Assembly (NCBI GenBank): GCA_015999745.1
Contig: JAECQP010000001.1
Coordinates: forward strand, 124,001-188,000
DNA length: 64,000 nt
Direction: 5' to 3'
Origin: Sphingobacteriia bacterium
GTDB lineage: Bacteria; Bacteroidota; Bacteroidia; Chitinophagales; Chitinophagaceae
Below the pieces are notes generated by a model. It made no database searches, was not told the origin of the DNA, and saw only the letters and a list, made by a program, of their open reading frames with translations. Positions 1 through 64,000 of this stretch are shown here, piece after piece. The position numbers were made by a program, and so were the translations under genes. Within the stretch, counting starts at the first letter, position 1. The number at the start of each line of letters is the position of its first letter.

Positions 1-320
1 AATTTTTTTGGAACCAGTTTATTCTCCTCATCCGTAACCACTTTCTTGAAAAATAAGGTATAGACCCCTACCGCTATCAGGAAAACACTACCGCTCACAG
101 CAATGGCCGTGCTGTGGTTCAATGCAGCAGTAAAGAGGGAAGTAAAAAAATTACAGATCAGCACCAGGGTAATATCGCTGGCAGAAACGCCCGCTACAAA
201 AGCATATCCTGCTTTATGCCCGTTATTTACACTTTGCTTGATGATCGCAAAAATGACCGGCCCTACAGAAATACTTAAGAACAACCCTAAAACCAACCCT
301 TTTAAAATAGGTGCGAGCAT
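1..320 (-). CDS. LysE-family amino-acid/metabolite exporter, N-terminal part
   Basis: Reading the minus strand from an ATG at 318-320 gives about 106 residues and then the window ends, so the C-terminal half is missing. The protein begins MLAPILKGLVLGLFLSISVG and continues with PVIFAIIKQSVNNGHKAGY, the typical first membrane segment and following loop of LysE/RhtB exporters, in which a glycine- and proline-rich first helix is followed by a short basic loop. Two more hydrophobic stretches follow. Family members export amino acids or related small molecules through the inner membrane by proton antiport; the substrate cannot be told. The start lies 15 bases past the stop of the GH3-like gene, on the same strand, so the two may be co-transcribed. 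The family call is good, the substrate unknown. Confidence 0.75.
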   Translation of the reverse strand, partial: MLAPILKGLVLGLFLSISVGPVIFAIIKQSVNNGHKAGYAFVAGVSASDITLVLICNFFTSLFTAALNHSTAIAVSGSVFLIAVGVYTLFFKKVVTDEENKLVPKK

Positions 321-335
321 AGGTGCAATAATCGG

Positions 336-1892
336 TTAAAGCGTGGATTTTTCAAATTGCTTTTTAGCAACTGTTGCTGTATCTAAAAACTGCTGCCATT
401 CTTCCAGGGTTTTTCCTTTCAACACCCTGGGGAATTTATGCTGCCCTCCGATCTTACCTTTCATTTTCATGAAATCCATAAAATGCTGCTCGCTCAGTAC
501 TTTTAGTTTTACTTCGCGGAGTGCGCTTTTTCTTTCAACGGCATAATCGTCGTTCAGTTCTTTCAGGAACTCATCAATGCTGTTACCCAGTTGATGCGGA
601 TCAACCGCGTCATTGCAGGCAACATACCATTGGTGCGCAAAGAAATTTCCCGAAGGCACTCCCGCCACGGTGAATTCGGGAATACAAATATTAAATTTTT
701 CACCCGCCATCTGTACCGCCCTGTTCATATTGTCCACGCTCAGGTGTTCTCCTACAAGGCTCAGAAAATGTTTGGTCCTTCCGGTGATGATGATCTCAGA
801 TCTTTCCTTATCAACAAAGCGGATCGTATCACCAATCAGGTACCGCCAGGTACCGGCGGTCGTACTGATCAGCAGTGCATAGTCTTTCCCTTCTTCCACT
901 TCGTGCAGCATCAGCGCCTGTGGTTTTTCTTTCATGTCTCCATCGGGAGTAAAGTTTACATCGTCGAAAGGCACAAACTCCATGAAAATATGTTCATTGG
1001 TCACCAGGCGCATACCCGGTGCATTCTGCCGGTCCTGGTAAGCAATAAATCCTTCACTTGCCAAATAGGTTTCTATATAAGTGATGGGTTTGCCCAACAT
1101 TTTTTCAAACCCTTTTTTATAGGGCTCAAAACTTACACCACCATGAACAAAGAATGCAAGATTGGGCCATAGTTCATGGATGTTTTTAAGTTGATAACGC
1201 TCAACAATCCGCTCAACACACATCTGGATCCAGGCAGGCACTCCTACCAGGAAACCGATATCCCATTCGGGCGCTTTCTCCACAATCTCATCAATTTTCT
1301 TATTCCAGTCTTTCTGTTTGGCTATTTTCTTACCGGGCTTATAAAACGGCTGAAACCAGAACGGCGCTTTTTTTACCGTGATACCGCTCAGGTCGCCGGC
1401 ATAGTAACCGGCGCCTTTCTGCAATTCGGTAGTTCCTCCCAATGTAAGCCATCCTTTACTGAGGGAGGCATAGGGAATATTTTCATAAGAGCGCAGGCTC
1501 AAAAGCTGCTTGATCATAACGATCTTATTGCCCTTTAGAATGTCGTTGGTAATGGGAATGTATTTACTGGCGGCTTCGCTGGTGCCGCTGCTCAGGGCAT
1601 AATACTTGATTTTGCCGGGCCAGCAGATATCAGACTGACCTTCAAGGGTTTTATGCCACCACTCATTGTAAATCTTATTGTAATTAAACGTGGGTACGAT
1701 TTCCTGGAATTTTTTACCCGGATGCTTGCTGACTAAAATTTCGTCGAAGCGGTATTGCTGGCCAAAAGCGGTGAATCTTGCTTTTTTCAGCAGCTTCTTC
1801 AGTACCCGAAGCTGATCCCGCCTCAGGTTATTCTGGGGCAAACGAAGTGCCTTGAGGATTGAATTAGGAAGTTTCAGATCAATGATGGACAT
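336..1892 (-). CDS. GH3-family acyl-adenylate / amido-synthetase-like protein
   Basis: 518 residues, close to full length for bacterial homologues of plant GH3 (auxin-amido synthetase) enzymes. Visible signatures are the ATP-binding loop YYALSSGTSEAASKYIP near residue 100, the TYLASEGFIAYQ segment in the middle, and TAGTWRYLIGDTIRF, a conserved adenylate-forming-enzyme segment. Plant GH3 proteins adenylate a carboxylic acid and then transfer it to an amino acid. In Bacteroidota the substrate has not been settled, so only acyl-adenylate formation and probable amide formation are inferred. No signal peptide is seen, so it should be cytoplasmic. The ATG at 1890-1892 is the natural start. It precedes the LysE-type exporter gene, which might export the product. 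Confidence 0.85.
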   Translation of the reverse strand: MSIIDLKLPNSILKALRLPQNNLRRDQLRVLKKLLKKARFTAFGQQYRFDEILVSKHPGKKFQEIVPTFNYNKIYNEWWHKTLEGQSDICWPGKIKYYALSSGTSEAASKYIPITNDILKGNKIVMIKQLLSLRSYENIPYASLSKGWLTLGGTTELQKGAGYYAGDLSGITVKKAPFWFQPFYKPGKKIAKQKDWNKKIDEIVEKAPEWDIGFLVGVPAWIQMCVERIVERYQLKNIHELWPNLAFFVHGGVSFEPYKKGFEKMLGKPITYIETYLASEGFIAYQDRQNAPGMRLVTNEHIFMEFVPFDDVNFTPDGDMKEKPQALMLHEVEEGKDYALLISTTAGTWRYLIGDTIRFVDKERSEIIITGRTKHFLSLVGEHLSVDNMNRAVQMAGEKFNICIPEFTVAGVPSGNFFAHQWYVACNDAVDPHQLGNSIDEFLKELNDDYAVERKSALREVKLKVLSEQHFMDFMKMKGKIGGQHKFPRVLKGKTLEEWQQFLDTATVAKKQFEKSTL

Positions 1893-2355
1893 CGTTAGCT
1901 AAGCTCATTTAGAATCAACGAAGCTAAAACAAATGCCCAATATTTAGTCAAACTATCGGAAATACCCTTTAAGGCCTCCATCTTCTGTAGCTGGAACCAC
2001 CGCCAAAACCAAGGTTGTAAGTAACCCTCAGTTGAACGGGAGGCGGGAACGGGTTTAAGTATAGAAGTTTTCATGACCCTGATTTTTATACCACAAAGCT
2101 CCTTCGAATAAATCCGGGGGGTGCTGCCAGTTCGCAGAGTATATTAATTATTAGTCATTCAATTTTTTATAATAAATAGGGCTTTCGGGCCGGGCCATTT
2201 CGTTTGAAATGCCCTGTTTATCGCATTTCTAGTATGTCAGATAATTTTTAATTACTACATTTAGGGAGACATAACGGGAGGCAACCCAATAAGAAATCGG
2301 CCGTTTTTTGTCAATTATTCGTTACACGATCACTAAATGATGAATATTTTATAAA
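1893..2355. other. 463-base intergenic region between divergent genes
   Basis: This holds the start region of the GH3-like gene (minus) and the leader of the PAS kinase gene (plus). On the minus strand at 1895-2074 there is a 59-codon ATG-initiated open frame whose stop lies 2 bases before the GH3 start codon; its product matches nothing I know. Another minus frame (1969-2070) resembles the end of an outer-membrane receptor and is listed separately. On the plus strand at 2192-2214 there is an imperfect hairpin (GGGCCATTTC, loop GTTT, GAAATGCCC) with a one-base bulge and only a weak T-rich tail, possibly a terminator or leader structure. No clear promoter pair was found. Confidence 0.4.
1969..2070 (-). 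pseudogene. Possible C-terminal remnant of an outer-membrane beta-barrel receptor
   Basis: The minus-strand frame ending in TAA at 1969-1971 reads NPFPPPVQLRVTYNLGFGGG followed by SSYRRWRP and stop. Bacteroidota TonB-type or OMP beta-barrel receptors often end in such a tail: a last strand of the LRVTYNLGF kind and then a short glycine/serine/arginine-rich end. The frame is closed by a TGA at 2071-2073 after only 33 codons and has no start, so if the likeness is real this is a decayed gene end. A different frame over the same bases is open for 59 codons. The assignment rests on pattern only. Confidence 0.3.
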
Positions 2356-3873
2356 ATGGATGCTTTTAAAAAAATCTTACAAGAGCAGAAAGATTATTAT
2401 GAAAGTCTCCTGAACAATGTGCCGGCCGATTTTGCCATATTCAATACAGAACACCGCTATGAATTTGTAAATACCAGGGCCTTCCCCGGGCAGTATATCA
2501 GGGAATGGGTAATCGGGAAAACCGATTATGAATACCAGGAACTCAATGATTCCCCAAAAAACATTGCGGAACAGCGCAGAAAATATTTTAGTGCTGCCTT
2601 GAAAGAACAAAAAATGGTGGAGTTTGAGGAAGTCACCGAAACGCCTGACGGAAACAATATATATTATTTAAGGAGATATTTCCCCGTTTTAAACGGAGGT
2701 CATGCTGTAGATAAAATCATCAGTTATGGCATAGATATAACAGACCTGCGGCATAGGGAGCAGGAAATGCAAAATAGAGCCGGTTTGTTCCGCCGCCTGG
2801 TTAACAGTATGAACCAGTTGGTTGTTATTGTTCACAAAGACCTGACCATTTCTTTTGCCAACAAAAAATGGCTGGATGAAATTGGCGTGAAGACCTATCA
2901 GCTCACCCAATATTTCCTGGAAGGAGAAAAGGGCTTTCTGGAGGCTTTCGCTGCAGTCATCAACGATCAGGAACCTGATCCTGCAAAGGACCTGAAAGTG
3001 ATCATGGAATCCCATTCCGGCAATCGCCTGATTATGGCGTTCAGTATAGTTCCCTTTTTTTATACCGATACGGAACAGAAAAGCTGGGCCGTGTTTTTTA
3101 CAGATATCACCGAACATATCCGGATTGAAGAGGAGCTCAAAAAGATCCTGGAAAAAGAGTATAAACTGAATCAGTTGAAAAGCAGTTTCGTAAGCCTGGT
3201 ATCGCACGAGTTAAGAACGCCATTGGCTGTGATTCAATCCAACAATGATCTGATTAACCAGTCTGCAGAACGGCAGGGGCTGGGAGAAACCCCTTTCACA
3301 AAAAAGTATACCAAAAGAATTGCAGATCAGATAGACAATATGACCAAGATGCTGAACGACTTTTTGGTAGTTGGAAAAATTGAATCAAAAAGTATCCGGT
3401 CGAAGCCCGAAAAAGTGGATGTTCGGAAAATGCTGGAACACCTGTTCAAAGAATTCTATTCTCCCTGGAAAGACGGACGCAGGCTGGTTTACAGGTTCAG
3501 CGGCAACAATGAGCCGGTTTGGATTGATCCCATTCAGCTGAAACATATTCTGACCAACCTGATCGATAATGCTTTTAAGTATTCTGAGGAAAAAGCGGCC
3601 CCGAAAGTTAAAGTAACGCTGAGAACAGAGAGCTGGTCCATATTGATTGCCGATCAGGGAATTGGAATACCAACGGAAGATCGCGAAAAAATGTTCAATG
3701 CATTTATCCGGGGGTCCAATGTGGGGGATATTATAGGAACGGGTGTGGGGCTGATGATTGTAAAATATTTTATGGGGCTCAATAACGGAACCATTCAGTT
3801 GAGAAGTACCCACGGAAAGGGTACCATATTTTACCTGAATTTTAAAAACAACATTGATTCACCGGTTGAATAA
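2356..3873 (+). CDS. PAS-domain sensor histidine kinase
   Basis: 505 residues without a predicted membrane segment, so probably a cytoplasmic sensor. It has a PAS-like domain at about 15-130 ending in SYGIDITDLRHREQE, a second at about 145-255 ending in VFFTDITEHIRIEEE, then a coiled linker, the dimerisation/phosphoacceptor domain with His284 in SLVSHELRTPLAV, and an ATPase domain with N box NLIDNAFKYSE (Asn405), G1 box DQGIGIP and G2 box GTGVGLMIVK. All catalytic boxes are present. The gene lies 9 bases upstream of an AraC-type response regulator and surely forms a pair with it. The signal is unknown; PAS domains often bind haem, flavin or small ligands, but no such residues are obvious here. 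Confidence 0.93.
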   Translation: MDAFKKILQEQKDYYESLLNNVPADFAIFNTEHRYEFVNTRAFPGQYIREWVIGKTDYEYQELNDSPKNIAEQRRKYFSAALKEQKMVEFEEVTETPDGNNIYYLRRYFPVLNGGHAVDKIISYGIDITDLRHREQEMQNRAGLFRRLVNSMNQLVVIVHKDLTISFANKKWLDEIGVKTYQLTQYFLEGEKGFLEAFAAVINDQEPDPAKDLKVIMESHSGNRLIMAFSIVPFFYTDTEQKSWAVFFTDITEHIRIEEELKKILEKEYKLNQLKSSFVSLVSHELRTPLAVIQSNNDLINQSAERQGLGETPFTKKYTKRIADQIDNMTKMLNDFLVVGKIESKSIRSKPEKVDVRKMLEHLFKEFYSPWKDGRRLVYRFSGNNEPVWIDPIQLKHILTNLIDNAFKYSEEKAAPKVKVTLRTESWSILIADQGIGIPTEDREKMFNAFIRGSNVGDIIGTGVGLMIVKYFMGLNNGTIQLRSTHGKGTIFYLNFKNNIDSPVE

Positions 3874-3882
3874 ATTTTTACT

Positions 3883-4662
3883 ATGAAGGAAACATCCATT
3901 TTATTGGTTGAAGACCATAAAGAGTTACGAGAATCACTGGAAGAAAGTCTTTCATTTACAACAAACGTAATCGCTGTATCCAATGGAATAGATTGCCTGG
4001 AAACCTTAAAAAAACAAATTCCGGACCTGATTCTGCTGGATATCATGCTGCCCTTCCCACTGGATGGTTTTTCCATTCTCCGCATATTAAAGAATGATCC
4101 CAAGCTTTCAGCCATACCGGTGATCCTGATGTCGGCGCTGAACAGCGACGATAAAATTAACATGGGCCTGGAACTGGGCGCCAACGACTACCTGGTAAAA
4201 CCCCTGAAGATCAATGAATTGCTGCTAAAAGTGAAGAACCTGGTAGGAATTAAAAAGGAGATTATTAACCAGATGGAGAAAAAAACTGTATTGAAAGATG
4301 AAGATAACGACCTGCCCAGTTTTGAGATGACCTTTAAAAAGAACTTCAGTTCGGCGGTGGATGAACTGTTCGATAACAATACGCTCACTGTTCAGGACCT
4401 GGCCGAAAAATTGTCGATGAGTATTTCCACACTCGAAAGATGGGTGATCCGGTTTTATAATATTACCCCGCAGAAATACATCATCCGTTCCCGGTTAATG
4501 AAGGCAGAAATGATGCTCCGTCAAAACCTGGGCTCCATCAAGGATATAGCTTATACCACCGGGTTTAACTCCGAACCCTATTTCTGTGCCTGCTTCAAAA
4601 AGGAATACGGTAAATCGCCGCTGGCATTTAAGAAGGATGTAGGTGGAACAGCACAGAGATGA
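3883..4662 (+). CDS. Response regulator with AraC-type DNA-binding domain
   Basis: 259 residues. The receiver domain (about 1-120) has the acidic pair in LVEDHKE, the phosphoacceptor Asp53 in LILLDIMLP, and the conserved Lys106 in DYLVKPLKI. A linker of about 30 residues is followed by an AraC/XylS helix-turn-helix pair (about 150-255) with TVQDLAEKLSMSISTLERWV as first helix-turn-helix and IKDIAYTTGFNSEPYFCACF as second. It is the partner of the kinase just upstream and probably acts as a phosphorylation-controlled activator. Receiver-AraC fusions are common in Bacteroidota as part of hybrid two-component proteins; here kinase and regulator are separate. Targets cannot be read from the sequence; the tiny genes downstream may be controlled by it. 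Confidence 0.93.
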   Translation: MKETSILLVEDHKELRESLEESLSFTTNVIAVSNGIDCLETLKKQIPDLILLDIMLPFPLDGFSILRILKNDPKLSAIPVILMSALNSDDKINMGLELGANDYLVKPLKINELLLKVKNLVGIKKEIINQMEKKTVLKDEDNDLPSFEMTFKKNFSSAVDELFDNNTLTVQDLAEKLSMSISTLERWVIRFYNITPQKYIIRSRLMKAEMMLRQNLGSIKDIAYTTGFNSEPYFCACFKKEYGKSPLAFKKDVGGTAQR

Positions 4663-4795
4663 CGAATTTTTTACAATAAACAACGAATTATCATCATATT
4701 CCCGGGTAGATGAGTTCTAATTTTGATAAAAATTCAGCACCATGGAGGTCCTAAACAACTACGAGCGCCAGGGAGAGATTGAAAGCTCCTAGTAA

Positions 4796-4897
4796 ATGAT
4801 GGGAATCTTCATTCTTTTTGTATTAGCGATGATGGCCTATTCCAGCCTTACCGGGTCATCTGGCAAAATGGAGAGCCAGGCCGCCAAAAAAAGCTGA
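4796..4897 (+). CDS. Putative 33-residue membrane peptide
   Basis: An ATG at 4796 opens 33 codons: MMGIFILFVLAMMAYSSLTG, then a short polar tail rich in Lys and Ser ending AAKKS. A single hydrophobic helix followed by a positively charged tail is a common plan for bacterial small membrane proteins. A 16-codon frame (4742-4792) precedes it, and a second 16-codon frame starts with an ATG overlapping its stop codon by one base (TGATG at 4895-4899). It lies just after the receiver-AraC gene and could be in the same transcript. There is no recognised family, and its short length means it may be chance; the hydrophobic design and close stop-start contacts are the only support. Confidence 0.35.
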   Translation: MMGIFILFVLAMMAYSSLTGSSGKMESQAAKKS

Positions 4898-4927
4898 TGT
4901 TCAACTGGTACAGAACCAATAGTCTTT

Positions 4928-5785
4928 TCAGAAAAGCCTGTTTTTAATCCTTGCCCCCTTTTTAGCCAGATAGATACCGCAGTTAAGCAGTAATCTGCTG
5001 GCCCATTGATTGCTTTCCGGGTAGTATTTTTCTACAAACAATTTCATGGAATCATAAAAATAATGGTTGTACAACCGGCTCTGCCTGTCTGTGCTGGCGC
5101 CCTTGTAATGTAAAATGGTCACGCTGCCCAGGTAATGGTTTTCGTAACCCAGCTCCACAATTCTTCTGCTCAGATCCACGTCTTCGCCATACATAAAGAA
5201 TCTTTCGTCAAAACCCTTCAGGCGGTCCAGAATAGTTTTCCGGGTCATAAAAAAGGCGCCGGCCAGCACATCTACCCGGTGGTTATCCCTGTCGTCCAGG
5301 TTGCCCATGGCATAGCGGTTAAAAACAGCCGAGCGGGGAAAAAGGGCCGACAATCCGCTTAGTTTAAAAAAAGCCGTAAGCGGAGTGGGGAAAGCCCTTT
5401 TACTTTCGGGCAAAAAAGTACCTGCCTGGTTCACCATTCTTACTCCTACTCCACCAACATGAACATTTGCCCGGAGATAGTCCACACATTGCCGGAGGGC
5501 ATCCGGGGGTACCAGGGTGTCGGGGTTCAGGAACAACACAAATTCCCCTTTGCAAACGGCTAAACCCTGGTTATTGGCCCTGGAATAGCCGTTATTGGTC
5601 AAATTAACGATGACCATAACATCCGGGAACCTGGTTTGAACAGCCTGGATGGCAGTGTGTTCCGCTTCATTGTCTACCACAATAACCTCCGATTCAATAC
5701 CGGAAAGGGCCTGCTGAACGGATTGAATACAATCCGCCAGATAAGGGTAAACCCGGTAATTCACAATGATGACCGATAACAGCAA
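4928..5785 (-). CDS. Family 2 glycosyltransferase
   Basis: 285 residues, cytoplasmic, GT-A fold. It starts MLLSVIIVNYRVYPYL, the usual first strand of family 2 transferases. The nucleotide/metal-binding motif is LFLNPDT (Asn87-Pro-Asp89) rather than DxD, as in rhamnosyltransferase-like members, and the acceptor-side motif is FFMYGEDVDLSRRI near residue 200. No membrane helix is seen, so it should be a peripheral inner-membrane enzyme that adds a sugar to a lipid-linked or cell-surface glycan. It is alone, convergent with the regulator genes and divergent from the inositol-phosphatase-like gene, so its pathway cannot be inferred. Similar proteins are often called rhamnosyltransferase, but the donor is not certain. 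Confidence 0.88.
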   Translation of the reverse strand: MLLSVIIVNYRVYPYLADCIQSVQQALSGIESEVIVVDNEAEHTAIQAVQTRFPDVMVIVNLTNNGYSRANNQGLAVCKGEFVLFLNPDTLVPPDALRQCVDYLRANVHVGGVGVRMVNQAGTFLPESKRAFPTPLTAFFKLSGLSALFPRSAVFNRYAMGNLDDRDNHRVDVLAGAFFMTRKTILDRLKGFDERFFMYGEDVDLSRRIVELGYENHYLGSVTILHYKGASTDRQSRLYNHYFYDSMKLFVEKYYPESNQWASRLLLNCGIYLAKKGARIKNRLF

Positions 5786-5854
5786 TTAGGATAAATTATG
5801 CTGTCAAAGATGCTGAATCTGTACCAAAAATTACCAAATCAAATGAATCGGGGT

Positions 5855-5862
5855 TACTTTTG
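5855..5862 (+). promoter_or_regulatory. Bacteroidota -7 box, possible leaderless start
   Basis: TACTTTTG fits the TAnnTTTG -7 consensus and lies only four bases before the ATG at 5867. If used, transcription would begin near or at the start codon. It also argues for the 5867 start rather than the upstream one at 5798, since the upstream codons would then not be transcribed. Confidence 0.35.
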
Positions 5863-5866
5863 CAGC

Positions 5867-6643
5867 ATGCTGAAACATACATTATTAAAAGCCGCCGAAG
5901 CAGGTGCCGCAGAACTGCTGCGTTTTTTTAACGGAAGTTTTGCCGTAAGCAACAAAGAGGGCATCAATAACCTGGTCACAGAAGCCGATCATGCTGCTGA
6001 AAAAGCCATCATGAGCGTGATTCAGGCAGACTATCCCGACCATTATATACTGAGTGAAGAATCCGGGGAACACATTCAGGACTCATCTTATAAGTGGATC
6101 ATCGATCCGATAGACGGAACGGTGAATTTTGCCAATGGTATACCCATTTGTTGTGTAAGCATCGGGCTGGAGCGTGCCGGTAAAATGCTGATGGGCACGG
6201 TATATAATCCAATCATGAAAGAACTGTTCTTTGCACAGAAAGGATTTGGCGCCACATTGAACAACAAGCGTATACATGTCAGCGAAAAATCCGAAGTGAT
6301 TAAGAGCTGCCTGGTAACAGGGTTCCCATACACCTATCTTGATGAACCCAACGGGCCAATCCAGGTATTTGAAAAACTGATCCGTAAGGGAGTGCCGGTA
6401 AGAAGACTGGGAAGCGCTGCCATAGATTTGTGCTGGGTAGCAGCCGGAAGATTCGACGGTTTCTATGAGCATAAACTGCAGGCATGGGATAGTGCGGCAG
6501 GATTTCTGATGGTGGAAGAAGCCGGAGGAAAAGTAACTGATTTCAACGGAGACTATTATTCTCCTTACCAACCCCATTTGCTGGCAACCAACGGAAAAAT
6601 ACACGATGAGCTGCTGCGGATTATTAACGGGGGGATTTTTTAA
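5867..6643 (+). CDS. Inositol monophosphatase family protein (SuhB-like)
   Basis: 258 residues from the ATG at 5867; an in-frame upstream start at 5798 would add 23 residues not typical of the family. The metal-site signatures of Mg-dependent, lithium-sensitive phosphatases are complete: Glu65 in ILSEESGE, DPIDGT with Asp80 and Asp83, and WDSAAGFLMVEEAGG near the C terminus. The enzyme removes phosphate from inositol-1-phosphate or a similar sugar phosphate in the cytoplasm; family members also act on PAP or fructose-1,6-bisphosphate. It is followed 11 bases later by thiL and probably shares its transcript. Assignment to the family is sure, exact substrate is not. Confidence 0.92.
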   Translation: MLKHTLLKAAEAGAAELLRFFNGSFAVSNKEGINNLVTEADHAAEKAIMSVIQADYPDHYILSEESGEHIQDSSYKWIIDPIDGTVNFANGIPICCVSIGLERAGKMLMGTVYNPIMKELFFAQKGFGATLNNKRIHVSEKSEVIKSCLVTGFPYTYLDEPNGPIQVFEKLIRKGVPVRRLGSAAIDLCWVAAGRFDGFYEHKLQAWDSAAGFLMVEEAGGKVTDFNGDYYSPYQPHLLATNGKIHDELLRIINGGIF

Positions 6644-6654
6644 AGAAACATATT

Positions 6655-7689
6655 ATGGAAGAAAGAACAGAGATTGCCAGCTTGGGTGAATTCGGGCTGA
6701 TTGATCATCTTACAAAGAATATAGAACTTCAGCACGCATCCACCATCCTGGGCGTAGGTGATGACGCGGCCGTGATCGACCATTTTGGCAAACAGACCGT
6801 TATAACCACCGATCTTTTACTGGAAGGGGTACATTTTGACCTGATGTACACCCCGCTAAAGCACCTGGGATTTAAGGCGGTGGCCGTAAACCTCAGTGAT
6901 GTGTATGCCATGAATGCCACACCAACGCATATTACCATGAGCATCGGTATCAGCAACCGGTTCAGTGTGGAGGCGTTGAATGAGTTTTATGAAGGCGTTT
7001 ATTTTGCCTGCGAAAAATACGGGGTAGACCTGGTAGGCGGAGATACCACCAGTTCAGCAAAAGGATTTGTTATTTCCGTTACAGCCATAGGAGAAGTGGC
7101 TCCCAATAAATTTGTTAAAAGAAGTACTGCACAGAAAGGAGACCTGATTTGCGTAAGCGGCGATCTGGGCGGGGCCTACCTGGGGCTTACCCTGATGGAA
7201 AGAGAAAAAAGAATCTTCCAGGAAAATCCGCAGATTCAGCCGGATCTGGAAGACGAAAGTTATATCATTGGAAGACTGCTGAAACCGGAACCGAGAAAAG
7301 ACATCATAGCATTTTTTGAAAAGAATGATATTGTGCCTACAGCCATGATGGATGTAAGTGATGGTATCAGCAGTGAGGTACTGCATATCTGCAAACAGTC
7401 TAACCTGGGTGCGGTTATCTATGAAGAGAAACTGCCTGTTTCCGAAGACAGCAGGAAGGCAGCATATAAGTTTGGGCTGGATCCCACTGTTTGCGCATTA
7501 AACGGAGGAGAAGATTATGAACTGATCTTTACCCTGAAGCAGGAAGATCATGAAAAGATCGTACTCAATGAAGAAATCAGTGTAATCGGCTATACCACCG
7601 ACCCGGAAGAAGGTGTTAAACTTTACACCAAGGGGGGGAACCGTTTCAATATTACCGCACAGGGCTGGAATGCTTTTCAGCCATCATAA
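6655..7689 (+). CDS. thiL: Thiamine-monophosphate kinase
   Basis: 344 residues, full length. ThiL phosphorylates thiamine monophosphate to thiamine diphosphate, the last step of cofactor synthesis, in the cytoplasm. The N-terminal motif GVGDDAAVID (from about residue 33) with the acidic metal-binding residues, TTDLLLEGVHF and VNLSDVYAMNATP are diagnostic of ThiL within the PurM/SelD/HypE fold; the later LVGGDTTSS and ALNGGEDYELIFTL segments complete the site. It lies between the inositol-phosphatase-like gene (11 bases upstream) and the S41 protease gene (20 bases downstream), all plus strand. No TPP riboswitch is seen upstream. Confidence 0.95.
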   Translation: MEERTEIASLGEFGLIDHLTKNIELQHASTILGVGDDAAVIDHFGKQTVITTDLLLEGVHFDLMYTPLKHLGFKAVAVNLSDVYAMNATPTHITMSIGISNRFSVEALNEFYEGVYFACEKYGVDLVGGDTTSSAKGFVISVTAIGEVAPNKFVKRSTAQKGDLICVSGDLGGAYLGLTLMEREKRIFQENPQIQPDLEDESYIIGRLLKPEPRKDIIAFFEKNDIVPTAMMDVSDGISSEVLHICKQSNLGAVIYEEKLPVSEDSRKAAYKFGLDPTVCALNGGEDYELIFTLKQEDHEKIVLNEEISVIGYTTDPEEGVKLYTKGGNRFNITAQGWNAFQPS

Positions 7690-7709
7690 GACCAACAATC
7701 CGCTGCTGC

Positions 7710-9194
7710 ATGAGGATCATTTTGCTGATTATTGTAGGATTCTTTGGTAGCCGGCTACAAGTAAGGGCGCAGCAAACTTCTGTATTGATGCAAAGGATTG
7801 CACCCGCACAAATGAGGTCGGACCTGGTGCTGCTGAAAAAAATACTGGAAGCCAATCACCCCAGTCTTTACTGGTATACCAGTAAGGCTGAGATAGACAG
7901 CTCCTTCGAAACGCTGGAAAAAGGGCTGACCGATTCGCTCACCACGATTGAATTCAGAAACAGGGTAGCCGAATGGATCAGCCAAATCAAGTGCGGGCAT
8001 ACTGTTGTAAGGCTCCCAAAAAAAATCTCCCGGCAATTTCAACAGAACAAAGTAGCGATGTTTCCTTTGCAGGTAAAAGTGTGGGGAGATAGCATGGTAG
8101 TACTCGGCAATCAACATAGGAGAGATACGGCGTTAACAAGAGGAACCATTCTGCGGTCTATTAACGGGTATGATACTAAAGCAATAACGGATCGGATATT
8201 CAGTACCATTTCTACCGATGGGGATGCGGTTAACCACCGGAACCAGGTAGTGAGTAATTCATTTCCCTTTTGGCATGCCCTGCATTTTGGAACAGATTCC
8301 ATTTACAGGATCGAGTATATAAACGCTTCGGGTAAAACAGGAACAACCACTATCAGACCGTTTTCACCGGCAGAACGGGTAGCGCAGCAAAAACAAAGCG
8401 ACAGCCTTGCGGTAGTAAAATCGCCGGAGATCGGCAAAAGACAAATGCGCCGGTTATCGCGCAGGTCATTGACCATTGATACGCTGCAACGTTCCGCATT
8501 CATGCGGTTGAACACGTTCAGCAGGGGTTCCTTGAAATCCTTTTTCAGGAAGAGTTTCCGGAAAATGAAGTCCTTGCAGATTGAGCACCTGGTGATTGAT
8601 TTAAGAAACAACAGCGGGGGAAGAGTGAGCAACAGCACGACACTGACCAAATACCTCCGCAAACAACCATTCAAAATAGGGGATACGGTAGCGGCCATCA
8701 GCAGAAAGTTTCGCTACAGCCGTTATATACAACCCGTTGTTCCGTTCTGGCTGGCCATGAATTTTGGCGCAGTGAAAGCGGCCGACGGCGCCATCCATTA
8801 TCGCAGATACGAACAACATTATTATTCGCCCAAAACCAGGCATCATTTCGATGGAAGTATTTACCTGCTCCAGGGTGGGTATACCTTTTCCGCAGCAACC
8901 ATGTTTATTGCCGCTTTGAAAGACCAGGAAAACGTTACGGTGATCGGGGAAGAAAGCGGCGGCGGATACTATGGAAATTCGGCCATGCATATTCCCAATA
9001 TTACCCTGCCCGAAAGCCGGTTGAGCGTAAGCCTGCCGCTCTACAAACTGGTCATGGATAAAAACAGGGCCCGGGGAAGGGGGATCATTCCTGATATTCT
9101 TGTACCACCCTCTTCAGCAGCCATCAAGGCAGGTATTGATTTGAAAATAGACACGGTACTCTCCCTGATCACAACAAAAAAGCCCTCCCGCTAA
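7710..9194 (+). CDS. Secreted S41-family (tail-specific-type) peptidase
   Basis: 494 residues with an N-terminal signal peptide (MRIILLIIVGFFGSRLQVRA, then QQ). The S41 core is recognisable from HLVIDLRNNSGGRVSNS, GGYTFSAATMFIAAL holding the probable nucleophile serine, and IGEESGGGYYGN with the downstream strand. Such enzymes cleave C-terminal tails of proteins; this one should be periplasmic or in the outer membrane. No obvious PDZ domain was recognised, which places it with the small Bacteroidota S41 proteins of unknown target. The stop codon sits inside the hairpin that serves as terminator for the opposite gene. It may be co-transcribed with thiL, though there is no functional link. Confidence 0.87.
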   Translation: MRIILLIIVGFFGSRLQVRAQQTSVLMQRIAPAQMRSDLVLLKKILEANHPSLYWYTSKAEIDSSFETLEKGLTDSLTTIEFRNRVAEWISQIKCGHTVVRLPKKISRQFQQNKVAMFPLQVKVWGDSMVVLGNQHRRDTALTRGTILRSINGYDTKAITDRIFSTISTDGDAVNHRNQVVSNSFPFWHALHFGTDSIYRIEYINASGKTGTTTIRPFSPAERVAQQKQSDSLAVVKSPEIGKRQMRRLSRRSLTIDTLQRSAFMRLNTFSRGSLKSFFRKSFRKMKSLQIEHLVIDLRNNSGGRVSNSTTLTKYLRKQPFKIGDTVAAISRKFRYSRYIQPVVPFWLAMNFGAVKAADGAIHYRRYEQHYYSPKTRHHFDGSIYLLQGGYTFSAATMFIAALKDQENVTVIGEESGGGYYGNSAMHIPNITLPESRLSVSLPLYKLVMDKNRARGRGIIPDILVPPSSAAIKAGIDLKIDTVLSLITTKKPSR

Positions 9195-9205
9195 ATCGGG
9201 AAGGC
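9170..9205 (-). terminator. Rho-independent terminator for the secreted 129-residue protein gene
   Basis: In the minus direction the stem AGCCTTCCCG / CGGGAGGGCT with a short ATTTAG loop is followed by a run of T. The hairpin overlaps the stop codon of the convergent S41 gene. The plus direction lacks a T run. Confidence 0.75.
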
Positions 9206-9226
9206 TTCAAAAAAAGATGGGCAGCA

Positions 9227-9616
9227 TTAATGTTTTTCTGCGCCGGGCCTGCATTTCTCTGTCAGTTCATGAAACACTTCATGGGTCGCGGTGATTAAGG
9301 TGGTTAATTCTTTATCAGACTTCTTTGCTTTAACTCCGGCTTCCAGATCGGTGCAGGCTATAACCAGTTTCTTTAAGATAGGTTGAGCAACTTTGGCATC
9401 ATATCCTGCAGGAGCAACAGAAGATTGCCAGGTTTTTGCCTTTGCAACCAATTCAGCAGCATTTGCACGCGCAGGTTTCAGGTTACCCTCTTCAGCAGGA
9501 TGGAATGTTTTGCTCATTACAGCGTGGAAATCATGCATTTGTTTCCACTCGGCTTGTTGTGCTATTGCGGCAACGGAAAAGATGGCAGCAAGGGCCAATA
9601 CGAAGAATTTTTTCAT
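9227..9616 (-). CDS. Small secreted helical protein of unknown function
   Basis: 129 residues. A clear signal peptide, MKKFFVLALAAIFSVAAIAQ, precedes a 109-residue mature protein predicted to be all-helical. It contains FHAVMSKTFHPAEEGN near the mature N terminus and HEVFHELTEKC at the C terminus, that is, histidines and methionines near both ends and a single late cysteine. The spacing suggests a four-helix bundle of cytochrome c-prime/b562 size, but there is no CxxCH haem motif, so haem attachment is not supported; metal binding is possible. Similar short periplasmic proteins occur in Bacteroidota without known role. It has its own -7 box and terminator, so it is a single-gene unit despite following nagA on the same strand. 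Confidence 0.75.
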   Translation of the reverse strand: MKKFFVLALAAIFSVAAIAQQAEWKQMHDFHAVMSKTFHPAEEGNLKPARANAAELVAKAKTWQSSVAPAGYDAKVAQPILKKLVIACTDLEAGVKAKKSDKELTTLITATHEVFHELTEKCRPGAEKH

Positions 9617-9634
9617 GTGCTTCTTGTTTAATTT

Positions 9635-10726
9635 CTACAAAGATATAGGTATTCCAAATCGCTCATCCAGCGCTATTATATCAGCGGCATGGCCGGGTTC
9701 CAGCAACCCGGTAATGCCTGGTTTCTGTATCAGTTGTGCGGGGTAAAGGCTACACATGCGCAGGGCCTCTCCGGGTTCAATGCCAACCTGCTGTATAAAA
9801 TTTTGCACACACTTCAGCATGGTAAGGGCAGACCCGCTCAGCACACCATTTGCCTCGTACCTGTCGCCATTCAACCGGTGCTGATAGGGGCCGCCGGTTG
9901 CTTCTGTAACGGCATCGGTGATGGCAAACAGTCTTTCGCCCAATTGCTTTTTGGCAATTTTAATCGCAGCAAAATCAACATGGTATCCATCCGGTACAAT
10001 GCTGCTGCGCACCGTTGAGTGGTTAAACACAGCGCCTACCATACCGGGGGCTCTGTGCTGCAAGGGGCTCATTGCGTTGTATAAATGCGTGGCGGCAGGT
10101 ATTCCTTCATCAAAGGCTATCGTGGCTTCTTCATACGTGGCATTGGTGTGCCCGGCAGATACCACCACTCCATAAGAACGGATCAGATCAATGACCTCCC
10201 TGCTGCATACTTCGGGTGCAACGGTAATCATGGTGATGATCCCCTTACCATACTCCAACACTTCCTTTGCTTCTTCCAGGGAAGGAGCATGGATGAGGGA
10301 GGCCAGGTGCGCGCCTTTTTTAACCTCATTGATCCAGGGCCCTTCAATATGCAACCCAATACAGCCCAGGCCGCCCTGCTCCCGGTAACTTCGCACGGCA
10401 TCAATACAGGCAAAAATCACATCCCTGCTGTTGGTGGCCAGCGTTGGCTGAAACCAGTGTGCGCCCCCGGCTTTACAATACTGATAAAGCAACTCCAGTG
10501 AGTGGGTATCAGGAAACATGCTCAGCAGTTTTCCGCCTGCACCATAAATCTGGAGGTCAATCAGGGCCGGTGCAATCACCGGATGAACCTGTGCAGGAGA
10601 GCTGGCCAGCTTTACGGTAGGAATAATTTCTTTTACAAGACCCTCCTCAACAACCAGTGTGGCATTTTCGTGCCACTGTTTTCCGGTAAATAATTTTTGT
10701 GCAGAATAATAACGTGGTTCCTTCAT
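9635..10726 (-). CDS. nagA: N-acetylglucosamine-6-phosphate deacetylase
   Basis: 363 residues, somewhat short but with all key parts of the amidohydrolase-fold NagA family: the metal-ligand motif GLHIEGPWINEVKKGAH, VVSAGHTNATYEEA, the ATHLYNAMSPL segment with conserved His, and FAITDAVTEAT carrying the catalytic aspartate. It removes acetate from GlcNAc-6-phosphate during use of amino sugars or recycling of peptidoglycan, in the cytoplasm. The first domain strand of many amidohydrolases normally shows HxH; in NagA this is replaced, as here. It is the last gene of a minus-strand run with the omega-amidase, LpxR-like and recX genes (11, 15 and 4 bases apart). Confidence 0.95.
   Translation of the reverse strand: MKEPRYYSAQKLFTGKQWHENATLVVEEGLVKEIIPTVKLASSPAQVHPVIAPALIDLQIYGAGGKLLSMFPDTHSLELLYQYCKAGGAHWFQPTLATNSRDVIFACIDAVRSYREQGGLGCIGLHIEGPWINEVKKGAHLASLIHAPSLEEAKEVLEYGKGIITMITVAPEVCSREVIDLIRSYGVVVSAGHTNATYEEATIAFDEGIPAATHLYNAMSPLQHRAPGMVGAVFNHSTVRSSIVPDGYHVDFAAIKIAKKQLGERLFAITDAVTEATGGPYQHRLNGDRYEANGVLSGSALTMLKCVQNFIQQVGIEPGEALRMCSLYPAQLIQKPGITGLLEPGHAADIIALDERFGIPISL
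9638..9645 (-). promoter_or_regulatory. Bacteroidota -7 box for the secreted protein gene
   Basis: On the minus strand TATCTTTG matches TAnnTTTG exactly, 21 bases upstream of the ATG at 9616. It overlaps the 3' end of nagA. No well-placed -33 TTTG was seen. Confidence 0.5.
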
Positions 10727-10737
10727 TCGGTAGGTTA

Positions 10738-11526
10738 CTAATGTTGAATATTAAAATGATCCGCGTCTTTCCAGAAAGGAAAACGGCTGCGGACTTCGGC
10801 CAGTTTATCTTTATCCAGCAACCGGGTGCTGATGACCTCCTTGCCGGCTTCCGTAAACAGGACCTCGCCCAACGGGTCAACCAGCATACTGTCTCCGCTG
10901 TGTTCAATACCATTGCCATCTTTACCCACCCTGTTCACACCAATCACATAACACTGGTTTTCGATGGCCCTTGCGATCAATAACGATTTCCAGGCATGAC
11001 TTCTGCGTTCGGGCCAGTTGGCCACATACAACAGCACATCAAATTCCGGGGTATCTTCAGATTGTTGCCTTGCCCACACCGGAAAGCGAAGGTCGTAACA
11101 GATTTGCAGATTAAACTTCCATCCGTTTACGCTGGTGATCAGCCTTTTATTCCCTGCGGTATAAAACCGATCTTCCCCAGCAAAAGCAAAGCGGTGTCGT
11201 TTATCATATACGCCCACGGTTCCATTGGGCAATACCCAGAGCAGACGGTTGTAATATTGTTGATCCGCTTCAATGATCAGCGATCCGGTTAAAATGATCT
11301 TATGCGCCGCCGCGATCCGTTTCATCCATTGCACAGACGGGCCATCCATGGTTTCGGCCAGTTCGGCCGGCTTCATGCTGAATCCGGTAGAGAACATTTC
11401 CGGGAGCACCACCACCCCGGCAGGCTGCTGAAGGGAGGCGATTTTTTCTTCAAACTGCTGAAGATTAGCTATTTTATTTTCCCAGTGCAGATTCGACTGG
11501 ATCAGTGTTACAGAAAGTGTATTCAT
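10738..11526 (-). CDS. Nitrilase-fold amidohydrolase, omega-amidase (YafV-like)
   Basis: 262 residues. The catalytic triad of the nitrilase fold is visible: Glu in VLPEMFSTGFSM, Lys in YDKRHRFAFAGE, and Cys in LQICYDLRFPVWAR. The FSTGFSM and RFPVWAR sequences are typical of the YafV/omega-amidase branch, which hydrolyses alpha-ketoglutaramate and alpha-ketosuccinamate made by glutamine transaminases, a metabolite-repair job in the cytoplasm. It lies 11 bases upstream of nagA and 15 bases downstream of the LpxR-like gene on the same strand. The branch assignment is fairly firm; the substrate is known from homologues only. Confidence 0.9.
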   Translation of the reverse strand: MNTLSVTLIQSNLHWENKIANLQQFEEKIASLQQPAGVVVLPEMFSTGFSMKPAELAETMDGPSVQWMKRIAAAHKIILTGSLIIEADQQYYNRLLWVLPNGTVGVYDKRHRFAFAGEDRFYTAGNKRLITSVNGWKFNLQICYDLRFPVWARQQSEDTPEFDVLLYVANWPERRSHAWKSLLIARAIENQCYVIGVNRVGKDGNGIEHSGDSMLVDPLGEVLFTEAGKEVISTRLLDKDKLAEVRSRFPFWKDADHFNIQH

Positions 11527-11541
11527 ACAATCTCGTTCAAA

Positions 11542-12501
11542 TTAATGGATCCGGTAAGCCAGTTGTATTCCGCCATAGCGATGCGCCCTGGTTTGTGCCG
11601 GTGTTTCTTTAGACTGGTACACCCATTCCAGTTTACCGGTCCAGCGGCCTTCGGCATAACAGGCACCGATGGTTTGCTGAAACACAAAAGTAGCCGGTTC
11701 GCGGGTTACTGCCGTGGTTCCTTTACTGAACAATCCCCCCTGCAGTGTGCCATTATAGCCCTGTAAGACTCCCTGGGGGTACCAGTACAGAAAGAACTCA
11801 TGGTTTCTTTTTTTGGTTCCGGCTTTTTCAGACAAGCGGGCATTCCATAAAGCGCTTTCATTGTTTTGCTCAAACGCACCCAGCACCAGCAGGGCGCCCA
11901 GCCTGGCCTGGGTATACGTGGCACCCAGGTTAGCCTGTACTACCGGCACCATTTTAAACAGATCCGAACGGAGAATGGTTTTGGCAAAGCCGGCTCCCAG
12001 GTCAACACTCAACGCGTTTTCAATCTGGTACTGCCATCCGGTAAACCGTGCATAGTTCAGCCAGCGGTGATATGTGTTCTGCATCGCTTCGCCGCCAGAG
12101 GCAGGACCCAATAAGCCCAGGGATCCGTTCCACTGAAAAAGAGCATCATGCTTTAAAAAAACCGTTTGGGTGTAATTGAGGTAGGTATACCCGCAATAAG
12201 GCCGGTCAATATCCGCCGGGGTTACGGTTCTGCGAATCAGGGGAGTAAAGATTTTCTGACCCAGTTCCAACGAATGGATTTTTTTCCGGCCCTTCCTGGT
12301 TGTTACAAACCCGTAGTTCAGCAGGATGCCATTGGTATAGTAGGCGTCGTCCAGTTTAAACAGGTAGGCATCGTTTTCCGTTTTAAAGGAAAACTCCCGG
12401 GTAAAAGCGTCTCCGGATTGGATTTGGGAGCTGGCGTCAAAGCCAAGACCCCATAAAAAGGCCATCAGGGCACAGCGAATAAGGATGATTTTATAATGCA
12501 T
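11542..12501 (-). CDS. LpxR-family outer-membrane lipid A deacylase (DUF2219)
   Basis: 319 residues with a signal peptide at the start (MHYKIILIRCALMAFLWGLG, ending near SQIQSG). The hallmark of the family follows at about residue 40: KTENDAYLFKLDDAYYTNG, carrying the Asn-Asp and the YYTNG motif found in Salmonella LpxR. The rest alternates aromatic and polar residues as expected for a 12-strand barrel, ending in an aromatic strand RYGGIQLAYRIH. LpxR removes the 3'-acyloxyacyl group of lipid A at the cell surface. In Bacteroidota the activity is rarely tested, so function is by family only. It lies 4 bases after recX and 15 before the omega-amidase gene. Confidence 0.85.
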   Translation of the reverse strand: MHYKIILIRCALMAFLWGLGFDASSQIQSGDAFTREFSFKTENDAYLFKLDDAYYTNGILLNYGFVTTRKGRKKIHSLELGQKIFTPLIRRTVTPADIDRPYCGYTYLNYTQTVFLKHDALFQWNGSLGLLGPASGGEAMQNTYHRWLNYARFTGWQYQIENALSVDLGAGFAKTILRSDLFKMVPVVQANLGATYTQARLGALLVLGAFEQNNESALWNARLSEKAGTKKRNHEFFLYWYPQGVLQGYNGTLQGGLFSKGTTAVTREPATFVFQQTIGACYAEGRWTGKLEWVYQSKETPAQTRAHRYGGIQLAYRIH

Positions 12502-12505
12502 ATTA

Positions 12506-12988
12506 TTAATTGGATAAGGACCTGATTGTTTGAAGGATGGATTGAATCAGCCCCGGTTCATATCCTTTTTGCATCAGGGAGGTCCTGGTTTTGACCTCCC
12601 TGTTAATGTATTGCTCCTCTTTCAACGACTGCCATTTGGCCCTGATCAGTTTTTCGGCTGTTGCTGCATATTCCTCCTGATCAATTTCCTCCAATCCTTT
12701 TTTGATATTGTACTCGCTTACCTTCTTTTGCCGGAGGGCATACACAATTTTATTAATCCCCCATTTTTTCTGCCGGAAATAACCGCCCGCAAATTGACGG
12801 GCAAAACGTTCTTCATTCAGGTACCCTTCTTCAATCAGCTTTGAAATCAGCAGTTCCACGTCTGTTTTCCGCAAGCCCAGGCTGTACAGCTTTTCCTTAA
12901 CCTCGCTGTGACAACGTTCCTGGTAGCCGCAATAGTGCTTCAATTTCATGAAAGCCTGTTCAGGCGTAGCGGTGGTTTTCCGGTTCAA
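12506..12988 (-). CDS. recX: Regulatory protein RecX
   Basis: 160 residues of three-helix repeats typical of RecX: YCGYQERCHSEVKEKLYSLG, LIEEGYLNEERFARQFAGGY with FRQKKWGINKIVYALRQK, and a third, more diverged repeat. RecX caps RecA filaments and limits recombination. The first codon used here is TTG at 12988; there is no ATG before Met14 (12949), but the ATPEQAFMKLKHYC segment before and around Met14 looks like the conserved family start, so TTG is preferred. recA itself is 30 kb away. It heads a run with the LpxR-like, omega-amidase and nagA genes. Confidence 0.9.
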   Translation of the reverse strand: MNRKTTATPEQAFMKLKHYCGYQERCHSEVKEKLYSLGLRKTDVELLISKLIEEGYLNEERFARQFAGGYFRQKKWGINKIVYALRQKKVSEYNIKKGLEEIDQEEYAATAEKLIRAKWQSLKEEQYINREVKTRTSLMQKGYEPGLIQSILQTIRSLSN

Positions 12989-13086
12989 CAGGTCGTTTTT
13001 TTCGGTAAAGTAGTTATATTTGTTAATAGGCCATAATAACCAGGTTGCAATATCGTTATTCTTCGGCTACCCACACAATCACGATT

Positions 13087-13506
13087 ATGTCTGTACCTAA
13101 ACACAATGTTTGTTTAATTGACGACGATAAGATTTACCAGTTTACCGCCCGAAAAATATTGGAATCGACCGGTTTGGCAAAGAATATCCTTTCTTTTTAC
13201 AACGGAAGTGAAGCCATTGGGTTTTTGAAGGAATCCGGAAATGGAGACCAGGAGCTGCTTCCCGATGTGATTTTCCTGGACATCAATATGCCGGTTATGA
13301 ATGGCTGGCAGTTCCTGGAAGAATACCATAAAATCACCGGCAACTTCCGGAAATCCATTACCATCTATGTGGTCAGCTCCTCTGTAGACGATTGTGATAT
13401 CCAGAAATCAAAGGAATTTACCACGGTTACCGACTATATTATAAAGCCCATCAACCGGATTAAGTACCAACAGTTGATAGAACGGCTGAACAACGTATTG
13501 GATTAG
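13087..13506 (+). CDS. Single-domain response regulator (Rcp1-like receiver)
   Basis: 139 residues from the ATG at 13087; an in-frame start at 13045 would add 14 residues outside the receiver fold. The whole protein is one receiver domain: acidic pocket in CLIDDDKIYQ, phosphoacceptor Asp65 in VIFLDINMPVMNGWQFLEE, Ser/Thr position in YVVSSSVDD, and Lys in DYIIKPINR. There is no output domain. Such stand-alone receivers in Bacteroidota resemble Rcp1/CheY and take part in phosphorelays or bind partner proteins directly. No kinase gene is adjacent. The insertion GNGDQELLPD before the phosphorylation strand is a usual variation in this group. Confidence 0.9.
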   Translation: MSVPKHNVCLIDDDKIYQFTARKILESTGLAKNILSFYNGSEAIGFLKESGNGDQELLPDVIFLDINMPVMNGWQFLEEYHKITGNFRKSITIYVVSSSVDDCDIQKSKEFTTVTDYIIKPINRIKYQQLIERLNNVLD

Positions 13507-13585
13507 CCAATTCACCGTTTCCCAAAAGTTTTATACATTCTGATTGTGGGGATTATTTTGGTGACTGAATCTTAACATTTTACAG

Positions 13586-13593
13586 TAGGTTTG
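13586..13593 (+). promoter_or_regulatory. Bacteroidota -7 box for dnaN
   Basis: TAGGTTTG matches TAnnTTTG and lies 20 bases before the ATG at 13614. A TTTG at 13557-13560 could be the -33 element, but the 25-base spacing is longer than usual. Confidence 0.45.
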
Positions 13594-13613
13594 TCACATT
13601 CTAAATCGTGTTT

Positions 13614-14729
13614 ATGAAATTCATCGTTTCTTCTTCTTCGTTATTAAAACACCTGCAACAGATCAGCGGTGTAATCAATGCCAATACGGTATTACCTATC
13701 CTGGAAGACTTTTTGTTCGAGATTGAAGACAAAAAGCTGAATGTAGTGGCAACCGACCTTGAAACCGTGATGCGTGTACAGATGGATGTGGAAAGCAAGG
13801 CCAACGGTAAAGTGTGTATTCCGGCAAAAATCCTGATGGATTCACTTAAGAATATTGCCGATCAGCCGCTGACATTTACCATCGATAAGAATTTTGCCGT
13901 GGAGATCACCAGCGACAACGGTAAGTACAAAGTCATGGGCGAGAATCCCGACAATTTCCCGAAAGAACCATCAGCAGATGATACCACCGGATTTACCATG
14001 ACCAGCAGCGCTTTGCTGACGGCCATCAACAAAACCCTGTTTGCGGTGAGCGGAGATGATCTTCGTCCTGCCATGACCGGAGTGTTTTTTGAACTGGGTA
14101 AGGATGGTGTACAGTTTGTGGCAACCGATGCGCACAGGCTGGTTCGCTACAAAAGAACCGACACCCATGCCACCAAAGCGGATTCATTTATTGTTCCTAA
14201 AAAGCCATTGAACTTATTAAAGAACGCACTGCCCGATAATGAAGACGAGCTGAACATCAGCTACAACAGCAATCACCTCTTTGTGCAACACGGTTCCACG
14301 CAGATGATCTGTCGTTTGATCGATGCGCGTTTCCCGGATTACAAAGTAGTGATACCAGCAGACAATCCTTATAAACTGGTGGTGAACAAAGCCGATTTCC
14401 AGAATGCCTTGCGCCGGGTGAACGTGTTCTCCAATAAGAGCACCAACCAGGTAGCCCTGAATATCACCGGAAGCGAATTACAGATGGCCGCACAGGATGT
14501 GGACTTCAGCTTCGAAGGTAATGAGCGCATGAGCTGTCAGTACGATGGAGAAGACCTGCAGATCGCATTCAACGCCCGTTTCCTCATCGAAATGCTGAAC
14601 GCAGCAGATACGGATGATATAAAGATGGAACTGTCTACATCCACCAAGGCTGGTTTGATAAAACCAACCGAGCAGGCAGAAGGCGAAGACCTGTTAATGC
14701 TGGTAATGCCGTTGATGCTGAATAACTAA
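13614..14729 (+). CDS. dnaN: DNA polymerase III beta subunit (sliding clamp)
   Basis: 371 residues from the ATG at 13614 (MKFIVSSSSLLKHLQQISG); a GTG at 13608 would add two residues and is less likely. The three clamp domains are present with typical sequence such as GVINANTVLPILEDFLFEIE in domain I, FVATDAHRLVRYKR in domain II and the C-terminal MLVMPLMLNN, where the usual end MPxR(L) is replaced by MPLML. The protein forms the ring-shaped clamp that tethers the replicative polymerase to DNA. It is a single-gene unit with its own promoter and terminator; dnaA is not adjacent, which is common in this phylum. Confidence 0.97.
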   Translation: MKFIVSSSSLLKHLQQISGVINANTVLPILEDFLFEIEDKKLNVVATDLETVMRVQMDVESKANGKVCIPAKILMDSLKNIADQPLTFTIDKNFAVEITSDNGKYKVMGENPDNFPKEPSADDTTGFTMTSSALLTAINKTLFAVSGDDLRPAMTGVFFELGKDGVQFVATDAHRLVRYKRTDTHATKADSFIVPKKPLNLLKNALPDNEDELNISYNSNHLFVQHGSTQMICRLIDARFPDYKVVIPADNPYKLVVNKADFQNALRRVNVFSNKSTNQVALNITGSELQMAAQDVDFSFEGNERMSCQYDGEDLQIAFNARFLIEMLNAADTDDIKMELSTSTKAGLIKPTEQAEGEDLLMLVMPLMLNN

Positions 14730-14755
14730 GCGCATACTATATTCAAATAAAGAAG

Positions 14756-14788
14756 CCGTCTCCATATGATTGTGGAGGCGGTTTTTTA
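14756..14788 (+). terminator. Rho-independent terminator of dnaN
   Basis: Perfect 9-bp stem CCGTCTCCA / TGGAGGCGG with an 8-base loop, followed by TTTTTT, 27 bases after the dnaN stop codon. Confidence 0.88.
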
Positions 14789-14810
14789 TTGGAGGGAAAT
14801 GCTTCCCTTA

Positions 14811-15167
14811 TCAATATTCCTTCACCAGGGTATCGTAGGAGATATTCAGGTGGGCATGTAATTTTCGAATCATACTCAGATTCAGTTTTCGATGCCCGTT
14901 GAAGAGATCGGTTACCCTGCTTTTATATCCAAGTATACCTGCCAGTTCCTGTTTACTTAAACCTTGCTGCTCCATACGATATTGAATAGCTGTTAGTGGA
15001 TCAGGCGCTTCTATTGGGAATTGAGCGTCCTCATAATTTTTGATCAGCAGAGCAAGCACATCCGCCTCGTCGCTTTCGGGCGTACCCGTTTTTGCCTGAA
15101 AGACTTGTTCAAATCGCTGTAACGCTGTCATATAGTCTTTTTTTGAATGGATGATTTTGAGTGTCAT
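14811..15167 (-). CDS. higA: HigA-type antitoxin (XRE helix-turn-helix)
   Basis: 118 residues. The N-terminal half (about 1-60, containing SDEADVLALLIKNYEDAQFP) is the extended region usual in HigA antitoxins of the COG5499 type; the C-terminal half is an XRE helix-turn-helix with QQGLSKQELAGILGYKSRV as the recognition unit, followed by TDLFNGHRKLNLSMIRKL. It should neutralise the HigB toxin encoded just upstream and repress its own promoter. The gene order toxin then antitoxin is characteristic of higBA. The gap between them is 15 bases. The palindrome upstream of higB is the probable operator. Family assignment is firm. Confidence 0.9.
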   Translation of the reverse strand: MTLKIIHSKKDYMTALQRFEQVFQAKTGTPESDEADVLALLIKNYEDAQFPIEAPDPLTAIQYRMEQQGLSKQELAGILGYKSRVTDLFNGHRKLNLSMIRKLHAHLNISYDTLVKEY

Positions 15168-15182
15168 ACGAATTGCTTTTCT

Positions 15183-15485
15183 TTAAAATAAGTTTACGGT
15201 TGCTGCATCTACTTTGTCGTAAACAGCATGCGTGCCGATGAATTTGATAAATACCCAGCCTTTCTGATAATTGATCTCAGCGATCAACCGGTAGTCATTC
15301 TCATTGATTTTAAATATTGCCCGGTTGTTTTTAACCGTTCTGGCTGTATTAAAATCCCTCGTTACATCCCCGGGTCTCTTCCAGTTTTTGGCCGCCACAT
15401 CATTATACCATTTCTCCAGGGTCTCTTTACAATCAGGATGCTTTGCGTAAAAAGCGATAATGGAGCTACGGTTATAAATGTTCAT
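15183..15485 (-). CDS. higB: HigB-type mRNA interferase toxin
   Basis: 100 residues from the ATG at 15485; the open frame continues 19 codons upstream through the promoter, so the upstream start is rejected. The protein belongs to the HigB/RelE fold: MNIYNRSSIIAFYAKHPDCK, a helix with EKWYNDVAAKNWKRPGDVTR, basic strands in NRAIFKINENDYRLIAEINY, and the end strand VFIKFIGTHAVYDKVDA containing the conserved FIGTHAxYD motif of the group. Such toxins cut translated mRNA at the ribosome. It is the first gene of the higBA operon. Activity is by homology only. Confidence 0.9.
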   Translation of the reverse strand: MNIYNRSSIIAFYAKHPDCKETLEKWYNDVAAKNWKRPGDVTRDFNTARTVKNNRAIFKINENDYRLIAEINYQKGWVFIKFIGTHAVYDKVDAATVNLF

Positions 15486-15501
15486 GGAATACTTGGTTTT
15501 A

Positions 15502-15509
15502 CAAAGATA
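15502..15509 (-). promoter_or_regulatory. -7 box of the higBA promoter
   Basis: The minus strand carries TATCTTTG, an exact TAnnTTTG match, 16 bases upstream of the higB ATG. It lies just downstream of the palindrome at 15512-15538, so a repressor bound there would block the promoter. Confidence 0.6.
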
Positions 15510-15511
15510 AG

Positions 15512-15538
15512 AAAAAGTAACCATTTTGGTTACTTTTT
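15512..15538. promoter_or_regulatory. Palindromic operator candidate of higBA
   Basis: A perfect inverted repeat with 12-base arms (AAAAAGTAACCA / TGGTTACTTTTT) and a 3-base spacer sits directly upstream of the -7 box. HigA-type antitoxins bind such palindromes to repress their own operon. The position between -10 and -40 of the promoter fits. It is inferred from symmetry and position. Confidence 0.6.
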
Positions 15539-15542
15539 GCAA

Positions 15543-15867
15543 AGTAAGTAATTATTTAACACAATCAACTGAGCCATCGTAGGGTTGAAAATAACTCTCG
15601 TTTATAGTAACAGGAAGCATGATGAACACGATAAGTGGCTAGAAGATGTCATTGAAAATACGGTTAAGCAATTAAACCTGGTTTACCACAGGAACCTTGA
15701 AAAATTAATAACAAAAGCGGGGTCATACTCGCTTCTGCAAAAGGATCTTGGCGAAATTTGGTTCCTTTGTCACGAAATAGACATTTTAGATTGAGAAAGA
15801 TTGAATTACAAATGTTCCCTGTGCCGGCCACAGGAATACGAGCTTGCCTACATTTTTTTTGCGAATC
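15543..15867. other. 325-base stretch with one weak open frame
   Basis: On the plus strand a frame opening with TTG at 15585 and ending at 15794 codes for 69 residues starting with KITLVYSNRKHDEHDKWLED. It has no ATG and no clear ribosome-binding site, and resembles nothing I know. It may be the 3' part of a lost gene, as this neighbourhood has several remnants, or chance. No RNA gene or further promoter was seen. Confidence 0.25.
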
Positions 15868-16938
15868 TTATTTTGAAATGATCTTTACCAGATTAGGATC
15901 ATTCTCAACAAGTTTGCCCTCTTTGTCAATGAGAAAAATCCTCGGAATACCGGTAACGCCATATGCGATTGCGGGACTGCTCATCCATCCGCCGGGATGC
16001 CACGCGCTGGTCCATTCTAATTTCTCCTTTCTATCGGCGGCTTTCCAATCCTCCTGTTTTTCATCTACAGAAACGCTAAGAAAAGTAAAATCTTCTTTGG
16101 ACGCCTGCTGGTACGCTTTGCGGATGCTTGGAATCTCCGCGCGGCACGGCCCACACCACGAAGCCCAAAAGATTAAAAGAATATTTTTACCTTTATAATC
16201 AGATAACTTTATTTCTTTACCCCTGTTATCCACTGCTGTAAAAACAGGAGCCTGTTCTCCCAACACCAACTTCTGCTGCGCTTGCAATATATTTACCACA
16301 TCACTTCCCCACGACGAATTCTGAATATCTGTGTGCAATTGTCTAAAAGCAAAAGCTGCTTGTTCTTTTGTGAAATTTTTCTTGGCAGCTTCCATTCTAA
16401 TTACAAATGCACTCCACATGGATTTCGAGTGATTAGAGATGAAAGCAAATTGTTTATCGGTGAGTGTTTTTTTTAGAATCAGTACTGCTGCGTCTAATGA
16501 ATCAGCCGCCGCTTTTGAAGTATTCCGTAGACCTGGAATCATGTTCCGCAGTTTTCTTGCGGAATCGTCCAGTGGTTGCACATGGTTCATGTATTCTTTA
16601 TAATCATTTTGGAGTTGAGAACCCCTTGCTTCAAGTGGTATCCTTTTATTGAATTGGCCCCACAGATTAACAGGCATTTGGTTATCCAACCATATCGCGT
16701 ACACATCCGATCTGCTTCGGTTCGCCAGTATCAAGGAGACCGGTTGTGTAACCTGACCTTTATATTTGAAATGTAATTGTTGATTTTTTGTAATCGACGA
16801 ATCCACGAAAACACCGTTATCATCCCTCAAGAAATAAATTATGTTGTCAGGTACTCCATCGAGCCGGACACCAATTTCAACCTTCTCCTGCGTCATACCC
16901 ACAGCAGGAAGAAGGAAAAACATAAGGAAGTACCTCAT
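15868..16938 (-). CDS. TlpA-like thioredoxin with DUF4369 N-terminal domain
   Basis: 356 residues. A signal peptide (MRYFLMFFLLPAVGMTQ) leads to a DUF4369-like beta domain (about 20-120), a helical linker, and a C-terminal TlpA/AhpC-TSA thioredoxin domain with the active site FWASWCGPCRAEIPSIR and the cis-Pro strand GVTGIPRIFLIDKEG. The protein should be in the periplasm or anchored on the outer side, reducing or isomerising disulfides. It is the first of three thioredoxin-like genes on this strand between 15.8 and 20.3 kb, but remnants of other genes separate it from the other two. Substrates are unknown; family confidence is high. Confidence 0.9.
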   Translation of the reverse strand: MRYFLMFFLLPAVGMTQEKVEIGVRLDGVPDNIIYFLRDDNGVFVDSSITKNQQLHFKYKGQVTQPVSLILANRSRSDVYAIWLDNQMPVNLWGQFNKRIPLEARGSQLQNDYKEYMNHVQPLDDSARKLRNMIPGLRNTSKAAADSLDAAVLILKKTLTDKQFAFISNHSKSMWSAFVIRMEAAKKNFTKEQAAFAFRQLHTDIQNSSWGSDVVNILQAQQKLVLGEQAPVFTAVDNRGKEIKLSDYKGKNILLIFWASWCGPCRAEIPSIRKAYQQASKEDFTFLSVSVDEKQEDWKAADRKEKLEWTSAWHPGGWMSSPAIAYGVTGIPRIFLIDKEGKLVENDPNLVKIISK

Positions 16939-16971
16939 ACCTATAATTTGCCTGTAATTTATATAAAAAGT

Positions 16972-17855
16972 TTATAATATTTTCCTAAAACGATTTTGAC
17001 TGCGCATCAGAAAGGCGGGTAGCAAGGTAAAAACAGCAACCAAACAAACAATCATTCCACCTATTGTTCCGACTGCGAGGCCAAACCAAAATACCTGGTT
17101 CGTACTTCCTAAAAGAAATGGAAAAAGGCTGCAGATAGTAGTAGCAGTTACGAGTAATATCGTTTTACCATGCTGTAGTAAGGCCATATATACTGCCTCC
17201 TTAGAATCTTTTCCTTTTTTAAGATAATTCTGATAGCCATTAATAAGTAGCAACCCGGAATTTGCTGCCAAGGCACTTAGTATGATGAGTGCTGCCCAGC
17301 CTCCCTGGTCAAAATAAAACCTGCCCATGCCAAAGGCGAGGAATAATCCAATGAAGGATACAGGTGTCATAGCGACGATATAAAAAGGCAGTAATAGGCT
17401 TTCAAAATATATTGCGCATAGCCCATAAATAACAGCAAGCAGGCAGCAAACAATAGCAAGGTAATGTAAAGATGTATTGTCTTTGGTTGCGGTGCCTTGC
17501 GTAGATTCTGCGGAGAAGCCTACGGGAAGCGTACTTTGAAAATCTGTTACCAACTCCTCTACCGCAGCCCGGCTGATTTCCGATGTTCCGATAAATTCAA
17601 AGCCAATGTTGCGAACATACGCTCTATCTATGCGCCGGATATTATGTACAGCTTCCCTGGCATTTACCGGTGCCAGAGAATTTAGACGAACCTGTTTACC
17701 GTTGCGAAGACTGACTACCTGATTCATCAGATCATATCTGGAAAAGTCTGGTGCAGTTTTTCGCTGAAAACCAATGGCATCTTCTTGTTACCGACTATGA
17801 CCTGCATTGCCGGGTTCGTCTGTGTGGTAAACAGGAATCTATAGTTCAAAAGCCA
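16972..17855 (-). pseudogene. C-terminal remnant of an RND efflux permease, frameshifted
   Basis: From the ATG at 17727 there are 251 residues ending normally: a porter-domain piece with NGKQVRLNSLAP and LPVGFSAEST, then four to five membrane helices including YFESLLLPFYIVAMTPVSFI, LAANSGLLLINGYQNYLKKG and IGGMIVCLVAVFTLLPAFL, matching the last quarter of RND/CzcA-AcrB permeases (about 1000 residues). The frame is closed upstream by a TAA, but another frame continues the same kind of sequence (QVIVGNKKMPLVFSEKLHQT) and would join at a run of four bases (17742-17745) by a one-base shift. Further upstream it abuts a fragment of an unrelated gene. The first three quarters of the pump and any membrane-fusion or outer-membrane partners are absent, so it cannot work. 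Confidence 0.8.
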
Positions 17856-18046
17856 GACTGTATGATTTGTTTTAGTTCTCTCCTTATGACTTTTACATTT
17901 TGGGGTAACAAATGACCATCAGTTAAGTTATTTGTAACAATTTGAAAATCTATAGTAGGGTTATAGCCACATGAATGCAAAAAATATGGAAAATACCAAG
18001 GGAAATCACCAAACCAACATATGATTATCACGACTTTAGTATGCAT
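17846..18046 (-). pseudogene. N-terminal remnant of a DUF6625-like protein
   Basis: An ATG-initiated frame of 66 residues with MHTKVVIIICWFGDFPWYFP, FLHSCGYNPTIDFQIVTNN and LPQNVKVIRRELKQI. The motif with a strand, FGxxPWYFPYFLxSCxxNPTIDF and a PxNVKxI segment is the start of the glycosyltransferase-like DUF6625 family, whose members run to about 300 residues. Here it stops after 66 residues at a TGA, and the next bases belong to the broken RND gene. It is therefore a truncated gene end at a recombination or deletion scar. The composition is AT-rich like the following thioredoxin genes. Family recognition is from memory of the motif, not from a search. Confidence 0.55.
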
Positions 18047-18254
18047 TAAATTTATATAATGGGATGGTCTATAATCAATTTATAAGTACACAAACTTCTA
18101 TCGAAACGTTGCCAAGGCTAGCATTCTCGCTACTTATTCAAGGAAAAATCTGAGCTATTTCCTTGAAAAGACAATCTATCATTCTTTCACCTAAAATCTA
18201 TAATATAACCGTCTTCACAGTCTTAGGATATGTAATCAAGATTCTAAAAAAATA

Positions 18255-19034
18255 TTACTTTGATATTTCTTTATTTAAGCCAGAAATTACTTCATTGAAA
18301 TTATTTGTAACTTTTATTATTTTACCCTCTCTATTAACTATCAGGTGCGTTGGATAACCAGCAATCTTTAATTCATTCATTAAATAATCGGTTTTATCGG
18401 CAACAACTTGATACTTAAAAGTGGTTTTCTTTAAAAATGCTTTGAGATCTTTAGCGGGATCAAATGCCAGTGCTAAAAAAAGGATGTCGGTTCTTTCTTT
18501 ATAACGACTAACCAGTTTATTAAGTTCAGGTATTTCAGCAACACAAGCAGCACAGTGAATAAACCAACAATTCAACACAACGATTTTATTTTTAGCCGTG
18601 TTTGTGTTGTAAACACTATCATTTAAGCAAATAAAATTAAAGTTGGGCAATGGTGTCCCCTCCATATTGTAATATTGGTGCTCTGTCAGAGATTTATTTT
18701 TAATAACCATCTTAATCTCATTATCTACAGATCTATCCAGTTTAACTAATTGATAACATATCGATGAATCATCAGATTCAATTCTAACAGGCAAATATTG
18801 TCCCGTTGTAAGGCTTTCCAGGAATTGTTTTTTAGTAATCAGGTGCAAAGATGTATCAAGTGGAATATAGTCAGCAGACCAATTCATATAATCTCTTTCA
18901 TATACCAACCAACTCATTACATCTTTCACAATAGCGGAAGGCCTGATGACCGGCTTCCCATAATTTTTAGGCTGAGAAAATACAGGTGAGCCTATTGCGT
19001 ATAAAATTAATATTATCAAAAGAGTTGTTCTCAT
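18255..19034 (-). CDS. TlpA-like thioredoxin-fold protein (CAAC active site)
   Basis: 259 residues with a signal peptide (MRTTLLIILILYAIGSPVFS, then QPK). The N-terminal 130 residues are unassigned; the C-terminal part is a thioredoxin fold with VVLNCWFIHCAACVAEIPEL, where the active site is CAAC instead of CGPC, and the cis-Pro strand IAGYPTHLIVNREGKI. It should act in the periplasm. The unusual CxxC spacer would change redox potential. The gene is AT-rich, unlike the housekeeping genes nearby, and lies 34 bases after another thioredoxin-like gene on the same strand, so the two may be one transcript. Substrate unknown. Confidence 0.85.
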   Translation of the reverse strand: MRTTLLIILILYAIGSPVFSQPKNYGKPVIRPSAIVKDVMSWLVYERDYMNWSADYIPLDTSLHLITKKQFLESLTTGQYLPVRIESDDSSICYQLVKLDRSVDNEIKMVIKNKSLTEHQYYNMEGTPLPNFNFICLNDSVYNTNTAKNKIVVLNCWFIHCAACVAEIPELNKLVSRYKERTDILFLALAFDPAKDLKAFLKKTTFKYQVVADKTDYLMNELKIAGYPTHLIVNREGKIIKVTNNFNEVISGLNKEISK

Positions 19035-19068
19035 TATAATTAGACATTAAAACAAATTATTACCTGGC

Positions 19069-20268
19069 CTACTGAAGGATCAATTTTATTTTATCCAAAG
19101 CAGATCTCCCCGACCCTCTATATACGATCTCTCCTTCTGCATTAATCAGGATATAAGTGGGGAAGGAGCTGATCTTATAGGTTCTGCAGATTGGCGCAGT
19201 TTCAAAAGGATCTAATACATTTATCCAGGGAATATTCTGACCCTTGATATATTCGGAAACAGATTTATAATCATCGTTGGCTATTCCTATTATTTTTAGG
19301 TTATCAGGCTTATATTTTTTATAAAGAGCCATTAGTTCCGGTTCAAGTTCTCTGCAAGGTGTACACCATGTGCCCCAGAAATCGAGTAATGTATAGCCGG
19401 TTTTTGAAAAATTCACAGTTGTTTTATCTGTTATAGAAATCATATTAACCCGGATTGCTTTAAATCCGGCTTCAATTCCATTACCTTCTTTTGAAAGGTG
19501 AATTTTTCTGAACGAAATACTATTACCCATTGAATCAAGTGAAACAAACTTAAAAACACTGTTTGACGTATAAATTGTATCTCCAACATGATATTGAGGT
19601 AATTCCCATATTCTGAAACCTTTTTTCATTATTAATGATTTCAATACGTAGATATTTGTATTATCCTTTCTATATATATTATTAAAATAGTTGCCAACAA
19701 TAATTGGATATTTCTTTGCCTGATCAGTTAGATAACCATATTTATATTTATTTACAATACTCACTCCATAATCGGATAGCTTATCCTCACTGTTTGTTTT
19801 AAAAATCAAGCTTGATTTTGACGGGTTAAAATACAGGCTTGTGATTATAATGTTATTGCCGTCCAATAATTTAATGCGATCAATTTTCACTTTTTTGTTT
19901 TTGTCACATTCGTATGGCTTTTCATCTGATAGACTATTATTTCCATTTGTATCAAAGATCATAATATACTTACCCTTGTGTAATGCTTTAAATGCTAAGA
20001 TTCCGGGATTAGGTCGTTTTACTTCCTCAATGATATCCTGGATATGCAATAGTCCTATTGTGCCTTTAATTTTTTCTCCCGGGTATTCTATTATTGTGTC
20101 AATTTTTCTGTTCCGGAAAAATTTAAATACCCCTCCTTCTATTAGTGTGTCTGTATCCTGATACTGCAAGGGCACTACCACTATATCAGAAGTTTGATCA
20201 TCCAAACTCCGGCAACCGACTATGAATAGAAAAATAAAAATAAATATTCCTGTTTTGTTATCCTGCAT
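19069..20268 (-). CDS. TlpA-like thioredoxin lipoprotein, AT-rich
   Basis: 399 residues. The start MQDNKTGIFIFIFLFIVGC is a lipoprotein signal with the lipobox cysteine at residue 19. About 260 residues of unassigned, probably beta-rich sequence follow, including FDTNGNNSLSDEK, an EF-hand-like loop that may bind calcium. The C-terminal thioredoxin domain has LLDFWGTWCTPCRELEPEL and ISSFPTYILINAEGEIVY, so the redox site is intact (CTPC). It would be fixed to the outer or inner membrane facing the periplasm. GC content in parts is near 30 percent, well below flanking genes, which suggests acquisition. It precedes the CAAC protein gene. Confidence 0.85.
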   Translation of the reverse strand: MQDNKTGIFIFIFLFIVGCRSLDDQTSDIVVVPLQYQDTDTLIEGGVFKFFRNRKIDTIIEYPGEKIKGTIGLLHIQDIIEEVKRPNPGILAFKALHKGKYIMIFDTNGNNSLSDEKPYECDKNKKVKIDRIKLLDGNNIIITSLYFNPSKSSLIFKTNSEDKLSDYGVSIVNKYKYGYLTDQAKKYPIIVGNYFNNIYRKDNTNIYVLKSLIMKKGFRIWELPQYHVGDTIYTSNSVFKFVSLDSMGNSISFRKIHLSKEGNGIEAGFKAIRVNMISITDKTTVNFSKTGYTLLDFWGTWCTPCRELEPELMALYKKYKPDNLKIIGIANDDYKSVSEYIKGQNIPWINVLDPFETAPICRTYKISSFPTYILINAEGEIVYRGSGRSALDKIKLILQ

Positions 20269-20321
20269 ATTAACTGAAAACGAGGTTCAACACAAGTTAT
20301 TGAATAGTGTTTAATTTATAA

Positions 20322-20510
20322 AAAACAGCGAACTTGCCGGATATTGTTCTGCCCGATTGCTACATCCCCGTTTTAAATGGTTTAGATATCAGTAAAATAA
20401 TCAAAGCCAGATACCCTTCCTTTAAAATTCAGCTCCAGGGAAGAACTGCTCAAATTTGCAATGAAAAGCGGGCTGGCCGTGCTGTAAATGGGCTTTTTCC
20501 TGTAAATTGA
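20322..20510 (+). pseudogene. Receiver-domain fragment without a start
   Basis: A plus-strand frame without ATG reads LPDIVLPDCYIPVLNGLDIS followed by KIIKARYPSFKIQL. This is the phosphorylation strand and following helix of a response-regulator receiver domain (compare PDIVLLDxxMPxxNG). After about 35 residues the likeness stops; another frame over the last part (…SSREELLKFAMKSGLAVL, stop) hints at a shifted continuation or a second fragment. The rest of a receiver and any DNA-binding domain are missing. It lies between the AT-rich thioredoxin genes and the hydroxylase gene. Confidence 0.55.
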
Positions 20511-20530
20511 CCCTATAATCTTTTGCTGCC

Positions 20531-21352
20531 ATGATCCAATCGATTGTTGATTATTTCAACACCATTCCCAGCCTGCATCGTGCCCTGATCCTTGCCGGTG
20601 GGATTAGTTTTTTCTGGATAATTGAAGGGGCTGTTCCCTTGTTCCGTTTCAAATATGATAAATGGAAACACGCGGCCATCAATATCTTTTTCACCCTCAC
20701 TACCATTGTCATCAATTTTGCCTTTGCGTTGCTGATGGTCAAAACCAGTGATTGGGCCATTGAGCACCATTTCGGCATTTTACAGTTGGTGGAACTGCCT
20801 ACCTGGGTAATGCTGATCGGCGGGCTGATGCTGCTGGACCTGGTGGGCGCCTATTTTATTCATTTCATTGAACACAAGGTTAAGTGGATGTGGAAGTTTC
20901 ATATGGTGCATCATGCCGATACGCATGTTGATACTACCACCGCCAACCGCCACCATCCCGGTGAAAGTGTGTTCCGCGCGGTTTTCACCATTATAGGCGT
21001 GGCCATCTGCGGTGCTCCCATGTGGCTGGTGATGTTTTACCAGAGTATGAGCGCCGTGCTGTCTCAGTTCAATCATGCCAATATGCGTCTGCCCCTTTGG
21101 CTCGATAATGCCATCAGTTGGCTGATCGTTTCTCCCAATATGCATAAAGTACATCATCATTATAAACAACCCCAAACCGACAGCAATTACGGCAATATCT
21201 TTTCCATCTGGGACCGTATTTTCGGAACATTTAATTACACCCCGATCGGGGAGATCCGCTATGGATTGGACGTACTGGACGATCGTACCGACGAGCAACT
21301 GGGTTACCAATTAAAAATCCCATTCGATCAAACCATTAAGACCAACTATTAA
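20531..21352 (+). CDS. Sterol desaturase / fatty acid hydroxylase family membrane protein
   Basis: 273 residues with several membrane helices in the N-terminal half. The eight-histidine di-iron pattern of the superfamily is present: HFIEHKVKWMWKFHMVHH, DTTTANRHHPGE, and PNMHKVHHHYKQP. Such enzymes use O2 to hydroxylate or desaturate lipids or carotenoids in the inner membrane. In Bacteroidota, members act in ornithine- or sphingolipid hydroxylation, or in carotenoid modification; none can be chosen from the context. It is a single gene upstream of kdsB (76 bases), with a -7 box of kdsB in between. Confidence 0.88.
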   Translation: MIQSIVDYFNTIPSLHRALILAGGISFFWIIEGAVPLFRFKYDKWKHAAINIFFTLTTIVINFAFALLMVKTSDWAIEHHFGILQLVELPTWVMLIGGLMLLDLVGAYFIHFIEHKVKWMWKFHMVHHADTHVDTTTANRHHPGESVFRAVFTIIGVAICGAPMWLVMFYQSMSAVLSQFNHANMRLPLWLDNAISWLIVSPNMHKVHHHYKQPQTDSNYGNIFSIWDRIFGTFNYTPIGEIRYGLDVLDDRTDEQLGYQLKIPFDQTIKTNY

Positions 21353-21406
21353 AGCCTGCCGGCTCCCTGTTCTTCCGATCTGCCTGCTGTTTGACGTGTA
21401 GTATTG

Positions 21407-21414
21407 TATCTTTG
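21407..21414 (+). promoter_or_regulatory. -7 box upstream of kdsB
   Basis: TATCTTTG, an exact TAnnTTTG match, 14 bases before the kdsB ATG. The nearest TTTG upstream (21390-21393) is too close to be a normal -33 element. Confidence 0.45.
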
Positions 21415-21428
21415 TTTAAAGCTTTTGT

Positions 21429-22145
21429 ATGAAGACTGTTGCAATGATTCCCGCGCGCTATGCCGCCAGTCGCTTTCCTGCCAAACTGATGCAGGTACTG
21501 GGTAACAAATCTGTTATTCTGCATACCTATGATAATACAAAAGCAACCGGGCTGTTTGATGAGGTGGTTGTGGTGACCGACAGTGCTATCATCTTCAATG
21601 AAATCACCGCCCATGGCGGCAAAGCCATCATGAGCAAAAAGAACCATGAGAGTGGAAGCGACCGGATTGCCGAAGCCGCGGAAGAGCTGGATGTAGACCT
21701 TATTGTGAATGTTCAGGGAGATGAACCATTTGTACAAAAAGCGCCTTTGGAAAAACTGCTTTCGGTTTTTCAGGAAGAAAAGATTCAGGTGGCTTCCCTG
21801 ATGCAGGAGCTGAAAGATCCCGAACTGATCGAAGACCCCAACTATGTAAAAGTTGCAGTGGACCGAAACTGGAATGCATTATTCTTTTCGCGCAGTGTCA
21901 TTCCTTACCCCAGAAGCAAGGATATTGCCATCACCTATTACGAACATATTGGCGTATACGCCTTCCGCAAACAGGCCCTGCTCAATTTCAGCAGGTGGCC
22001 AATGACTCCGCTGGAAGCCGCTGAAAAAATTGAATGCCTGCGTTACCTGGAATATGGTATTCCATTAAAAATGGTCCTTACCCATTATATGGGTGTCGAA
22101 ATTGATACACCGGAAGACCTGGTTAAAGCAGCTAAGTTGTTATAA
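21429..22145 (+). CDS. kdsB: 3-deoxy-manno-octulosonate cytidylyltransferase
   Basis: 238 residues, full length for KdsB. The start MKTVAMIPARYAASRFPAKL is the CTP-binding loop of the family; VNVQGDEPFVQK holds the metal-binding aspartate, and YYEHIGVYAFRKQALL and the TPEDLVKAAKLL end are typical. It makes CMP-Kdo, the donor for the inner core of lipopolysaccharide, in the cytoplasm. It converges on the kdnB-like gene with a 6-base tail overlap. Since KdnB oxidises Kdo at C8 as the first step towards 8-amino-Kdo, this KdsB may act on the amino sugar, as in Shewanella; that is inference. Confidence 0.95.
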   Translation: MKTVAMIPARYAASRFPAKLMQVLGNKSVILHTYDNTKATGLFDEVVVVTDSAIIFNEITAHGGKAIMSKKNHESGSDRIAEAAEELDVDLIVNVQGDEPFVQKAPLEKLLSVFQEEKIQVASLMQELKDPELIEDPNYVKVAVDRNWNALFFSRSVIPYPRSKDIAITYYEHIGVYAFRKQALLNFSRWPMTPLEAAEKIECLRYLEYGIPLKMVLTHYMGVEIDTPEDLVKAAKLL

Positions 22146-23213
22146 TTTCTCGAACAGGGCGCGCAGTTTTTCGCGGGTCATGATTTTTTCCCAATCCTTT
22201 CCCAAAGCGTTTTCCCATAGGGGTTTCATACCCATGGATACGCCGATCATGGTTTCGAACTGTTCATCGGTAAGGCCTTTGCAGATGCCCCGTGGAATTT
22301 CTATTTTGTTCTTCTCTACCATGTATTTGAATTCCTTCACGCCTGCAGGATAGTATTCTTCCAGGTGATCCATGACGATACAGTTTCCGATACCGTGTTT
22401 GGTACCCAGTAAATAGCTTAATCCATAGCTCACTGCATGGGCAACCCCCACCTGGGAATATGCAATGCTCATACCGCCTGCATAGGAAGCCATCATCAAC
22501 TGATCATCACACACAGCGTCCCAATGGTCTTTCTCCACAAATACTTTCTGGCAGAGCTGCAATGCTTTTTCGCCATAGCTTTTGCTGAACTCATTGAGGT
22601 AGGTTCCTTCCAGGCTTTCGATACAATGGATATAACAATCCATTCCTGTATAAAAACGCTGGTTCACAGGGGCGTCTTTGGTTAATTCCGGATCCAGTAC
22701 TATCTGGTCAAAAGGGGTAAAATCGCTGTTCATTCCCAGTTTGCGCGTTGGCCCGGTTAATACGGTGGTTCTGCTTACTTCGGCGCCTGTTCCGCTGAGT
22801 GTCGGAATACCGGCCTTGTACACGCCGGGGTTCTTCACAAGATCCCATCCCTGGTAGTCGGCTGAAGAACCGGGATTGGTCATCATCAGGGAAACCGCTT
22901 TGGCCAGGTCCATAGTAGACCCGCCGCCGATCCCTATTACACCGCTGATGACGCCGAATTCTTCTTTCAGTGATTTTGCCAGTGCGTCCACCTGGGTGGT
23001 TTTGGGCTCGTAAGTAACATCCGCCAGGATCACTTTGTCTTTCCCGCGCAATGGAATACGCGACAACAGTGGTTTCCCTTCAAAAAAATGATCCACTAAA
23101 AATATCATGGGTGCATCGCCCTTGCGCTGCGGCGCTAAAATTTCGTCTAACTGATTAAAACTTCCGCGGCCATATACCACGTAGCTTACCATCTTAAAAT
23201 TCCTAAAGCTCAT
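22140..23213 (-). CDS. kdnB: 3-deoxy-manno-octulosonate-8-oxidase (iron alcohol dehydrogenase family)
   Basis: 357 residues from the ATG at 23213; the open frame can start at a TTG seven codons earlier (23234), but that lies over CATCTTTG, which looks like a -7 box. Family III iron-dependent alcohol dehydrogenase with the nucleotide loop GVIGIGGGSTMDLAKA, and metal ligands in GMDCYIHCIESLEG and GVAHAVSYGLSYLLGTKHG. The start FRNFKMVSYVVYGRGSFNQL and overall sequence match the KdnB subgroup, which oxidises Kdo at C8 before KdnA transaminates it. KdnA is not in the window. The tail-to-tail contact with kdsB supports a role in lipopolysaccharide sugar synthesis. Other iron dehydrogenases are a weaker alternative. 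Confidence 0.85.
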   Translation of the reverse strand: MSFRNFKMVSYVVYGRGSFNQLDEILAPQRKGDAPMIFLVDHFFEGKPLLSRIPLRGKDKVILADVTYEPKTTQVDALAKSLKEEFGVISGVIGIGGGSTMDLAKAVSLMMTNPGSSADYQGWDLVKNPGVYKAGIPTLSGTGAEVSRTTVLTGPTRKLGMNSDFTPFDQIVLDPELTKDAPVNQRFYTGMDCYIHCIESLEGTYLNEFSKSYGEKALQLCQKVFVEKDHWDAVCDDQLMMASYAGGMSIAYSQVGVAHAVSYGLSYLLGTKHGIGNCIVMDHLEEYYPAGVKEFKYMVEKNKIEIPRGICKGLTDEQFETMIGVSMGMKPLWENALGKDWEKIMTREKLRALFEKL

Positions 23214-23243
23214 AGGTCTGATTTTCAAGTGCAAAGATGCAAC

Positions 23244-24734
23244 TTATTTCCAGATAGATTTCATTGGCCAGAACCAAACATTTTCGAAGACAGCTATATT
23301 CCCGTCGCTGAAAAACTCAATTCCTGTGTCTTTCTCTTCCGGAAATACCTGTGTGGTAAATACCAGCTCCCCGTTGTTGGCATATACTTCCACAATACTC
23401 TTATCAAAGAAAACCCGCAAGTGTACCAGGTCGTTCACTGTTTTGAGGTAAGCCTGCTTGGTGTTGTAATAAGGATACTGTTTACTGAATCCGGAAGGGG
23501 TATTGGTTCTGTCGATGTACAACTGCTCCAGCGTAGCATCATATCCGATGGTAAAATAGCGGTTGCCGCCAACGGCTATTTTTAATCCGCTCACGCTGGT
23601 AGTTGAAGGGCGGAGGTCAAATTCCATTTCAAAACAATTCCCCTTGAAGGGCAGCACATGCCTGTATTTAACAGGAACACTGTTCTTCAATACCTGTGCG
23701 GTGGAACGCAGGCTGCGCAATGCTTTAATAGGTTCCTGTACCAGCACCCATTCGCTGCCGGCTTTTTTTACCGCCAGTTTTCGGGGTAGCGCCATCGCTC
23801 CTTTCCATGGGCTGGTAGGAATTTCATTGGCATACCCCCAGTTATTCACCCAGCCAATGCTGGTGGGTTGTTTATCCGGTGTGGTTTTATAGGTAACCGC
23901 CGCATAATAATCCGCGCCATAATCCGGGCGCATGATTTTATTCTGCGGATTTTCATTGTAAAATTTTGATCCGTCAAACTCACCAACAAAATATTGCATA
24001 GCGGCATTCTGTGAAACCATCAGCACCCATTTTTTCTTGTTGGGTTCACCCACAACAGGCAGTTCTACCAAATCAGGGCATTCCCATACACCCGATGTAT
24101 CTGCATAAGGACCAAAATCACTTTCAAATGCCCACTGCTTTAAACTGAAGGAACTGTAAAAGGAAATCATTTTTTCATTGGGCATGGCCACTGCCATGAT
24201 CCATCTTTTGGTGGGTTCATGCCAGAACACATTGGGGTCGCGAAAATCTTTCATTTGCAGGTCCAGCACAGGGTTGGCAGAATACCGGCTCCAGGATTTC
24301 CCGTTGTCGAGGCTGTACGCCAGGTTCTGTGTTTGCAGTAAACTGTCGTGGCCGGTATAAACGGCCACCATGGGCATATCTCCTTTTTTCTGTCCGAAGC
24401 CGGTTTTGTTTTTGGGATCCGTTACAACTGATCCTGAAAATACCATTACCTCATTTTCTTCCCTCAATGCAACCGGCAGTTGTTTCCAGTTGACCAGGTC
24501 AGTGCTTACGGCATGTCCCCAGCTCATATGTCCCCAGGTATTTCCATAGGGATTATGCTGGTAAAACAAGTGATATTCTCCATTGGTATAAATCAATCCA
24601 TTGGGGTCGTTGATCCAGTTCTTCTGAGAGGAATAATGGAACTGCGGGCGGTAGCGCTCCTGGTAATAGGGTTGCTGTGAGTACGATCTGATTTGTATCA
24701 GCAGGGCAATCCATAATAGCACTCTGTTCATCAA
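23244..24734 (-). CDS. Secreted GH32 fructan hydrolase (levanase/invertase type)
   Basis: 496 residues with signal peptide (MMNRVLLWIALLIQIRSYSQ). The five-blade propeller of family 32 is clear: nucleophile Asp in KNWINDPNGLIY, FRDPNVFWH with the transition-state stabiliser, and the acid/base Glu in VWECPDLVEL. A C-terminal beta-sandwich follows (about 350-496, with IEFFSDGN). Enzymes of this kind release fructose from levan, inulin or sucrose; the periplasmic or surface location fits a fructan degrader. No SusC/SusD or fructokinase genes are next to it, so it is not in a full fructan locus. Exo or endo action cannot be told. Confidence 0.93.
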   Translation of the reverse strand: MMNRVLLWIALLIQIRSYSQQPYYQERYRPQFHYSSQKNWINDPNGLIYTNGEYHLFYQHNPYGNTWGHMSWGHAVSTDLVNWKQLPVALREENEVMVFSGSVVTDPKNKTGFGQKKGDMPMVAVYTGHDSLLQTQNLAYSLDNGKSWSRYSANPVLDLQMKDFRDPNVFWHEPTKRWIMAVAMPNEKMISFYSSFSLKQWAFESDFGPYADTSGVWECPDLVELPVVGEPNKKKWVLMVSQNAAMQYFVGEFDGSKFYNENPQNKIMRPDYGADYYAAVTYKTTPDKQPTSIGWVNNWGYANEIPTSPWKGAMALPRKLAVKKAGSEWVLVQEPIKALRSLRSTAQVLKNSVPVKYRHVLPFKGNCFEMEFDLRPSTTSVSGLKIAVGGNRYFTIGYDATLEQLYIDRTNTPSGFSKQYPYYNTKQAYLKTVNDLVHLRVFFDKSIVEVYANNGELVFTTQVFPEEKDTGIEFFSDGNIAVFENVWFWPMKSIWK

Positions 24735-24771
24735 TCTAAATTAATCATTTTGTTCAAATTACCGTACACGG

Positions 24772-26811
24772 TTATTTCATGGCATCCAGCTCTTTCTGCA
24801 GTTTGAACATTTCATCACGGAGGCGGGCGGCTTCAATAAAATCAAGGTCTCTGGCCGCTTTTTCCATCTCTTTTTTGGTGCGCTGAATGGCTTTCTCCAC
24901 TTGTGGAATGGTCTTGTATTCTTCCTGTTCCTCTGCCACTTTAGGCGCAACCAGGTCCTGGTCCTGCTGCATTGCATATGGATTAGAGGGGTCGTATCCC
25001 TTGATATCCAGTACAGCCGTTTGTGCAAAAACCTGCTCTTTGCTCTTGGAAATGGTAGTTGGTATTATATGGTGTTCCAGGTTATAGGCAATTTGTTTTT
25101 CTCTTCTCCGGTTGGTTTCATCGATAGTGCGTTGCATGCTCTCCGTCATTTTATCGGCATAAAAAATGACCAGGCCGTTTACATTTCTTGCCGCCCTTCC
25201 GGCTGTTTGCGTCAGGGATCGTTCATTACGGAGGAATCCTTCCTTATCGGCGTCCAGTATGGCCACCAATGATACTTCCGGCAAATCAAGCCCTTCTCTC
25301 AACAGGTTTACACCCACCAGTACGTCAATAACCCCCAGGCGAAGATCGCGGAGGATTTCCACGCGTTCAAGCGTGTCTACATCGCTGTGTATGTATTTGG
25401 ATTTGATGTTAATCCTGCCCAGGTACTTGTCCATTTCTTCTGCCATTCGCTTGGTAAGGGTGGTTACCAGCACACGGTCTCCCCGTTTTACCCGTTCATC
25501 AATTGCATCCAGTAAATCATCTATCTGGTTTACACTGGGGCGGATTTCAATGGGCGGGTCCAGCAGGCCGGTAGGGCGTACTACCTGTTCTACCACCACA
25601 CCGCCGGTTTTCTCCAGTTCATATTCGCCGGGAGTGGCGCTTACAAAAACCGTCTGTCCGATCATACTTTCAAACTCATAAAAATTGAGCGGGCGGTTGT
25701 CCATGGCGCTGGGTAAACGAAACCCATAATCCACCAATACCATTTTTCTGCTCCGGTCTCCGCCATACATTCCCGCTACCTGCGGAACAGTCTGGTGGCT
25801 TTCATCAATCACACATAAAAAATCCTTTGGGAAATAATCGAGCAGGCAGAAAGGTCTTGTTCCTGGTTTTCTTCTGTCAAAAAAACGGGAATAGTTTTCA
25901 ATGCCATTACAGTAACCCAGTTCGCGGATCATTTCCAGGTCATACTCCACCCGTTCTTTTAGCCGGGAGGCTTCTATGAATTTTCCGGATGCTTTAAAGT
26001 ATTCTACCTGTTGCATCATTTCATCCTGGATCTCGTGCATCACTTCCGTAATCATATCCTTAGGCGCCAGGTAAAGATTGGCCGGGAAAACAGCCGCATT
26101 GTCCATCAGGCCAATCCGCTTGCTGGTAGCCGTGTCTATGCTTTCAATCTCTTCTATCTCGTCTCCGAAGAAAGTGATCCTGTATCCAAAATCCACATAA
26201 GGAAGATTAATATCAACGGTATCACCCTTTACACGGAATGTTCCCCTGGTAAAATCTCCCTGCGACCGGTTATACAAAGAATTAACAAGTGCATGCAGAA
26301 ATCCCTGGCGGGAAAGCACCTGTCCTTTCTCTATCCGAATGATGCCGTTTTCATATTCGGTAGGGTTACCCATGCCATAAATGCAGCTCACACTGGCCAC
26401 AACAATAATATCCCTTCTTCCGCTCAGTAATTGCGATGTTGCCTGCAAACGCAGCTTATCCAGCTCCTCGTTGATGCTCAAATCTTTTTCGATGTACACG
26501 CCGGTTACGGGCATATATGCTTCGGGCTGGTAATAATCGTAATAGCTCACAAAATAACCCACGGCGTTTTCGGGGAAAAACTGCTTGAACTCACCATAAA
26601 GCTGCGCCACCAGTGTTTTGTTGTGGGTCAGCACCAGGGTAGGGCGCTGCACGTTCTGTATTACATTGGCAATGGTAAAGGTCTTACCGCTTCCCGTTAC
26701 ACCCAATAGTGTCTGAAACTGTTCGCCATCATTAATCCCGTCTGTTAACTGCTGAATGGCTGATGGCTGATCGCCTGCGGGTGTATAGGAGGAATATAAT
26801 TTGAACGGCAT
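24772..26811 (-). CDS. uvrB: Excinuclease ABC subunit B
   Basis: 679 residues, normal length. UvrB is the central damage-recognition helicase of nucleotide excision repair. Walker A is GVTGSGKTFT (37-46), the beta-hairpin that inserts into DNA is around YFVSYYDYYQPEAYMP, the DEAD-like box is VIDESHQT, the helicase motif VI region is QTAGRAARNVNG, and the C-terminal UVR motif for UvrC contact is in EKAARDLDFIEAARLRDEM. Nothing is missing. It stands alone between the GH32 gene and the DUF4136 lipoprotein gene on the minus strand. Confidence 0.98.
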   Translation of the reverse strand: MPFKLYSSYTPAGDQPSAIQQLTDGINDGEQFQTLLGVTGSGKTFTIANVIQNVQRPTLVLTHNKTLVAQLYGEFKQFFPENAVGYFVSYYDYYQPEAYMPVTGVYIEKDLSINEELDKLRLQATSQLLSGRRDIIVVASVSCIYGMGNPTEYENGIIRIEKGQVLSRQGFLHALVNSLYNRSQGDFTRGTFRVKGDTVDINLPYVDFGYRITFFGDEIEEIESIDTATSKRIGLMDNAAVFPANLYLAPKDMITEVMHEIQDEMMQQVEYFKASGKFIEASRLKERVEYDLEMIRELGYCNGIENYSRFFDRRKPGTRPFCLLDYFPKDFLCVIDESHQTVPQVAGMYGGDRSRKMVLVDYGFRLPSAMDNRPLNFYEFESMIGQTVFVSATPGEYELEKTGGVVVEQVVRPTGLLDPPIEIRPSVNQIDDLLDAIDERVKRGDRVLVTTLTKRMAEEMDKYLGRINIKSKYIHSDVDTLERVEILRDLRLGVIDVLVGVNLLREGLDLPEVSLVAILDADKEGFLRNERSLTQTAGRAARNVNGLVIFYADKMTESMQRTIDETNRRREKQIAYNLEHHIIPTTISKSKEQVFAQTAVLDIKGYDPSNPYAMQQDQDLVAPKVAEEQEEYKTIPQVEKAIQRTKKEMEKAARDLDFIEAARLRDEMFKLQKELDAMK

Positions 26812-26821
26812 GCTACAAATA

Positions 26822-27403
26822 TCAGGGCTTTTTCAGTTTGTCGATAATTGCTTTTACACTTGCATCAATCTGTTTCTCAGAGATTTTCTTTCCGTAGATT
26901 TCTGAAGTGGTCCAGCCCTGCCAGATGGATTTATCTGTTTGCGGATTCATCATGGTAAGGGTAAGCGTTCCTTCCCGAACTATTTGTGACCTTGTATCAT
27001 AACCCCAGAAAGTGGACGGATAATAAATAGGAACCCATCTTCTGCCTCTTGGATTATAATACCACCGAGTCATCGGCTGGCTGTATACAGGGGTACTCAG
27101 ATCCCTGACTTCCTTTTCAATTACCACATCAAAAACCAGGAATACATCGGGATTGGTTTGGGTTTCTGACCATCCCAGTTCCTTCAGGTATTTTTCTACG
27201 GATTCATGAATTTTCTGGTCACGTAAACTGTTAATATCCGGGCGCCTGGTGGTGGAGTCCTTGTCTGAATCACCCTCTGTCCAGGCATAGGTTTTAATGG
27301 TAGAAAAATCTACTGAATTGTCTTTTTGTACAAATGCCTTTTGCGAACAGCCTAGCAATAAAAGGGAGGTTGTTACGAGTCCTGCTAAAATGAACTTTTT
27401 CAT
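26822..27403 (-). CDS. DUF4136 lipoprotein
   Basis: 193 residues from the ATG at 27403 (MKKFILAGLVTTSLLLLGCS); the open frame runs 21 codons further upstream, but the lipoprotein signal fixes the start. Lipobox cysteine at 19. The mature part fits DUF4136: VDFSTIKTYAWTEG near the start, DPxxxxRDQKIHESVEKYLKELGW-like helices, NPDVFLVFDVVIEKEV, and the C-terminal GTLTLTMMNPQTDKSIWQGW, the usual strand where the protein describes itself as a two-layer fold. Function is unknown; such proteins are outer-membrane-associated and frequent in Bacteroidota. It is 10 bases upstream of uvrB but unlikely to be linked in function. Confidence 0.88.
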   Translation of the reverse strand: MKKFILAGLVTTSLLLLGCSQKAFVQKDNSVDFSTIKTYAWTEGDSDKDSTTRRPDINSLRDQKIHESVEKYLKELGWSETQTNPDVFLVFDVVIEKEVRDLSTPVYSQPMTRWYYNPRGRRWVPIYYPSTFWGYDTRSQIVREGTLTLTMMNPQTDKSIWQGWTTSEIYGKKISEKQIDASVKAIIDKLKKP

Positions 27404-27517
27404 ATACTGGCTTTTAAATTGATTAATACAATCCTTTAAACAGAGCCAATTCTCATGCCAGATCAATTGGCACTATATACGGGGTACTCAAAGTTACTCA
27501 TTATTATGTCTGCGCGG

Positions 27518-28132
27518 TTATTTTCTATCGATGGAGAAGATAGTGATCAATGGGTCAAAGTATTGATTTCGTTCCCGCTGGCGGTAGATTTTTCTGACCA
27601 CATCCATGCCTTTTACGACCTTACCAAAGGCAGAATAGCCTTGCTTGTCCGCAACATTTTCCCCGCCATAATCCAGCCCGGGTTCATCATCCAGGCAAAT
27701 AAAGAACTCGGTTCCGGCGGTGCCTGGCGCTGCCCTTGCCAGTGAAATAACACCGGTCTTGTGCCGGATACCCGTTTGGCGGGTGCTTTCGTGCGGAATT
27801 CCTTTCACGGAAACAGCCAGTTTGTTATTGCTTTTCCAGATTCCTCCCTGAATTAACTCCGATTTGGGAGCGTCGGATGGTTGATTATCAATATGCAGTA
27901 CGCGGTAAAAATCAGACCGGTCGTACCAGCCGGAGTCTATATAACCCAGGAATGCCGCGCTGGTTAACGGAGCTTTGTCAGCAAATAATTCCACTTCAAT
28001 ATCGCCAAATGCGGTTTCGATTACCACCACCGGGTTGCCGTTGGCTGATGCGGGCCGCCTGCACGCAGGCAACAGGGTTGTAACCACCAACAGCAAAAAC
28101 AAATATTTAAAAAGTAGCCGGAAAAACATCAT
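27518..28132 (-). CDS. Cyclophilin-type peptidyl-prolyl isomerase, lipoprotein
   Basis: 204 residues. A signal sequence MMFFRLLFKYLFLLLVVTTL ends at LLPAC, a lipobox with Cys24. The cyclophilin domain follows: VVIETAFGDIEVELFADKAP, FYRVLHID, LIQGGIWK (the usual IQGGD/M motif changed), and GTAGTEFFICLDDEPGLD for the active-site GSQFFI region; KQGYSAFGKVVKGMDVVRKI is the last helix. Periplasmic protein folding is the likely job. The start codon overlaps the stop of the preceding phytase-like gene by ATGA, so translation is coupled. Confidence 0.9.
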   Translation of the reverse strand: MMFFRLLFKYLFLLLVVTTLLPACRRPASANGNPVVVIETAFGDIEVELFADKAPLTSAAFLGYIDSGWYDRSDFYRVLHIDNQPSDAPKSELIQGGIWKSNNKLAVSVKGIPHESTRQTGIRHKTGVISLARAAPGTAGTEFFICLDDEPGLDYGGENVADKQGYSAFGKVVKGMDVVRKIYRQRERNQYFDPLITIFSIDRK

Positions 28133-29277
28133 GGAATAATTTCAAATAAAAATATCTGCGACTGCTGAAAGGGCGAAAAATTATTATCCGCCACAAAAAG
28201 CAGGGTTGGGTTTCCATTGGGCAATCTTGGCCCAAAAGTAACGCCTTCAATATTGTCGGTAAAAACTTTGAGCTCATCCATATTCAACAGTAGTTGCTTT
28301 TGAACGGGGGTAAATCCGGTATTGGTTTTCAGGGAAGGATTGTTGCTGATATCGCTTGCTGTATTCAGGTCTGCAATGAATACTTTAATGGTGCAGGGAA
28401 TTCTTCCGGTGGAATAAGAGCGTTCCAGCACCAGCAACCGGTTGTTTCCCAGGCTGAGCAGATCGGGGATTCCGTTGACCTTAAATGAGCCGGCAGGGGA
28501 GGGTGGATAAGCTACCGGATCAAGCTCATATGCATACTGGGCAGTATTTTTTTTAGCAGCAACATCAAACCGGTAAATGCGCACAAACGCTTTATTGGGG
28601 CTAAGTTCTGCCCTGGGGCCGTCTTCATAAAGCGGCTCTTCTACATTTACATAGAGGGTTTTATAATTGTTGGCAAAGCTCATTCCTTCCAAAACACCGT
28701 TTTGTCTGGGGCCTTTTTCGGTTGCGTGCATATTCAGATTTAAAGGCAGCGTAAAACTGTCTATCCGGTTTCCGGAAGGGCTGATCAGTGTAATAGAAGG
28801 ATTGGTTAATACCGTATCTTTTGCACGCACAATTCTCTCTCCTTCGCTACTCCAGATCAGATTTCCCTGCAGTGGGTTATAGCGCATTGCTTCCGGATCC
28901 GGTGTACGTGCCGGATTTGTTTTACTACCGGGATAAGGCCGATTGTTTTCATCTTTCAGTAACACCACATCCGTAAAAACAACGGTATCAATTTTCTGAT
29001 CCCTCAAAGGAATCTTTGCAGTATAATACCTGGCCGGATTAATTGATGACCTGTCGTCGCAGATCATGAAGTACTGATCCTTTGCTGCATCATAATCAAT
29101 GCCGGATAATCCGCCTACATTGGTTCCGTTAAAATTCAATGCGTGGGGAATGGTGTACAGATCCAACAGTTTTAACCGGCTAATCTGTACAGGGGCCCCG
29201 GTTTTACTGATCCTTGAACTGGTGCAGGAAAGCAGGAAAATGGTTACAAGAGAAACGGAAACAAGCCTGAACAACAT
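28129..29277 (-). CDS. Phytase-like esterase-domain lipoprotein
   Basis: 382 residues from the ATG at 29277 (MLFRLVSVSLVTIFLLSCTS), which gives a good lipoprotein signal with the cysteine at 18; the open frame begins 23 codons earlier at 29346. The body is the phytase-like beta-propeller (PF13449, called 'esterase-like activity of phytase'): GGLSGIDYDAAKDQYFMICD, RTPDPEAMRYN, IVWSSEGER-like strand, VLEGMSFANNYKTLYVNVE, and a last blade with DNIEGVTFGPRLPNGNPTLL. Members bind or hydrolyse phosphate esters in the periplasm, but evidence is thin. It is coupled by a 4-base overlap to the cyclophilin gene. Confidence 0.87.
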   Translation of the reverse strand: MLFRLVSVSLVTIFLLSCTSSRISKTGAPVQISRLKLLDLYTIPHALNFNGTNVGGLSGIDYDAAKDQYFMICDDRSSINPARYYTAKIPLRDQKIDTVVFTDVVLLKDENNRPYPGSKTNPARTPDPEAMRYNPLQGNLIWSSEGERIVRAKDTVLTNPSITLISPSGNRIDSFTLPLNLNMHATEKGPRQNGVLEGMSFANNYKTLYVNVEEPLYEDGPRAELSPNKAFVRIYRFDVAAKKNTAQYAYELDPVAYPPSPAGSFKVNGIPDLLSLGNNRLLVLERSYSTGRIPCTIKVFIADLNTASDISNNPSLKTNTGFTPVQKQLLLNMDELKVFTDNIEGVTFGPRLPNGNPTLLFVADNNFSPFQQSQIFLFEIIP

Positions 29278-29323
29278 GAGAGTAAGATTTGAAGATTGGC
29301 TAACAAATATAGGATTCTGCATG

Positions 29324-29932
29324 TTACCAGTTTCTGGACCTTGCATACTGCACCATCATAGCCGTGTTTTTTAATTCCAGTTTCCGGAGTATATTTCTTC
29401 TGTGTGTATTCACGGTATAGGTACTCAAATGAAGCGTTTCCGCAATTTCCTGGCTTGTAAGGCCCTTGCTGATCAGCCCCACAATTTCTATTTCACGCTT
29501 GCTGATATTGTTTTCCAGCGGCTGTTTATTTACCACCGGCTCGTAGTCCCACATAAAAACGGAATTTCCCTGAATCGTTTCCTGTATGGCAGTCAGTAAT
29601 TCTTCCGAAGAAAGGTTTTTGATGATATATCCTTTTATCCCCACCTGCCTGCACTGGTAAACCAGGTCTGTATCATTTTCCATACTCAATATAATAATGG
29701 TGGCGGCAGGATTACTTTCCAAAATTTCTGTTGCCACATTCAGGCCTGTTCCATCCGGAAAATAATAATCCAGCAGAAAAACATCCGGTTGTTTCTCTTT
29801 ATACAATCTCACAGCTTCCTTAGCAGTAAAGGCTTCCCCCTTCCAGTTGAGCCAGTCCACCTCCTTCAGCACGCTTCGGATTCCCTCAACAAATATTTTA
29901 TGATCATCTGCAATTGCTATGGTTGTTTTCAT
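29324..29932 (-). CDS. NarL/LuxR-type response regulator
   Basis: 202 residues. The receiver has the acidic pair in IAIADDHKIFVEGI, Asp55 in VFLLDYYFPDGTGL, and Lys in IKGYIIKNLSSEELL. A LuxR-type helix-turn-helix (about 140-200) holds SKREIEIVGLISKGLTSQEI, AETLHLSTYTVNTHRRNILR. It lies 12 bases after the 7TM-DISM kinase gene on the same strand, so the two form one two-component system. Such pairs control small regulons; targets are not visible. The protein ends KNTAMMVQYARSRNW. Confidence 0.93.
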   Translation of the reverse strand: MKTTIAIADDHKIFVEGIRSVLKEVDWLNWKGEAFTAKEAVRLYKEKQPDVFLLDYYFPDGTGLNVATEILESNPAATIIILSMENDTDLVYQCRQVGIKGYIIKNLSSEELLTAIQETIQGNSVFMWDYEPVVNKQPLENNISKREIEIVGLISKGLTSQEIAETLHLSTYTVNTHRRNILRKLELKNTAMMVQYARSRNW

Positions 29933-29944
29933 GGGTATGCGCGC

Positions 29945-31774
29945 TTAGCTCTTTTTGGTTATTTCAATGATAATCGTTGTTCCTTTTTCATTTGAATCAA
30001 TAGTAACTTTCCCTTCCAGGTATTGAACACGGCTTCGGATATTTTTCCATCCCATCCCATCTGTATTGGCAGGATCAAAGCCCTTACCGTTGTCTTCTAC
30101 CATCAGTATAATGCTGTTTCCTTCTTCCCAGAGCGACACAAAAACCTCTGTGGCTGCTGCATGCTTTTTTACATTATACAACAACTCAGTTACAATCCGG
30201 TAGATTCCGGCTTCTACGGATAATGGATAACGATCCACTACGCCACAATGAAGTCGGACCACAAAATCGTTGGCAGCATTCCACCTGGAAATTGTTTTTT
30301 CTAAAATAGGTACTAATCCCTTCTCCTGCAAATTTACCGGCATTAAATCATGGGCTATATTCCGGAGGTCTTCAATAGCATCTGCTAATTGTTTATCGAT
30401 CCACATTTGTGTTTCAACGGCAGTTTTCAATTGATGAAATGCGCTTATCCTGATACTTCCCAGTAATCCTCCTAACCCATCGTGCAGCTCCCTTGCAAGC
30501 CTTGACCGCTCCTCTTCCTGAACCTGAATGAGTCTGTCGGCCAGCATGGCTTTTTCCGTTTCCAGTGCATACTGCGCGGCTTCATTTTGTTTTTTATAGT
30601 GATCGTATCGCCTGCTTAACCCAAAAGAGAGGATGGTGCTTTCTGCAAGTATTCCTATGGCCGATCCGTACTTTCCAACGAAAATGACCCAGTCTGCCTC
30701 CACACTAAATTGAGAAAGAATATTCATCACAACAAAAATCAACAATACACTCAGCGCTGCTGCAAAAAAATAAGACAGGGTTTTAAACTGCCTGTAATTT
30801 TTATAGATGTAAAATACAATCATACAAACGGCCCCCAGCCAGATAAAACTAACCCCGGTAAGGAAAAGACTCCGGACCATTCCCGACTGCCTGGGAATAT
30901 CCGCAAATATTAAGCACCCTGTTATGATCAGCAAAAGCAACTGAAAAAAACGCAGTTGCTTATTATACAGAGGCGGTATATCCGGGCGGGTAAAAAATCT
31001 TTTACAAAGCTCCAGCATAAAGATAAAACTCATACTGGCAAACAATGGCCTGGACTTATTGGCCAGTTCGGTATTTTCGGGCCAGAGGTATTGAAAACCG
31101 ATTCCCCAGTTCGAAATCACCCACATAGCAGACATGCTGATATAAAGTATATAATAAAAATGGATGCTCTCCTTTAAGGAAATACCCAGAAATATATTCA
31201 GCGTTATCAGAAAAAGGAACCATCCGGCAAAAAAACCATAAACAGCTTTCTGATCTGCCATCATGCCGATCATTTCTTTTTCGGGAATAACGGATAAGGG
31301 AACAAACAGCGATTCTCCTGCTTTATCTACCTGGAGCAATAACCCATCAGAGCCTGCAGGTATGAGAAACCAATAATCCGGGTCTTTAACGAGCCTTCGC
31401 TGAAAGGGATAATAATCTCCTGATTGATAGGAAAATACAATGCTGTCTGCAACTACATTATAAATACGGATGATATTAATGTGCGGATTGGCAACCTGCA
31501 GCCAGGAATTCTGATCATGTCGGGCCGGTATAAAAACCCACCAGGCATTCCTGCTGAAACCGGGATTAAAAAAACCATTCTTCCCGCTACTGTTTTGCTC
31601 CCGGATTCTTAAAAGCGCTTCTTTCGGAGAAAGATACGGACTGTCGGGTGTTACATAAAACGTCGGTTTTACCACATTTGCCGGAGCCTTTGTAAATTGA
31701 TATACCCCAAAAGATAAACATAAGAAAAGCAAGGAAACGACGGTTGCTATATTGCCTTTTTTAAGGTAATCCAT
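29945..31774 (-). CDS. 7TM-DISM sensor histidine kinase
   Basis: 609 residues. An N-terminal membrane anchor (about 8-28), an extracytoplasmic 7TMR-DISMED2 beta-sandwich (about 30-165, with NAWWVFIPARHD), seven membrane segments (about 178-385), then a coiled coil with AQYALETEKAM and a HisKA_3 domain with His431 in SRLARELHDGLGGLLGSIRI, and an HATPase domain with MVEDNGKGFDPANTDGMGWKN at the C-terminal end. The sensing domain of the DISMED2 type usually binds carbohydrates or similar ligands. It is followed at 12 bases by its LuxR-type regulator. Confidence 0.93.
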   Translation of the reverse strand: MDYLKKGNIATVVSLLFLCLSFGVYQFTKAPANVVKPTFYVTPDSPYLSPKEALLRIREQNSSGKNGFFNPGFSRNAWWVFIPARHDQNSWLQVANPHINIIRIYNVVADSIVFSYQSGDYYPFQRRLVKDPDYWFLIPAGSDGLLLQVDKAGESLFVPLSVIPEKEMIGMMADQKAVYGFFAGWFLFLITLNIFLGISLKESIHFYYILYISMSAMWVISNWGIGFQYLWPENTELANKSRPLFASMSFIFMLELCKRFFTRPDIPPLYNKQLRFFQLLLLIITGCLIFADIPRQSGMVRSLFLTGVSFIWLGAVCMIVFYIYKNYRQFKTLSYFFAAALSVLLIFVVMNILSQFSVEADWVIFVGKYGSAIGILAESTILSFGLSRRYDHYKKQNEAAQYALETEKAMLADRLIQVQEEERSRLARELHDGLGGLLGSIRISAFHQLKTAVETQMWIDKQLADAIEDLRNIAHDLMPVNLQEKGLVPILEKTISRWNAANDFVVRLHCGVVDRYPLSVEAGIYRIVTELLYNVKKHAAATEVFVSLWEEGNSIILMVEDNGKGFDPANTDGMGWKNIRSRVQYLEGKVTIDSNEKGTTIIIEITKKS

Positions 31775-31804
31775 CTGTATTTTTTAAAAAAATGACCGCT
31801 GGTT

Positions 31805-33454
31805 TTATTTGAATTTGGGTGGATGCATTTCGTCCCAGCCGGTGGATTGCTGATAAGCTTTTGCCGCCAGCAATATCGAAGCCTCATCATAGAGGTTGCC
31901 CAGAAAACTGATACTGGTTGGTGATGCAGATCGTTTATCAAATCCGGTTGGTATACATATTGCAGGATGACCGGTCAGATTGGTAATGGCCGACTGGTTA
32001 CCGCTTCCCCTGGTAGGACAGATCAGGACATCAATGGTTTGCATCACTGCATTCACTTTTTGCATCAGGAGATAACGATGCCTGTTGGCATTCACATATT
32101 CAACAGCCGGCATCAGCCGGGACACCCTGAAACTATTGGGCCAGTCATTTATTCCCTGGCGGGTCATTTCATCATCTACATTATTCCGGGTAAACTCATC
32201 AAACGCAGCAGCGGATTCTGCACTGATTACCACATCCATCACATTAAATTTGTATACGCCGCTATCCGGAAACACAACCGGAATCAATTCAACGCCCATC
32301 CGTTTAAATGTTTCCAGCACTTTCCACTCATTGCGGGCGGTATCGGTTATTTTATCAAAATAATTTTTTGCATAGCCCACTCTCAGTTTTTTGATATCAC
32401 CGTTGGGTTTATAATTAAAAGGTCTTGATACGGCCGACTGATCCAGGCCATCGGTACCATGCAGATAGGCAAATACCAAGGCAGCGTCTTCTGCTGTTCT
32501 GCAGATAGGACCAACCTTATCCAGGCTCCAGCTAAGTGCCATAGCGCCGGTTCTGCTGATTCTTCCGAAAGTGGGGCGAAGGCCTGTTGCACCACAGGTA
32601 GAAGCAGGAGAAATGATGGAACCCCAGGTTTCCGTACCAATGGAAAAAGGAACCAGTCCGGCAACAGTTGCAGCAGCAGGGCCTGCAGAAGACCCGGAAG
32701 AACCCTGCCGAAGGTTCCATGGATTCTTTGTTCTTCCCCCGTACCAATAGTCGCCCATGGCAAGTGCCCCTAATGTGAATTTGGCAACCAGCACAGCACC
32801 CGCGTCTTTAAGTTTGGTATAAACATACGCGTCTTCCTCAATCCGCTGGTCTTTATATGGCGCCGCGCCCCAGGTGGTTTTCGTGCCTTTCACCGCAAAC
32901 AGATCTTTTAACCCATAAGGTATCCCATGCAATGGTCCTTTATAATTTCCGGCTTCGATAGCCGCATCCGCTTCAGCTGCCTGTTGCAGTGCCAGTTCTT
33001 CGGTTATGGTAATAATACATTCCAGAGAGTCTCCGTACTTACGGATCCTGTTGAGGAAAAACCTTGTGAGTTCCATTGAACTGATTTTTTTTGTTCGGAT
33101 CAATGAAGCCAGTTCTTCAATTGAAAAATAGGCAAGGTCATTTTTATCAGCAGGCAACGATGTTTTATACTGCTTCCAGTGAATGGGCTCCTGTTTTTCG
33201 GGGAAAACCATGCCCGGTAAAACCGGATTTTGCCAAAGGCTCATTGGAACGGCATTGCCGAGCTTTTGGGCATGCATCATTTTGAGTAAAAGCAGGTTTT
33301 CTTTAACACCGGAATACATGGTATCTGTTTCCTTTTGTATATAGGAAAGATCAAACAGTTTTGCTGCTGAAAGAATATCGTTTTTGGAGAGGCTATCCTG
33401 CGCGGTAAGGTTCATTGTGCAGATCAAACACAATGAAAAAAATAGTTGACGCAT
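31805..33454 (-). CDS. Secreted amidase (amidase signature family)
   Basis: 549 residues with signal peptide (MRQLFFSLCLICTMNLTAQD). About 90 residues of helical N-terminal extension precede the amidase-signature domain: catalytic Lys in GIPYGLKDLFAVKGT, the glycine/serine-rich core QGSSGSSAGPAAATVAGLVP, and the nucleophile Ser in GTETWGSIISPAS. Ser-Ser-Lys is intact. Such proteins hydrolyse amides; related Bacteroidota ones are called Asp/Glu-tRNA amidotransferase A by mistake, but the signal peptide and missing GatB/GatC rule out that job. It lies 52 bases downstream of the PlsC-type acyltransferase gene. Substrate unknown. Confidence 0.9.
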   Translation of the reverse strand: MRQLFFSLCLICTMNLTAQDSLSKNDILSAAKLFDLSYIQKETDTMYSGVKENLLLLKMMHAQKLGNAVPMSLWQNPVLPGMVFPEKQEPIHWKQYKTSLPADKNDLAYFSIEELASLIRTKKISSMELTRFFLNRIRKYGDSLECIITITEELALQQAAEADAAIEAGNYKGPLHGIPYGLKDLFAVKGTKTTWGAAPYKDQRIEEDAYVYTKLKDAGAVLVAKFTLGALAMGDYWYGGRTKNPWNLRQGSSGSSAGPAAATVAGLVPFSIGTETWGSIISPASTCGATGLRPTFGRISRTGAMALSWSLDKVGPICRTAEDAALVFAYLHGTDGLDQSAVSRPFNYKPNGDIKKLRVGYAKNYFDKITDTARNEWKVLETFKRMGVELIPVVFPDSGVYKFNVMDVVISAESAAAFDEFTRNNVDDEMTRQGINDWPNSFRVSRLMPAVEYVNANRHRYLLMQKVNAVMQTIDVLICPTRGSGNQSAITNLTGHPAICIPTGFDKRSASPTSISFLGNLYDEASILLAAKAYQQSTGWDEMHPPKFK

Positions 33455-33506
33455 GTGCTGTTGGTTGATTTAAACAACGAACAAGTTACAGGAAGAGGGC
33501 GGTTTT

Positions 33507-34430
33507 TCAAACATCATTGTGCGTAAATAAAACAGTGGCTCTTGCCAAGAGCGGATGTATTAAAATTATAAGTGCTATAAGAACCGGATTAACACTCGCT
33601 GCAAAGAGTAAACAGCCAATCAGGAACAAATAAAAAGGATACAGCAGTAAGAGAACGGCAAACAAAACGGAATCGTAAAAGACGGTTCCCCTGGTTTTAT
33701 TTCGGACAATGGCGCTGATGATCTTATAGAGGGGGAAATGTAGAATCCTTCCGGGTATAGACATTAGTTTCCCCGGCAAGTATTGCCTTTTGGCCCTGTT
33801 TTCGGGAAATTGTATCAGCGGTCCCAGTTTTAACCTGATTTGCTGATTAAGAAAGGAGTGATTCTTTGCCGTTTCCTTAAACGGGAGGAGTTTTTTTGCA
33901 GGAATAGGTTCCGCGGCAGCAATCCGCACTTTCTTTCCAAAGCGGGTTAAGGAATCATATGCAATAGCTACCGGCAGCACCAGCAGCGGCTTTTGCAAAT
34001 CAAGACCCGAAGCAATTCTGGCAGCTCCTTTCTTAAATGGTTGAAGTATATGGCTATTGATACAGATGCCTTCAATAAATATCAAAACGATACCCCCTGA
34101 GGCCAAAATGCGACGGCTCTCTGTAAATGCATATTCATTCAGGTGCAGGTTTTCCTTCCCCTCGCTCAACCGGTAAATAGGAATCATATTGAGCAGCCGG
34201 AGAAAAAAGCCGTGATGCTTTTGCTGAAACGCGTCACCTCTTGCCAGAAAGTGCATTTTCCCGGAAAACTGTGCGCCGATCAGAATGGCATCGAGAAAAG
34301 AATTTGGGTGATTGGCCACTACAAGCAAGGGGCCCTTTGTTGTAAAGACTGCCTGGTTCACTACAATCAATTCTTTACAAAACAGCCAAATGGCCGCTTT
34401 AATTAACTTTCTGAATAATTGATAAATCAA
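33507..34430 (-). CDS. PlsC-type lysophospholipid/glycerol acyltransferase
   Basis: 307 residues. The acyltransferase motif is VVANHPNSFLDAI (His41, with Asp47 five residues further than the classical HX4D; the HX5D pattern is known in an eukaryote-like branch), followed by LARGDAFQ and FIEGICINSH as motif III, and a late pair of membrane helices (about 245-300). It transfers an acyl chain to a glycerolipid or another hydroxyl group at the inner membrane. It is the last gene after the esterase/outer-membrane cluster (77 bases), so it may supply acyl groups to the same pathway, or be an unrelated phospholipid enzyme. Family call firm, acceptor not. Confidence 0.87.
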   Translation of the reverse strand: MIYQLFRKLIKAAIWLFCKELIVVNQAVFTTKGPLLVVANHPNSFLDAILIGAQFSGKMHFLARGDAFQQKHHGFFLRLLNMIPIYRLSEGKENLHLNEYAFTESRRILASGGIVLIFIEGICINSHILQPFKKGAARIASGLDLQKPLLVLPVAIAYDSLTRFGKKVRIAAAEPIPAKKLLPFKETAKNHSFLNQQIRLKLGPLIQFPENRAKRQYLPGKLMSIPGRILHFPLYKIISAIVRNKTRGTVFYDSVLFAVLLLLYPFYLFLIGCLLFAASVNPVLIALIILIHPLLARATVLFTHNDV

Positions 34431-34507
34431 GCTGGTGGGGTTAAAAGAACCAAAAACAGGTAAATAATTAGTTGTTTTCTATTTCAGATTAGTTAATAGG
34501 TACTTAA

Positions 34508-35323
34508 TTACGGTAATCGGGTAATTAACGACAGGCCCAGCCCTATTCCTCCGCCTGCATTCCTTCCATAAACCACGGAGGAAACCTGGAACATCGGCAT
34601 GATGGTTCTGGTAATCCTTCTGCCATAGGAAAGGGTAAGCCGGCCATTGGTGAAACTGGTATTAGCAAAAAGGTTCGGGTTAAAACTGGTATTACTGCTC
34701 ACGGATTCCTGGTGCATAAAACTGATGGTAGCAAGGCTGAACATATTGAACTTTCTGCCATATGTGCCAGTATACGTATACTGCCTGGGACCCTCGGGAT
34801 TGTCGAAAAAATGGGTATATGCCGCCTGCACTATGGCAAATGCCGCTTTACCTGCCGCAAAAGAATAGTTTACCTCCAGTCCATAGGCCCGGGAAGAATA
34901 TCCAAGTGAAACCACACTGTCTTTCTGGTACATCGGAATCATGAATATGGCTTTGGCCGTAAAATGCCGGTGCTGATCATCGGAAGAAAAATGTTTTGCC
35001 AGGCCGATAGATACGTCGCCGAAACCGGAATTACCCCGGATTGAATCTTGATTTACTCCTCTTTGGATAATATACGGAACATTGATCAGCAGATCAAGAC
35101 TTCTGCCCAATCCATGATTCAACGACATATTTACGATATGTGTGGCAAAATAATTATTGGAAGGAAAAGGGTTTCTTTTCCAGCTTCTGTCGTAATTGGA
35201 GGCGGAATAAAAATACGTATAACCTGGCAGCAATGAGATTCTGCCCTTACCAACCGGCCAGTCGGCTCTTGCTTTCTGCAAAAATGCCGTTAACAATACC
35301 AGGATGATTATTCCCTTTCTCAT
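34508..35323 (-). CDS. Outer-membrane beta-barrel protein A of the esterase cluster
   Basis: 271 residues with signal peptide (MRKGIIILVLLTAFLQKARA). The mature N terminus ADWPVGKGRISLLPGYTYFY is shared with the two paralogues in this cluster (ADWPVGKGRTSL, AGFPIGRGKYLI). The rest alternates aromatic and polar residues: SLNHGLGRSLDLLINVPYII, FGDVSIGLAKHF, KAIFMIPMYQ, LTLSYGRRITRTIMPMFQVS. This fits a 12- to 14-strand barrel related to the MetA-pathway/phenol-degradation transporter family. It may be a porin or a lipid/glycan exporter. Its start overlaps the stop of esterase A by four bases, so the two are translated in pair. No function is established. Confidence 0.75.
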   Translation of the reverse strand: MRKGIIILVLLTAFLQKARADWPVGKGRISLLPGYTYFYSASNYDRSWKRNPFPSNNYFATHIVNMSLNHGLGRSLDLLINVPYIIQRGVNQDSIRGNSGFGDVSIGLAKHFSSDDQHRHFTAKAIFMIPMYQKDSVVSLGYSSRAYGLEVNYSFAAGKAAFAIVQAAYTHFFDNPEGPRQYTYTGTYGRKFNMFSLATISFMHQESVSSNTSFNPNLFANTSFTNGRLTLSYGRRITRTIMPMFQVSSVVYGRNAGGGIGLGLSLITRLP

Positions 35324-37167
35324 TTACCAATGTTTTGTCTTTTCCGCAATAACTTTTCACTCATCCAGATCATTTGATAATGCCTGTGTTCCATCGTGAT
35401 TTCGTGTCCCAGGTGGGGGGCCACATACATTTCACTTTTCCCGATGGTTGCCGGATTCAATTTATTAAATGCCGCTATCACCGTTGCCGCCGGTGCCAAC
35501 GGATCCAGCAAACTCACGGCATACAACACCGAACAATTGATCATTGGCATGAAGTTTTGTACTTCAAAATAACTCAGGTTATCCAATAGTTGTTCAATCG
35601 TAACCGATGGATTGTCTTTTGTATAATCCACTACATGTTTAATGGGAAAATTATCATATAACGGATTACCCAGCAATTTATAGCTCTCATGGAAATCACA
35701 GAAAATAGGATTGTCTACAATCAGGCTGTTGATGCGATTACCTGTTAATGCTGCAGTTACCAGCGATAAAGTAGCACCCTGGCTTCCACCAAAAACCAAA
35801 ACCCTCGATAAGTCAAATCCCATTTCTTCGTGTGAATAAATAAAGTCGATGGCCCTGACACAATCCATGTACATTCCCCTGTACATATACCTGTCTTTAT
35901 CGGCGATATTAATCAACAGCGGTTGTTCATTCTCCGGGTTAAAGGGCTTCCAGTTTTTTTCAATCCCCCTTGTATTGAGGTTGAAGCCGATATTGTTCTC
36001 ATACAATAAAGGTTCCAGTTCCACCCTGTATCCCTGCAGGCCCACAATCACCGGATATTTTCCGGGTAGCCTTGGGATTGTCAGCCATCCGAAAATTTTT
36101 ACCTCGTTGAGTGAAATCATTTCCACCTTATATACTTTATGGAAGCGGGTAGTTCTGGTTTGATCGAGTATAATATTGTATTTGGGGTCAATTGCGGCCA
36201 GTTCGGCTTTTGCTGTTTCCCAAAAGGCTTCAAAATCTGGTGGTTTATGATACGGTGAGGCAATGCCGCTTACTTTATATCCAAAAGCATATTTGGTGGT
36301 GTCGTCGTAAGTGGTAAGATTCAATGCAACGGTAATACCATAAACACCCGGAGACGATACCGGCGGAATTTTAATTTTAAACTGTTTGCTTCCTTTTCTG
36401 GCCAGTTTTATGGCCACCACCCTTGTTTCAAGTGTTTCTCCGTTATCCGCTTTAAGGATATACGTGAGGGTGCCCTCCTGTTTAACTTTATATTTATTGG
36501 TAAGATGAACCTGGTATCCAATATTATCCGGATCCCAAAATACACCATCTCTATTGATTGGCTTAATTACCGTAATAATTTCCCCTTCATCGTCGGACGC
36601 CTCCAATTCTCCCTCTGTATGCTGATCGGGGTCTTCGGGAATATCTTCTGCTGAGGCGATCTTTTCAAAATTTGCTGCGGTATTATTGAGTTCATACGGG
36701 TTTCCTGGTTTGTCCTGCTTTAAAGATTTCGGATCCTTGTACGTAAATTCACTGGTAAGGTCTCCCGTGAAATCATTGAGCGTAAGGTCAAAGCGGATAG
36801 TGAAGGCGCCGTTTTCATTGAAGGGGATTACAAAAGCGGATTCAAATGTTTTTTTGGCAGCAACTTTTACAGCATAAGAACCGGTTGAATGAATTTCATG
36901 CTGATTGTTCCTGATTGTATAAAACAATGTTCCCTCCTGATCTGTTTCCAGGTTATTTTTAAAACTGGCACGATACTTCACCGGGTTCTTTTTTCCGAAA
37001 ACAGCCTTCGATTTTGCCGGAAGAATTCTGATTTCAACAGGATCTCCTGCAACAGAACAGCGGTTTTCCCCGGCAAATAGTAGCTGGCTATTGATTAGTA
37101 ATCCTACAAGCAGTAATAATACCGCAGGGGTTGAAAATTTCTTTTTATTCTTTTGTACAACAGTCAA
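35320..37167 (-). CDS. AXE1-like secreted esterase A with two Ig-like domains
   Basis: 615 residues. A long signal peptide (about 1-32) is followed by an Ig-like domain with NLETDQEGTLFYTIRN, a strongly acidic linker (about 165-205, with EDIPEDPDQHTEGELEASDD), a second Ig-like domain with YKVKQEGTLTYILKADNGET, and an alpha/beta-hydrolase of the acetylxylan-esterase/cephalosporin-deacetylase type (about 300-610). The catalytic residues are Ser462 in VFGGSQGATLS, Asp555 in AVSLLDPLAP, and His588 in APHLGHEIT. Activity would be release of acetyl or other acyl groups outside the cytoplasm. It is the third of three paralogues and ends in a 4-base overlap with outer-membrane gene A. Substrate unknown. 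Confidence 0.85.
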   Translation of the reverse strand: MTVVQKNKKKFSTPAVLLLLVGLLINSQLLFAGENRCSVAGDPVEIRILPAKSKAVFGKKNPVKYRASFKNNLETDQEGTLFYTIRNNQHEIHSTGSYAVKVAAKKTFESAFVIPFNENGAFTIRFDLTLNDFTGDLTSEFTYKDPKSLKQDKPGNPYELNNTAANFEKIASAEDIPEDPDQHTEGELEASDDEGEIITVIKPINRDGVFWDPDNIGYQVHLTNKYKVKQEGTLTYILKADNGETLETRVVAIKLARKGSKQFKIKIPPVSSPGVYGITVALNLTTYDDTTKYAFGYKVSGIASPYHKPPDFEAFWETAKAELAAIDPKYNIILDQTRTTRFHKVYKVEMISLNEVKIFGWLTIPRLPGKYPVIVGLQGYRVELEPLLYENNIGFNLNTRGIEKNWKPFNPENEQPLLINIADKDRYMYRGMYMDCVRAIDFIYSHEEMGFDLSRVLVFGGSQGATLSLVTAALTGNRINSLIVDNPIFCDFHESYKLLGNPLYDNFPIKHVVDYTKDNPSVTIEQLLDNLSYFEVQNFMPMINCSVLYAVSLLDPLAPAATVIAAFNKLNPATIGKSEMYVAPHLGHEITMEHRHYQMIWMSEKLLRKRQNIGK

Positions 37168-37192
37168 TATTCAGAATTAAATATGAAAAATG

Positions 37193-38017
37193 CTAAGGGA
37201 GTTTCATTACCAAAAAAACACTTGCGCTCATTCCAAGCCCAATGTTCTTTCCATAAAGCGTATAGGCGCCCTGCAAATACGGCGTTAGGGTTCTGCTGAT
37301 TTTCCTGCCATATGCAAATGTTAATAAACCTGAGCTGAAATTTCTGGTAGCCTGTGGATTAGGATTAAATACAGTATTGACGCTCTCCGACACCTGGTGC
37401 GCAAAATTGAAAGTAACCAGGCTGTATTTATTCAGCGACCTTCCAAAAGTAAATGCACCCCTGTATTGATTGGGGCCTTCGGCATAATCAATGAATCTTG
37501 TATAGGAGCCTTCAATAACAGCAAAAGATTGTTTAAAGGGTGTAAACGAATAGTTTACGGTTGCCTGCAAACCCTTGGAAGCATAGCCCAGCTCAGGTGT
37601 TTTATTGTTTTCGTACGTAGGTATAATGACCTGCGCCTTGATGGTAAGGTGCTTTTGAAATTCAGCAGAAGGAAAATGGTAAGCAAGCCCCACTGAAATA
37701 TCTCCAACGCCCGAGTTGGTTTTCCGGATACCATTCGAAACCTGGTCCTGTGCAATAAAAGGGAGGTTGGCCACTACATCCAGTCTTCTTCCCAAACCAT
37801 GTACCATGGTAAGCCCATAAAAATGGGATTGGAATTTATCTCCGGGATTAAAAGAAGCCAGTTTTCCATTGGCATCAAAATACTTCGACGAATAAAAGTA
37901 ATTATATGAAGCAATCAGGGATGTCCTTCCCTTGCCTACGGGCCAGTCGGCCCTGCAGGTAAAGGCCAGCAGGAACAACGCAGCGGAACATATTATTTTA
38001 TTGATTGCCGAATTCAT
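37193..38017 (-). CDS. Outer-membrane beta-barrel protein B of the esterase cluster
   Basis: 274 residues, signal peptide MNSAINKIICSAALFLLAFT, mature start CRADWPVGKGRTSLIASYNY. Paralogue of protein A in the same cluster with the same length and the same strand plan: MVHGLGRRLDVVANLPFIAQ, GVGDISVGLAYHF, KAQVIIPTYENN, GLLTFAYGRKISRTLTPYLQ. The repeated glycine-arginine turns (GLGRRLD, YGRKISR) are shared with protein A. Its start lies 20 bases inside the 3' end of esterase B, with AAGGA three bases before the ATG. This is coupled expression of an esterase with a barrel partner. The channel or exporter role is inferred from fold only. Confidence 0.75.
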   Translation of the reverse strand: MNSAINKIICSAALFLLAFTCRADWPVGKGRTSLIASYNYFYSSKYFDANGKLASFNPGDKFQSHFYGLTMVHGLGRRLDVVANLPFIAQDQVSNGIRKTNSGVGDISVGLAYHFPSAEFQKHLTIKAQVIIPTYENNKTPELGYASKGLQATVNYSFTPFKQSFAVIEGSYTRFIDYAEGPNQYRGAFTFGRSLNKYSLVTFNFAHQVSESVNTVFNPNPQATRNFSSGLLTFAYGRKISRTLTPYLQGAYTLYGKNIGLGMSASVFLVMKLP

Positions 38018-39869
38018 TCCTTATGGATTTTCTTTTTTTAACTACTTTCTCCAAAAACCATTTACTCACAAAAGCATCATGACTTCTGGGTACTTCGTGG
38101 CCCAATGTTGGAAAAACATACAGCTCGCTTTTGGCGATTGTTTCAGGACTCATTTTATTGTAAGCGGCCAATGCGGTTCCGGGTGGTACAAACTCATCCA
38201 GTAAGCTCACCGCATATAAAACGGGGCAGGCAACCGCAGGCATAAAATTCTGTACTTCAAAATACTGAAGCGTATGAACCATGTTGTCGATGGTCATTTC
38301 CGGGTTTTTATCCTGAAATCTGCGCAGATCCCGGATCGGGAATTGAATATTGGGATTGGATTGCGTGATTTCAACATGTCTTGCCCAATCGAAAAAGATC
38401 GGGTTGTTGGCTACCACAGTGTTGATTTTATCGGGCATCATGGCGGCGGCAATCAGTGAAAGCGACGCGCCCTGGCTACCGCCAAAAGCAACAACCCTTC
38501 GAAGATCCATCCCCATATCTCCATGGGAGTGAATAAACTCCACCGCTCTTATACAGTCCATATAAATGCCGCGATATATATAGTCATCCTTATTTTCTAT
38601 ATTTACCAGCAGCTGTTCCCTGTTTTCGGGGTTAATCTGTTCCTTCACTTTTTTATCAATACCCCTAACGTTTACGGTAAAGCTGATAAAGTCATCGAAA
38701 TAAAGCGGGCTGAGTTCAATTTTATATCCTCCAAAACCAATCAGTACAGGATACTTACCCTTTGGCTTGGGAATACTCAGCCAGCCAAAAACAGGCACAT
38801 TCCCCAGCGATTGAAATTCCACCCTGTAAACGGTGTGGAAATACGTGCTTTTGCTTTCGTCAGGAATAATTCTGTATTGCGGGTCAATTGCGGCCAGTTC
38901 GTTCCTGGCGGTTTTCCAGAACTCATCAAAGTCGGGTGCAAGATGGTACGGTGTTGCAATATTGTTGATCCTGTAACCAAATGCATGCTTGGTGGTATCA
39001 TCGTAAGTGCTCACATTCAGCGCGGCATCAATATTGTAAACGCCGGCCTGGGTTATCTCCGGTAATTTAACCGTGAACTTTCTGATGCCCTTTTTCCCCA
39101 TTTTAATATTTACCACCGTTTCACCCACCGGTTTCCCCTCTTCTGTTTTTACAATCAGCTTAAAGGTTCCCTCCTGCTTCGCTTTGTACTTATTGATCAG
39201 CGTAACAGTGTAGCGGATGTTTTTCCCGTTGTAAAACAGGCCGTCTGCATTGTAGGGTTTTACCTTTGTAATGATTTCTCCCTCTTCTTCAGATTCTTCT
39301 TCGTCATGCGCTTCTTCTGTCGCTACCTCCTTGTCAGACTCCGCCACCAGCGCTTCCCTGGTGGAGGCATCGGACTGATCTATATTGTCTCTGGACCAGT
39401 TTTGGTCGTAAGGATTGGGGATATTCCTCCGGTCGTTTGCTTTTCGGGGAGGCCCGCTGTAACTGAATTCTCTCGTGATCAGTTCAGCATGATCATTCAG
39501 TTCAATGTTGGCATTCAGGGTATATTCCCCTTCGGTATCAAGCGGAACCTCAAAAGAGGATTCGATTTTTTTTCTGGCATTTACCCGAACATCCAGGGAA
39601 TTTCGAAGAATGGTTTCTCCGCTGTTGTTCTTTACAGTATACACCAGTGTTCCCTCCTGGTCGTTGGTAAAATTGTTTTTAATGGAAACTTTGAACCGTA
39701 TCGGTTTTCTTGCGCTAAAGCTGGCTTTTTTACTGGCAGCATTCAAAAGAACCACCACCCCTTCTTCGTTGCCCCTTTTTTGAAACGCCGAGCCCCTGAA
39801 AGGCATAAAAAACAAGCCGATCAGCAAAAAGCCAAACAGGTTGATTTTATATATAGCGGCGGATTTCAT
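37998..39869 (-). CDS. AXE1-like secreted esterase B with two Ig-like domains
   Basis: 623 residues from the ATG at 39869, four bases after the stop of the acyltransferase gene; an in-frame ATG at 39902 would overlap that gene by 29 bases. Signal peptide MKSAAIYKINLFGFLLIGLF, Ig-like domain 1 with NFTNDQEGTLVYTVKNNSGE, an acidic linker (VAESDKEVATEEAHDEEESE), Ig-like domain 2 with YKAKQEGTFKLIVKTEEGKP, and the AXE1-type hydrolase. The triad is Ser465 in AFGGSQGASLS, Asp558 in AVSLLDEFVPP, and His591 in FPTLGHEVP. All catalytic residues are kept. It is close to esterase A in sequence and layout, and has a barrel partner gene right behind it. Confidence 0.85.
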   Translation of the reverse strand: MKSAAIYKINLFGFLLIGLFFMPFRGSAFQKRGNEEGVVVLLNAASKKASFSARKPIRFKVSIKNNFTNDQEGTLVYTVKNNSGETILRNSLDVRVNARKKIESSFEVPLDTEGEYTLNANIELNDHAELITREFSYSGPPRKANDRRNIPNPYDQNWSRDNIDQSDASTREALVAESDKEVATEEAHDEEESEEEGEIITKVKPYNADGLFYNGKNIRYTVTLINKYKAKQEGTFKLIVKTEEGKPVGETVVNIKMGKKGIRKFTVKLPEITQAGVYNIDAALNVSTYDDTTKHAFGYRINNIATPYHLAPDFDEFWKTARNELAAIDPQYRIIPDESKSTYFHTVYRVEFQSLGNVPVFGWLSIPKPKGKYPVLIGFGGYKIELSPLYFDDFISFTVNVRGIDKKVKEQINPENREQLLVNIENKDDYIYRGIYMDCIRAVEFIHSHGDMGMDLRRVVAFGGSQGASLSLIAAAMMPDKINTVVANNPIFFDWARHVEITQSNPNIQFPIRDLRRFQDKNPEMTIDNMVHTLQYFEVQNFMPAVACPVLYAVSLLDEFVPPGTALAAYNKMSPETIAKSELYVFPTLGHEVPRSHDAFVSKWFLEKVVKKRKSIRNEFGNQ

Positions 39870-39873
39870 AGGC

Positions 39874-41085
39874 CTATTCTTTTGACTGGTTACCTGTGGC
39901 AACCTTTTTTTTCTCCAACAGGGATGATTTTCTGATATAAAGATTTACCGGTTCTTCTATAAACTTATAAAGAATAATGGAAACAAGGTTCAATATGATG
40001 AATACCATCCCTACCAGTACAACAGTGTAATTGATATGTTCTGATAACCACCAGTATTCATTGGCATCCAGCCATGCATAAAAACGATCCGTATTTTTTT
40101 CGCTGAAATCGCTGGCCAGTTTTGAAATGAATCCAATGTGGATCAGGTAAAAAATATAAGAGCTCTTACCAAGCAGTTGCATAAGCGAACCCGATAACCA
40201 GTACCGAATCAACGATTTTTCTTTCATTAAACCATAAAAGAACAACGCAATACCAATGGGTAAAAGAACATTGTTGGAAAAAATACCAACTGGTTGGTAG
40301 AGTCCATAGGGTGTTGCAGTATCAATTGGTTGTATAGCCATAATGCCAACGCTTGCTGCCATTACTACAATGCCAAGTAATGTAAACAAGGGGTGTTTTT
40401 TAACAGTGTTGTCGCTTTTTAAGATGACGAGCGCCAGTGCCATACCAATAAAAAATTCCACGCAGCGGCCAAAAAAGGTATATAGGAACATGAATTTGAG
40501 GTTGCCAAAGAATCCCCAGAAACTCAGGTTACCAAAAATCAATACCAGTAAAACACCGATACCCAGCAATATCAGCGGAAGATAGAAAAGGGCTTTTTTC
40601 GTTTTTTTAATATACAGGAAAAAGAAGGGTGCCATGAAATAAAAACACTCCTCCACCGTAAGCGACCAGCCCTGGCTTACGCCGGTGAATTTCAGATCAT
40701 CAAAAAAGCCCCTGATAAAAAATATATTCAGGAAAATCAACAAAACGGGTGAAAAGAAATTATTATACACTGAGTGATCTCCGATCCACCAGGCAAATGC
40801 AAAAGTGGCCACTGTAAGAATCAGGTACATTGGATAAATCCGTGCAATCCTGTTTTTAAGATATTTACGGAACCAGGTGCCATTAATTTCACAGGTATCA
40901 AAATACCTCAAACAGATCAGAAATCCACTCAATACAAAGAAGAGCGTAACACCAATATGAAACTCATTCAGTATTCTGAAAAGCGGATAAGGAAATTCGG
41001 CCTGGTTAAAATGATGGAAAAACACCAGAAAAGCTGCAATTGCTCTTACACCAGTTAGGGCCGGGATATATACATTAGACTTCAT
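39874..41085 (-). CDS. Acyltransferase-3 family membrane protein (OafA-like)
   Basis: 403 residues with ten or eleven membrane helices. The start IPALTGVRAIAAFLVFFHHF holds the conserved Arg and the histidine pair of the family; ILNEFHIGVTLFFVLSGFLI is the second signature, and RIYPMYL the third. Such proteins transfer acetyl or other acyl groups from the cytoplasm or membrane to sugars of lipopolysaccharide, peptidoglycan, exopolysaccharide or antibiotics. Its place within a run of acyl esterases suggests acylation of the same glycan that the esterases work on. There is no fused SGNH domain. It lies 17 bases after outer-membrane gene C and four before esterase B. Confidence 0.88.
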   Translation of the reverse strand: MKSNVYIPALTGVRAIAAFLVFFHHFNQAEFPYPLFRILNEFHIGVTLFFVLSGFLICLRYFDTCEINGTWFRKYLKNRIARIYPMYLILTVATFAFAWWIGDHSVYNNFFSPVLLIFLNIFFIRGFFDDLKFTGVSQGWSLTVEECFYFMAPFFFLYIKKTKKALFYLPLILLGIGVLLVLIFGNLSFWGFFGNLKFMFLYTFFGRCVEFFIGMALALVILKSDNTVKKHPLFTLLGIVVMAASVGIMAIQPIDTATPYGLYQPVGIFSNNVLLPIGIALFFYGLMKEKSLIRYWLSGSLMQLLGKSSYIFYLIHIGFISKLASDFSEKNTDRFYAWLDANEYWWLSEHINYTVVLVGMVFIILNLVSIILYKFIEEPVNLYIRKSSLLEKKKVATGNQSKE

Positions 41086-41102
41086 ATGCTGTTTTTCTTC
41101 GG

Positions 41103-41927
41103 CTATAATTTGGCAACAATCGAAATGGAACCACCGCCACCCTTACCGGTGTTTTTTCCGGAAATATCTGTGAAGATGTTAATAAAAAACTGGTAATTCT
41201 GGTCAATCTTTCTTCCATATCCCGCTGTTAATCTGAAATAGGAAAAAGACCTGATCGCAGCAAGGTTACCATAGTTGAATATGGATTGGGTGCTGTTCGA
41301 TTTTACGCCACTCATGGCAAAAGTAAACTTATTCATTTCATCTACCGGAACACCCAATAACGCATCAAAGAACAACTGTGTTGGTCCTTCGGGACTAAAA
41401 TACTGCTTCACACCGGCATTGATGTCGTAGTAAGTATTTCTCAATCTCTCCCGGTTGGTTCCGGAAAAAGACATTTTTATTTCTCCGCCCACCTGTTGAA
41501 AACCGGTATAGGGTTGTTTGGAAGCGTTGTTCTGGTAAAGCGGTACAATCAATGATCCGGATACCGTTAAAAATTTATAGTAGTCGAAGCTGTTGAGCAA
41601 ATATTGCAGGCCAAAACTGGCATCGCCCAGGCTGGCATTCTGTTCGGTAAGATTGGTTTCCATCTTGCGCTGGATGGTATAGTTGATATTACCAATGAAA
41701 TCGAGGTTTTCTGTTAACCCGACACCCCCATACAAGCCAAAATAATGAGAGGAAAAACGACCGCCGTTGGCATAGTCTACATACGTACCGTCGTCCTTCC
41801 AATAACCTTTTGCCTGGTACAGGTTATAAGATGGTACAATCAGATACTTTCCTCTTCCTATAGGAAACCCCGCATAAGCGGCACTGGAAATCATTGCAAA
41901 AAGAAGGAGTGAAAGGACCTGTTTCAT
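41103..41927 (-). CDS. Outer-membrane beta-barrel protein C of the esterase cluster
   Basis: 274 residues, signal peptide MKQVLSLLLFAMISSAAYA. The mature start GFPIGRGKYLIVPSYNLYQA matches the WPVGKGR start of proteins A and B but has diverged the most of the three. Strands include GLTENLDFIGNINYTIQ, ASLGDASFGLQYLL, SGSLIVPLYQNN, RLTAGYGRKIDQNYQFFIN. Acts presumably in the outer membrane. It follows the inactive esterase-like gene C by 20 bases and precedes the acyltransferase-3 gene by 17, so all lie in one transcript. The conserved alternation of esterase and barrel genes is the main hint to a joint role. Confidence 0.75.
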   Translation of the reverse strand: MKQVLSLLLFAMISSAAYAGFPIGRGKYLIVPSYNLYQAKGYWKDDGTYVDYANGGRFSSHYFGLYGGVGLTENLDFIGNINYTIQRKMETNLTEQNASLGDASFGLQYLLNSFDYYKFLTVSGSLIVPLYQNNASKQPYTGFQQVGGEIKMSFSGTNRERLRNTYYDINAGVKQYFSPEGPTQLFFDALLGVPVDEMNKFTFAMSGVKSNSTQSIFNYGNLAAIRSFSYFRLTAGYGRKIDQNYQFFINIFTDISGKNTGKGGGGSISIVAKL

Positions 41928-41947
41928 TGTGTTGTTTTGTTTGGTGA

Positions 41948-43276
41948 TCAGAGAATTTTTTTAATCCAATAATTCTGCAGGGAGTAATAGATATAGTTCA
42001 TACCCTCTGCGTCGGGACTCATAAATATTTCCCGGTTGTCTATCCGGATCTGGTTATACAATGCTATTGCAGCCTGGGGCGGACAAACCGTGTTTTTAAG
42101 GTTATGTCCAAATAATACCCTGCACCTGATATTGGGTGCAAAATTCACCGGATCAAAATAATCCCAGACTCTGAACAAACCCTCTTTATTTAACCTGTTA
42201 CGGGGGTTGGCAAGATAGGATTGAAAATTTCTGACCGGCCAGGGCTGAACCTTTTGGGTTTCGGCCATCATAAAGAGGGTGCGCATATCCACGTATACCG
42301 TCCTTTCCAGGATACAGCCCTGCGGCCTGCTATCCATCGAAGCAACCACTGCTGCCAGCACGGCGCCCTGTCCTTCGCCTTTTACCACCACTTTCCTGGT
42401 ATCCAGTTTCAGGTGTTCATGCCGGTAAATAAAATCCAGGCCGCGCAGGGCATCCATGTATACCCCCCGATAGATGTACCTGTTTTTATCGTTAAGGCCA
42501 ATTACATTAAACGTATTATAATCAGCATTTGTATTGTCTCTGCTGTTGCCATGTCCTCTTACATTCAACCGGAATACCGCCATGTCTTTTCTCAGAGAGT
42601 CCGGGCGCATCTCTTCCAGGTAACCGGGGAGTTCATATAAAACTTTAAACCGGCCTCTTTCCTTCGGTACAGAAAGCCACCCCCTGATGGTCTGCATGTC
42701 GATCGACTGAAACTCTACCATAAACACATCCACCTCCCTGGTACTCTGATCACCCCTTCGGGTAACCCGGAATTTAGGATCGATATTAATCAGGTCTCTT
42801 CTGGCATCGTCCCAGAATTGATCAAAATCTGCCGGGCGGTTCACATTGGAATAAATTTTCTCCGGATCCACCCCGTAACCAAAGTACAGTGTATCTATAT
42901 ACCTGTTGGCAGAAACAATGATCGACAGTTGGTAAAAACCCGGTACAGTTCTGTCGTTCTCCAATTTAAGATCAGTAGCAAACCCTCTTTTGGCATCTAT
43001 CGTAAAACCCATTTCCTGGTTAAATGTCTGTTCGCCTTTATAATTCCTGACTTCCACCCTCATACTTCCCCTGATCTTTTCACCAGTGTTGTTTTTCAAT
43101 CTTACATCATAACCCACTTTATCGTCATTCCGGAAAATGGATTCTTTTTTAAAGGGGCGGATATCATAGGTAATGCCTTTCTGTGCCAGGCATACTGTTC
43201 CTGTACTCAAAATGAGTAAGAGGCAGCGCATAAGAACACTACTCAGGTGCAAAACTCCGGGTACCCTTGCATTCAT
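41948..43276 (-). CDS. AXE1-like pseudo-esterase C with lost catalytic triad
   Basis: 442 residues. The usual start may be the ATG at 43231 (MRCLLLILSTGTVCLAQKG, a clear signal peptide); the 43276 start adds 15 residues. One Ig-like domain (about 35-130, with NNTGEKIRGSMRVEVRNYKG) precedes the hydrolase fold. Aligned with esterases A and B without gaps around the site, GGSQG is replaced by GEGQG (Ser to Gly302), the Asp of LLDP by LKNT (Asn395), and the His of LGHE by DAEGM (Gly425). It cannot act as a serine esterase in the usual way. The first Ig-like domain and the acidic linker are also absent. It is the first gene of the cluster, and may bind the substrate or act as a scaffold. Confidence 0.85.
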   Translation of the reverse strand: MNARVPGVLHLSSVLMRCLLLILSTGTVCLAQKGITYDIRPFKKESIFRNDDKVGYDVRLKNNTGEKIRGSMRVEVRNYKGEQTFNQEMGFTIDAKRGFATDLKLENDRTVPGFYQLSIIVSANRYIDTLYFGYGVDPEKIYSNVNRPADFDQFWDDARRDLINIDPKFRVTRRGDQSTREVDVFMVEFQSIDMQTIRGWLSVPKERGRFKVLYELPGYLEEMRPDSLRKDMAVFRLNVRGHGNSRDNTNADYNTFNVIGLNDKNRYIYRGVYMDALRGLDFIYRHEHLKLDTRKVVVKGEGQGAVLAAVVASMDSRPQGCILERTVYVDMRTLFMMAETQKVQPWPVRNFQSYLANPRNRLNKEGLFRVWDYFDPVNFAPNIRCRVLFGHNLKNTVCPPQAAIALYNQIRIDNREIFMSPDAEGMNYIYYSLQNYWIKKIL

Positions 43277-43297
43277 GTGGATGGATATATTAACCTC

Positions 43298-43318
43298 TTT
43301 CCGGATCAGTGCCGGAAA
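43298..43318. promoter_or_regulatory. Inverted repeat upstream of the esterase cluster
   Basis: A perfect 7-bp inverted repeat TTTCCGG / CCGGAAA with a 7-base spacer lies 22 bases upstream of the 43276 start, just 5' of AAAGAGG on the transcript. It could be an operator or a hairpin in the leader of the cluster. Chance cannot be excluded for arms of this size. Confidence 0.3.
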
Positions 43319-43412
43319 ACCATGGGTAGAACGTTTAAGGTGGTATTAATATTATATTGAATGCTAATAATTTAACGCGGCTGACTCCTGCTTGGGTTGG
43401 CAGTAAGCCCCA

Positions 43413-43441
43413 TAAAAAAGCCCCGGCCTTTCGGTCGGGGC
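43413..43441 (-). terminator. Rho-independent terminator of recA
   Basis: In the minus direction GCCCCGACC / GGCCGGGGC (one G-T type mismatch at the top) with loop GAAA, followed by TTTTTT, 28 bases after the recA stop. Confidence 0.88.
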
Positions 43442-43468
43442 GGATAGTTACTAACCCATCTAAACTAT

Positions 43469-44488
43469 TTATTTTTCTGCTGCCGCAGCCGGCTGCGTAT
43501 CACTGGCCAGTTTTGCACGTATTTTCCCTTCAATCTCATTGGCCAGCTCAGGATTATCGTGCAGGAGCGTTTTCACCGCATCCCGGCCCTGACCCAGTTT
43601 ATTACCTTCGTAGCTAAACCAGCTACCGCTTTTTTGCACAATACCCAGTTCAACACCCATATCAATGATTTCTCCCACTTTGCTGATACCTTCTCCAAAC
43701 ATGAGGTCAAATTCTGCCGCGCGGAACGGAGGAGCTACCTTGTTTTTAACCACTTTTACCTTTACATGGTTTCCGATGGCTGCATCTCCATCTTTAATCT
43801 GGGTCATTCTCCTGATATCAAGGCGAACGGAAGCGTAAAATTTCAGTGCATTACCGCCGGTGGTGGTTTCGGGGTTACCGAACATTACGCCAATTTTTTC
43901 CCGAAGCTGGTTGATGAATATGCAAACCGTGTTGGTTTTATTAATCGTTGCAGTCAATTTACGCAGCGCCTGGCTCATTAATCTTGCATGGAGACCCATT
44001 TTACTGTCTCCCATTTCTCCTTCCAGTTCGCTTTTTGGAACGAGGGCTGCTACAGAATCAATGACTACCACATCCAGTGCTCCGGAAAGTATCAGCCTGT
44101 CGGCGATCTCCAGCGCCTGTTCTCCATAATCCGGCTGGGAAATCAGCAGATTGTCTACATCCACGCCCAGTTTTTGAGCATACGCACTGTCAAATGCGTG
44201 TTCAGCATCTATGATGGCGCACATGCCGCCTTTTTTCTGCGCTTCGGCAATTACGTGGATCGCAATAGTGGTTTTACCGGAAGATTCCGGTCCATATATT
44301 TCAATGATTCTTCCCTTTGGTAATCCACCCACACCCAATGCGGTGTCCAGGCCAATGGAGCCGGTAGAGATTACCTCCATCGGGGCGGTACTTTTTTCAT
44401 TCATGAGCATCACGCTGCCCTTTCCATAATCTTTATCGATCTTATCAATCGTTAGTTTCAGCGCCTTCAGTTTTTCTGCGTTACTCAT
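43469..44488 (-). CDS. recA: Recombinase RecA
   Basis: 339 residues, full length. Walker [12 protein letters not shown] (66-73), the Walker B strand [16 protein letters not shown] loop segments [19 protein letters not shown] and [17 protein letters not shown] are all as in the family. RecA forms filaments on single-stranded DNA for strand exchange and for repair. The C-terminal tail (QPAAAAEK) is short and less acidic than in E. coli. A -7 box lies 20 bases upstream. No LexA box was seen, in keeping with many Bacteroidota. The terminator follows directly. Confidence 0.98.
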
Positions 44489-44507
44489 GTAATTAAGGTT
44501 TTGTGGT

Positions 44508-44515
44508 CAAATTTA
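44508..44515 (-). promoter_or_regulatory. -7 box of recA
   Basis: The minus strand carries TAAATTTG, a match to TAnnTTTG, 19 bases upstream of the recA ATG in a strongly AT-rich stretch. Confidence 0.45.
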
Positions 44516-44605
44516 ATGGTGATGTAAAACTAATGGGTTTTTATTAATTAACACTAATTTTTTTAGTATTTTTTTACTAACGGGTTTAGTTTTGCTTTTA
44601 TTGTA

Positions 44606-44644
44606 CTAAAAATAATACGCCGCCATTTGGGATGGCAGCGTATT
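44606..44644 (-). terminator. Rho-independent terminator of the ggt gene
   Basis: In the minus direction AATACGCTGCCAT / ATGGCGGCGTATT forms a 13-base stem with one mismatch and a 5-base loop, followed by ATTTTTAG, 32 bases after the ggt stop codon. Confidence 0.75.
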
Positions 44645-44675
44645 AGCACTGTTTTTGAGAAATTTTTCACGGTTT

Positions 44676-46568
44676 TTACCAGCCGATCCCATAATCTTCC
44701 CCGTTATTGGAAGACCCGCCCCAGATAGAACCATGTTTTCTATCGAGGAAAATGGCATTAATCGGGCCGCTTGTCCGGTCGCCGAAACTGAGCTTATAGC
44801 CCATTTTCTTCAGCGCTTCCCTGGCTGGCTCCGGTGTTTTGGTAGATAGCAGAATATTGCCCGGTCTGGGTTTACGGTCACTGATTTTGGTACCGCCTAG
44901 CGAGAGCCAGAGCTGATTGGTATTGATATTGGCTGCTTCGCAGGCCTGCTGAACCGTCATTCCAAACTCATGCATGTTTAAAAAGAACTGGATCAGGTTC
45001 TGGTCTTGTGTATCTCCTCCCTGCACCGCAAAAGACAAATATGGTTTACCCTCTTTCAGCGCCATGGAGGGAGTAAGGGTTACCCTTGGCCGCTTACCGG
45101 GCTCCACTACATTAAAGGGGTTGAGACTGGCATCCAGTACAAAGCTTTGCATACGCTGGCTCATGCCCACACCTGTATTACCTGCAATACAGGCCGGCAA
45201 CCAGCCGCCGCTAGGGGTAATGGATACCACCCATCCCTCGGCATCTGCGGCCTCCACACTGGTGGTTCCCCGCCAGAGACGGTCCATATATAACTCCTTC
45301 TCTAGCATAGCTGTTGCCGTACTGTCGTGTGCAGGAACAAAATTTCTTTTGCCCGTACTGTCTTCTTCCGGTTTTCTTTTTTTCAGGAGTTCGGTATAGG
45401 GATTCACACCGCCTTCAAAAGGATATGGGTCGCCCGGGCCTATGTCGGCCACATTTTTTTCCGGATTAATTTCTTTTGCGCGTTGCTTTGCATATTCCTT
45501 ACTGAGCAAACCCTTCATGGGTTGTTTGGTGGGGGCATATGCCGGATCTCCATAATAAAAGTCCCTGTCTGCAAATGCAAGGCTCATAGACTGGTACACG
45601 GTGTTGATGTATTGAGGAGAATTATATCCCATGTTTTTCAGGTCGAAATTTTCCAGGATATTGAGCGACTGCAACAGCACAGGCCCCTGGGTCCACTGAG
45701 ATAATTTGTAAACATCTACGCCTTTATAGTTTATTTTCATCGGCTCTTCTTCCTTTACTTTCCAATTGGCCAGGTCGGCCCTGGTAATCAAACCGCCTTG
45801 TTCCGTGCTGCCTCTTACAAATTCATCCGCTATATCTCCTTTATAAAAACGATCATAGGCAGCCTGAATAGCCTGCCTGCGTGTTTTTTTTGATTTTAAT
45901 GCAGCCTGCTCCGCTTCCACCAGTTTGGTGAGTGTGTTCAAGAGATCTTTTTGTACAAAAATTTCTCCGGCTTCGGGCGCTTCTCTTTTTTCACCAGGGT
46001 GGGTGAGGAAAACTTTTTTACTGTAGGGCCATTGTTTAATCCGGTCCTTTCCGCGTTCGATGCTGTTAGCGGTCTGCGCTTCAATGGGATATCCTGCAGC
46101 CAGTTGCATGGCCGGAGCCAGTACCTGTTGTAGACTCATGGTTCCGTATTGGGCCAGCATATGGCAGATTCCTCCAACTGTTCCCGGCGTTACTGCGGCC
46201 AGCGGGCCATATTCCGGAGGAAAATTGTACCCTTTGCCTTTAAAGAAGGCTGCAGTAGCCCCGGTTGGCGCTACCCCCAGTGCATTAATGCCAATTACTT
46301 TTCCTGTTTTCGGGTTGTAGATCAGCGCCTGGGTTTCTCCACCCCAACTCAGCACATCCCACATGGTGCAGGTAGCGGCCAGCATGGCACATGCAGCATC
46401 CACGGCATTTCCTCCCTGCTGAAATATCATGGAGCCGGCTGTAGCAGCAAGGGGTTTTCCGGTAATGGCCATCCATTTTTTTCCATGCAATGGTGGCTTT
46501 TGGGTGGGTTGGCTAAATGCCGTTGCTGTTAATAAAGCAGCAGTAAAAAAAAGCAGGGATTTTCTCAT
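44676..46568 (-). CDS. ggt: Gamma-glutamyltransferase, secreted
   Basis: 630 residues with signal peptide (MRKSLLFFTAALLTATAFSQ). It is a gamma-glutamyltransferase of the Ntn-hydrolase fold: an N-terminal large subunit with VDAACAMLAATCTMWDVLSW and PPEYGPLAAVTPGTVGG, and the small subunit starting with the nucleophile Thr in WRGTTSVEAADAEGWVVSIT, where autocleavage should occur. SGGWLPA and GKRPRVTLTPSMAL follow. The usual glutamate-binding Arg lies in the large subunit but I did not map it. It splits gamma-glutamyl bonds such as in glutathione, in the periplasm. It lies 32 bases after an M19 dipeptidase gene on the same strand. Alternative: cephalosporin acylase-like acylase. Confidence 0.9.
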   Translation of the reverse strand: MRKSLLFFTAALLTATAFSQPTQKPPLHGKKWMAITGKPLAATAGSMIFQQGGNAVDAACAMLAATCTMWDVLSWGGETQALIYNPKTGKVIGINALGVAPTGATAAFFKGKGYNFPPEYGPLAAVTPGTVGGICHMLAQYGTMSLQQVLAPAMQLAAGYPIEAQTANSIERGKDRIKQWPYSKKVFLTHPGEKREAPEAGEIFVQKDLLNTLTKLVEAEQAALKSKKTRRQAIQAAYDRFYKGDIADEFVRGSTEQGGLITRADLANWKVKEEEPMKINYKGVDVYKLSQWTQGPVLLQSLNILENFDLKNMGYNSPQYINTVYQSMSLAFADRDFYYGDPAYAPTKQPMKGLLSKEYAKQRAKEINPEKNVADIGPGDPYPFEGGVNPYTELLKKRKPEEDSTGKRNFVPAHDSTATAMLEKELYMDRLWRGTTSVEAADAEGWVVSITPSGGWLPACIAGNTGVGMSQRMQSFVLDASLNPFNVVEPGKRPRVTLTPSMALKEGKPYLSFAVQGGDTQDQNLIQFFLNMHEFGMTVQQACEAANINTNQLWLSLGGTKISDRKPRPGNILLSTKTPEPAREALKKMGYKLSFGDRTSGPINAIFLDRKHGSIWGGSSNNGEDYGIGW

Positions 46569-46600
46569 AACAGTAATGGTTGTAGGGTGAAGTTATTTAT

Positions 46601-47665
46601 TCAATTATTTTCATTGGCTTTGAGTACCCTTAAAAAATTGCCGCCCATAATTTTATAAACAGCTTTTTTGCTGTACCCTCTTTCGAGCAGGGATTTTGTA
46701 ATGAGGGGGTATGAAGTAATATCGTCCAGTTGCTGCGGAGTGGAACTGATCCCGTCAAAATCGGAACCCATTCCAACATGATCTACGCCTATACGTTTAA
46801 CAATATAATCGAGGTGATCCAGTAATGCACTCAACGGTGGGCGAATTGCGAGCGAGCCCTTTTTAAGAAAATTGCTGTCTATAAACCCGGAATAGAAATT
46901 CAACTGAATCACGCCTTTGTTTTTTCCAATGGCATCGATCTGGTCATCCTTCAGATTTCTGGAAACGGGACAGAGGGCATAGGCATTGCTATGCGAAACC
47001 AGCACCGGTTTAGTAGTAACGGCCATAGCATCTTTAAATGTTTGCTCTCCCACATGACTCAGGTCTACCAGCATTCCCAACTGGTTCATGCGTTGTATCA
47101 CCTGTTTTCCAAAATCAGATAAGCCGGCTTTAGCATGGGGCAGTGTCTGATCGCTTTCATCTTTTGCAGAGCTGGCCCATGCTGTGGAATTATTCCAGGT
47201 AAGTGTCATATAACGTGCGCCCCGATTATAAAAATAGTTGAGGTGGTCTATGTCGTCTTCGAGCATATGGCCGCCTTCCACACCGTACATAGCCGCAAGT
47301 TTATGCCGACGGATCGCTTTTTTGAGCTGGCCCGGAGTTTTAACGAGTACGATTTTATCCGGGTTTCTTGCAATAACCGCGTCGAGGGTATCCATTTCCC
47401 GATTGGCCCAGGCAAAAGGGTTTTGTTTTTCCCCATCACACCAAACCGAAAATAGTTGAACATCAATACCGGCTTTGCTAAAGCGATTCAGATCAGAATG
47501 TGTTTTTCCCTGCAGATCCAGGTCTATCTGCACATTTTTTTCGAGGGAAGCCGTCAGAATATCATTGTGCGAATCGACCAATACCGCTTTTCGGTGAATT
47601 TTCTGGTAATCTTGTCCATACACGGCGGAACAGGTAAGAAAAAGCAGGCCCAACAGAGGTCTCAT
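46601..47665 (-). CDS. Membrane dipeptidase (M19, renal dipeptidase type)
   Basis: 354 residues with a short signal (MRPLLGLLFLTCSAVYGQ). The zinc ligands of M19 are visible: LVDSHNDIL (His-x-Asp), AMYGVEGGHMLEDD (bridging Glu), LVDLSHVGEQT and LVSHSNAYALCPVSRN (His), plus MGSDFDGI at the end of the barrel. It cleaves dipeptides, Cys-Gly being the classic one, in the periplasm. Together with the gamma-glutamyltransferase just downstream it can break glutathione fully into amino acids. Activity on D-amino acid dipeptides or beta-lactams is also known in the family. Confidence 0.92.
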   Translation of the reverse strand: MRPLLGLLFLTCSAVYGQDYQKIHRKAVLVDSHNDILTASLEKNVQIDLDLQGKTHSDLNRFSKAGIDVQLFSVWCDGEKQNPFAWANREMDTLDAVIARNPDKIVLVKTPGQLKKAIRRHKLAAMYGVEGGHMLEDDIDHLNYFYNRGARYMTLTWNNSTAWASSAKDESDQTLPHAKAGLSDFGKQVIQRMNQLGMLVDLSHVGEQTFKDAMAVTTKPVLVSHSNAYALCPVSRNLKDDQIDAIGKNKGVIQLNFYSGFIDSNFLKKGSLAIRPPLSALLDHLDYIVKRIGVDHVGMGSDFDGISSTPQQLDDITSYPLITKSLLERGYSKKAVYKIMGGNFLRVLKANENN

Positions 47666-47724
47666 ACAGTTTTGGTTGATTGAAGCTAAAGCTAAAAAAA
47701 ATGCAGGTACCCCGAATGGTTATT

Positions 47725-48393
47725 TTATAAATGAATCAAATCAGAAAAATCTTTAATAATCAGGTCGGCTTCAGCCAATTCAGCTTCTGTTTGTGTAGTA
47801 GTAAGCGCCACTACATTCATTCCTGCGGCTTTGGCCGCTTCAACACCCACTGCAGCATCTTCAAAAACCAGGCAGGAACCGGGAGAAACATGCAGCGCTT
47901 CCGCTGTTTTTAAAAAAATTTCGGGATGGGGCTTTCCGTGCGTAATATGTTCGGAGTTTATTACGGCAGAAAAAAATTTACGGACAGGAATATGTTCGAA
48001 CATAAAATTAATATTAACCTGAATGCCTGATGTAGCAATACCCATGGGTATATTTTTCTCCTCCAGCAATTTCAGTAATCCGGTTAATCCTTCTACGGGT
48101 TGTATAAATGGTTGGTATATTCTCCGGTAAACGGCTTCTTTTTCCAGTGCATAGACCATGGCCTCCTCTTTGGTCATCGTTCGGCGGTAGATATATTCAA
48201 TGGCGTCTTTATTGGTTCTGCCGTTAATATTCTTCCTGTATTCTTCTTCGGTAATATTTATTCCAAGATCAGTAAGGTATTGTCGCCAGGCGGCAAGATG
48301 ATAGGCATTATTATCTATCATTGTTCCATCCAGATCAAAAATCACCGCTTTAATATTCCATTTACTGACGAGTTGATCGATAGTTTGTTTCAT
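47725..48393 (-). CDS. HAD-family phosphatase / beta-phosphoglucomutase-like
   Basis: 222 residues. HAD motif I is VIFDLDGTMIDNNAYH, motif II GIATSGIQVN, motif III TH-GKPHPEIF with the lysine, and motif IV SCLVFEDAAVGVEAAKAAGM. The helical cap (about 28-100) is of the C1 type. It belongs to the beta-phosphoglucomutase/phosphatase group; the exact substrate may be a sugar phosphate. It lies 39 bases downstream of nadA on the same strand, without a known link. Cytoplasmic. Motif set is complete. Confidence 0.9.
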   Translation of the reverse strand: MKQTIDQLVSKWNIKAVIFDLDGTMIDNNAYHLAAWRQYLTDLGINITEEEYRKNINGRTNKDAIEYIYRRTMTKEEAMVYALEKEAVYRRIYQPFIQPVEGLTGLLKLLEEKNIPMGIATSGIQVNINFMFEHIPVRKFFSAVINSEHITHGKPHPEIFLKTAEALHVSPGSCLVFEDAAVGVEAAKAAGMNVVALTTTQTEAELAEADLIIKDFSDLIHL

Positions 48394-48432
48394 TTATTTT
48401 GCGCGAATAAGGTGATACTATCCTTTTTAAAA

Positions 48433-49437
48433 CTATATAATTCCCTGACTCCTGCTTATTTCCATCATTTTATCCATCGGCTTTTTAGCGGCCAGCCGGA
48501 GTGTTTCGTCCATGGTAAGTTCCGGCAGTTCATACCTGAGACAGAGATAGATTTTTTCGAGAGTATTCAGCTTCATATGCGGGCAGTCGTTACAGGCACA
48601 ATTATTATTAGGAGGTGCTGGAATAAATGTTTTTTGAGGAGACTGAAGCTGCATTTGGTGAAGGATGCCCGTTTCAGTTGCTACAATAAATTCTTCCGCA
48701 CTATCCGAAGCGGAGTATTTTAATAATTGTGTGGTACTTCCGATATAATCAGCTACGTTCAATACTGCCTCTTCGCATTCCGGGTGAGCCAAAACTTTTG
48801 CTTTAGGATGCCTGAGTTTGAGTTTGGTTATTTTCTCAAGACTGAATATTTCGTGTACCATACAGGCGCCATTCCACAAAAGCATATTTCTTCCGGATCT
48901 TTTATTGAGCCATGCGCCTAAATTCCTGTCCGGGGCAAAAATAATGGGCTGGTCTTTTGGTAAGGAATCAATGATTTTTTCTGCATTACTACTCGTACAG
49001 ATGATGTCACTAAGGGCTTTAATTTCTGCTGTGCAATTGATATAAGAAATAACAATATGATCGGGATGTTTTTCTCTGAAAGCCTTAAAAAGGGGGGTTG
49101 GAGCGCTGTCTGCCAGGGAGCAGCCTGCTTTTAAATCGGGTAGGATTACCTTTTTGGAGGGGTTCAGAATCTTAGCGGTTTCTGCCATGAAATGCACACC
49201 GGCAAAAACGATCATGTCTGCCGTAGTCTGTTCAGCCTGCTGAGCCAGTCCAAGACTATCCCCGATGTAATCGGCCACATCCTGGATATCGGTTTCCTGG
49301 TAGTAATGGGCGAGCAGTATGGCATTTTTTTCTTTTTTGAGTTTTTGTATCTCAGCAAAGAGATCGATTTGCGGATCAATTTCCAAATCTAAAAATCCTT
49401 TATCGTTGATTTGCGCTTTAGCGGTGTTAATATCCAC
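48433..49437 (-). CDS. nadA: Quinolinate synthase
   Basis: 334 residues. NadA condenses iminoaspartate with dihydroxyacetone phosphate to quinolinate, the first ring of NAD, using a [4Fe-4S] cluster. Cysteines expected for the cluster: Cys106 in LKAGCSLAD, Cys in [14 protein letters not shown], and the CxxCP-type motif [14 protein letters not shown] near the C terminus. Other signatures are [20 protein letters not shown] and [10 protein letters not shown]-like [10 protein letters not shown]. nadB and nadC are not in the window. It is divergently oriented from the foldase gene across the AT-rich region. Confidence 0.95.
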
Positions 49438-49903
49438 GGTAATAATATTTAATAATACATTTTTATAAAAACAGCTACTACTATTATGGGTGTGTATATC
49501 GTGATAACTTAATTACACACAAAAAGCAAAGTTAATAAGACTGAGGTTATTACCTGTTATTAACAGTTATATTAACAGGTTAAACTACAGGCAGTATTGA
49601 TTTTTTCTGTTTTTTACACAGGTAGGGATAACATCGTTCACATGTATGATTTAAATGAACTCACCGGTTTTCCACTGTTAATTAACAGGGATAATAAGGT
49701 GGTTATTTTTACCCTCCCCCTCCTTTTGTTACCTGATAGGTGAACTTATTCTATTGTTTTTCACGTTAAAAAGGGAAAAAAATCCTTTTTTCCACTGCCT
49801 TTAGGGTTTACCAACAGCCTTTTGTGGATAATTTATGACTGGTTTTTCCCTTATTTTTGCCTCCCCGCTAAAGATCTGGGGAAATTATATCAATCTAACT
49901 ATT
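49438..49903. other. AT-rich divergent intergenic region with DnaA-box-like sites
   Basis: This 466-base stretch has no gene. A perfect DnaA box (TTATCCACA on the minus strand) lies at 49823-49831. Near-matches are TTTTACACA (49612-49620), TGTGTATAT (49491-49499), and TTTTCCACT twice (49668-49676 and about 49787-49795). There are also repeated TTAACAGG elements at about 49558-49580 and 49678-49690. The region is the divergence point of the left, mostly minus-strand, genes and the right, plus-strand, genes. An origin of replication or a DnaA-controlled promoter is possible. The promoter of the foldase gene is in its right end. Confidence 0.4.
49852..49859 (+). promoter_or_regulatory. -7 box of the PpiD/SurA-like gene
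   Basis: TATTTTTG matches TAnnTTTG, 44 bases before the ATG at 49904, and lies 20 bases after the perfect DnaA box. Confidence 0.45.
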
Positions 49904-51994
49904 ATGTCTGTAATTCAAAGTATTCGCGACAGGGGTTCATGGATCGTTTTTGTAATTATTGCGCTGGCCTTAATTGCTTTTATTCTGCAGGATGGTGCGA
50001 AGCGTGGAGGAACTGCTTTTTCCAACAGTTCTGTAATTACCAAAGTGAATGGTAAGGCTATTCAAAGAGGTGCGTTTGAAGAAAAACTAAAAATGCAGGA
50101 GACTATGTACGCATCCCAGGGTGCTACACGGGACCAGTTACTTGGAAATGTGTGGAACCAGGAAGTGGAAAGAGTGGTATTGGATCAGGAATTCGAAAAG
50201 CTTGGTTTGGTAGTAACTGCAAAAGAACTGAACGAGGTCCTTTTTAGTGAAAATTCTCCCCTTCGGCAGGAATTTACAGATCCCAATACGGGTGTATTTC
50301 GTGTAGACGACGCAAAGCGTGCATTTGCACAAATCAAGAAGAGTAAAAATGCAGAACAGATTAAAATGATCAATGCTGCATATATGGAGCCTACCATCCA
50401 GAATGGTATGCGAACAAAATACCAGAACCTGCTGATACAATCCGCTTATTTACCTAAGTGGGTAGTGGAAAAGCAGGTTGCTGATAACAATGCTGTTGCT
50501 GCTGTTTCTTATGTATACTTTCCTTATGTTTCTGTTTCCGACAGCCTGGCTAAGGTATCAGATGATGATATCAATGCCTATGTTAAGAAACATGCTAATC
50601 AGTTTGAAAAAGCAGAAGAAACCAGGTCTATATCTTTCGTTAGTTTCAATGCAGGCCCTTCTTCTGCGGATTCTGCGACCGCATTGGAACAGATCAGTAC
50701 TTTATCAAAAGATTTTGTTGCTGCTACGGACGCTAAAGCATTTATCGGAAAAGTTGGTTCTGAAATTCCTTTCTACGATAGTTATTTCAGTGGTTCTAAA
50801 ATGCAGATGGCTATGAAAGATTCCATTGTACGTTTGCCTGTAGGTGGTTTATTTGGACCATACCTGGATGGTGGTAACTATGTATATGCTAAAATGATTG
50901 CTGCCAAACAATGGCCCGACAGCGCCAAGGTGCGTCATATCCTGGTTGCTACGGCTGATCCAAACAGTGGTCAGCTGGTTCGCCCGGATACTTTAGCTAA
51001 AAGAGTGATTGACAGCATTGAAAATGCCATCAAAAACGGAGCTGATTTTACAACACTTGCGTTCAAATATTCTGAGGACCAGGGCAGTAAGGCCCGGGGA
51101 GGTGAAATTGAATATTTTCCACAGGGTCAGATGGTTGTTCCTTTTAACGACTTTGCTTTTGACCATGCTGTTGGAAGTAAAGGTGTAGTGAAATCTGATT
51201 TTGGATACCATTATATAGAGGTACTGGGACATAAAAATATGGGCCCGGCCTACAAAGTTGCTTACCTGGCTAAACCGATTGTTGCCAGCAATGAAACGAT
51301 CAGCGCTGCAAGTACAGCGGCTTCTCAGTTTACTGTTAGCAGTAAAAACAGTAAGCAGTTTAACGAGAACGCTTCAAAACAGGGTATACAGGTATTACCA
51401 GCTTCCGAAATAAAGGAAAATGATTTTATGATCAACGCCATTGGTTCTTCCAGAACACTGGTACGCTGGATATATGAAAAGAAACTGGGTGATATTTCAG
51501 AACCGGTGGAAGTGGGCGACCGTTATATTGTAGCAATGATCAGTGCGATCAATAAGCCGGGATTAATGAGCGCAAACGAAGCCCGTCCACTAACAGAAGG
51601 TATTATTCGTAACGAAAAGAAAGCCAGCCACATTATTGAAACCAAGATGAAGGGTAGCAGCCTGGAAGATTATTCCAAAGCGACCGGATCACCTGTTCTT
51701 CGTGCAGACAGTATTTCCTTTAGCGCTTCTTTTGTTTCCGGAATTGGCAGCGAACCCAAAGTGGTGGGCGCCGCTTTCAATAAGGCATTACTTGGGAAAG
51801 CCAGCGAACCAATTGCCGGTGAAACAGGTGTATTTGCCGTAAAAGGAGAATCTGTGGGTGCAAAAGCGAATACTACTGATCTTCAGGTAATTAAGGAAAG
51901 CCTGATCCAAACCCGGAAAATGGGTATTTACAGAAGTATTGAATCGCTTAGAAAAGCCGCGGTAATTAAAGATTTCCGGTCTACGTTTTATTAA
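49904..51994 (+). CDS. PpiD/SurA-like membrane-anchored peptidyl-prolyl isomerase
   Basis: 696 residues from the ATG at 49904 (MSVIQSIRDRGSWIVFVIIA); an upstream in-frame ATG at 49835 would put 23 odd residues before the membrane anchor and lie before the promoter. One N-terminal membrane helix (about 12-30), a SurA_N-like helical region (about 50-230), and one rotamase domain (about 345-460) with VRHILVATADPNSG, FTTLAFKYSEDQGSKARGGE and FAFDHAVGSKGVVKSDFGYH. The C-terminal 200 residues resemble the second, degenerate chaperone part. It should be a periplasmic foldase for outer-membrane proteins. No partner genes nearby. Confidence 0.92.
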   Translation: MSVIQSIRDRGSWIVFVIIALALIAFILQDGAKRGGTAFSNSSVITKVNGKAIQRGAFEEKLKMQETMYASQGATRDQLLGNVWNQEVERVVLDQEFEKLGLVVTAKELNEVLFSENSPLRQEFTDPNTGVFRVDDAKRAFAQIKKSKNAEQIKMINAAYMEPTIQNGMRTKYQNLLIQSAYLPKWVVEKQVADNNAVAAVSYVYFPYVSVSDSLAKVSDDDINAYVKKHANQFEKAEETRSISFVSFNAGPSSADSATALEQISTLSKDFVAATDAKAFIGKVGSEIPFYDSYFSGSKMQMAMKDSIVRLPVGGLFGPYLDGGNYVYAKMIAAKQWPDSAKVRHILVATADPNSGQLVRPDTLAKRVIDSIENAIKNGADFTTLAFKYSEDQGSKARGGEIEYFPQGQMVVPFNDFAFDHAVGSKGVVKSDFGYHYIEVLGHKNMGPAYKVAYLAKPIVASNETISAASTAASQFTVSSKNSKQFNENASKQGIQVLPASEIKENDFMINAIGSSRTLVRWIYEKKLGDISEPVEVGDRYIVAMISAINKPGLMSANEARPLTEGIIRNEKKASHIIETKMKGSSLEDYSKATGSPVLRADSISFSASFVSGIGSEPKVVGAAFNKALLGKASEPIAGETGVFAVKGESVGAKANTTDLQVIKESLIQTRKMGIYRSIESLRKAAVIKDFRSTFY

Positions 51995-52013
51995 CAGATC
52001 TTTGTTTTTAGTG

Positions 52014-52041
52014 AAGGCCCGGTTATCCGGGCCTTTTCTTT
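52014..52041 (+). terminator. Rho-independent terminator of the foldase gene
   Basis: Perfect 9-bp stem AAGGCCCGG / CCGGGCCTT with a TTAT loop, followed by TTCTTTTT, 19 bases after the stop codon. Confidence 0.88.
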
Positions 52042-52078
52042 TTACAAGAATCGAAACCATGGTCTGAGCAGCTTCTCC

Positions 52079-52086
52079 TATTTTTG
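52079..52086 (+). promoter_or_regulatory. -7 box of the DUF2480 gene
   Basis: TATTTTTG, a TAnnTTTG match, 11 bases before the ATG at 52098, giving a very short leader. Confidence 0.45.
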
Positions 52087-52097
52087 TATTCTCAATT

Positions 52098-52607
52098 ATG
52101 GAAAACTTCGTCAATAAAGTTGCGGAAAGCGGCATCATCAGCCTGGACCTGGAGGAATACTATCCCAAAGAACCGGTGATGGTATTTGATCTGAAAGACC
52201 ATCTTTTTATGGGCCTGATCCTGAAAGAAAAGGATTTTCGCGCTGCTCTCCTGGCAATAGACTGGGATCAATACAGCGGGGCTCATGTTGCCATAACCTG
52301 TTCTGCTGACGCCATTATCCCCATGTGGGCCAATATGTTGGTGGCTTCCTCCCTGCAACCCGTTGCCAAAACGGTTTTCTTTGGGACTGGACCGCAGCTG
52401 AAAGAGCAGATTTTGCTGAATAATCTCCGCCAGATCAATGCAGCCGACTATACCGATCAGCGGGTGGTTGTAAAGGGGTGCGGAGAGGTTCCTGTCCCGG
52501 AATCCGCATATGTTGCCATTACAACTCAGCTCCGGCCGTATGTAAAGAGTATTATGTACGGAGAGCCATGCAGCACCGTTCCGATTTTCAAGAAAAAGCC
52601 TGCCTAG
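52098..52607 (+). CDS. DUF2480 family protein
   Basis: 169 residues, cytoplasmic. The start NFVNKVAESGIISLDLEEYY, the ILKEKDFRAAL segment and the end CSTVPIFKK are the conserved parts of the DUF2480 family, which is found almost only in Bacteroidota and is single-copy and conserved there. A single strand/helix run with AITCSADAIIPMWANMLVAS suggests a small alpha/beta fold. Function is unknown. The gene stands alone between two terminator/promoter blocks, on the plus strand. Confidence 0.9.
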   Translation: MENFVNKVAESGIISLDLEEYYPKEPVMVFDLKDHLFMGLILKEKDFRAALLAIDWDQYSGAHVAITCSADAIIPMWANMLVASSLQPVAKTVFFGTGPQLKEQILLNNLRQINAADYTDQRVVVKGCGEVPVPESAYVAITTQLRPYVKSIMYGEPCSTVPIFKKKPA

Positions 52608-52671
52608 CCGCCGATTAACCGGATTTACCGCCCTTTGATCTAAATTAAAGATCCTTTAACCCTTTTGGTAT

Positions 52672-52679
52672 TAGTTTTG
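52672..52679 (+). promoter_or_regulatory. -7 box of the LpoB-like operon
   Basis: TAGTTTTG matches TAnnTTTG, 10 bases before the first ATG at 52690. Further ATG at 52708 gives a more usual leader length. Confidence 0.45.
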
Positions 52680-52689
52680 TAGTATTATA

Positions 52690-53091
52690 ATGAATAAAAT
52701 ATTTATTATGTACAAACTACTTATTCTTTGCTTACTGCTTGCCTCAGAGCGTGCCGTAGCACAAACGGGAGTTTTGTTACCGGATCAGAACCCCAATTAC
52801 CTGCAAAGCCAGGAAAAGTATACAAAGCTGAAGGATTCTTTATTGATCTACTCCAACGCAACAGCGCAGCAAACGTATAAGGCCTTTGACTGGTATCAGG
52901 ATAAGCTGGACAGAAAGAACAGCCGCAGCGCACACAGAAGACAGTACCAATGGAATTATACTCCATTTGGATATGCCAATTACGGATGGAATCAATACGA
53001 TTTTTATGATCCCTACCGTTACGGATCTTACCGTACCTGGATCAGGCCTTCTATCGGGTTCAGAACAGGCAACTGGTTTTTCGGATTTTAA
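52690..53091 (+). CDS. Small secreted tyrosine/aromatic-rich protein
   Basis: 133 residues, or 127 from the second ATG at 52708. Signal peptide MYKLLILCLLLASERAVAQ. The mature part starts TGVLLPDQNPNYLQSQEKYT, a helical stretch follows (about 40-80), and the last 50 residues are full of Tyr, Trp, Phe and Arg (NYTPFGYANYGWNQYDFYD), ending GNWFFGF. No family is recognised. It is the first gene of a plus-strand run with the LpoB-like and COG3014 genes (28 and 2 bases apart), so it may be a periplasmic or outer-membrane partner in that system. The terminal aromatic Phe resembles outer-membrane signals, but the protein is too short for a barrel. Confidence 0.65.
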   Translation: MNKIFIMYKLLILCLLLASERAVAQTGVLLPDQNPNYLQSQEKYTKLKDSLLIYSNATAQQTYKAFDWYQDKLDRKNSRSAHRRQYQWNYTPFGYANYGWNQYDFYDPYRYGSYRTWIRPSIGFRTGNWFFGF

Positions 53092-53119
53092 TTCTCAGAA
53101 AAGTTTATAAATCATCCAT

Positions 53120-53704
53120 ATGAAGCAAGTTTTACGTGTACCCTTTTTTGCAGGGATTTTATTTTTTGCAGCTTGTTCTCCCAGAACGGTAACCCGTATA
53201 GATCCTGCAGAACAGATTGACATCAGCGGTAGCTGGAATGCAACCGATAGCAGATTAACTGCCCAGGAAATGACCTCACAGATCTTGGGCGACAAATGGT
53301 TACTGAACCATGTTTCTGAACTAAGCAAGAAGCCTGTTGTAATTGTGGGAATGATTACCAATAAGAGCCATGAGCATATTGAAGCAGAAACTTTCATGAA
53401 CGATTTGGAAAGAAGCTTTATTCAGAGCAATAAGGTTGGTTTGGTGCAGAGTGGAAAAAAGAGAGAAGAGTTGCGTGCCGAAAAAGCGGATCAGCAAACC
53501 AATGCTTCTCAAAGCACCATGAAGAAATTCGGTTTGGAAAGAGGCGCTGATTATATTCTGCAGGGCACCATCAATTCAATTGTGGATGCTTATAAAAAGA
53601 AGAAAACGGTAACCTACCAGGTAAACCTGGAATTGACCAATATTCAAACCAACGAAGTAGTTTGGATTGGCGATAAGAAGATTGCCAAGTTTGTAAAGAA
53701 TTAA
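53120..53704 (+). CDS. LpoB-family penicillin-binding-protein activator lipoprotein
   Basis: 194 residues. Signal peptide MKQVLRVPFFAGILFFAACS with lipobox Cys19. The LpoB-like domain (PF13036) shows ISGSWNATDSRLTAQEMTSQ, PVVIVGMITNKSHEHIEAET, a helix with FGLERGADYILQGTINSIVD and the last strands VTYQVNLELTNIQTNEVVWI. In enterobacteria LpoB stimulates the synthase PBP1B from the outer membrane; in Bacteroidota the partner is unknown. It lies directly before the COG3014 gene (2 bases), an arrangement often seen with LpoB-like genes. Family call is good; the peptidoglycan role is by homology. Confidence 0.88.
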   Translation: MKQVLRVPFFAGILFFAACSPRTVTRIDPAEQIDISGSWNATDSRLTAQEMTSQILGDKWLLNHVSELSKKPVVIVGMITNKSHEHIEAETFMNDLERSFIQSNKVGLVQSGKKREELRAEKADQQTNASQSTMKKFGLERGADYILQGTINSIVDAYKKKKTVTYQVNLELTNIQTNEVVWIGDKKIAKFVKN

Positions 53705-53706
53705 GC

Positions 53707-55164
53707 ATGTCCCTTTCTGTTTTTCCGGGATTAAATGTGTTGAAGGCAAGAACAGTTTTACTGCTCCTGCCTTTTTTAATCTCCTGCGCCAGTTATCGTA
53801 CCAAATTGTCTGATTACTACAGTAATATCGGTCGGGAGAACTATGCAGCAGCGCTGGAAGCAAAAAAAGCGAACCTTTTTTTAAGCCAGGACAGAAACAA
53901 GTTGCTTTATTATATGGAGCGGGGAAAATTATTTCACCTGATGCAATCATACGACAGCAGTAATCTCTATTTCAATAAGGCCGATGAATTTCTCGAAAGC
54001 AAAAGAAAAACAGCAGGAGATTTCATTGTGTCTAATCTCCTGAACCCAATGACGCAAACTTATCTGGGGGAGGATTTTGAACGGTTCATGATTCATTATT
54101 ACAAGGCTTTGAATTATCTATACCTGAATGATCCTGAAGGGGCCAGGGTGGAAGCGAGGAGGATTACCCTCAGCACCTCCGAACAGGAAGACAAGTTCCG
54201 GGTTGGGTCGGACAGATACAAGCAGGATGCTTTCGCATTTATGGTACAGGGGATGATTTATGAATTGAACGGGGAAACCAACAATGCTTTCATCTCTTAC
54301 AGAAATGCAGTAGATTTATTTTTGAGTAACCAGAGCCATACGTACTACGGCGTTCATTTACCCGGGCAGTTGATACGGGATTTATACAAGACTGCATTTG
54401 CAATGGGTTTTACTGAACAGATTGATATTTATGCGAGTAAAACCGGCATCCCGTTTGAGCAAAAGCCCGTTGCGGAAGGTGGGGAACTGATCCTTTTTTT
54501 TGAAAAGGGAATGGCCCCGGTTAAAGTGGACCAGTCCATTACCGTTACCAACGATGGCATCAATGGATTTTTCTTCGATGGACCTTATGGCCGCACCGGT
54601 GTACCCTTCAATTATGCTGCTGCCGGATGGGTAAAACCAAGACCATTGAACGAGTTCAGAATGTTGCGGGTGGCAATTCCCGGATATGAACCGAGACAAT
54701 ACCGGGTTGATCCTTTCACTATTCAGGCCAATGGGGAATCCTACACAGGGGAACTGGCCCAGGAGTTCAATGTATTGGCCAAACAGGTGCTGGAAGAAAG
54801 GATGGTGAAAGAAATTGCTGAGGCCCTGGTCCGCGCGGTTGTTAAGAAAACAAGCGAGTACGCGGTATCGGAGGCTGCCAAAGCGGTTGCCAAAAGCAGT
54901 GATAAGAAAGATGAAAAGAAAAAGCAACGGGATGGGGAAGCTGCTGCGTTAACCGCCGGACTGCTGATGAATATTTTCAACTCCGCCACCGAAAAAGCTG
55001 ATACCAGGAACTGGCAATCACTACCCGCCTTTATACAATACGTACGTGTTCCCCTGAAAAAAGGCAATAATCAAATTGTGCTGGGTTCAACCACCGGAGA
55101 GAAAACTGTTTCCATTAACGGGAGCGGAGGCATTCAGTTGATGAACTGGTGTATCATGCATTAA
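53707..55164 (+). CDS. COG3014 family lipoprotein
   Basis: 485 residues. Signal sequence with lipobox near FLISCASY (Cys about 27). The N-terminal two thirds are TPR-like helical pairs (YAAALEAKKANLFLSQDRNK, MERGKLFHLMQSYDSSNLYF, YKALNYLYLNDPEGARVEAR), followed by a beta-rich part with EGGELILFFEKGMAPVKV and a long charged helix with LVRAVVKKTSEYAVSEAAKA. This fits the COG3014 family, encoded with LpoB-like proteins in many bacteria. Membrane-associated, periplasmic side. Function unknown; a link with peptidoglycan or outer-membrane assembly is inferred from the operon. It is convergent to polA. Confidence 0.88.
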   Translation: MSLSVFPGLNVLKARTVLLLLPFLISCASYRTKLSDYYSNIGRENYAAALEAKKANLFLSQDRNKLLYYMERGKLFHLMQSYDSSNLYFNKADEFLESKRKTAGDFIVSNLLNPMTQTYLGEDFERFMIHYYKALNYLYLNDPEGARVEARRITLSTSEQEDKFRVGSDRYKQDAFAFMVQGMIYELNGETNNAFISYRNAVDLFLSNQSHTYYGVHLPGQLIRDLYKTAFAMGFTEQIDIYASKTGIPFEQKPVAEGGELILFFEKGMAPVKVDQSITVTNDGINGFFFDGPYGRTGVPFNYAAAGWVKPRPLNEFRMLRVAIPGYEPRQYRVDPFTIQANGESYTGELAQEFNVLAKQVLEERMVKEIAEALVRAVVKKTSEYAVSEAAKAVAKSSDKKDEKKKQRDGEAAALTAGLLMNIFNSATEKADTRNWQSLPAFIQYVRVPLKKGNNQIVLGSTTGEKTVSINGSGGIQLMNWCIMH

Positions 55165-55177
55165 TTACATTTCCTGA

Positions 55178-58024
55178 TTAATGCGCCTCCAACCAGTTTT
55201 TACCTCTACCAACTTCTGCTTCAACCGGTACATCATTCGGCAAAGGCAGTGCATGTATCATACCGTCGATAATGAGTTGTTCCAATTCATCAGCTTCCGA
55301 CTCCACTGCGTCAAACACCAATTCATCGTGCACCTGCAGGATCATTTTTGATTCCCAGTGTTTCTTCTGCATTTCGTGGTGTATCCGGATCATCGCCATC
55401 TTGATCATGTCTGCAGCGCTGCCCTGAATAGGAGAATTGATGGCGTTTCTTTCGGCATATCCGCGAACGGTGAAATTGCTGCTGTTGATATCTTTCAGCC
55501 AGCGCTTCCGCCCCATCAGCGTTTGCACATATTCGTGCTCTTTGGCAAAATTGATCTGATCGTCCATATACTTTTGTATATATGGAAATTCTTTCTTGTA
55601 GTTATCGATGATTTCTTTGGCCTCAGCTCTGGTAATTCCCAAATTATCCGCCAGGCCAAATGCACCCTGTCCGTAAATAATACCAAAGTTTACACTCTTT
55701 GCTTTGTATCGCATTTCCTTGGTAACAGCCGACTCCTCAATTCCATATACCCTGGCTGCAGTTGCTGTATGAATATCTTTTCCGGAACGAAAGGCTTCGC
55801 ACATATTCGGATCTCCGCTCATGGCTGCCACAATCCTCAATTCGATCTGTGAATAATCTGCACTCATCAGTATACGACCTTCTTCTCTTGGAATAAAAGC
55901 CTTTCTGATTTCACGACCCCGTTCTGTTCTGATGGGAATATTCTGCAGGTTAGGATTCACGCTGCTCAGCCTGCCTGTTACTGCAATGGCCTGTGCATAA
56001 CTGGTATGAACCCTGCCCGTTCTGGGGTTGATCATTTCAGGAAGTGCATCTACATAAGTGGATTTCAGTTTGGTTAATTCACGGAACCCCAAAATGTCAT
56101 CTACGATGGTATGCTGGTTGGCCAGTTTTAATAAAACATCTTCTCCGGTTGCATACTGACCGGTCTTTGTTTTTTTGGCTTTTGGATCCAGTTTTAATTT
56201 ATCGAACAAGACCTCTCCCAGTTGTTTCGGGGAGGCAAGATTGAACCGGACGCCCGCCCGCTGATACACCTGCTCTTCGCATTTACCTGCCTCTCTTTCC
56301 AGCTCTTTGCTGTATTCATTCAGAAATGCCACATCCACTTTTACCCCTTCAAACTCCATATTGGTTAATACCCGTACCAGCGGATTCTCTACCTCTCTGA
56401 ATACCCGTTCAACATCTTTTTCTTTCAAAAGGGGAACAAATGCTTTTTTTAACTGCAGGGTGATGTCTGCATCTTCTCCCGCATATTCTTTCACTTTTTC
56501 AATATCTACATCCCGCATATTCCCCTGGTTCTTGCCTTTCTTGCCAATCAGGGTTTCTATGGAAACCGGTTCATAACCCAGATATTGTACACTGAGCAAA
56601 TCCATACTACGCCTGCCTTCCGGGTCTATCACATAGTGTGCCAGCATGGTATCAAACAAATCTCCTTTTGGTTCTACACCATACCATTTTAAAATCAGTA
56701 AATCAAATTTGATGTTCTGACCAATCCATGTTACATCAGTTCTGTCGAAAAGCGTTTTTAGCTGATCCAGGATTTCCTGTGTTGCTTTTTGATCCGGCGG
56801 GCAGGGGATATAAAAGGCTTTGTTATTTTCAACAGAAAAACTCAGCCCTACAATTTCTACATTATTCGCTTCTGTGCCGGTTGTTTCCGTATCAAAGCAA
56901 ATTTCTGTATAAGGTTGCATGAATTGAATAAACGCCCTGATCGGTTCTTTTCCGGTGATGAGTTGATAATCGTGCGGAGTGTTTTCGATGTTCTTGACAG
57001 CCATCATACCAGAAGTATGTTCTTCAGATTCCGCTGCAACATTGACTTCCACTGCTTTTTGATTCTTTGAAACTGTGGCTTTTGTTTCAACAATGTTTCC
57101 AAACAAGTCGGTTTGTACTGCTTCAGGAGCGGAATGAAATGCATTGAAAGTTTCGCCAAGTATCCGCTTTCCCAATGTTTTAAACTCCAACTCGGTAAAC
57201 ACTTCTATCAGGGCTTCATTGTTCCATTCTTTCAGGCGATAATCTTCCTCATGGAATTGTACGGGAACATTGGTGATGATGGTGGCCAGCTTTTTACTCA
57301 TAATGGCCATTTCCTTTCCTTTCCTTACTTTTTCTCCCAGGGCGCCCTTCAGTGTATCTGCATTGGAAATCACTCCTTCCAGGGTATCAAACTCTTTCAG
57401 CAATTTTGCGGCCGTTTTTTCACCCACTCCCGGAATGCCGGGAATATTGTCTACCGCATCTCCCATCAGTCCCAGCATATCTACTACCTGCTCAATGCGC
57501 CGGATATCCCATTTGGCACAAACCTTTTCTGCAGTAAGTATTTCTTCGGCACCACCCATGTATGGCGGTTTGTAGATATATACATTTGGCTTCACCAGTA
57601 GCTGACCGTAATCCTTGTCTGGAGTAACCATGTACACCTCATAGCCAGCATCGGCTGCCTGCCAGGCTACTGTGCCAATCACATCATCGGCCTCATAGCC
57701 ATCCATTTCTACAACGGGAATATTGAAACCACGGATAATTCGCTGAATATCCGGAATGGATGCCAGCAGGTCTTCGGGCGCTTCCTGCCGGTTGGCTTTA
57801 TAATCTGTAAAGTCGGTATGTCTTTCGGTAGGGGCATGGGTATCGAAGCATACTGCGAGATGTGTTGGTTTTTCCTTATTGATCAGATCAAACAGGGTAG
57901 TGGTGAAACCAAACTGTGCGTTGGTGTTAATACCCCTTGAAGTAATCCTTGGATTTCGGATCAGTCCATAATAAGCGCGGTAAATCAGCGCCAGCGCATC
58001 CAGTAGAAAAAGCTTTTTCGCCAT
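55178..58024 (-). CDS. polA: DNA polymerase I
   Basis: 948 residues in three domains: 5'-3' exonuclease (about 1-290; LLDALALIYRAYYGL, GDAVDNIPGIPGVGEKTA), 3'-5' exonuclease (about 355-540; ICFDTETTGTEAN with Asp and Glu, GQNIKFDLLI, YAGEDADITLQL), and polymerase (about 560-948; ADYSQIELRIVAAMS, RYKAKSVNFGIIYGQG, VQVHDEL-like ILQVHDELVFD). All the acidic residues of the proofreading site are present, so proofreading should be active, unlike in Taq. It works in repair and Okazaki fragment processing. Convergent with COG3014 (13 bases between stops). Confidence 0.98.
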   Translation of the reverse strand: MAKKLFLLDALALIYRAYYGLIRNPRITSRGINTNAQFGFTTTLFDLINKEKPTHLAVCFDTHAPTERHTDFTDYKANRQEAPEDLLASIPDIQRIIRGFNIPVVEMDGYEADDVIGTVAWQAADAGYEVYMVTPDKDYGQLLVKPNVYIYKPPYMGGAEEILTAEKVCAKWDIRRIEQVVDMLGLMGDAVDNIPGIPGVGEKTAAKLLKEFDTLEGVISNADTLKGALGEKVRKGKEMAIMSKKLATIITNVPVQFHEEDYRLKEWNNEALIEVFTELEFKTLGKRILGETFNAFHSAPEAVQTDLFGNIVETKATVSKNQKAVEVNVAAESEEHTSGMMAVKNIENTPHDYQLITGKEPIRAFIQFMQPYTEICFDTETTGTEANNVEIVGLSFSVENNKAFYIPCPPDQKATQEILDQLKTLFDRTDVTWIGQNIKFDLLILKWYGVEPKGDLFDTMLAHYVIDPEGRRSMDLLSVQYLGYEPVSIETLIGKKGKNQGNMRDVDIEKVKEYAGEDADITLQLKKAFVPLLKEKDVERVFREVENPLVRVLTNMEFEGVKVDVAFLNEYSKELEREAGKCEEQVYQRAGVRFNLASPKQLGEVLFDKLKLDPKAKKTKTGQYATGEDVLLKLANQHTIVDDILGFRELTKLKSTYVDALPEMINPRTGRVHTSYAQAIAVTGRLSSVNPNLQNIPIRTERGREIRKAFIPREEGRILMSADYSQIELRIVAAMSGDPNMCEAFRSGKDIHTATAARVYGIEESAVTKEMRYKAKSVNFGIIYGQGAFGLADNLGITRAEAKEIIDNYKKEFPYIQKYMDDQINFAKEHEYVQTLMGRKRWLKDINSSNFTVRGYAERNAINSPIQGSAADMIKMAMIRIHHEMQKKHWESKMILQVHDELVFDAVESEADELEQLIIDGMIHALPLPNDVPVEAEVGRGKNWLEAH

Positions 58025-58071
58025 GCAGCTAAGGTAGGAAATACCCTCGTCAAATCAGCGTTGCCCGCCTG

Positions 58072-60516
58072 TCATCCCCTTTTTTTAAAGCTTAAATAAT
58101 CCAGAAAGTAAATGACCCTGAGCGAAAGGCTGTTTTGCTGTGCCGTGCTTAATGTATTTCCGAGGTTTTTAAAGTAACCGGTTTCCACGTTTGTGTCAAA
58201 TGCACTGATGGCATTTTTCCAAACAACATTGATAAAACTTCCCTTAGCAAACTGCCAGGTGTATACCATGTCTATATTGAAATAGTTTACATTATAGTTC
58301 ACATCGTCCGATATACCACCGGGGATGGTTTTTAAGCCACCGTCTTCCTGCAGGCGATAGAACTCCTGGTATTTTACCTTGCTCCAATAGTGTCTGCCCC
58401 GAAGGCTGATGCCCATTTTATTGTTGAAATTGTATTTCGCGGTTAATGTGTTCTCCACCGTAGTTCTGTTTCTTCTGCCAAAGACGATGCTGTCTGCATT
58501 GTACATGGTTGCGTAGCCGAGATAATTGTTCCTCAGCTCTACATAAGTTTCAGCGCTGACGGTCAGTCTTTTATTAAAGCGATACTGATTCCCTAACCGC
58601 AGATCCTGTCCGTTGGTTTCGTATTGATTGAACTTTCGGTAGTAGAATTGTCCCCAAACCGAATACTGTTTGGCGCTATTGGATTCTACCCACCCTCCGA
58701 TGACCCAACTGGCGGGTTTTACAAATACCTTACCCGCTACTCTTGGTTCATAAAAATCGTTTTGTACAGGATTGATATTAATACTTGCCCCAAGCGACCA
58801 GAGATTCTTCAGTTGCGCATTGGCGTTGGTATTAAACCAGATATTCTGGTGTTTCCATGGGTTCACCATGGTGGAAGTACCAAAATTGAAGTTGAGGTTG
58901 ATTCTGTTGTACCAGTTTTTGGGTTTGAGCCAGCGGTAAGAGGCCCACAGTGTATTATCGAGATAGTTATTATTGGTGAAATAGCCCATATCGTTGTGGT
59001 CGTATTTATTATCTGCAAATCCCTGGGTAAACTGAAACTGAAATCTTCCGCTGGATTTTGCAAGTATGAGAGTGTGGCTGTACCCATTCTTATTTCCGCC
59101 ATCAGCCTTATACCCAATTTGCTGGCTTGCCGCCATTTTACCATAAAAATTCCACTTGTTTCCCTTCGTATAAAGATCCCAAATTGCCGCAGTTACATTG
59201 GCGTCATAATCATTTCCGGCCCTGGTGACATTTGTATTGACAAAGGAAATACTGGAGTTGTTTTTTAAGGTTTGGTCTAACACGAGTATATTATAATTGG
59301 TCAATGGACTGGTTTCAATTTTTCGTGTTTCCTTTCCATTCATTTCAACGGTGGCATATTGCGCTCTTGTGATGGCATTAAAGAAACCGATTCCTAACCC
59401 GGAAGCCGTTCTGCCACTGATTTTGCTGGCATTCAGCAGGCTTGTTTCTGTTGGGTTTTTAGCAAGCGTTTCCCCGGGGTTCAACTGGCTTTCAACATCC
59501 CAGTAATGCAGCGGCTCTCCGCCAATTCTTCTGCTGTAAAAAAGGTTACCCTTGCTAAATAATTCCGTTCCTTCTGTAAAGAAACTCCTGTTTTCATTGT
59601 ATCGAACCTCAAAAGGGGTGAGATTCAATACTTTGTTATCGCTTTGTACCTGACCGAAATCGGGCACCAGCGTCATGTCCAGGGTAAACGCCTGTGTGAT
59701 CCCGTATTTAATATCCACACCCCCATTGAGAGAGGTGTTGGTATTTTTAATGCCCGGCGTATTGTAGGGATAGTTGTTGACATAGGTAGATAGATAGGGA
59801 GATATGGATAAGCGTACGGGAGGCTTGATATCCTGAATACCGGTCCATGAACCAAATTGCGCCAGAAAACTACCCCCCACTGCAGGATCTACCGGATTCC
59901 ACATGAGCTGTTTGCCACTTTTACTCCTTCTTCTGGTGATATTGATTCCCCAGTCCTGCACTTTACTATTGCTAAAGCGAATGGCAGAATAAGGAATATG
60001 CATTTCGAATGTCCAACCGTCCTCAACAATTTTTGCTGCACTTACAAATACACTGTTCCAGCTTCCGTCTTCTCCGTCTGATGAGTATTTGGCATCAAAT
60101 TGTTCTCCCAGTGAGGTAACATAATAGCCGAAGCCATTGATCTTATCCTGGTAAGTATCAAAGATGACGCCAATAAAATCGTTTACACCCACCACATCTC
60201 TTCCGACCAGTTCCCTGCTGATGCTGTCTTTGCTTGCTTCGTGCGCATACCCTCCAATGTAAATGCCCGTATTATCGTAGAGTATCCTGATTTCTGTTTT
60301 GTTTTTTGCATCTTCCACATGTCCGTAGGTTGGCCGCCATTCCACAAAATCCGTTGCTACCGGTGCAGCTTTCCAGCCAGACTCCTTTATTTCCCCGTCA
60401 ACCACTATTTTATCGGTCGTTCTGGCCGCCGAAATTTTCCGGGCTGCATAAGAGCTCATCTGTCCCTGGCAAAGCGTGCACAGGAAACAACCGAGTATAA
60501 AAGAAAAAAGATTCAT
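58072..60516 (-). CDS. DUF5916 outer-membrane protein with CBM9-like domain
   Basis: 814 residues with a signal peptide (MNLFSFILGCFLCTLCQGQM). The N-terminal domain (about 30-215) is of the CBM9/DOMON-like sugar-binding type with TDKIVVDGEIKESGWKAAP, RILYDNTGIYIGGYAHE, FIGVIFDTYQDKINGFGYYV. The larger C-terminal part is the DUF5916 region, a beta-barrel with many aromatic strands (FTLDMTLVPDFGQVQSDNKV, RSFFTEGTELFSKGNLFYS) and an aromatic-charged end. In Bacteroidota they are single outer-membrane proteins of unknown function. It may bind and pass carbohydrates. It is single, with polA behind and the amidohydrolases before it. Confidence 0.9.
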   Translation of the reverse strand: MNLFSFILGCFLCTLCQGQMSSYAARKISAARTTDKIVVDGEIKESGWKAAPVATDFVEWRPTYGHVEDAKNKTEIRILYDNTGIYIGGYAHEASKDSISRELVGRDVVGVNDFIGVIFDTYQDKINGFGYYVTSLGEQFDAKYSSDGEDGSWNSVFVSAAKIVEDGWTFEMHIPYSAIRFSNSKVQDWGINITRRRSKSGKQLMWNPVDPAVGGSFLAQFGSWTGIQDIKPPVRLSISPYLSTYVNNYPYNTPGIKNTNTSLNGGVDIKYGITQAFTLDMTLVPDFGQVQSDNKVLNLTPFEVRYNENRSFFTEGTELFSKGNLFYSRRIGGEPLHYWDVESQLNPGETLAKNPTETSLLNASKISGRTASGLGIGFFNAITRAQYATVEMNGKETRKIETSPLTNYNILVLDQTLKNNSSISFVNTNVTRAGNDYDANVTAAIWDLYTKGNKWNFYGKMAASQQIGYKADGGNKNGYSHTLILAKSSGRFQFQFTQGFADNKYDHNDMGYFTNNNYLDNTLWASYRWLKPKNWYNRINLNFNFGTSTMVNPWKHQNIWFNTNANAQLKNLWSLGASININPVQNDFYEPRVAGKVFVKPASWVIGGWVESNSAKQYSVWGQFYYRKFNQYETNGQDLRLGNQYRFNKRLTVSAETYVELRNNYLGYATMYNADSIVFGRRNRTTVENTLTAKYNFNNKMGISLRGRHYWSKVKYQEFYRLQEDGGLKTIPGGISDDVNYNVNYFNIDMVYTWQFAKGSFINVVWKNAISAFDTNVETGYFKNLGNTLSTAQQNSLSLRVIYFLDYLSFKKRG

Positions 60517-60642
60517 TTTAATGTGTTTTGGATGCTTTTCGTTAAAGCGTATGAAAACATAAAATGTTACAGGCGGGGTATTCTTTTTTAGCGATGGTCT
60601 GTATGAACGGACAGGGCGTAAGATGGCCGGTAAAGCCTGGAC

Positions 60643-60673
60643 AAAAAAATCCCGGCTACCTGAGGCAACCGGG
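60643..60673 (-). terminator. Rho-independent terminator of the amidohydrolase pair
   Basis: In the minus direction TCCCGGTTGCC / GGTAGCCGGGA pairs over 11 bases with two wobble positions, loop TCA, and is followed by seven T. It lies 55 bases after the stop codon of the second amidohydrolase gene. Confidence 0.85.
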
Positions 60674-60727
60674 ACTGTTTTAGGTTTCGTTGAATCTGAA
60701 TGAAGGGGTCCTATCGGATCCCTGATC

Positions 60728-62038
60728 CTACTGAAGATTGTATTTGTGTTTGTAACGCTCGTAGAGTTGTTTGTGTTTATCGGTCAGTTCCATTTTCCTT
60801 CCCTGGATATAGGCCTGTTCTACTACACTGCTCTTCATATCGAGGATATCTCCCTTGCTCACGATAATATTAGCATCTTTTCCCTTTTCGATAGAACCGG
60901 TAACCGCATCCACTCCCAGTATTTTGGCAGTATTGAGCGTAATAGCGCTTACGCCGGCTTCTTTCTGAAGACCGTAAGCCACTGCTGTTCCGGCATTGAA
61001 AGGCAAGTTACGACCACGGTTTTGCGGATCATCATCGTTGATGCAAAACAGTACGCCGGCTTTTTGTAATACCGCCGGTGTTTTGTAAGGCTGGTCAACA
61101 TCATCGTCGTCCAGCGTGGGCAGATCGTGCATCTGGCTCAGGATTACGCTAACATTGTTTTGTTTCAGCAGGTTGGCAATCTGCCAGCTCTCGGAGGCGC
61201 CAACTACTACTACATCAAAACCAAACTCCTTCACAAAATCAATGGCCAACAGCATTTGTTTTACCTGGTTGCAATGCACAAATAATTTTTGTTGTTTGCT
61301 GAAGAGTTTGCGGGTAGCTTCAAATTTCAGGTTAACCTCTTTGTGTTCGCTTTCGAGATACACTTTTGCCTGACGGAAGAACTCCTTGATTTTTTCTATT
61401 TTTGCAATGGCGTCTTTAGTTGCATCTCCCTGTTGTGGAAAGAACATGGCAAAGAGCGCTGCAAAACGACCGGTTGCACGGTTGAGCATACTTGGCATAT
61501 ACAGATTCATACCGATATCCAGCCGGTAAGCTGCATCATCCGCATTCCAGCCATCTAGCTGAACTAAGGTAGACTGCCCGCCAAGTAATGAACCCTGCGG
61601 AACAGAATGAGCCAGCAGGATACCATTGGAGCGCAAGGTGTTGATGATTTTGGAATCCGCATTGTATGCAGCAATGGAACGGACACTTGGATTCAGGTCT
61701 CCGATTTCATTGAAGTCCTGCATGCTCCTGATGCCCCCAATTTCCTGTAAACCCAGGGTAGAGGAGGGGTGAATCAAACCGGGGTAAACATGTTTACCGT
61801 TTACATCAACCACTTCAGCGCCACTGTTTGGAACAGATACATTTGTACCTACTTCTTCAATTTTGCCATTGTTTATTTTAATGGTTGCGTTTTCAATAAC
61901 GGTACCATTTCCCACATGCACGGTACCGTTTTTCAGAAACAATAAACCCTTTTGTGGTTTGGCAGGATAGACATTATCCTGTGCTGAAATACCCGTCATG
62001 AGGGTAAGACAGCTGAATATATAAATCAGTTTTTTCAT
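60728..62038 (-). CDS. Amidohydrolase-like secreted protein with degraded metal site
   Basis: 436 residues from the ATG at 62038 (MKKLIYIFSCLTLMTGISAQ, a signal peptide); the frame extends 26 codons upstream over the end of the preceding gene. The imidazolonepropionase-like fold is evident: LFLKNGTVHVGNGTVIENAT, VVDVNGKHVYPGLIHPSSTL, GVLFCINDDDPQNRGRNLPF, ITLNTAKILGVDAVTGSIEK. The first metal motif HxH is reduced to His90-Pro-Ser, and the second-last His found in the partner (TFTHILEG) is replaced (VVGASESW); the Asp ligand region is kept (CINDDDP). It is therefore probably inactive or dependent on its partner gene, which precedes it by 10 bases. Substrate unknown. Confidence 0.88.
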   Translation of the reverse strand: MKKLIYIFSCLTLMTGISAQDNVYPAKPQKGLLFLKNGTVHVGNGTVIENATIKINNGKIEEVGTNVSVPNSGAEVVDVNGKHVYPGLIHPSSTLGLQEIGGIRSMQDFNEIGDLNPSVRSIAAYNADSKIINTLRSNGILLAHSVPQGSLLGGQSTLVQLDGWNADDAAYRLDIGMNLYMPSMLNRATGRFAALFAMFFPQQGDATKDAIAKIEKIKEFFRQAKVYLESEHKEVNLKFEATRKLFSKQQKLFVHCNQVKQMLLAIDFVKEFGFDVVVVGASESWQIANLLKQNNVSVILSQMHDLPTLDDDDVDQPYKTPAVLQKAGVLFCINDDDPQNRGRNLPFNAGTAVAYGLQKEAGVSAITLNTAKILGVDAVTGSIEKGKDANIIVSKGDILDMKSSVVEQAYIQGRKMELTDKHKQLYERYKHKYNLQ

Positions 62039-62048
62039 CTTTTTCTTT

Positions 62049-64000
62049 TTAGTGGTTAGCGTGAGTTTGTTCATCATCATCTGCATCAATTTCGAGCATG
62101 CCCATTTTATGGCCATGATCTAAGCAGGTGCTGATGTATTTATAACTTGGCGTGAAGGGCGCCACAGGAGCGCCTCCTCTTTTTTCTCCCACCATTTTGC
62201 CGATCAGCCTGGTACGTTCCGCTTTAACCTGTTTTCTCATCGCTGCATCTTTTTCCCTGTCGAAGTAGATGGTACCATCCACTACCGTGTAAAGAGACTT
62301 TGCATAAATACTTAAAGGATTATCGCTCCATAAAACCAGATCGGCATCTTTTCCTTCTTTAATGCTACCCACTTTGTCATCCACATGGAGCATTTTTGCA
62401 GGATTAATGGTCACCATTTTGAGGGCGTCTTCTTCAGACATGCCACCATATTTTACACTTTTAGCAGCTTCCTGGTTTAACCTGCGCGCCATTTCAGCAT
62501 CGTCGGAATTGATGGCAACAGTCAAACCAACCTTGGTCATAATCGTTGCATTGTAAGGGATGGCATCCTGTACCTCGTTTTTGTATGCCCACCAGTCGGA
62601 GAAAGTGGAAGCATTGGCGCCATGTGCTTTCATTCTGTCTGCTACTTTGTAACCTTCCAGAATATGGGTAAATGTGTTTACACGGAAACCATATTTTTCC
62701 GCAACACGCATCATAGTGAGAATTTCACTGGCTACATAACTATGGCAGGTAATGAAACGTTTACTGTTCATGATTTCTACCAGGGCGTCCAGCTCAATAT
62801 CTCTTCTGAATACAACTGGTGTTGCTCCTTTCTTTTTGTTGTTGGCTTCTGCCTCTTTCATGGCAGTTTCATAGGCCTTGGCCCGGTTGAATGCATCATC
62901 CAGTACTTGTTCTACACCCATCCTGGTATCGGGGAAGCGGGTATTTCCGGAGGTAGAGGAAGAGCGTTTAACGTTTTCACCCAGTGCAAATTTAATGAAA
63001 GGATCTGCACCTTTGAATTTCATTCCTTCATCATCGGTTCCCCAGCGAAGTTTAATTAGCTGGGTTTGCCCGCCAATGGTATTGGCAGAACCATGCAGAA
63101 TATGAGAGGTAGTTACACCACCGCTTAACTGGCGGTAAATATTGATATCATCCGGATCTATATTATCCTGTATGCGAACCTCTGATGTTACAGATTGTCC
63201 GCCTTCGTTGGTCGAGGCAGATGCAATATGAGAGTGTTCGTCGATGATACCGGCAGTGAGGTGTTTTCCGGTTGCATCAATTACCCTTGCTGCAGGATCA
63301 GATAATCCTTTGCCTACTTTGGCAATTTTGCCATTTTTCACCAATACATCGCCGCCCTCAATTTTGCCTTGTTTATCACTTGTCCAAACGGTGGCGTTTT
63401 TAAACAGAATGGTTTCTGATTTGGGTATTTCATTTTCTGCATTACCAAATGCGGTGAATGGATAAAAGGATCCGCCCACTTTAGGCGCTGCTTTAGCAGG
63501 TGCACTCTCCGTTTTGGCAATAGTATTGTTTACAAGCGTGGCGGTCCAGGTTACCGGATATCCAGTTGAGTCCACACCGGTTCCATTCAAGCTGCTCCCG
63601 TTGCTGAAACCGGATAATCTGGTTGCATTTGCCGGCAAGGTAACAGGCGATGCGGTAGAACCCATACCCGGGAACCCACCTCTTCCGCCCATTGGAGCTC
63701 TGCTTTTTTGACCTGCTGCAAAACCAAGCTTCACTCCTTTTCCGTCAAAACTGAATTTGGCGTTCATGGTATCTTTTCCAATTACATTGGCTGCACTGGC
63801 AGATTTTACATCAAGCGTATAATTTTGTGTTCCTTGGTTATTGGTTACTGTAAGCGTGTAAGTACCTGCAATATTGTACCAGGCATCTTCTTTCACTGCA
63901 TATTTTTCACCCTTGATCCAGTTTTGAAGAATGGCTGTTTTTTCTGCAAACACAGGACCGGTAGTAATTACGAAGTTGGCGAGTTTGCCCGCTTCAATAC
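62049..64000 (-). CDS. Secreted amidohydrolase with intact metal site, partial
   Basis: At least 650 residues; the frame runs open through the right window edge, and the first ATG-like start visible inside (GTG at 63953) is only an internal codon, since the sequence before it (EAGKLANFVITTGP) continues as an amidohydrolase. The window shows the C-terminal end of one amidohydrolase unit (GKLANFVI…), a glycine-rich linker with GGRGGFPGMGSTASP, and a second complete one: ILFKNATVWTSDKQGKIEGG, HLTAGIIDEHSHIASAS (HxH), RFITCHSYVASEIL, VNTFTHILEGYKVAD, VAINSDDAEMARRLNQEAAK (Asp). All ligands of the later unit are kept. Periplasmic or secreted; imidazolonepropionase-like family; natural substrate unknown. 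It precedes the degenerate partner by 10 bases. Confidence 0.9.
   Translation of the reverse strand, partial: IEAGKLANFVITTGPVFAEKTAILQNWIKGEKYAVKEDAWYNIAGTYTLTVTNNQGTQNYTLDVKSASAANVIGKDTMNAKFSFDGKGVKLGFAAGQKSRAPMGGRGGFPGMGSTASPVTLPANATRLSGFSNGSSLNGTGVDSTGYPVTWTATLVNNTIAKTESAPAKAAPKVGGSFYPFTAFGNAENEIPKSETILFKNATVWTSDKQGKIEGGDVLVKNGKIAKVGKGLSDPAARVIDATGKHLTAGIIDEHSHIASASTNEGGQSVTSEVRIQDNIDPDDINIYRQLSGGVTTSHILHGSANTIGGQTQLIKLRWGTDDEGMKFKGADPFIKFALGENVKRSSSTSGNTRFPDTRMGVEQVLDDAFNRAKAYETAMKEAEANNKKKGATPVVFRRDIELDALVEIMNSKRFITCHSYVASEILTMMRVAEKYGFRVNTFTHILEGYKVADRMKAHGANASTFSDWWAYKNEVQDAIPYNATIMTKVGLTVAINSDDAEMARRLNQEAAKSVKYGGMSEEDALKMVTINPAKMLHVDDKVGSIKEGKDADLVLWSDNPLSIYAKSLYTVVDGTIYFDREKDAAMRKQVKAERTRLIGKMVGEKRGGAPVAPFTPSYKYISTCLDHGHKMGMLEIDADDDEQTHANH

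What the first reader, a model, noticed from the sequence alone, without database searches (positions are those of the whole stretch)
33507..43276. Tandem esterase / outer-membrane barrel modules with two acyltransferases
On one strand an AXE1-like secreted esterase gene is directly followed by a gene for a 271-274-residue outer-membrane barrel protein, three times (43276-41103, 39869-37193, 37167-34508). An acyltransferase-3 gene lies inside (41085-39874) and a PlsC-type acyltransferase gene at the end (34430-33507). The genes touch or overlap (4, 20, 4 bases) or are 17-25 bases apart up to the last barrel gene, so one operon is likely. Enzymes that put on and take off acyl groups, with barrel partners, suggest a system that edits acylation of an exported glycan or lipid. 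I know of no described pathway with this layout.
Basis: partly seen in the sequence, partly recalled or inferred. Interest (0 to 1): 0.75.

Follow-up and report, generated by a model that had tools for sequence, protein, structure and literature searches.

The report
Acyltransferase, esterase and membrane-channel operon
A freshwater bacterium and some relatives carry a conserved operon in which a membrane enzyme that moves acyl groups outward is paired with secreted esterases and their own outer-membrane channels, plus a catalytically dead esterase kept under strong selection, which looks like a machine for adjusting acyl groups on something at the cell surface.

Summary
In detail: three esterase–barrel pairs, an acyltransferase-3 (AT3) and a PlsC-like gene lie at the stated places. 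The pair is a real unit: in 117 genomes of the family, 16 of 17 esterase places found with E3 adjoin a barrel gene, and partners co-evolve. AT3 with esterase and barrel recurs in another family. The barrels are modelled as small channels nearest a COG4313 channel and FapF (modest model).

The PlsC-like gene is a fast-evolving add-on.

Best reading: an acyl-modification unit at the outer membrane. AT3 supplies acyl groups, live esterases trim (or pass on) them, channels export, the dead pair binds. Direction and acceptor are unproven; a GH18–deacetylase–GT2 synthase co-occurs and sits in the operon of one genome, but genome size confounds this. Components are of known kinds; seven literature searches listed no description of the layout.

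The parts
41948..43276 (-). E1: AXE1-fold pseudo-esterase (442 aa); Ser->Gly, Asp->Asn, His->Glu; shorter N-terminal region than E2/E3
   Evidence: dN/dS 0.024-0.027
41103..41927 (-). B1: partner outer-membrane barrel of E1 (274 aa)
   Evidence: dN/dS 0.015-0.017
39874..41085 (-). AT3: stand-alone acyltransferase-3 membrane protein (403 aa), R-X10-H (R14/H25) and RXXR motifs present
37998..39869 (-). E2: AXE1 esterase (623 aa from ATG), longer N-terminal region, Ser/Asp/His present
37193..38017 (-). B2: partner barrel of E2 (274 aa); modelled as a small barrel, nearest folds COG4313 channel 4rl8 and FapF
35320..37167 (-). E3: AXE1 esterase (615 aa), Ser462/Asp555/His588 present; two N-terminal beta-rich stretches in the model
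34508..35323 (-). B3: partner barrel of E3 (271 aa)
33507..34430 (-). PlsC-like acyltransferase (307 aa); peripheral, fast evolving; NHPNSFLD instead of the usual HX4D spacing
43414..43441 (-). Terminator-like hairpin and T tail after recA, probable upstream boundary of the operon
   Evidence: read by eye; z -1.33; not listed by the scan

Best explanation
The cluster encodes an extracytoplasmic acyl-modification unit that works at the outer membrane. AT3 carries acyl groups (probably acetyl) from cytoplasmic acyl-CoA across the inner membrane onto an extracytoplasmic acceptor. The periplasmic AXE1 enzymes E2 and E3, each paired with its own small outer-membrane channel (B2, B3), set the final acyl pattern by removing acyl groups as the acceptor passes to the outside. 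E1-B1 is a non-catalytic copy of such a pair that binds the same or a related ligand and acts as receptor, scaffold or gate. The acceptor is most likely an exported glycan. Shown here: gene content, active-site state, conserved pairing, co-evolution, selection; predicted: barrel fold class. Inferred: location (signal peptides by eye), physical docking of E and B, direction of the reaction, acceptor.
For: In the 117-genome family sample 10 genomes have both genes among 13 with either (barrel only: G037, and G007 at E 7.7e-4; esterase only: G114, found with E1 as query), and 16 of 17 esterase places adjoin a barrel. In the genus sample 21 of 24 strong esterase places adjoin a barrel. Trees agree: r=0.876 over 39 pairs, 0 of 2000 permutations as high; re-dealing partners inside genomes reaches it in 0 of 5000. 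AT3 (E up to 1e-60) is in 11 of 61 genus genomes, all 11 among the 12 with a barrel match. AT3, E and B trees agree (17 sets, r 0.838, 0.861, 0.948). AT3 with E and B recurs in 3 genomes of another family, in two followed by a TPR protein. AT3 motifs intact in 17 of 17; triad intact in 30 of 30 active-type rows. Analogues: PelA-PelB and PgaB-PgaA couple a modifying enzyme to an exporter (PMC12022489 passages); WcsU and KpACE add and remove capsule acetyl groups (PMC11556721 passages). A GH18-deacetylase-GT2 synthase lies inside the cluster of G066 and is in 10 of 10 esterase-barrel genomes of the family sample against 40 of 107 others.
Against: In most loci no glycan gene is linked; the cluster lies between recA and an amidase gene. 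COG4313 channels are implicated in uptake of hydrophobic molecules (PMC4493636 passages). Uncoupled cases: two E-B pairs of G024 with no AT3 in the 18-20 kb fetched, one such locus in G078; an active-type esterase of G142 with no barrel beside it (L135); barrels without esterase in G037 and, in another class, G393. The barrel model is of modest confidence: pLDDT 64, the other four models 37-41. Nothing shows activity, location or interaction.
Confidence: 0.38

Rival explanations
1. Acyl relay: E2/E3 are not deacylases but the missing periplasmic transferase partner of the stand-alone AT3. AT3 hands the acyl group to the catalytic serine of the AXE1 enzyme, which passes it to the acceptor at the barrel, as the SGNH domain is thought to do in OafB/OatA or PatB for PatA.
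For: In OafB the triad of the SGNH domain is required for O-acetylation, and an as yet unknown partner of stand-alone AT3 proteins has been proposed (PMC9833829 passages). Here a stand-alone AT3 with intact motifs is co-inherited with a Ser-Asp-His hydrolase, and AT3 and E trees agree.
Against: The solved relatives with the best matches are named as esterases or deacetylases. E-B pairs with no AT3 in the fetched stretch exist in G024 and at one G078 locus. Editing and relay make the same genomic predictions.
Confidence: 0.25
2. Nutrient scavenging: E-B pairs deacylate oligosaccharides or amphipathic esters and the barrel imports the product; AT3 is a passenger.
For: The best-matching solved relatives are acetyl xylan esterases and cephalosporin C deacetylases; COG4313 channels are implicated in uptake (PMC4493636 passages); an amidase gene follows; an active-type esterase of G142 stands without barrel or AT3 beside it.
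Against: No glycoside hydrolase or SusCD-type family among the 20 window genes scanned; AT3 is co-inherited and co-evolves; a dead esterase under the strongest selection has no obvious role in scavenging.
Confidence: 0.16
3. Outer-membrane lipid remodelling: AT3, the PlsC-like enzyme and the esterases edit acyl chains on an outer-membrane lipid, which the COG4313-like barrels move.
For: A PlsC-like gene closes the cluster in Sediminibacterium loci; a COG4313 channel had detergent bound in the barrel and is thought to move amphipathic molecules (PMC4493636 passages).
Against: No PlsC homologue in the AT3-E-B loci of the second family; PlsC evolves fastest; the esterase profile matches carbohydrate esterases.
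Confidence: 0.12

Closest known systems
AT3-SGNH O-acetyltransferases (OafB, OatA) and the PatA/PatB pair
   Same: Membrane acyl exporter with a Ser-hydrolase-fold partner outside the cytoplasm; AT3 motifs R-X10-H and RXXR present
   Different: Partner here is a separate AXE1 alpha/beta-hydrolase, not SGNH, and is tied to an outer-membrane barrel; transfer not shown
Klebsiella WcsU/KpACE capsule acetylation pair
   Same: One enzyme adds and a secreted esterase removes acetyl groups of a surface glycan (PMC11556721 passages)
   Different: KpACE has a CBM48 and an esterase domain nearest DmCE1B, not AXE1; wcsU is in the capsule locus and kpACE at another; no barrel partner in the passages seen
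PelA-PelB and PgaB-PgaA polysaccharide modification/export pairs
   Same: Periplasmic modifying enzyme coupled to an outer-membrane exporter (PMC12022489 passages); a TPR protein follows AT3-E-B in two genomes
   Different: PelA works on N-acetyl groups and PelB carries TPRs on its barrel; here ester-type enzymes and small barrels without TPR
COG4313 / PF13557 outer-membrane channels and FapF
   Same: Model matches 4rl8 (Z 23.3, rmsd 2.7, 237 aligned) and FapF (Z 22.6), tied; some weak profile kin match PF13557
   Different: No direct match of the barrels to PF13557 or to a solved structure by sequence; esterase partner
CE7 acetyl xylan esterase / cephalosporin C deacetylase
   Same: Catalytic domain by profile (1l7a, 2.4e-53) and model (6agq, 8.8e-20)
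   Different: Extra N-terminal region; RG followed by a residue other than Q in most members; E1 lacks the triad

Membership tests
AXE1 / CE7 esterase (E2, E3) | AXE1 profile match above Pfam cut-off | tested here: met
   148.8 and 130.7 bits against cut-off 21
AXE1 / CE7 esterase (E2, E3) | Ser-Asp-His catalytic triad | tested here: met
   E3 S462, D555, H588 and the aligned residues of E2
AXE1 / CE7 esterase (E2, E3) | RGQ motif (recalled as typical of CE7) | tested here: not met
   RGI in E2 and E3; RGQ in 3 of 30 active-type rows
AXE1 / CE7 esterase (E1) | Ser-Asp-His catalytic triad | tested here: not met
   Ser->Gly, Asp->Asn/Ser, His replaced in 16 of 16 rows; a further member, L138, also has Gly at the Ser place, its other two places not examined
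Acyltransferase-3 (AT3) | PF01757 match with R-X10-H and RXXR motifs | tested here: met
   104.7 bits against cut-off 31; motifs in 17 of 17
AT3-SGNH O-acetyltransferase | Fused C-terminal SGNH domain | tested here: not met
   403-aa protein, AT3 domain over residues 8-364, no SGNH family listed
COG4313 / PF13557 outer-membrane channel | 12-stranded barrel preceded by an N-terminal segment | tested here: inconclusive
   Best match 4rl8 over 237 residues, but the model is modest (pLDDT 64) and DSSP lists 13 strands of 8 or more residues
COG4313 / PF13557 outer-membrane channel | Direct PF13557 match | tested here: not met
   No match for B1-B3; of ten weak or distant relatives scanned, L091 and L096 pass the cut-off
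PlsC acylglycerol-phosphate acyltransferase | NHX4D catalytic motif (recalled) | tested here: inconclusive
   NHPNSFLD, one residue longer; FIEG present; PF01553 65.6 bits
Synthase-dependent exopolysaccharide export system | Linked polysaccharide synthase | tested here: inconclusive
   Inside the cluster in G066, within 10 kb of E1-B1 in G072 and G052, elsewhere in the window's genome

The most novel reading that the evidence does not exclude
The AXE1 enzymes are the sought extracytoplasmic transferase partners of a stand-alone AT3: an AT3-to-alpha/beta-hydrolase acyl relay delivered to an acceptor at a dedicated outer-membrane channel, with a conserved catalytically dead hydrolase-channel pair (E1-B1) acting as acceptor receptor or gate.
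Probability: 0.22. Interest if true: 0.8.

Novelty: new variant of a known kind. Interest (0 to 1): 0.55.

Why it matters
How stand-alone AT3 proteins hand acyl groups to acceptors outside the cytoplasm is open; a partner protein has been proposed but was unknown to the authors of PMC9833829 (passages). This cluster is a compact, conserved candidate on which to test it. It also shows a pseudo-esterase under stronger selection than its live paralogues that keeps its own outer-membrane barrel, which argues for a binding or gating role. If confirmed, it would show how some Bacteroidota adjust acyl groups on surface material.

Tried and rejected
No result: barrels against solved structures by sequence (none up to E 10); NCBIfam (no listed family reached its cut-off for E1-E3, the barrels or AT3); plasmids with B2 (no match); a Bacteroidetes-type promoter pattern (recalled) in the gaps (none); sigma-70 and terminator scan (22 and 12 found against 24.2 and 13.0 in shuffles, so no evidence); genome-contig scan with B2, which finds close kin only (2 loci). 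Most barrel hits of the phylum search at E 1e-5 to 1e-14 are generic barrels and were not counted as members.

Considered and rejected: that E1's lost triad is an alignment slip or decay (16 of 16 rows share Ser->Gly; dN/dS 0.024-0.027); that AXE1 genes in general sit beside such barrels (six other AXE1 loci that were looked at, L120-L123, L136, L137, have none; a seventh, in G120, was not fetched); that the GH18-deacetylase-GT2 synthase is a fixed part. My ORF picker hid PlsC in L076; it is there in the reading.

Dropped rows: L084 is the same contig as L076 and was left out of trees and of the adjacency count, but is among the 16 and 30 rows. The pair trees leave out the barrels of L070 (split in two frames), L126 B1 and L127 (fragments), L075, L118 and L119 (no paired esterase), and the broken E1 of L078. 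For L124 the AT3 was paired with the esterase beside the barrel, not the one beside AT3. L134-L138 were looked at only and are not in the counts. The Fisher test of esterase against barrel left out the weak barrel hit of G007. The neighbourhood comparison used 20 synthase genomes with and 22 without the cluster, not all of them; the one with G037, which has a barrel alone, was counted among those with it.

Full report
What is there. The window lies at G000:C5:124001-188000 of a 3.03-Mb genome in 71 contigs. Its nearest named relatives are Sediminibacterium MAGs. On the minus strand, after recA and a terminator-like hairpin (by shuffles not better than chance, z -1.33), come E1-B1-AT3-E2-B2-E3-B3 with spacings of 20, 17, 4, -20, 25 and -4 nt, then after 77 nt a PlsC-like gene, 52 nt an amidase gene, 30 nt a 7TM sensor kinase gene. 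E1-E3 are AXE1 proteins, AT3 an acyltransferase-3 protein; the barrels match no Pfam family above its cut-off.

The first esterase is dead. Aligned with 49 rows from related loci (two of them fragments), all 16 E1-type rows (15 genomes, as L084 repeats L076) have Gly for the nucleophilic Ser, Asn or Ser for Asp, and a residue other than His at the third place; the 30 active-type rows that are beside a barrel or in tandem with one that is keep all three; the other four are AXE1 genes without a barrel, with triads. A further member, L138, seen later, also has Gly at the Ser place. In quick trees the 14 E1-type rows used form one side of a branch (support 100) and their 13 barrels do so too (support 96). 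It is not decay: dN/dS against L083 is E1 0.024, B1 0.017, AT3 0.064, E2 0.053, E3 0.056, B2 0.038, B3 0.054, PlsC 0.100, amidase 0.060, recA 0.012, GGT 0.025; against L076 E1 0.027, B1 0.015, AT3 0.058, E2 0.070, E3 0.043, B2 0.056, B3 0.062. So E1 and B1 are the most constrained genes of the cluster in both comparisons, where dS of the cluster genes is 0.76 to 2.2. For the more distant L077 and L079 dS was saturated for most genes; by identity E1 stays the most conserved cluster gene, but B1 is below AT3 in L077 (0.675 against 0.765).

The pair is a conserved unit. In an even sample of 117 family genomes, E3 finds 17 places in 10 genomes, 16 of them next to a barrel gene on the same strand (one of these barrels, in G073, is split in two frames). 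The exception is the dead E1 of G066, whose B1-type barrel lies at the far end of the cluster. Barrels without an esterase: G037, and a weak hit in G007 (7.7e-4). With E1 as query one more genome appears, G114, an AXE1 gene without a barrel. In the genus sample 24 strong esterase places (E below 1e-100) lie in 11 genomes, 21 beside a barrel; the others are the first of two tandem esterases in G150 and G154, and a lone active-type esterase in G142. In the fetched loci, which were chosen by such hits, 36 of 44 AXE1 genes have a barrel as the next gene within 35 nt. Over 39 pairs the two trees correlate with r=0.876 (0 of 2000 permutations as high), and re-dealing partners within the nine genomes that hold several pairs never reaches it (0 of 5000). 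Partners are therefore specific.

Two modules. E1-B1 stands after recA without AT3 in the fetched stretch in L070, L073 and L074, and away from recA in L071 and L072. AT3-E-B-PlsC stands after recA without E1-B1 in L063 and L082, and with two esterases in L124. Sediminibacterium loci L076-L081 and L083 have both. AT3 (E up to 1e-60) is in 11 of 61 genus genomes, all among the 12 with a barrel match; the 12th, G119, has a barrel cut off at a contig end. AT3, E and B trees agree over 17 sets (r 0.838, 0.861, 0.948). In 345 genomes of the phylum, three genomes of a second family have AT3 with E and B (L115-L117; in L115 in the order AT3-B-E, E-B); in L116 and L117 a TPR protein follows. Three of their four esterases have RGQ, and all four have the triad. 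No PlsC homologue is seen in these loci. One genome of another class, G393, has a related barrel (1.4e-32) without an AXE1 gene beside it.

Folds. The barrel model (nine-sequence alignment, pLDDT 64, pTM 0.65; the other four models 37-41) has 13 strands of 8 or more residues by DSSP. Its best matches are the COG4313 channel 4rl8 (Z 23.3, rmsd 2.7, 237 aligned) and FapF (Z 22.6), which are tied, then KdgM and NanC (19.6-20.9) and autotransporter barrels. Of ten weak or distant relatives scanned two match PF13557 above its cut-off. The E3 model (pLDDT 62.5) has two beta-rich N-terminal stretches (44-143, 197-287) and a CE7-like hydrolase domain.

What the acceptor might be. In G066 a 1141-aa GH18-polysaccharide deacetylase-GT2 protein lies inside the cluster. 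The same gene is in the window's genome, elsewhere. It is in 50 of 117 family genomes, including 10 of 10 with esterase-barrel pairs (Fisher p=1.2e-4), and in 28 of 61 genus genomes, including 11 of 12 with the barrel (p=6e-4). It lies 5-8 kb from E1-B1 in G052 and G072. Against this: its usual neighbours in the genus are housekeeping genes, with and without the cluster, and larger genomes tend to have both; for genus genomes at least 90% complete and 2.8 Mb the association is 9 of 9 against 3 of 6 (p=0.044). No correction for ancestry was made. An amino-sugar polymer is a lead, not a finding.

Mechanism. AT3 proteins bring acyl groups to the outside. In OafB the triad of the SGNH domain is needed for acetylation, and an unknown partner of stand-alone AT3 proteins has been proposed (PMC9833829, passages). 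PelA-PelB and PgaB-PgaA show periplasmic modifiers coupled to outer-membrane exporters (PMC12022489, passages). WcsU and KpACE show an acetyltransferase and a secreted esterase setting capsule acetylation; the authors also conclude that binding of KpACE to the matrix, apart from catalysis, enhances biofilm (PMC11556721, passages), a possible parallel to E1. I commit to acyl editing at an outer-membrane exit (0.38), with an acyl relay (0.25), scavenging (0.16) and lipid remodelling (0.12) as rivals. Sequence cannot separate the first two.

Known or new. Each component belongs to a known kind. Seven searches of the open-licence library listed no paper with this layout; of the papers listed I saw passages of five (PMC9833829, PMC4493636, PMC11556721, PMC12022489, PMC2824669; the last held nothing on this). 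I rate it a new variant of a known kind.

Noticed in passing
L064:13187-16612 (minus); G000:C8:24312-27692: A GH18 + polysaccharide deacetylase + GT2 fusion protein is widespread in the family (50 of 117 genomes) and lies inside the esterase-barrel cluster in G066.
   Followed up: partly
window 29324-31774: A 7TM-DISM sensor histidine kinase and a LuxR-type response regulator follow the cluster and are kept there in L078-L081 and L083; they might regulate it.
   Followed up: no
L077:7231-7632: A 133-aa remnant matching the N-terminal part of E3 between B2 and PlsC, suggesting loss of an E3-B3 pair.
   Followed up: partly
L078:12368-13704: The dead esterase E1 is split into two open frames (366 and 70 aa) in G152, while B1 is open; sequencing error or real loss was not decided.
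   Followed up: no
L124:10336-13926 and L125:10649-14206: Two esterases in tandem share one barrel; in the one next to the barrel the motif around the catalytic Asp differs (CFRDALA).
   Followed up: no
L075:9603-10493: A B1-type barrel (296 aa) without any esterase beside it in G037, about 7 kb from recA.
   Followed up: no
L135:8050-9876: A lone active-type esterase (608 aa, about 39% identical to E2) in G142 with neither barrel nor AT3 beside it.
   Followed up: partly
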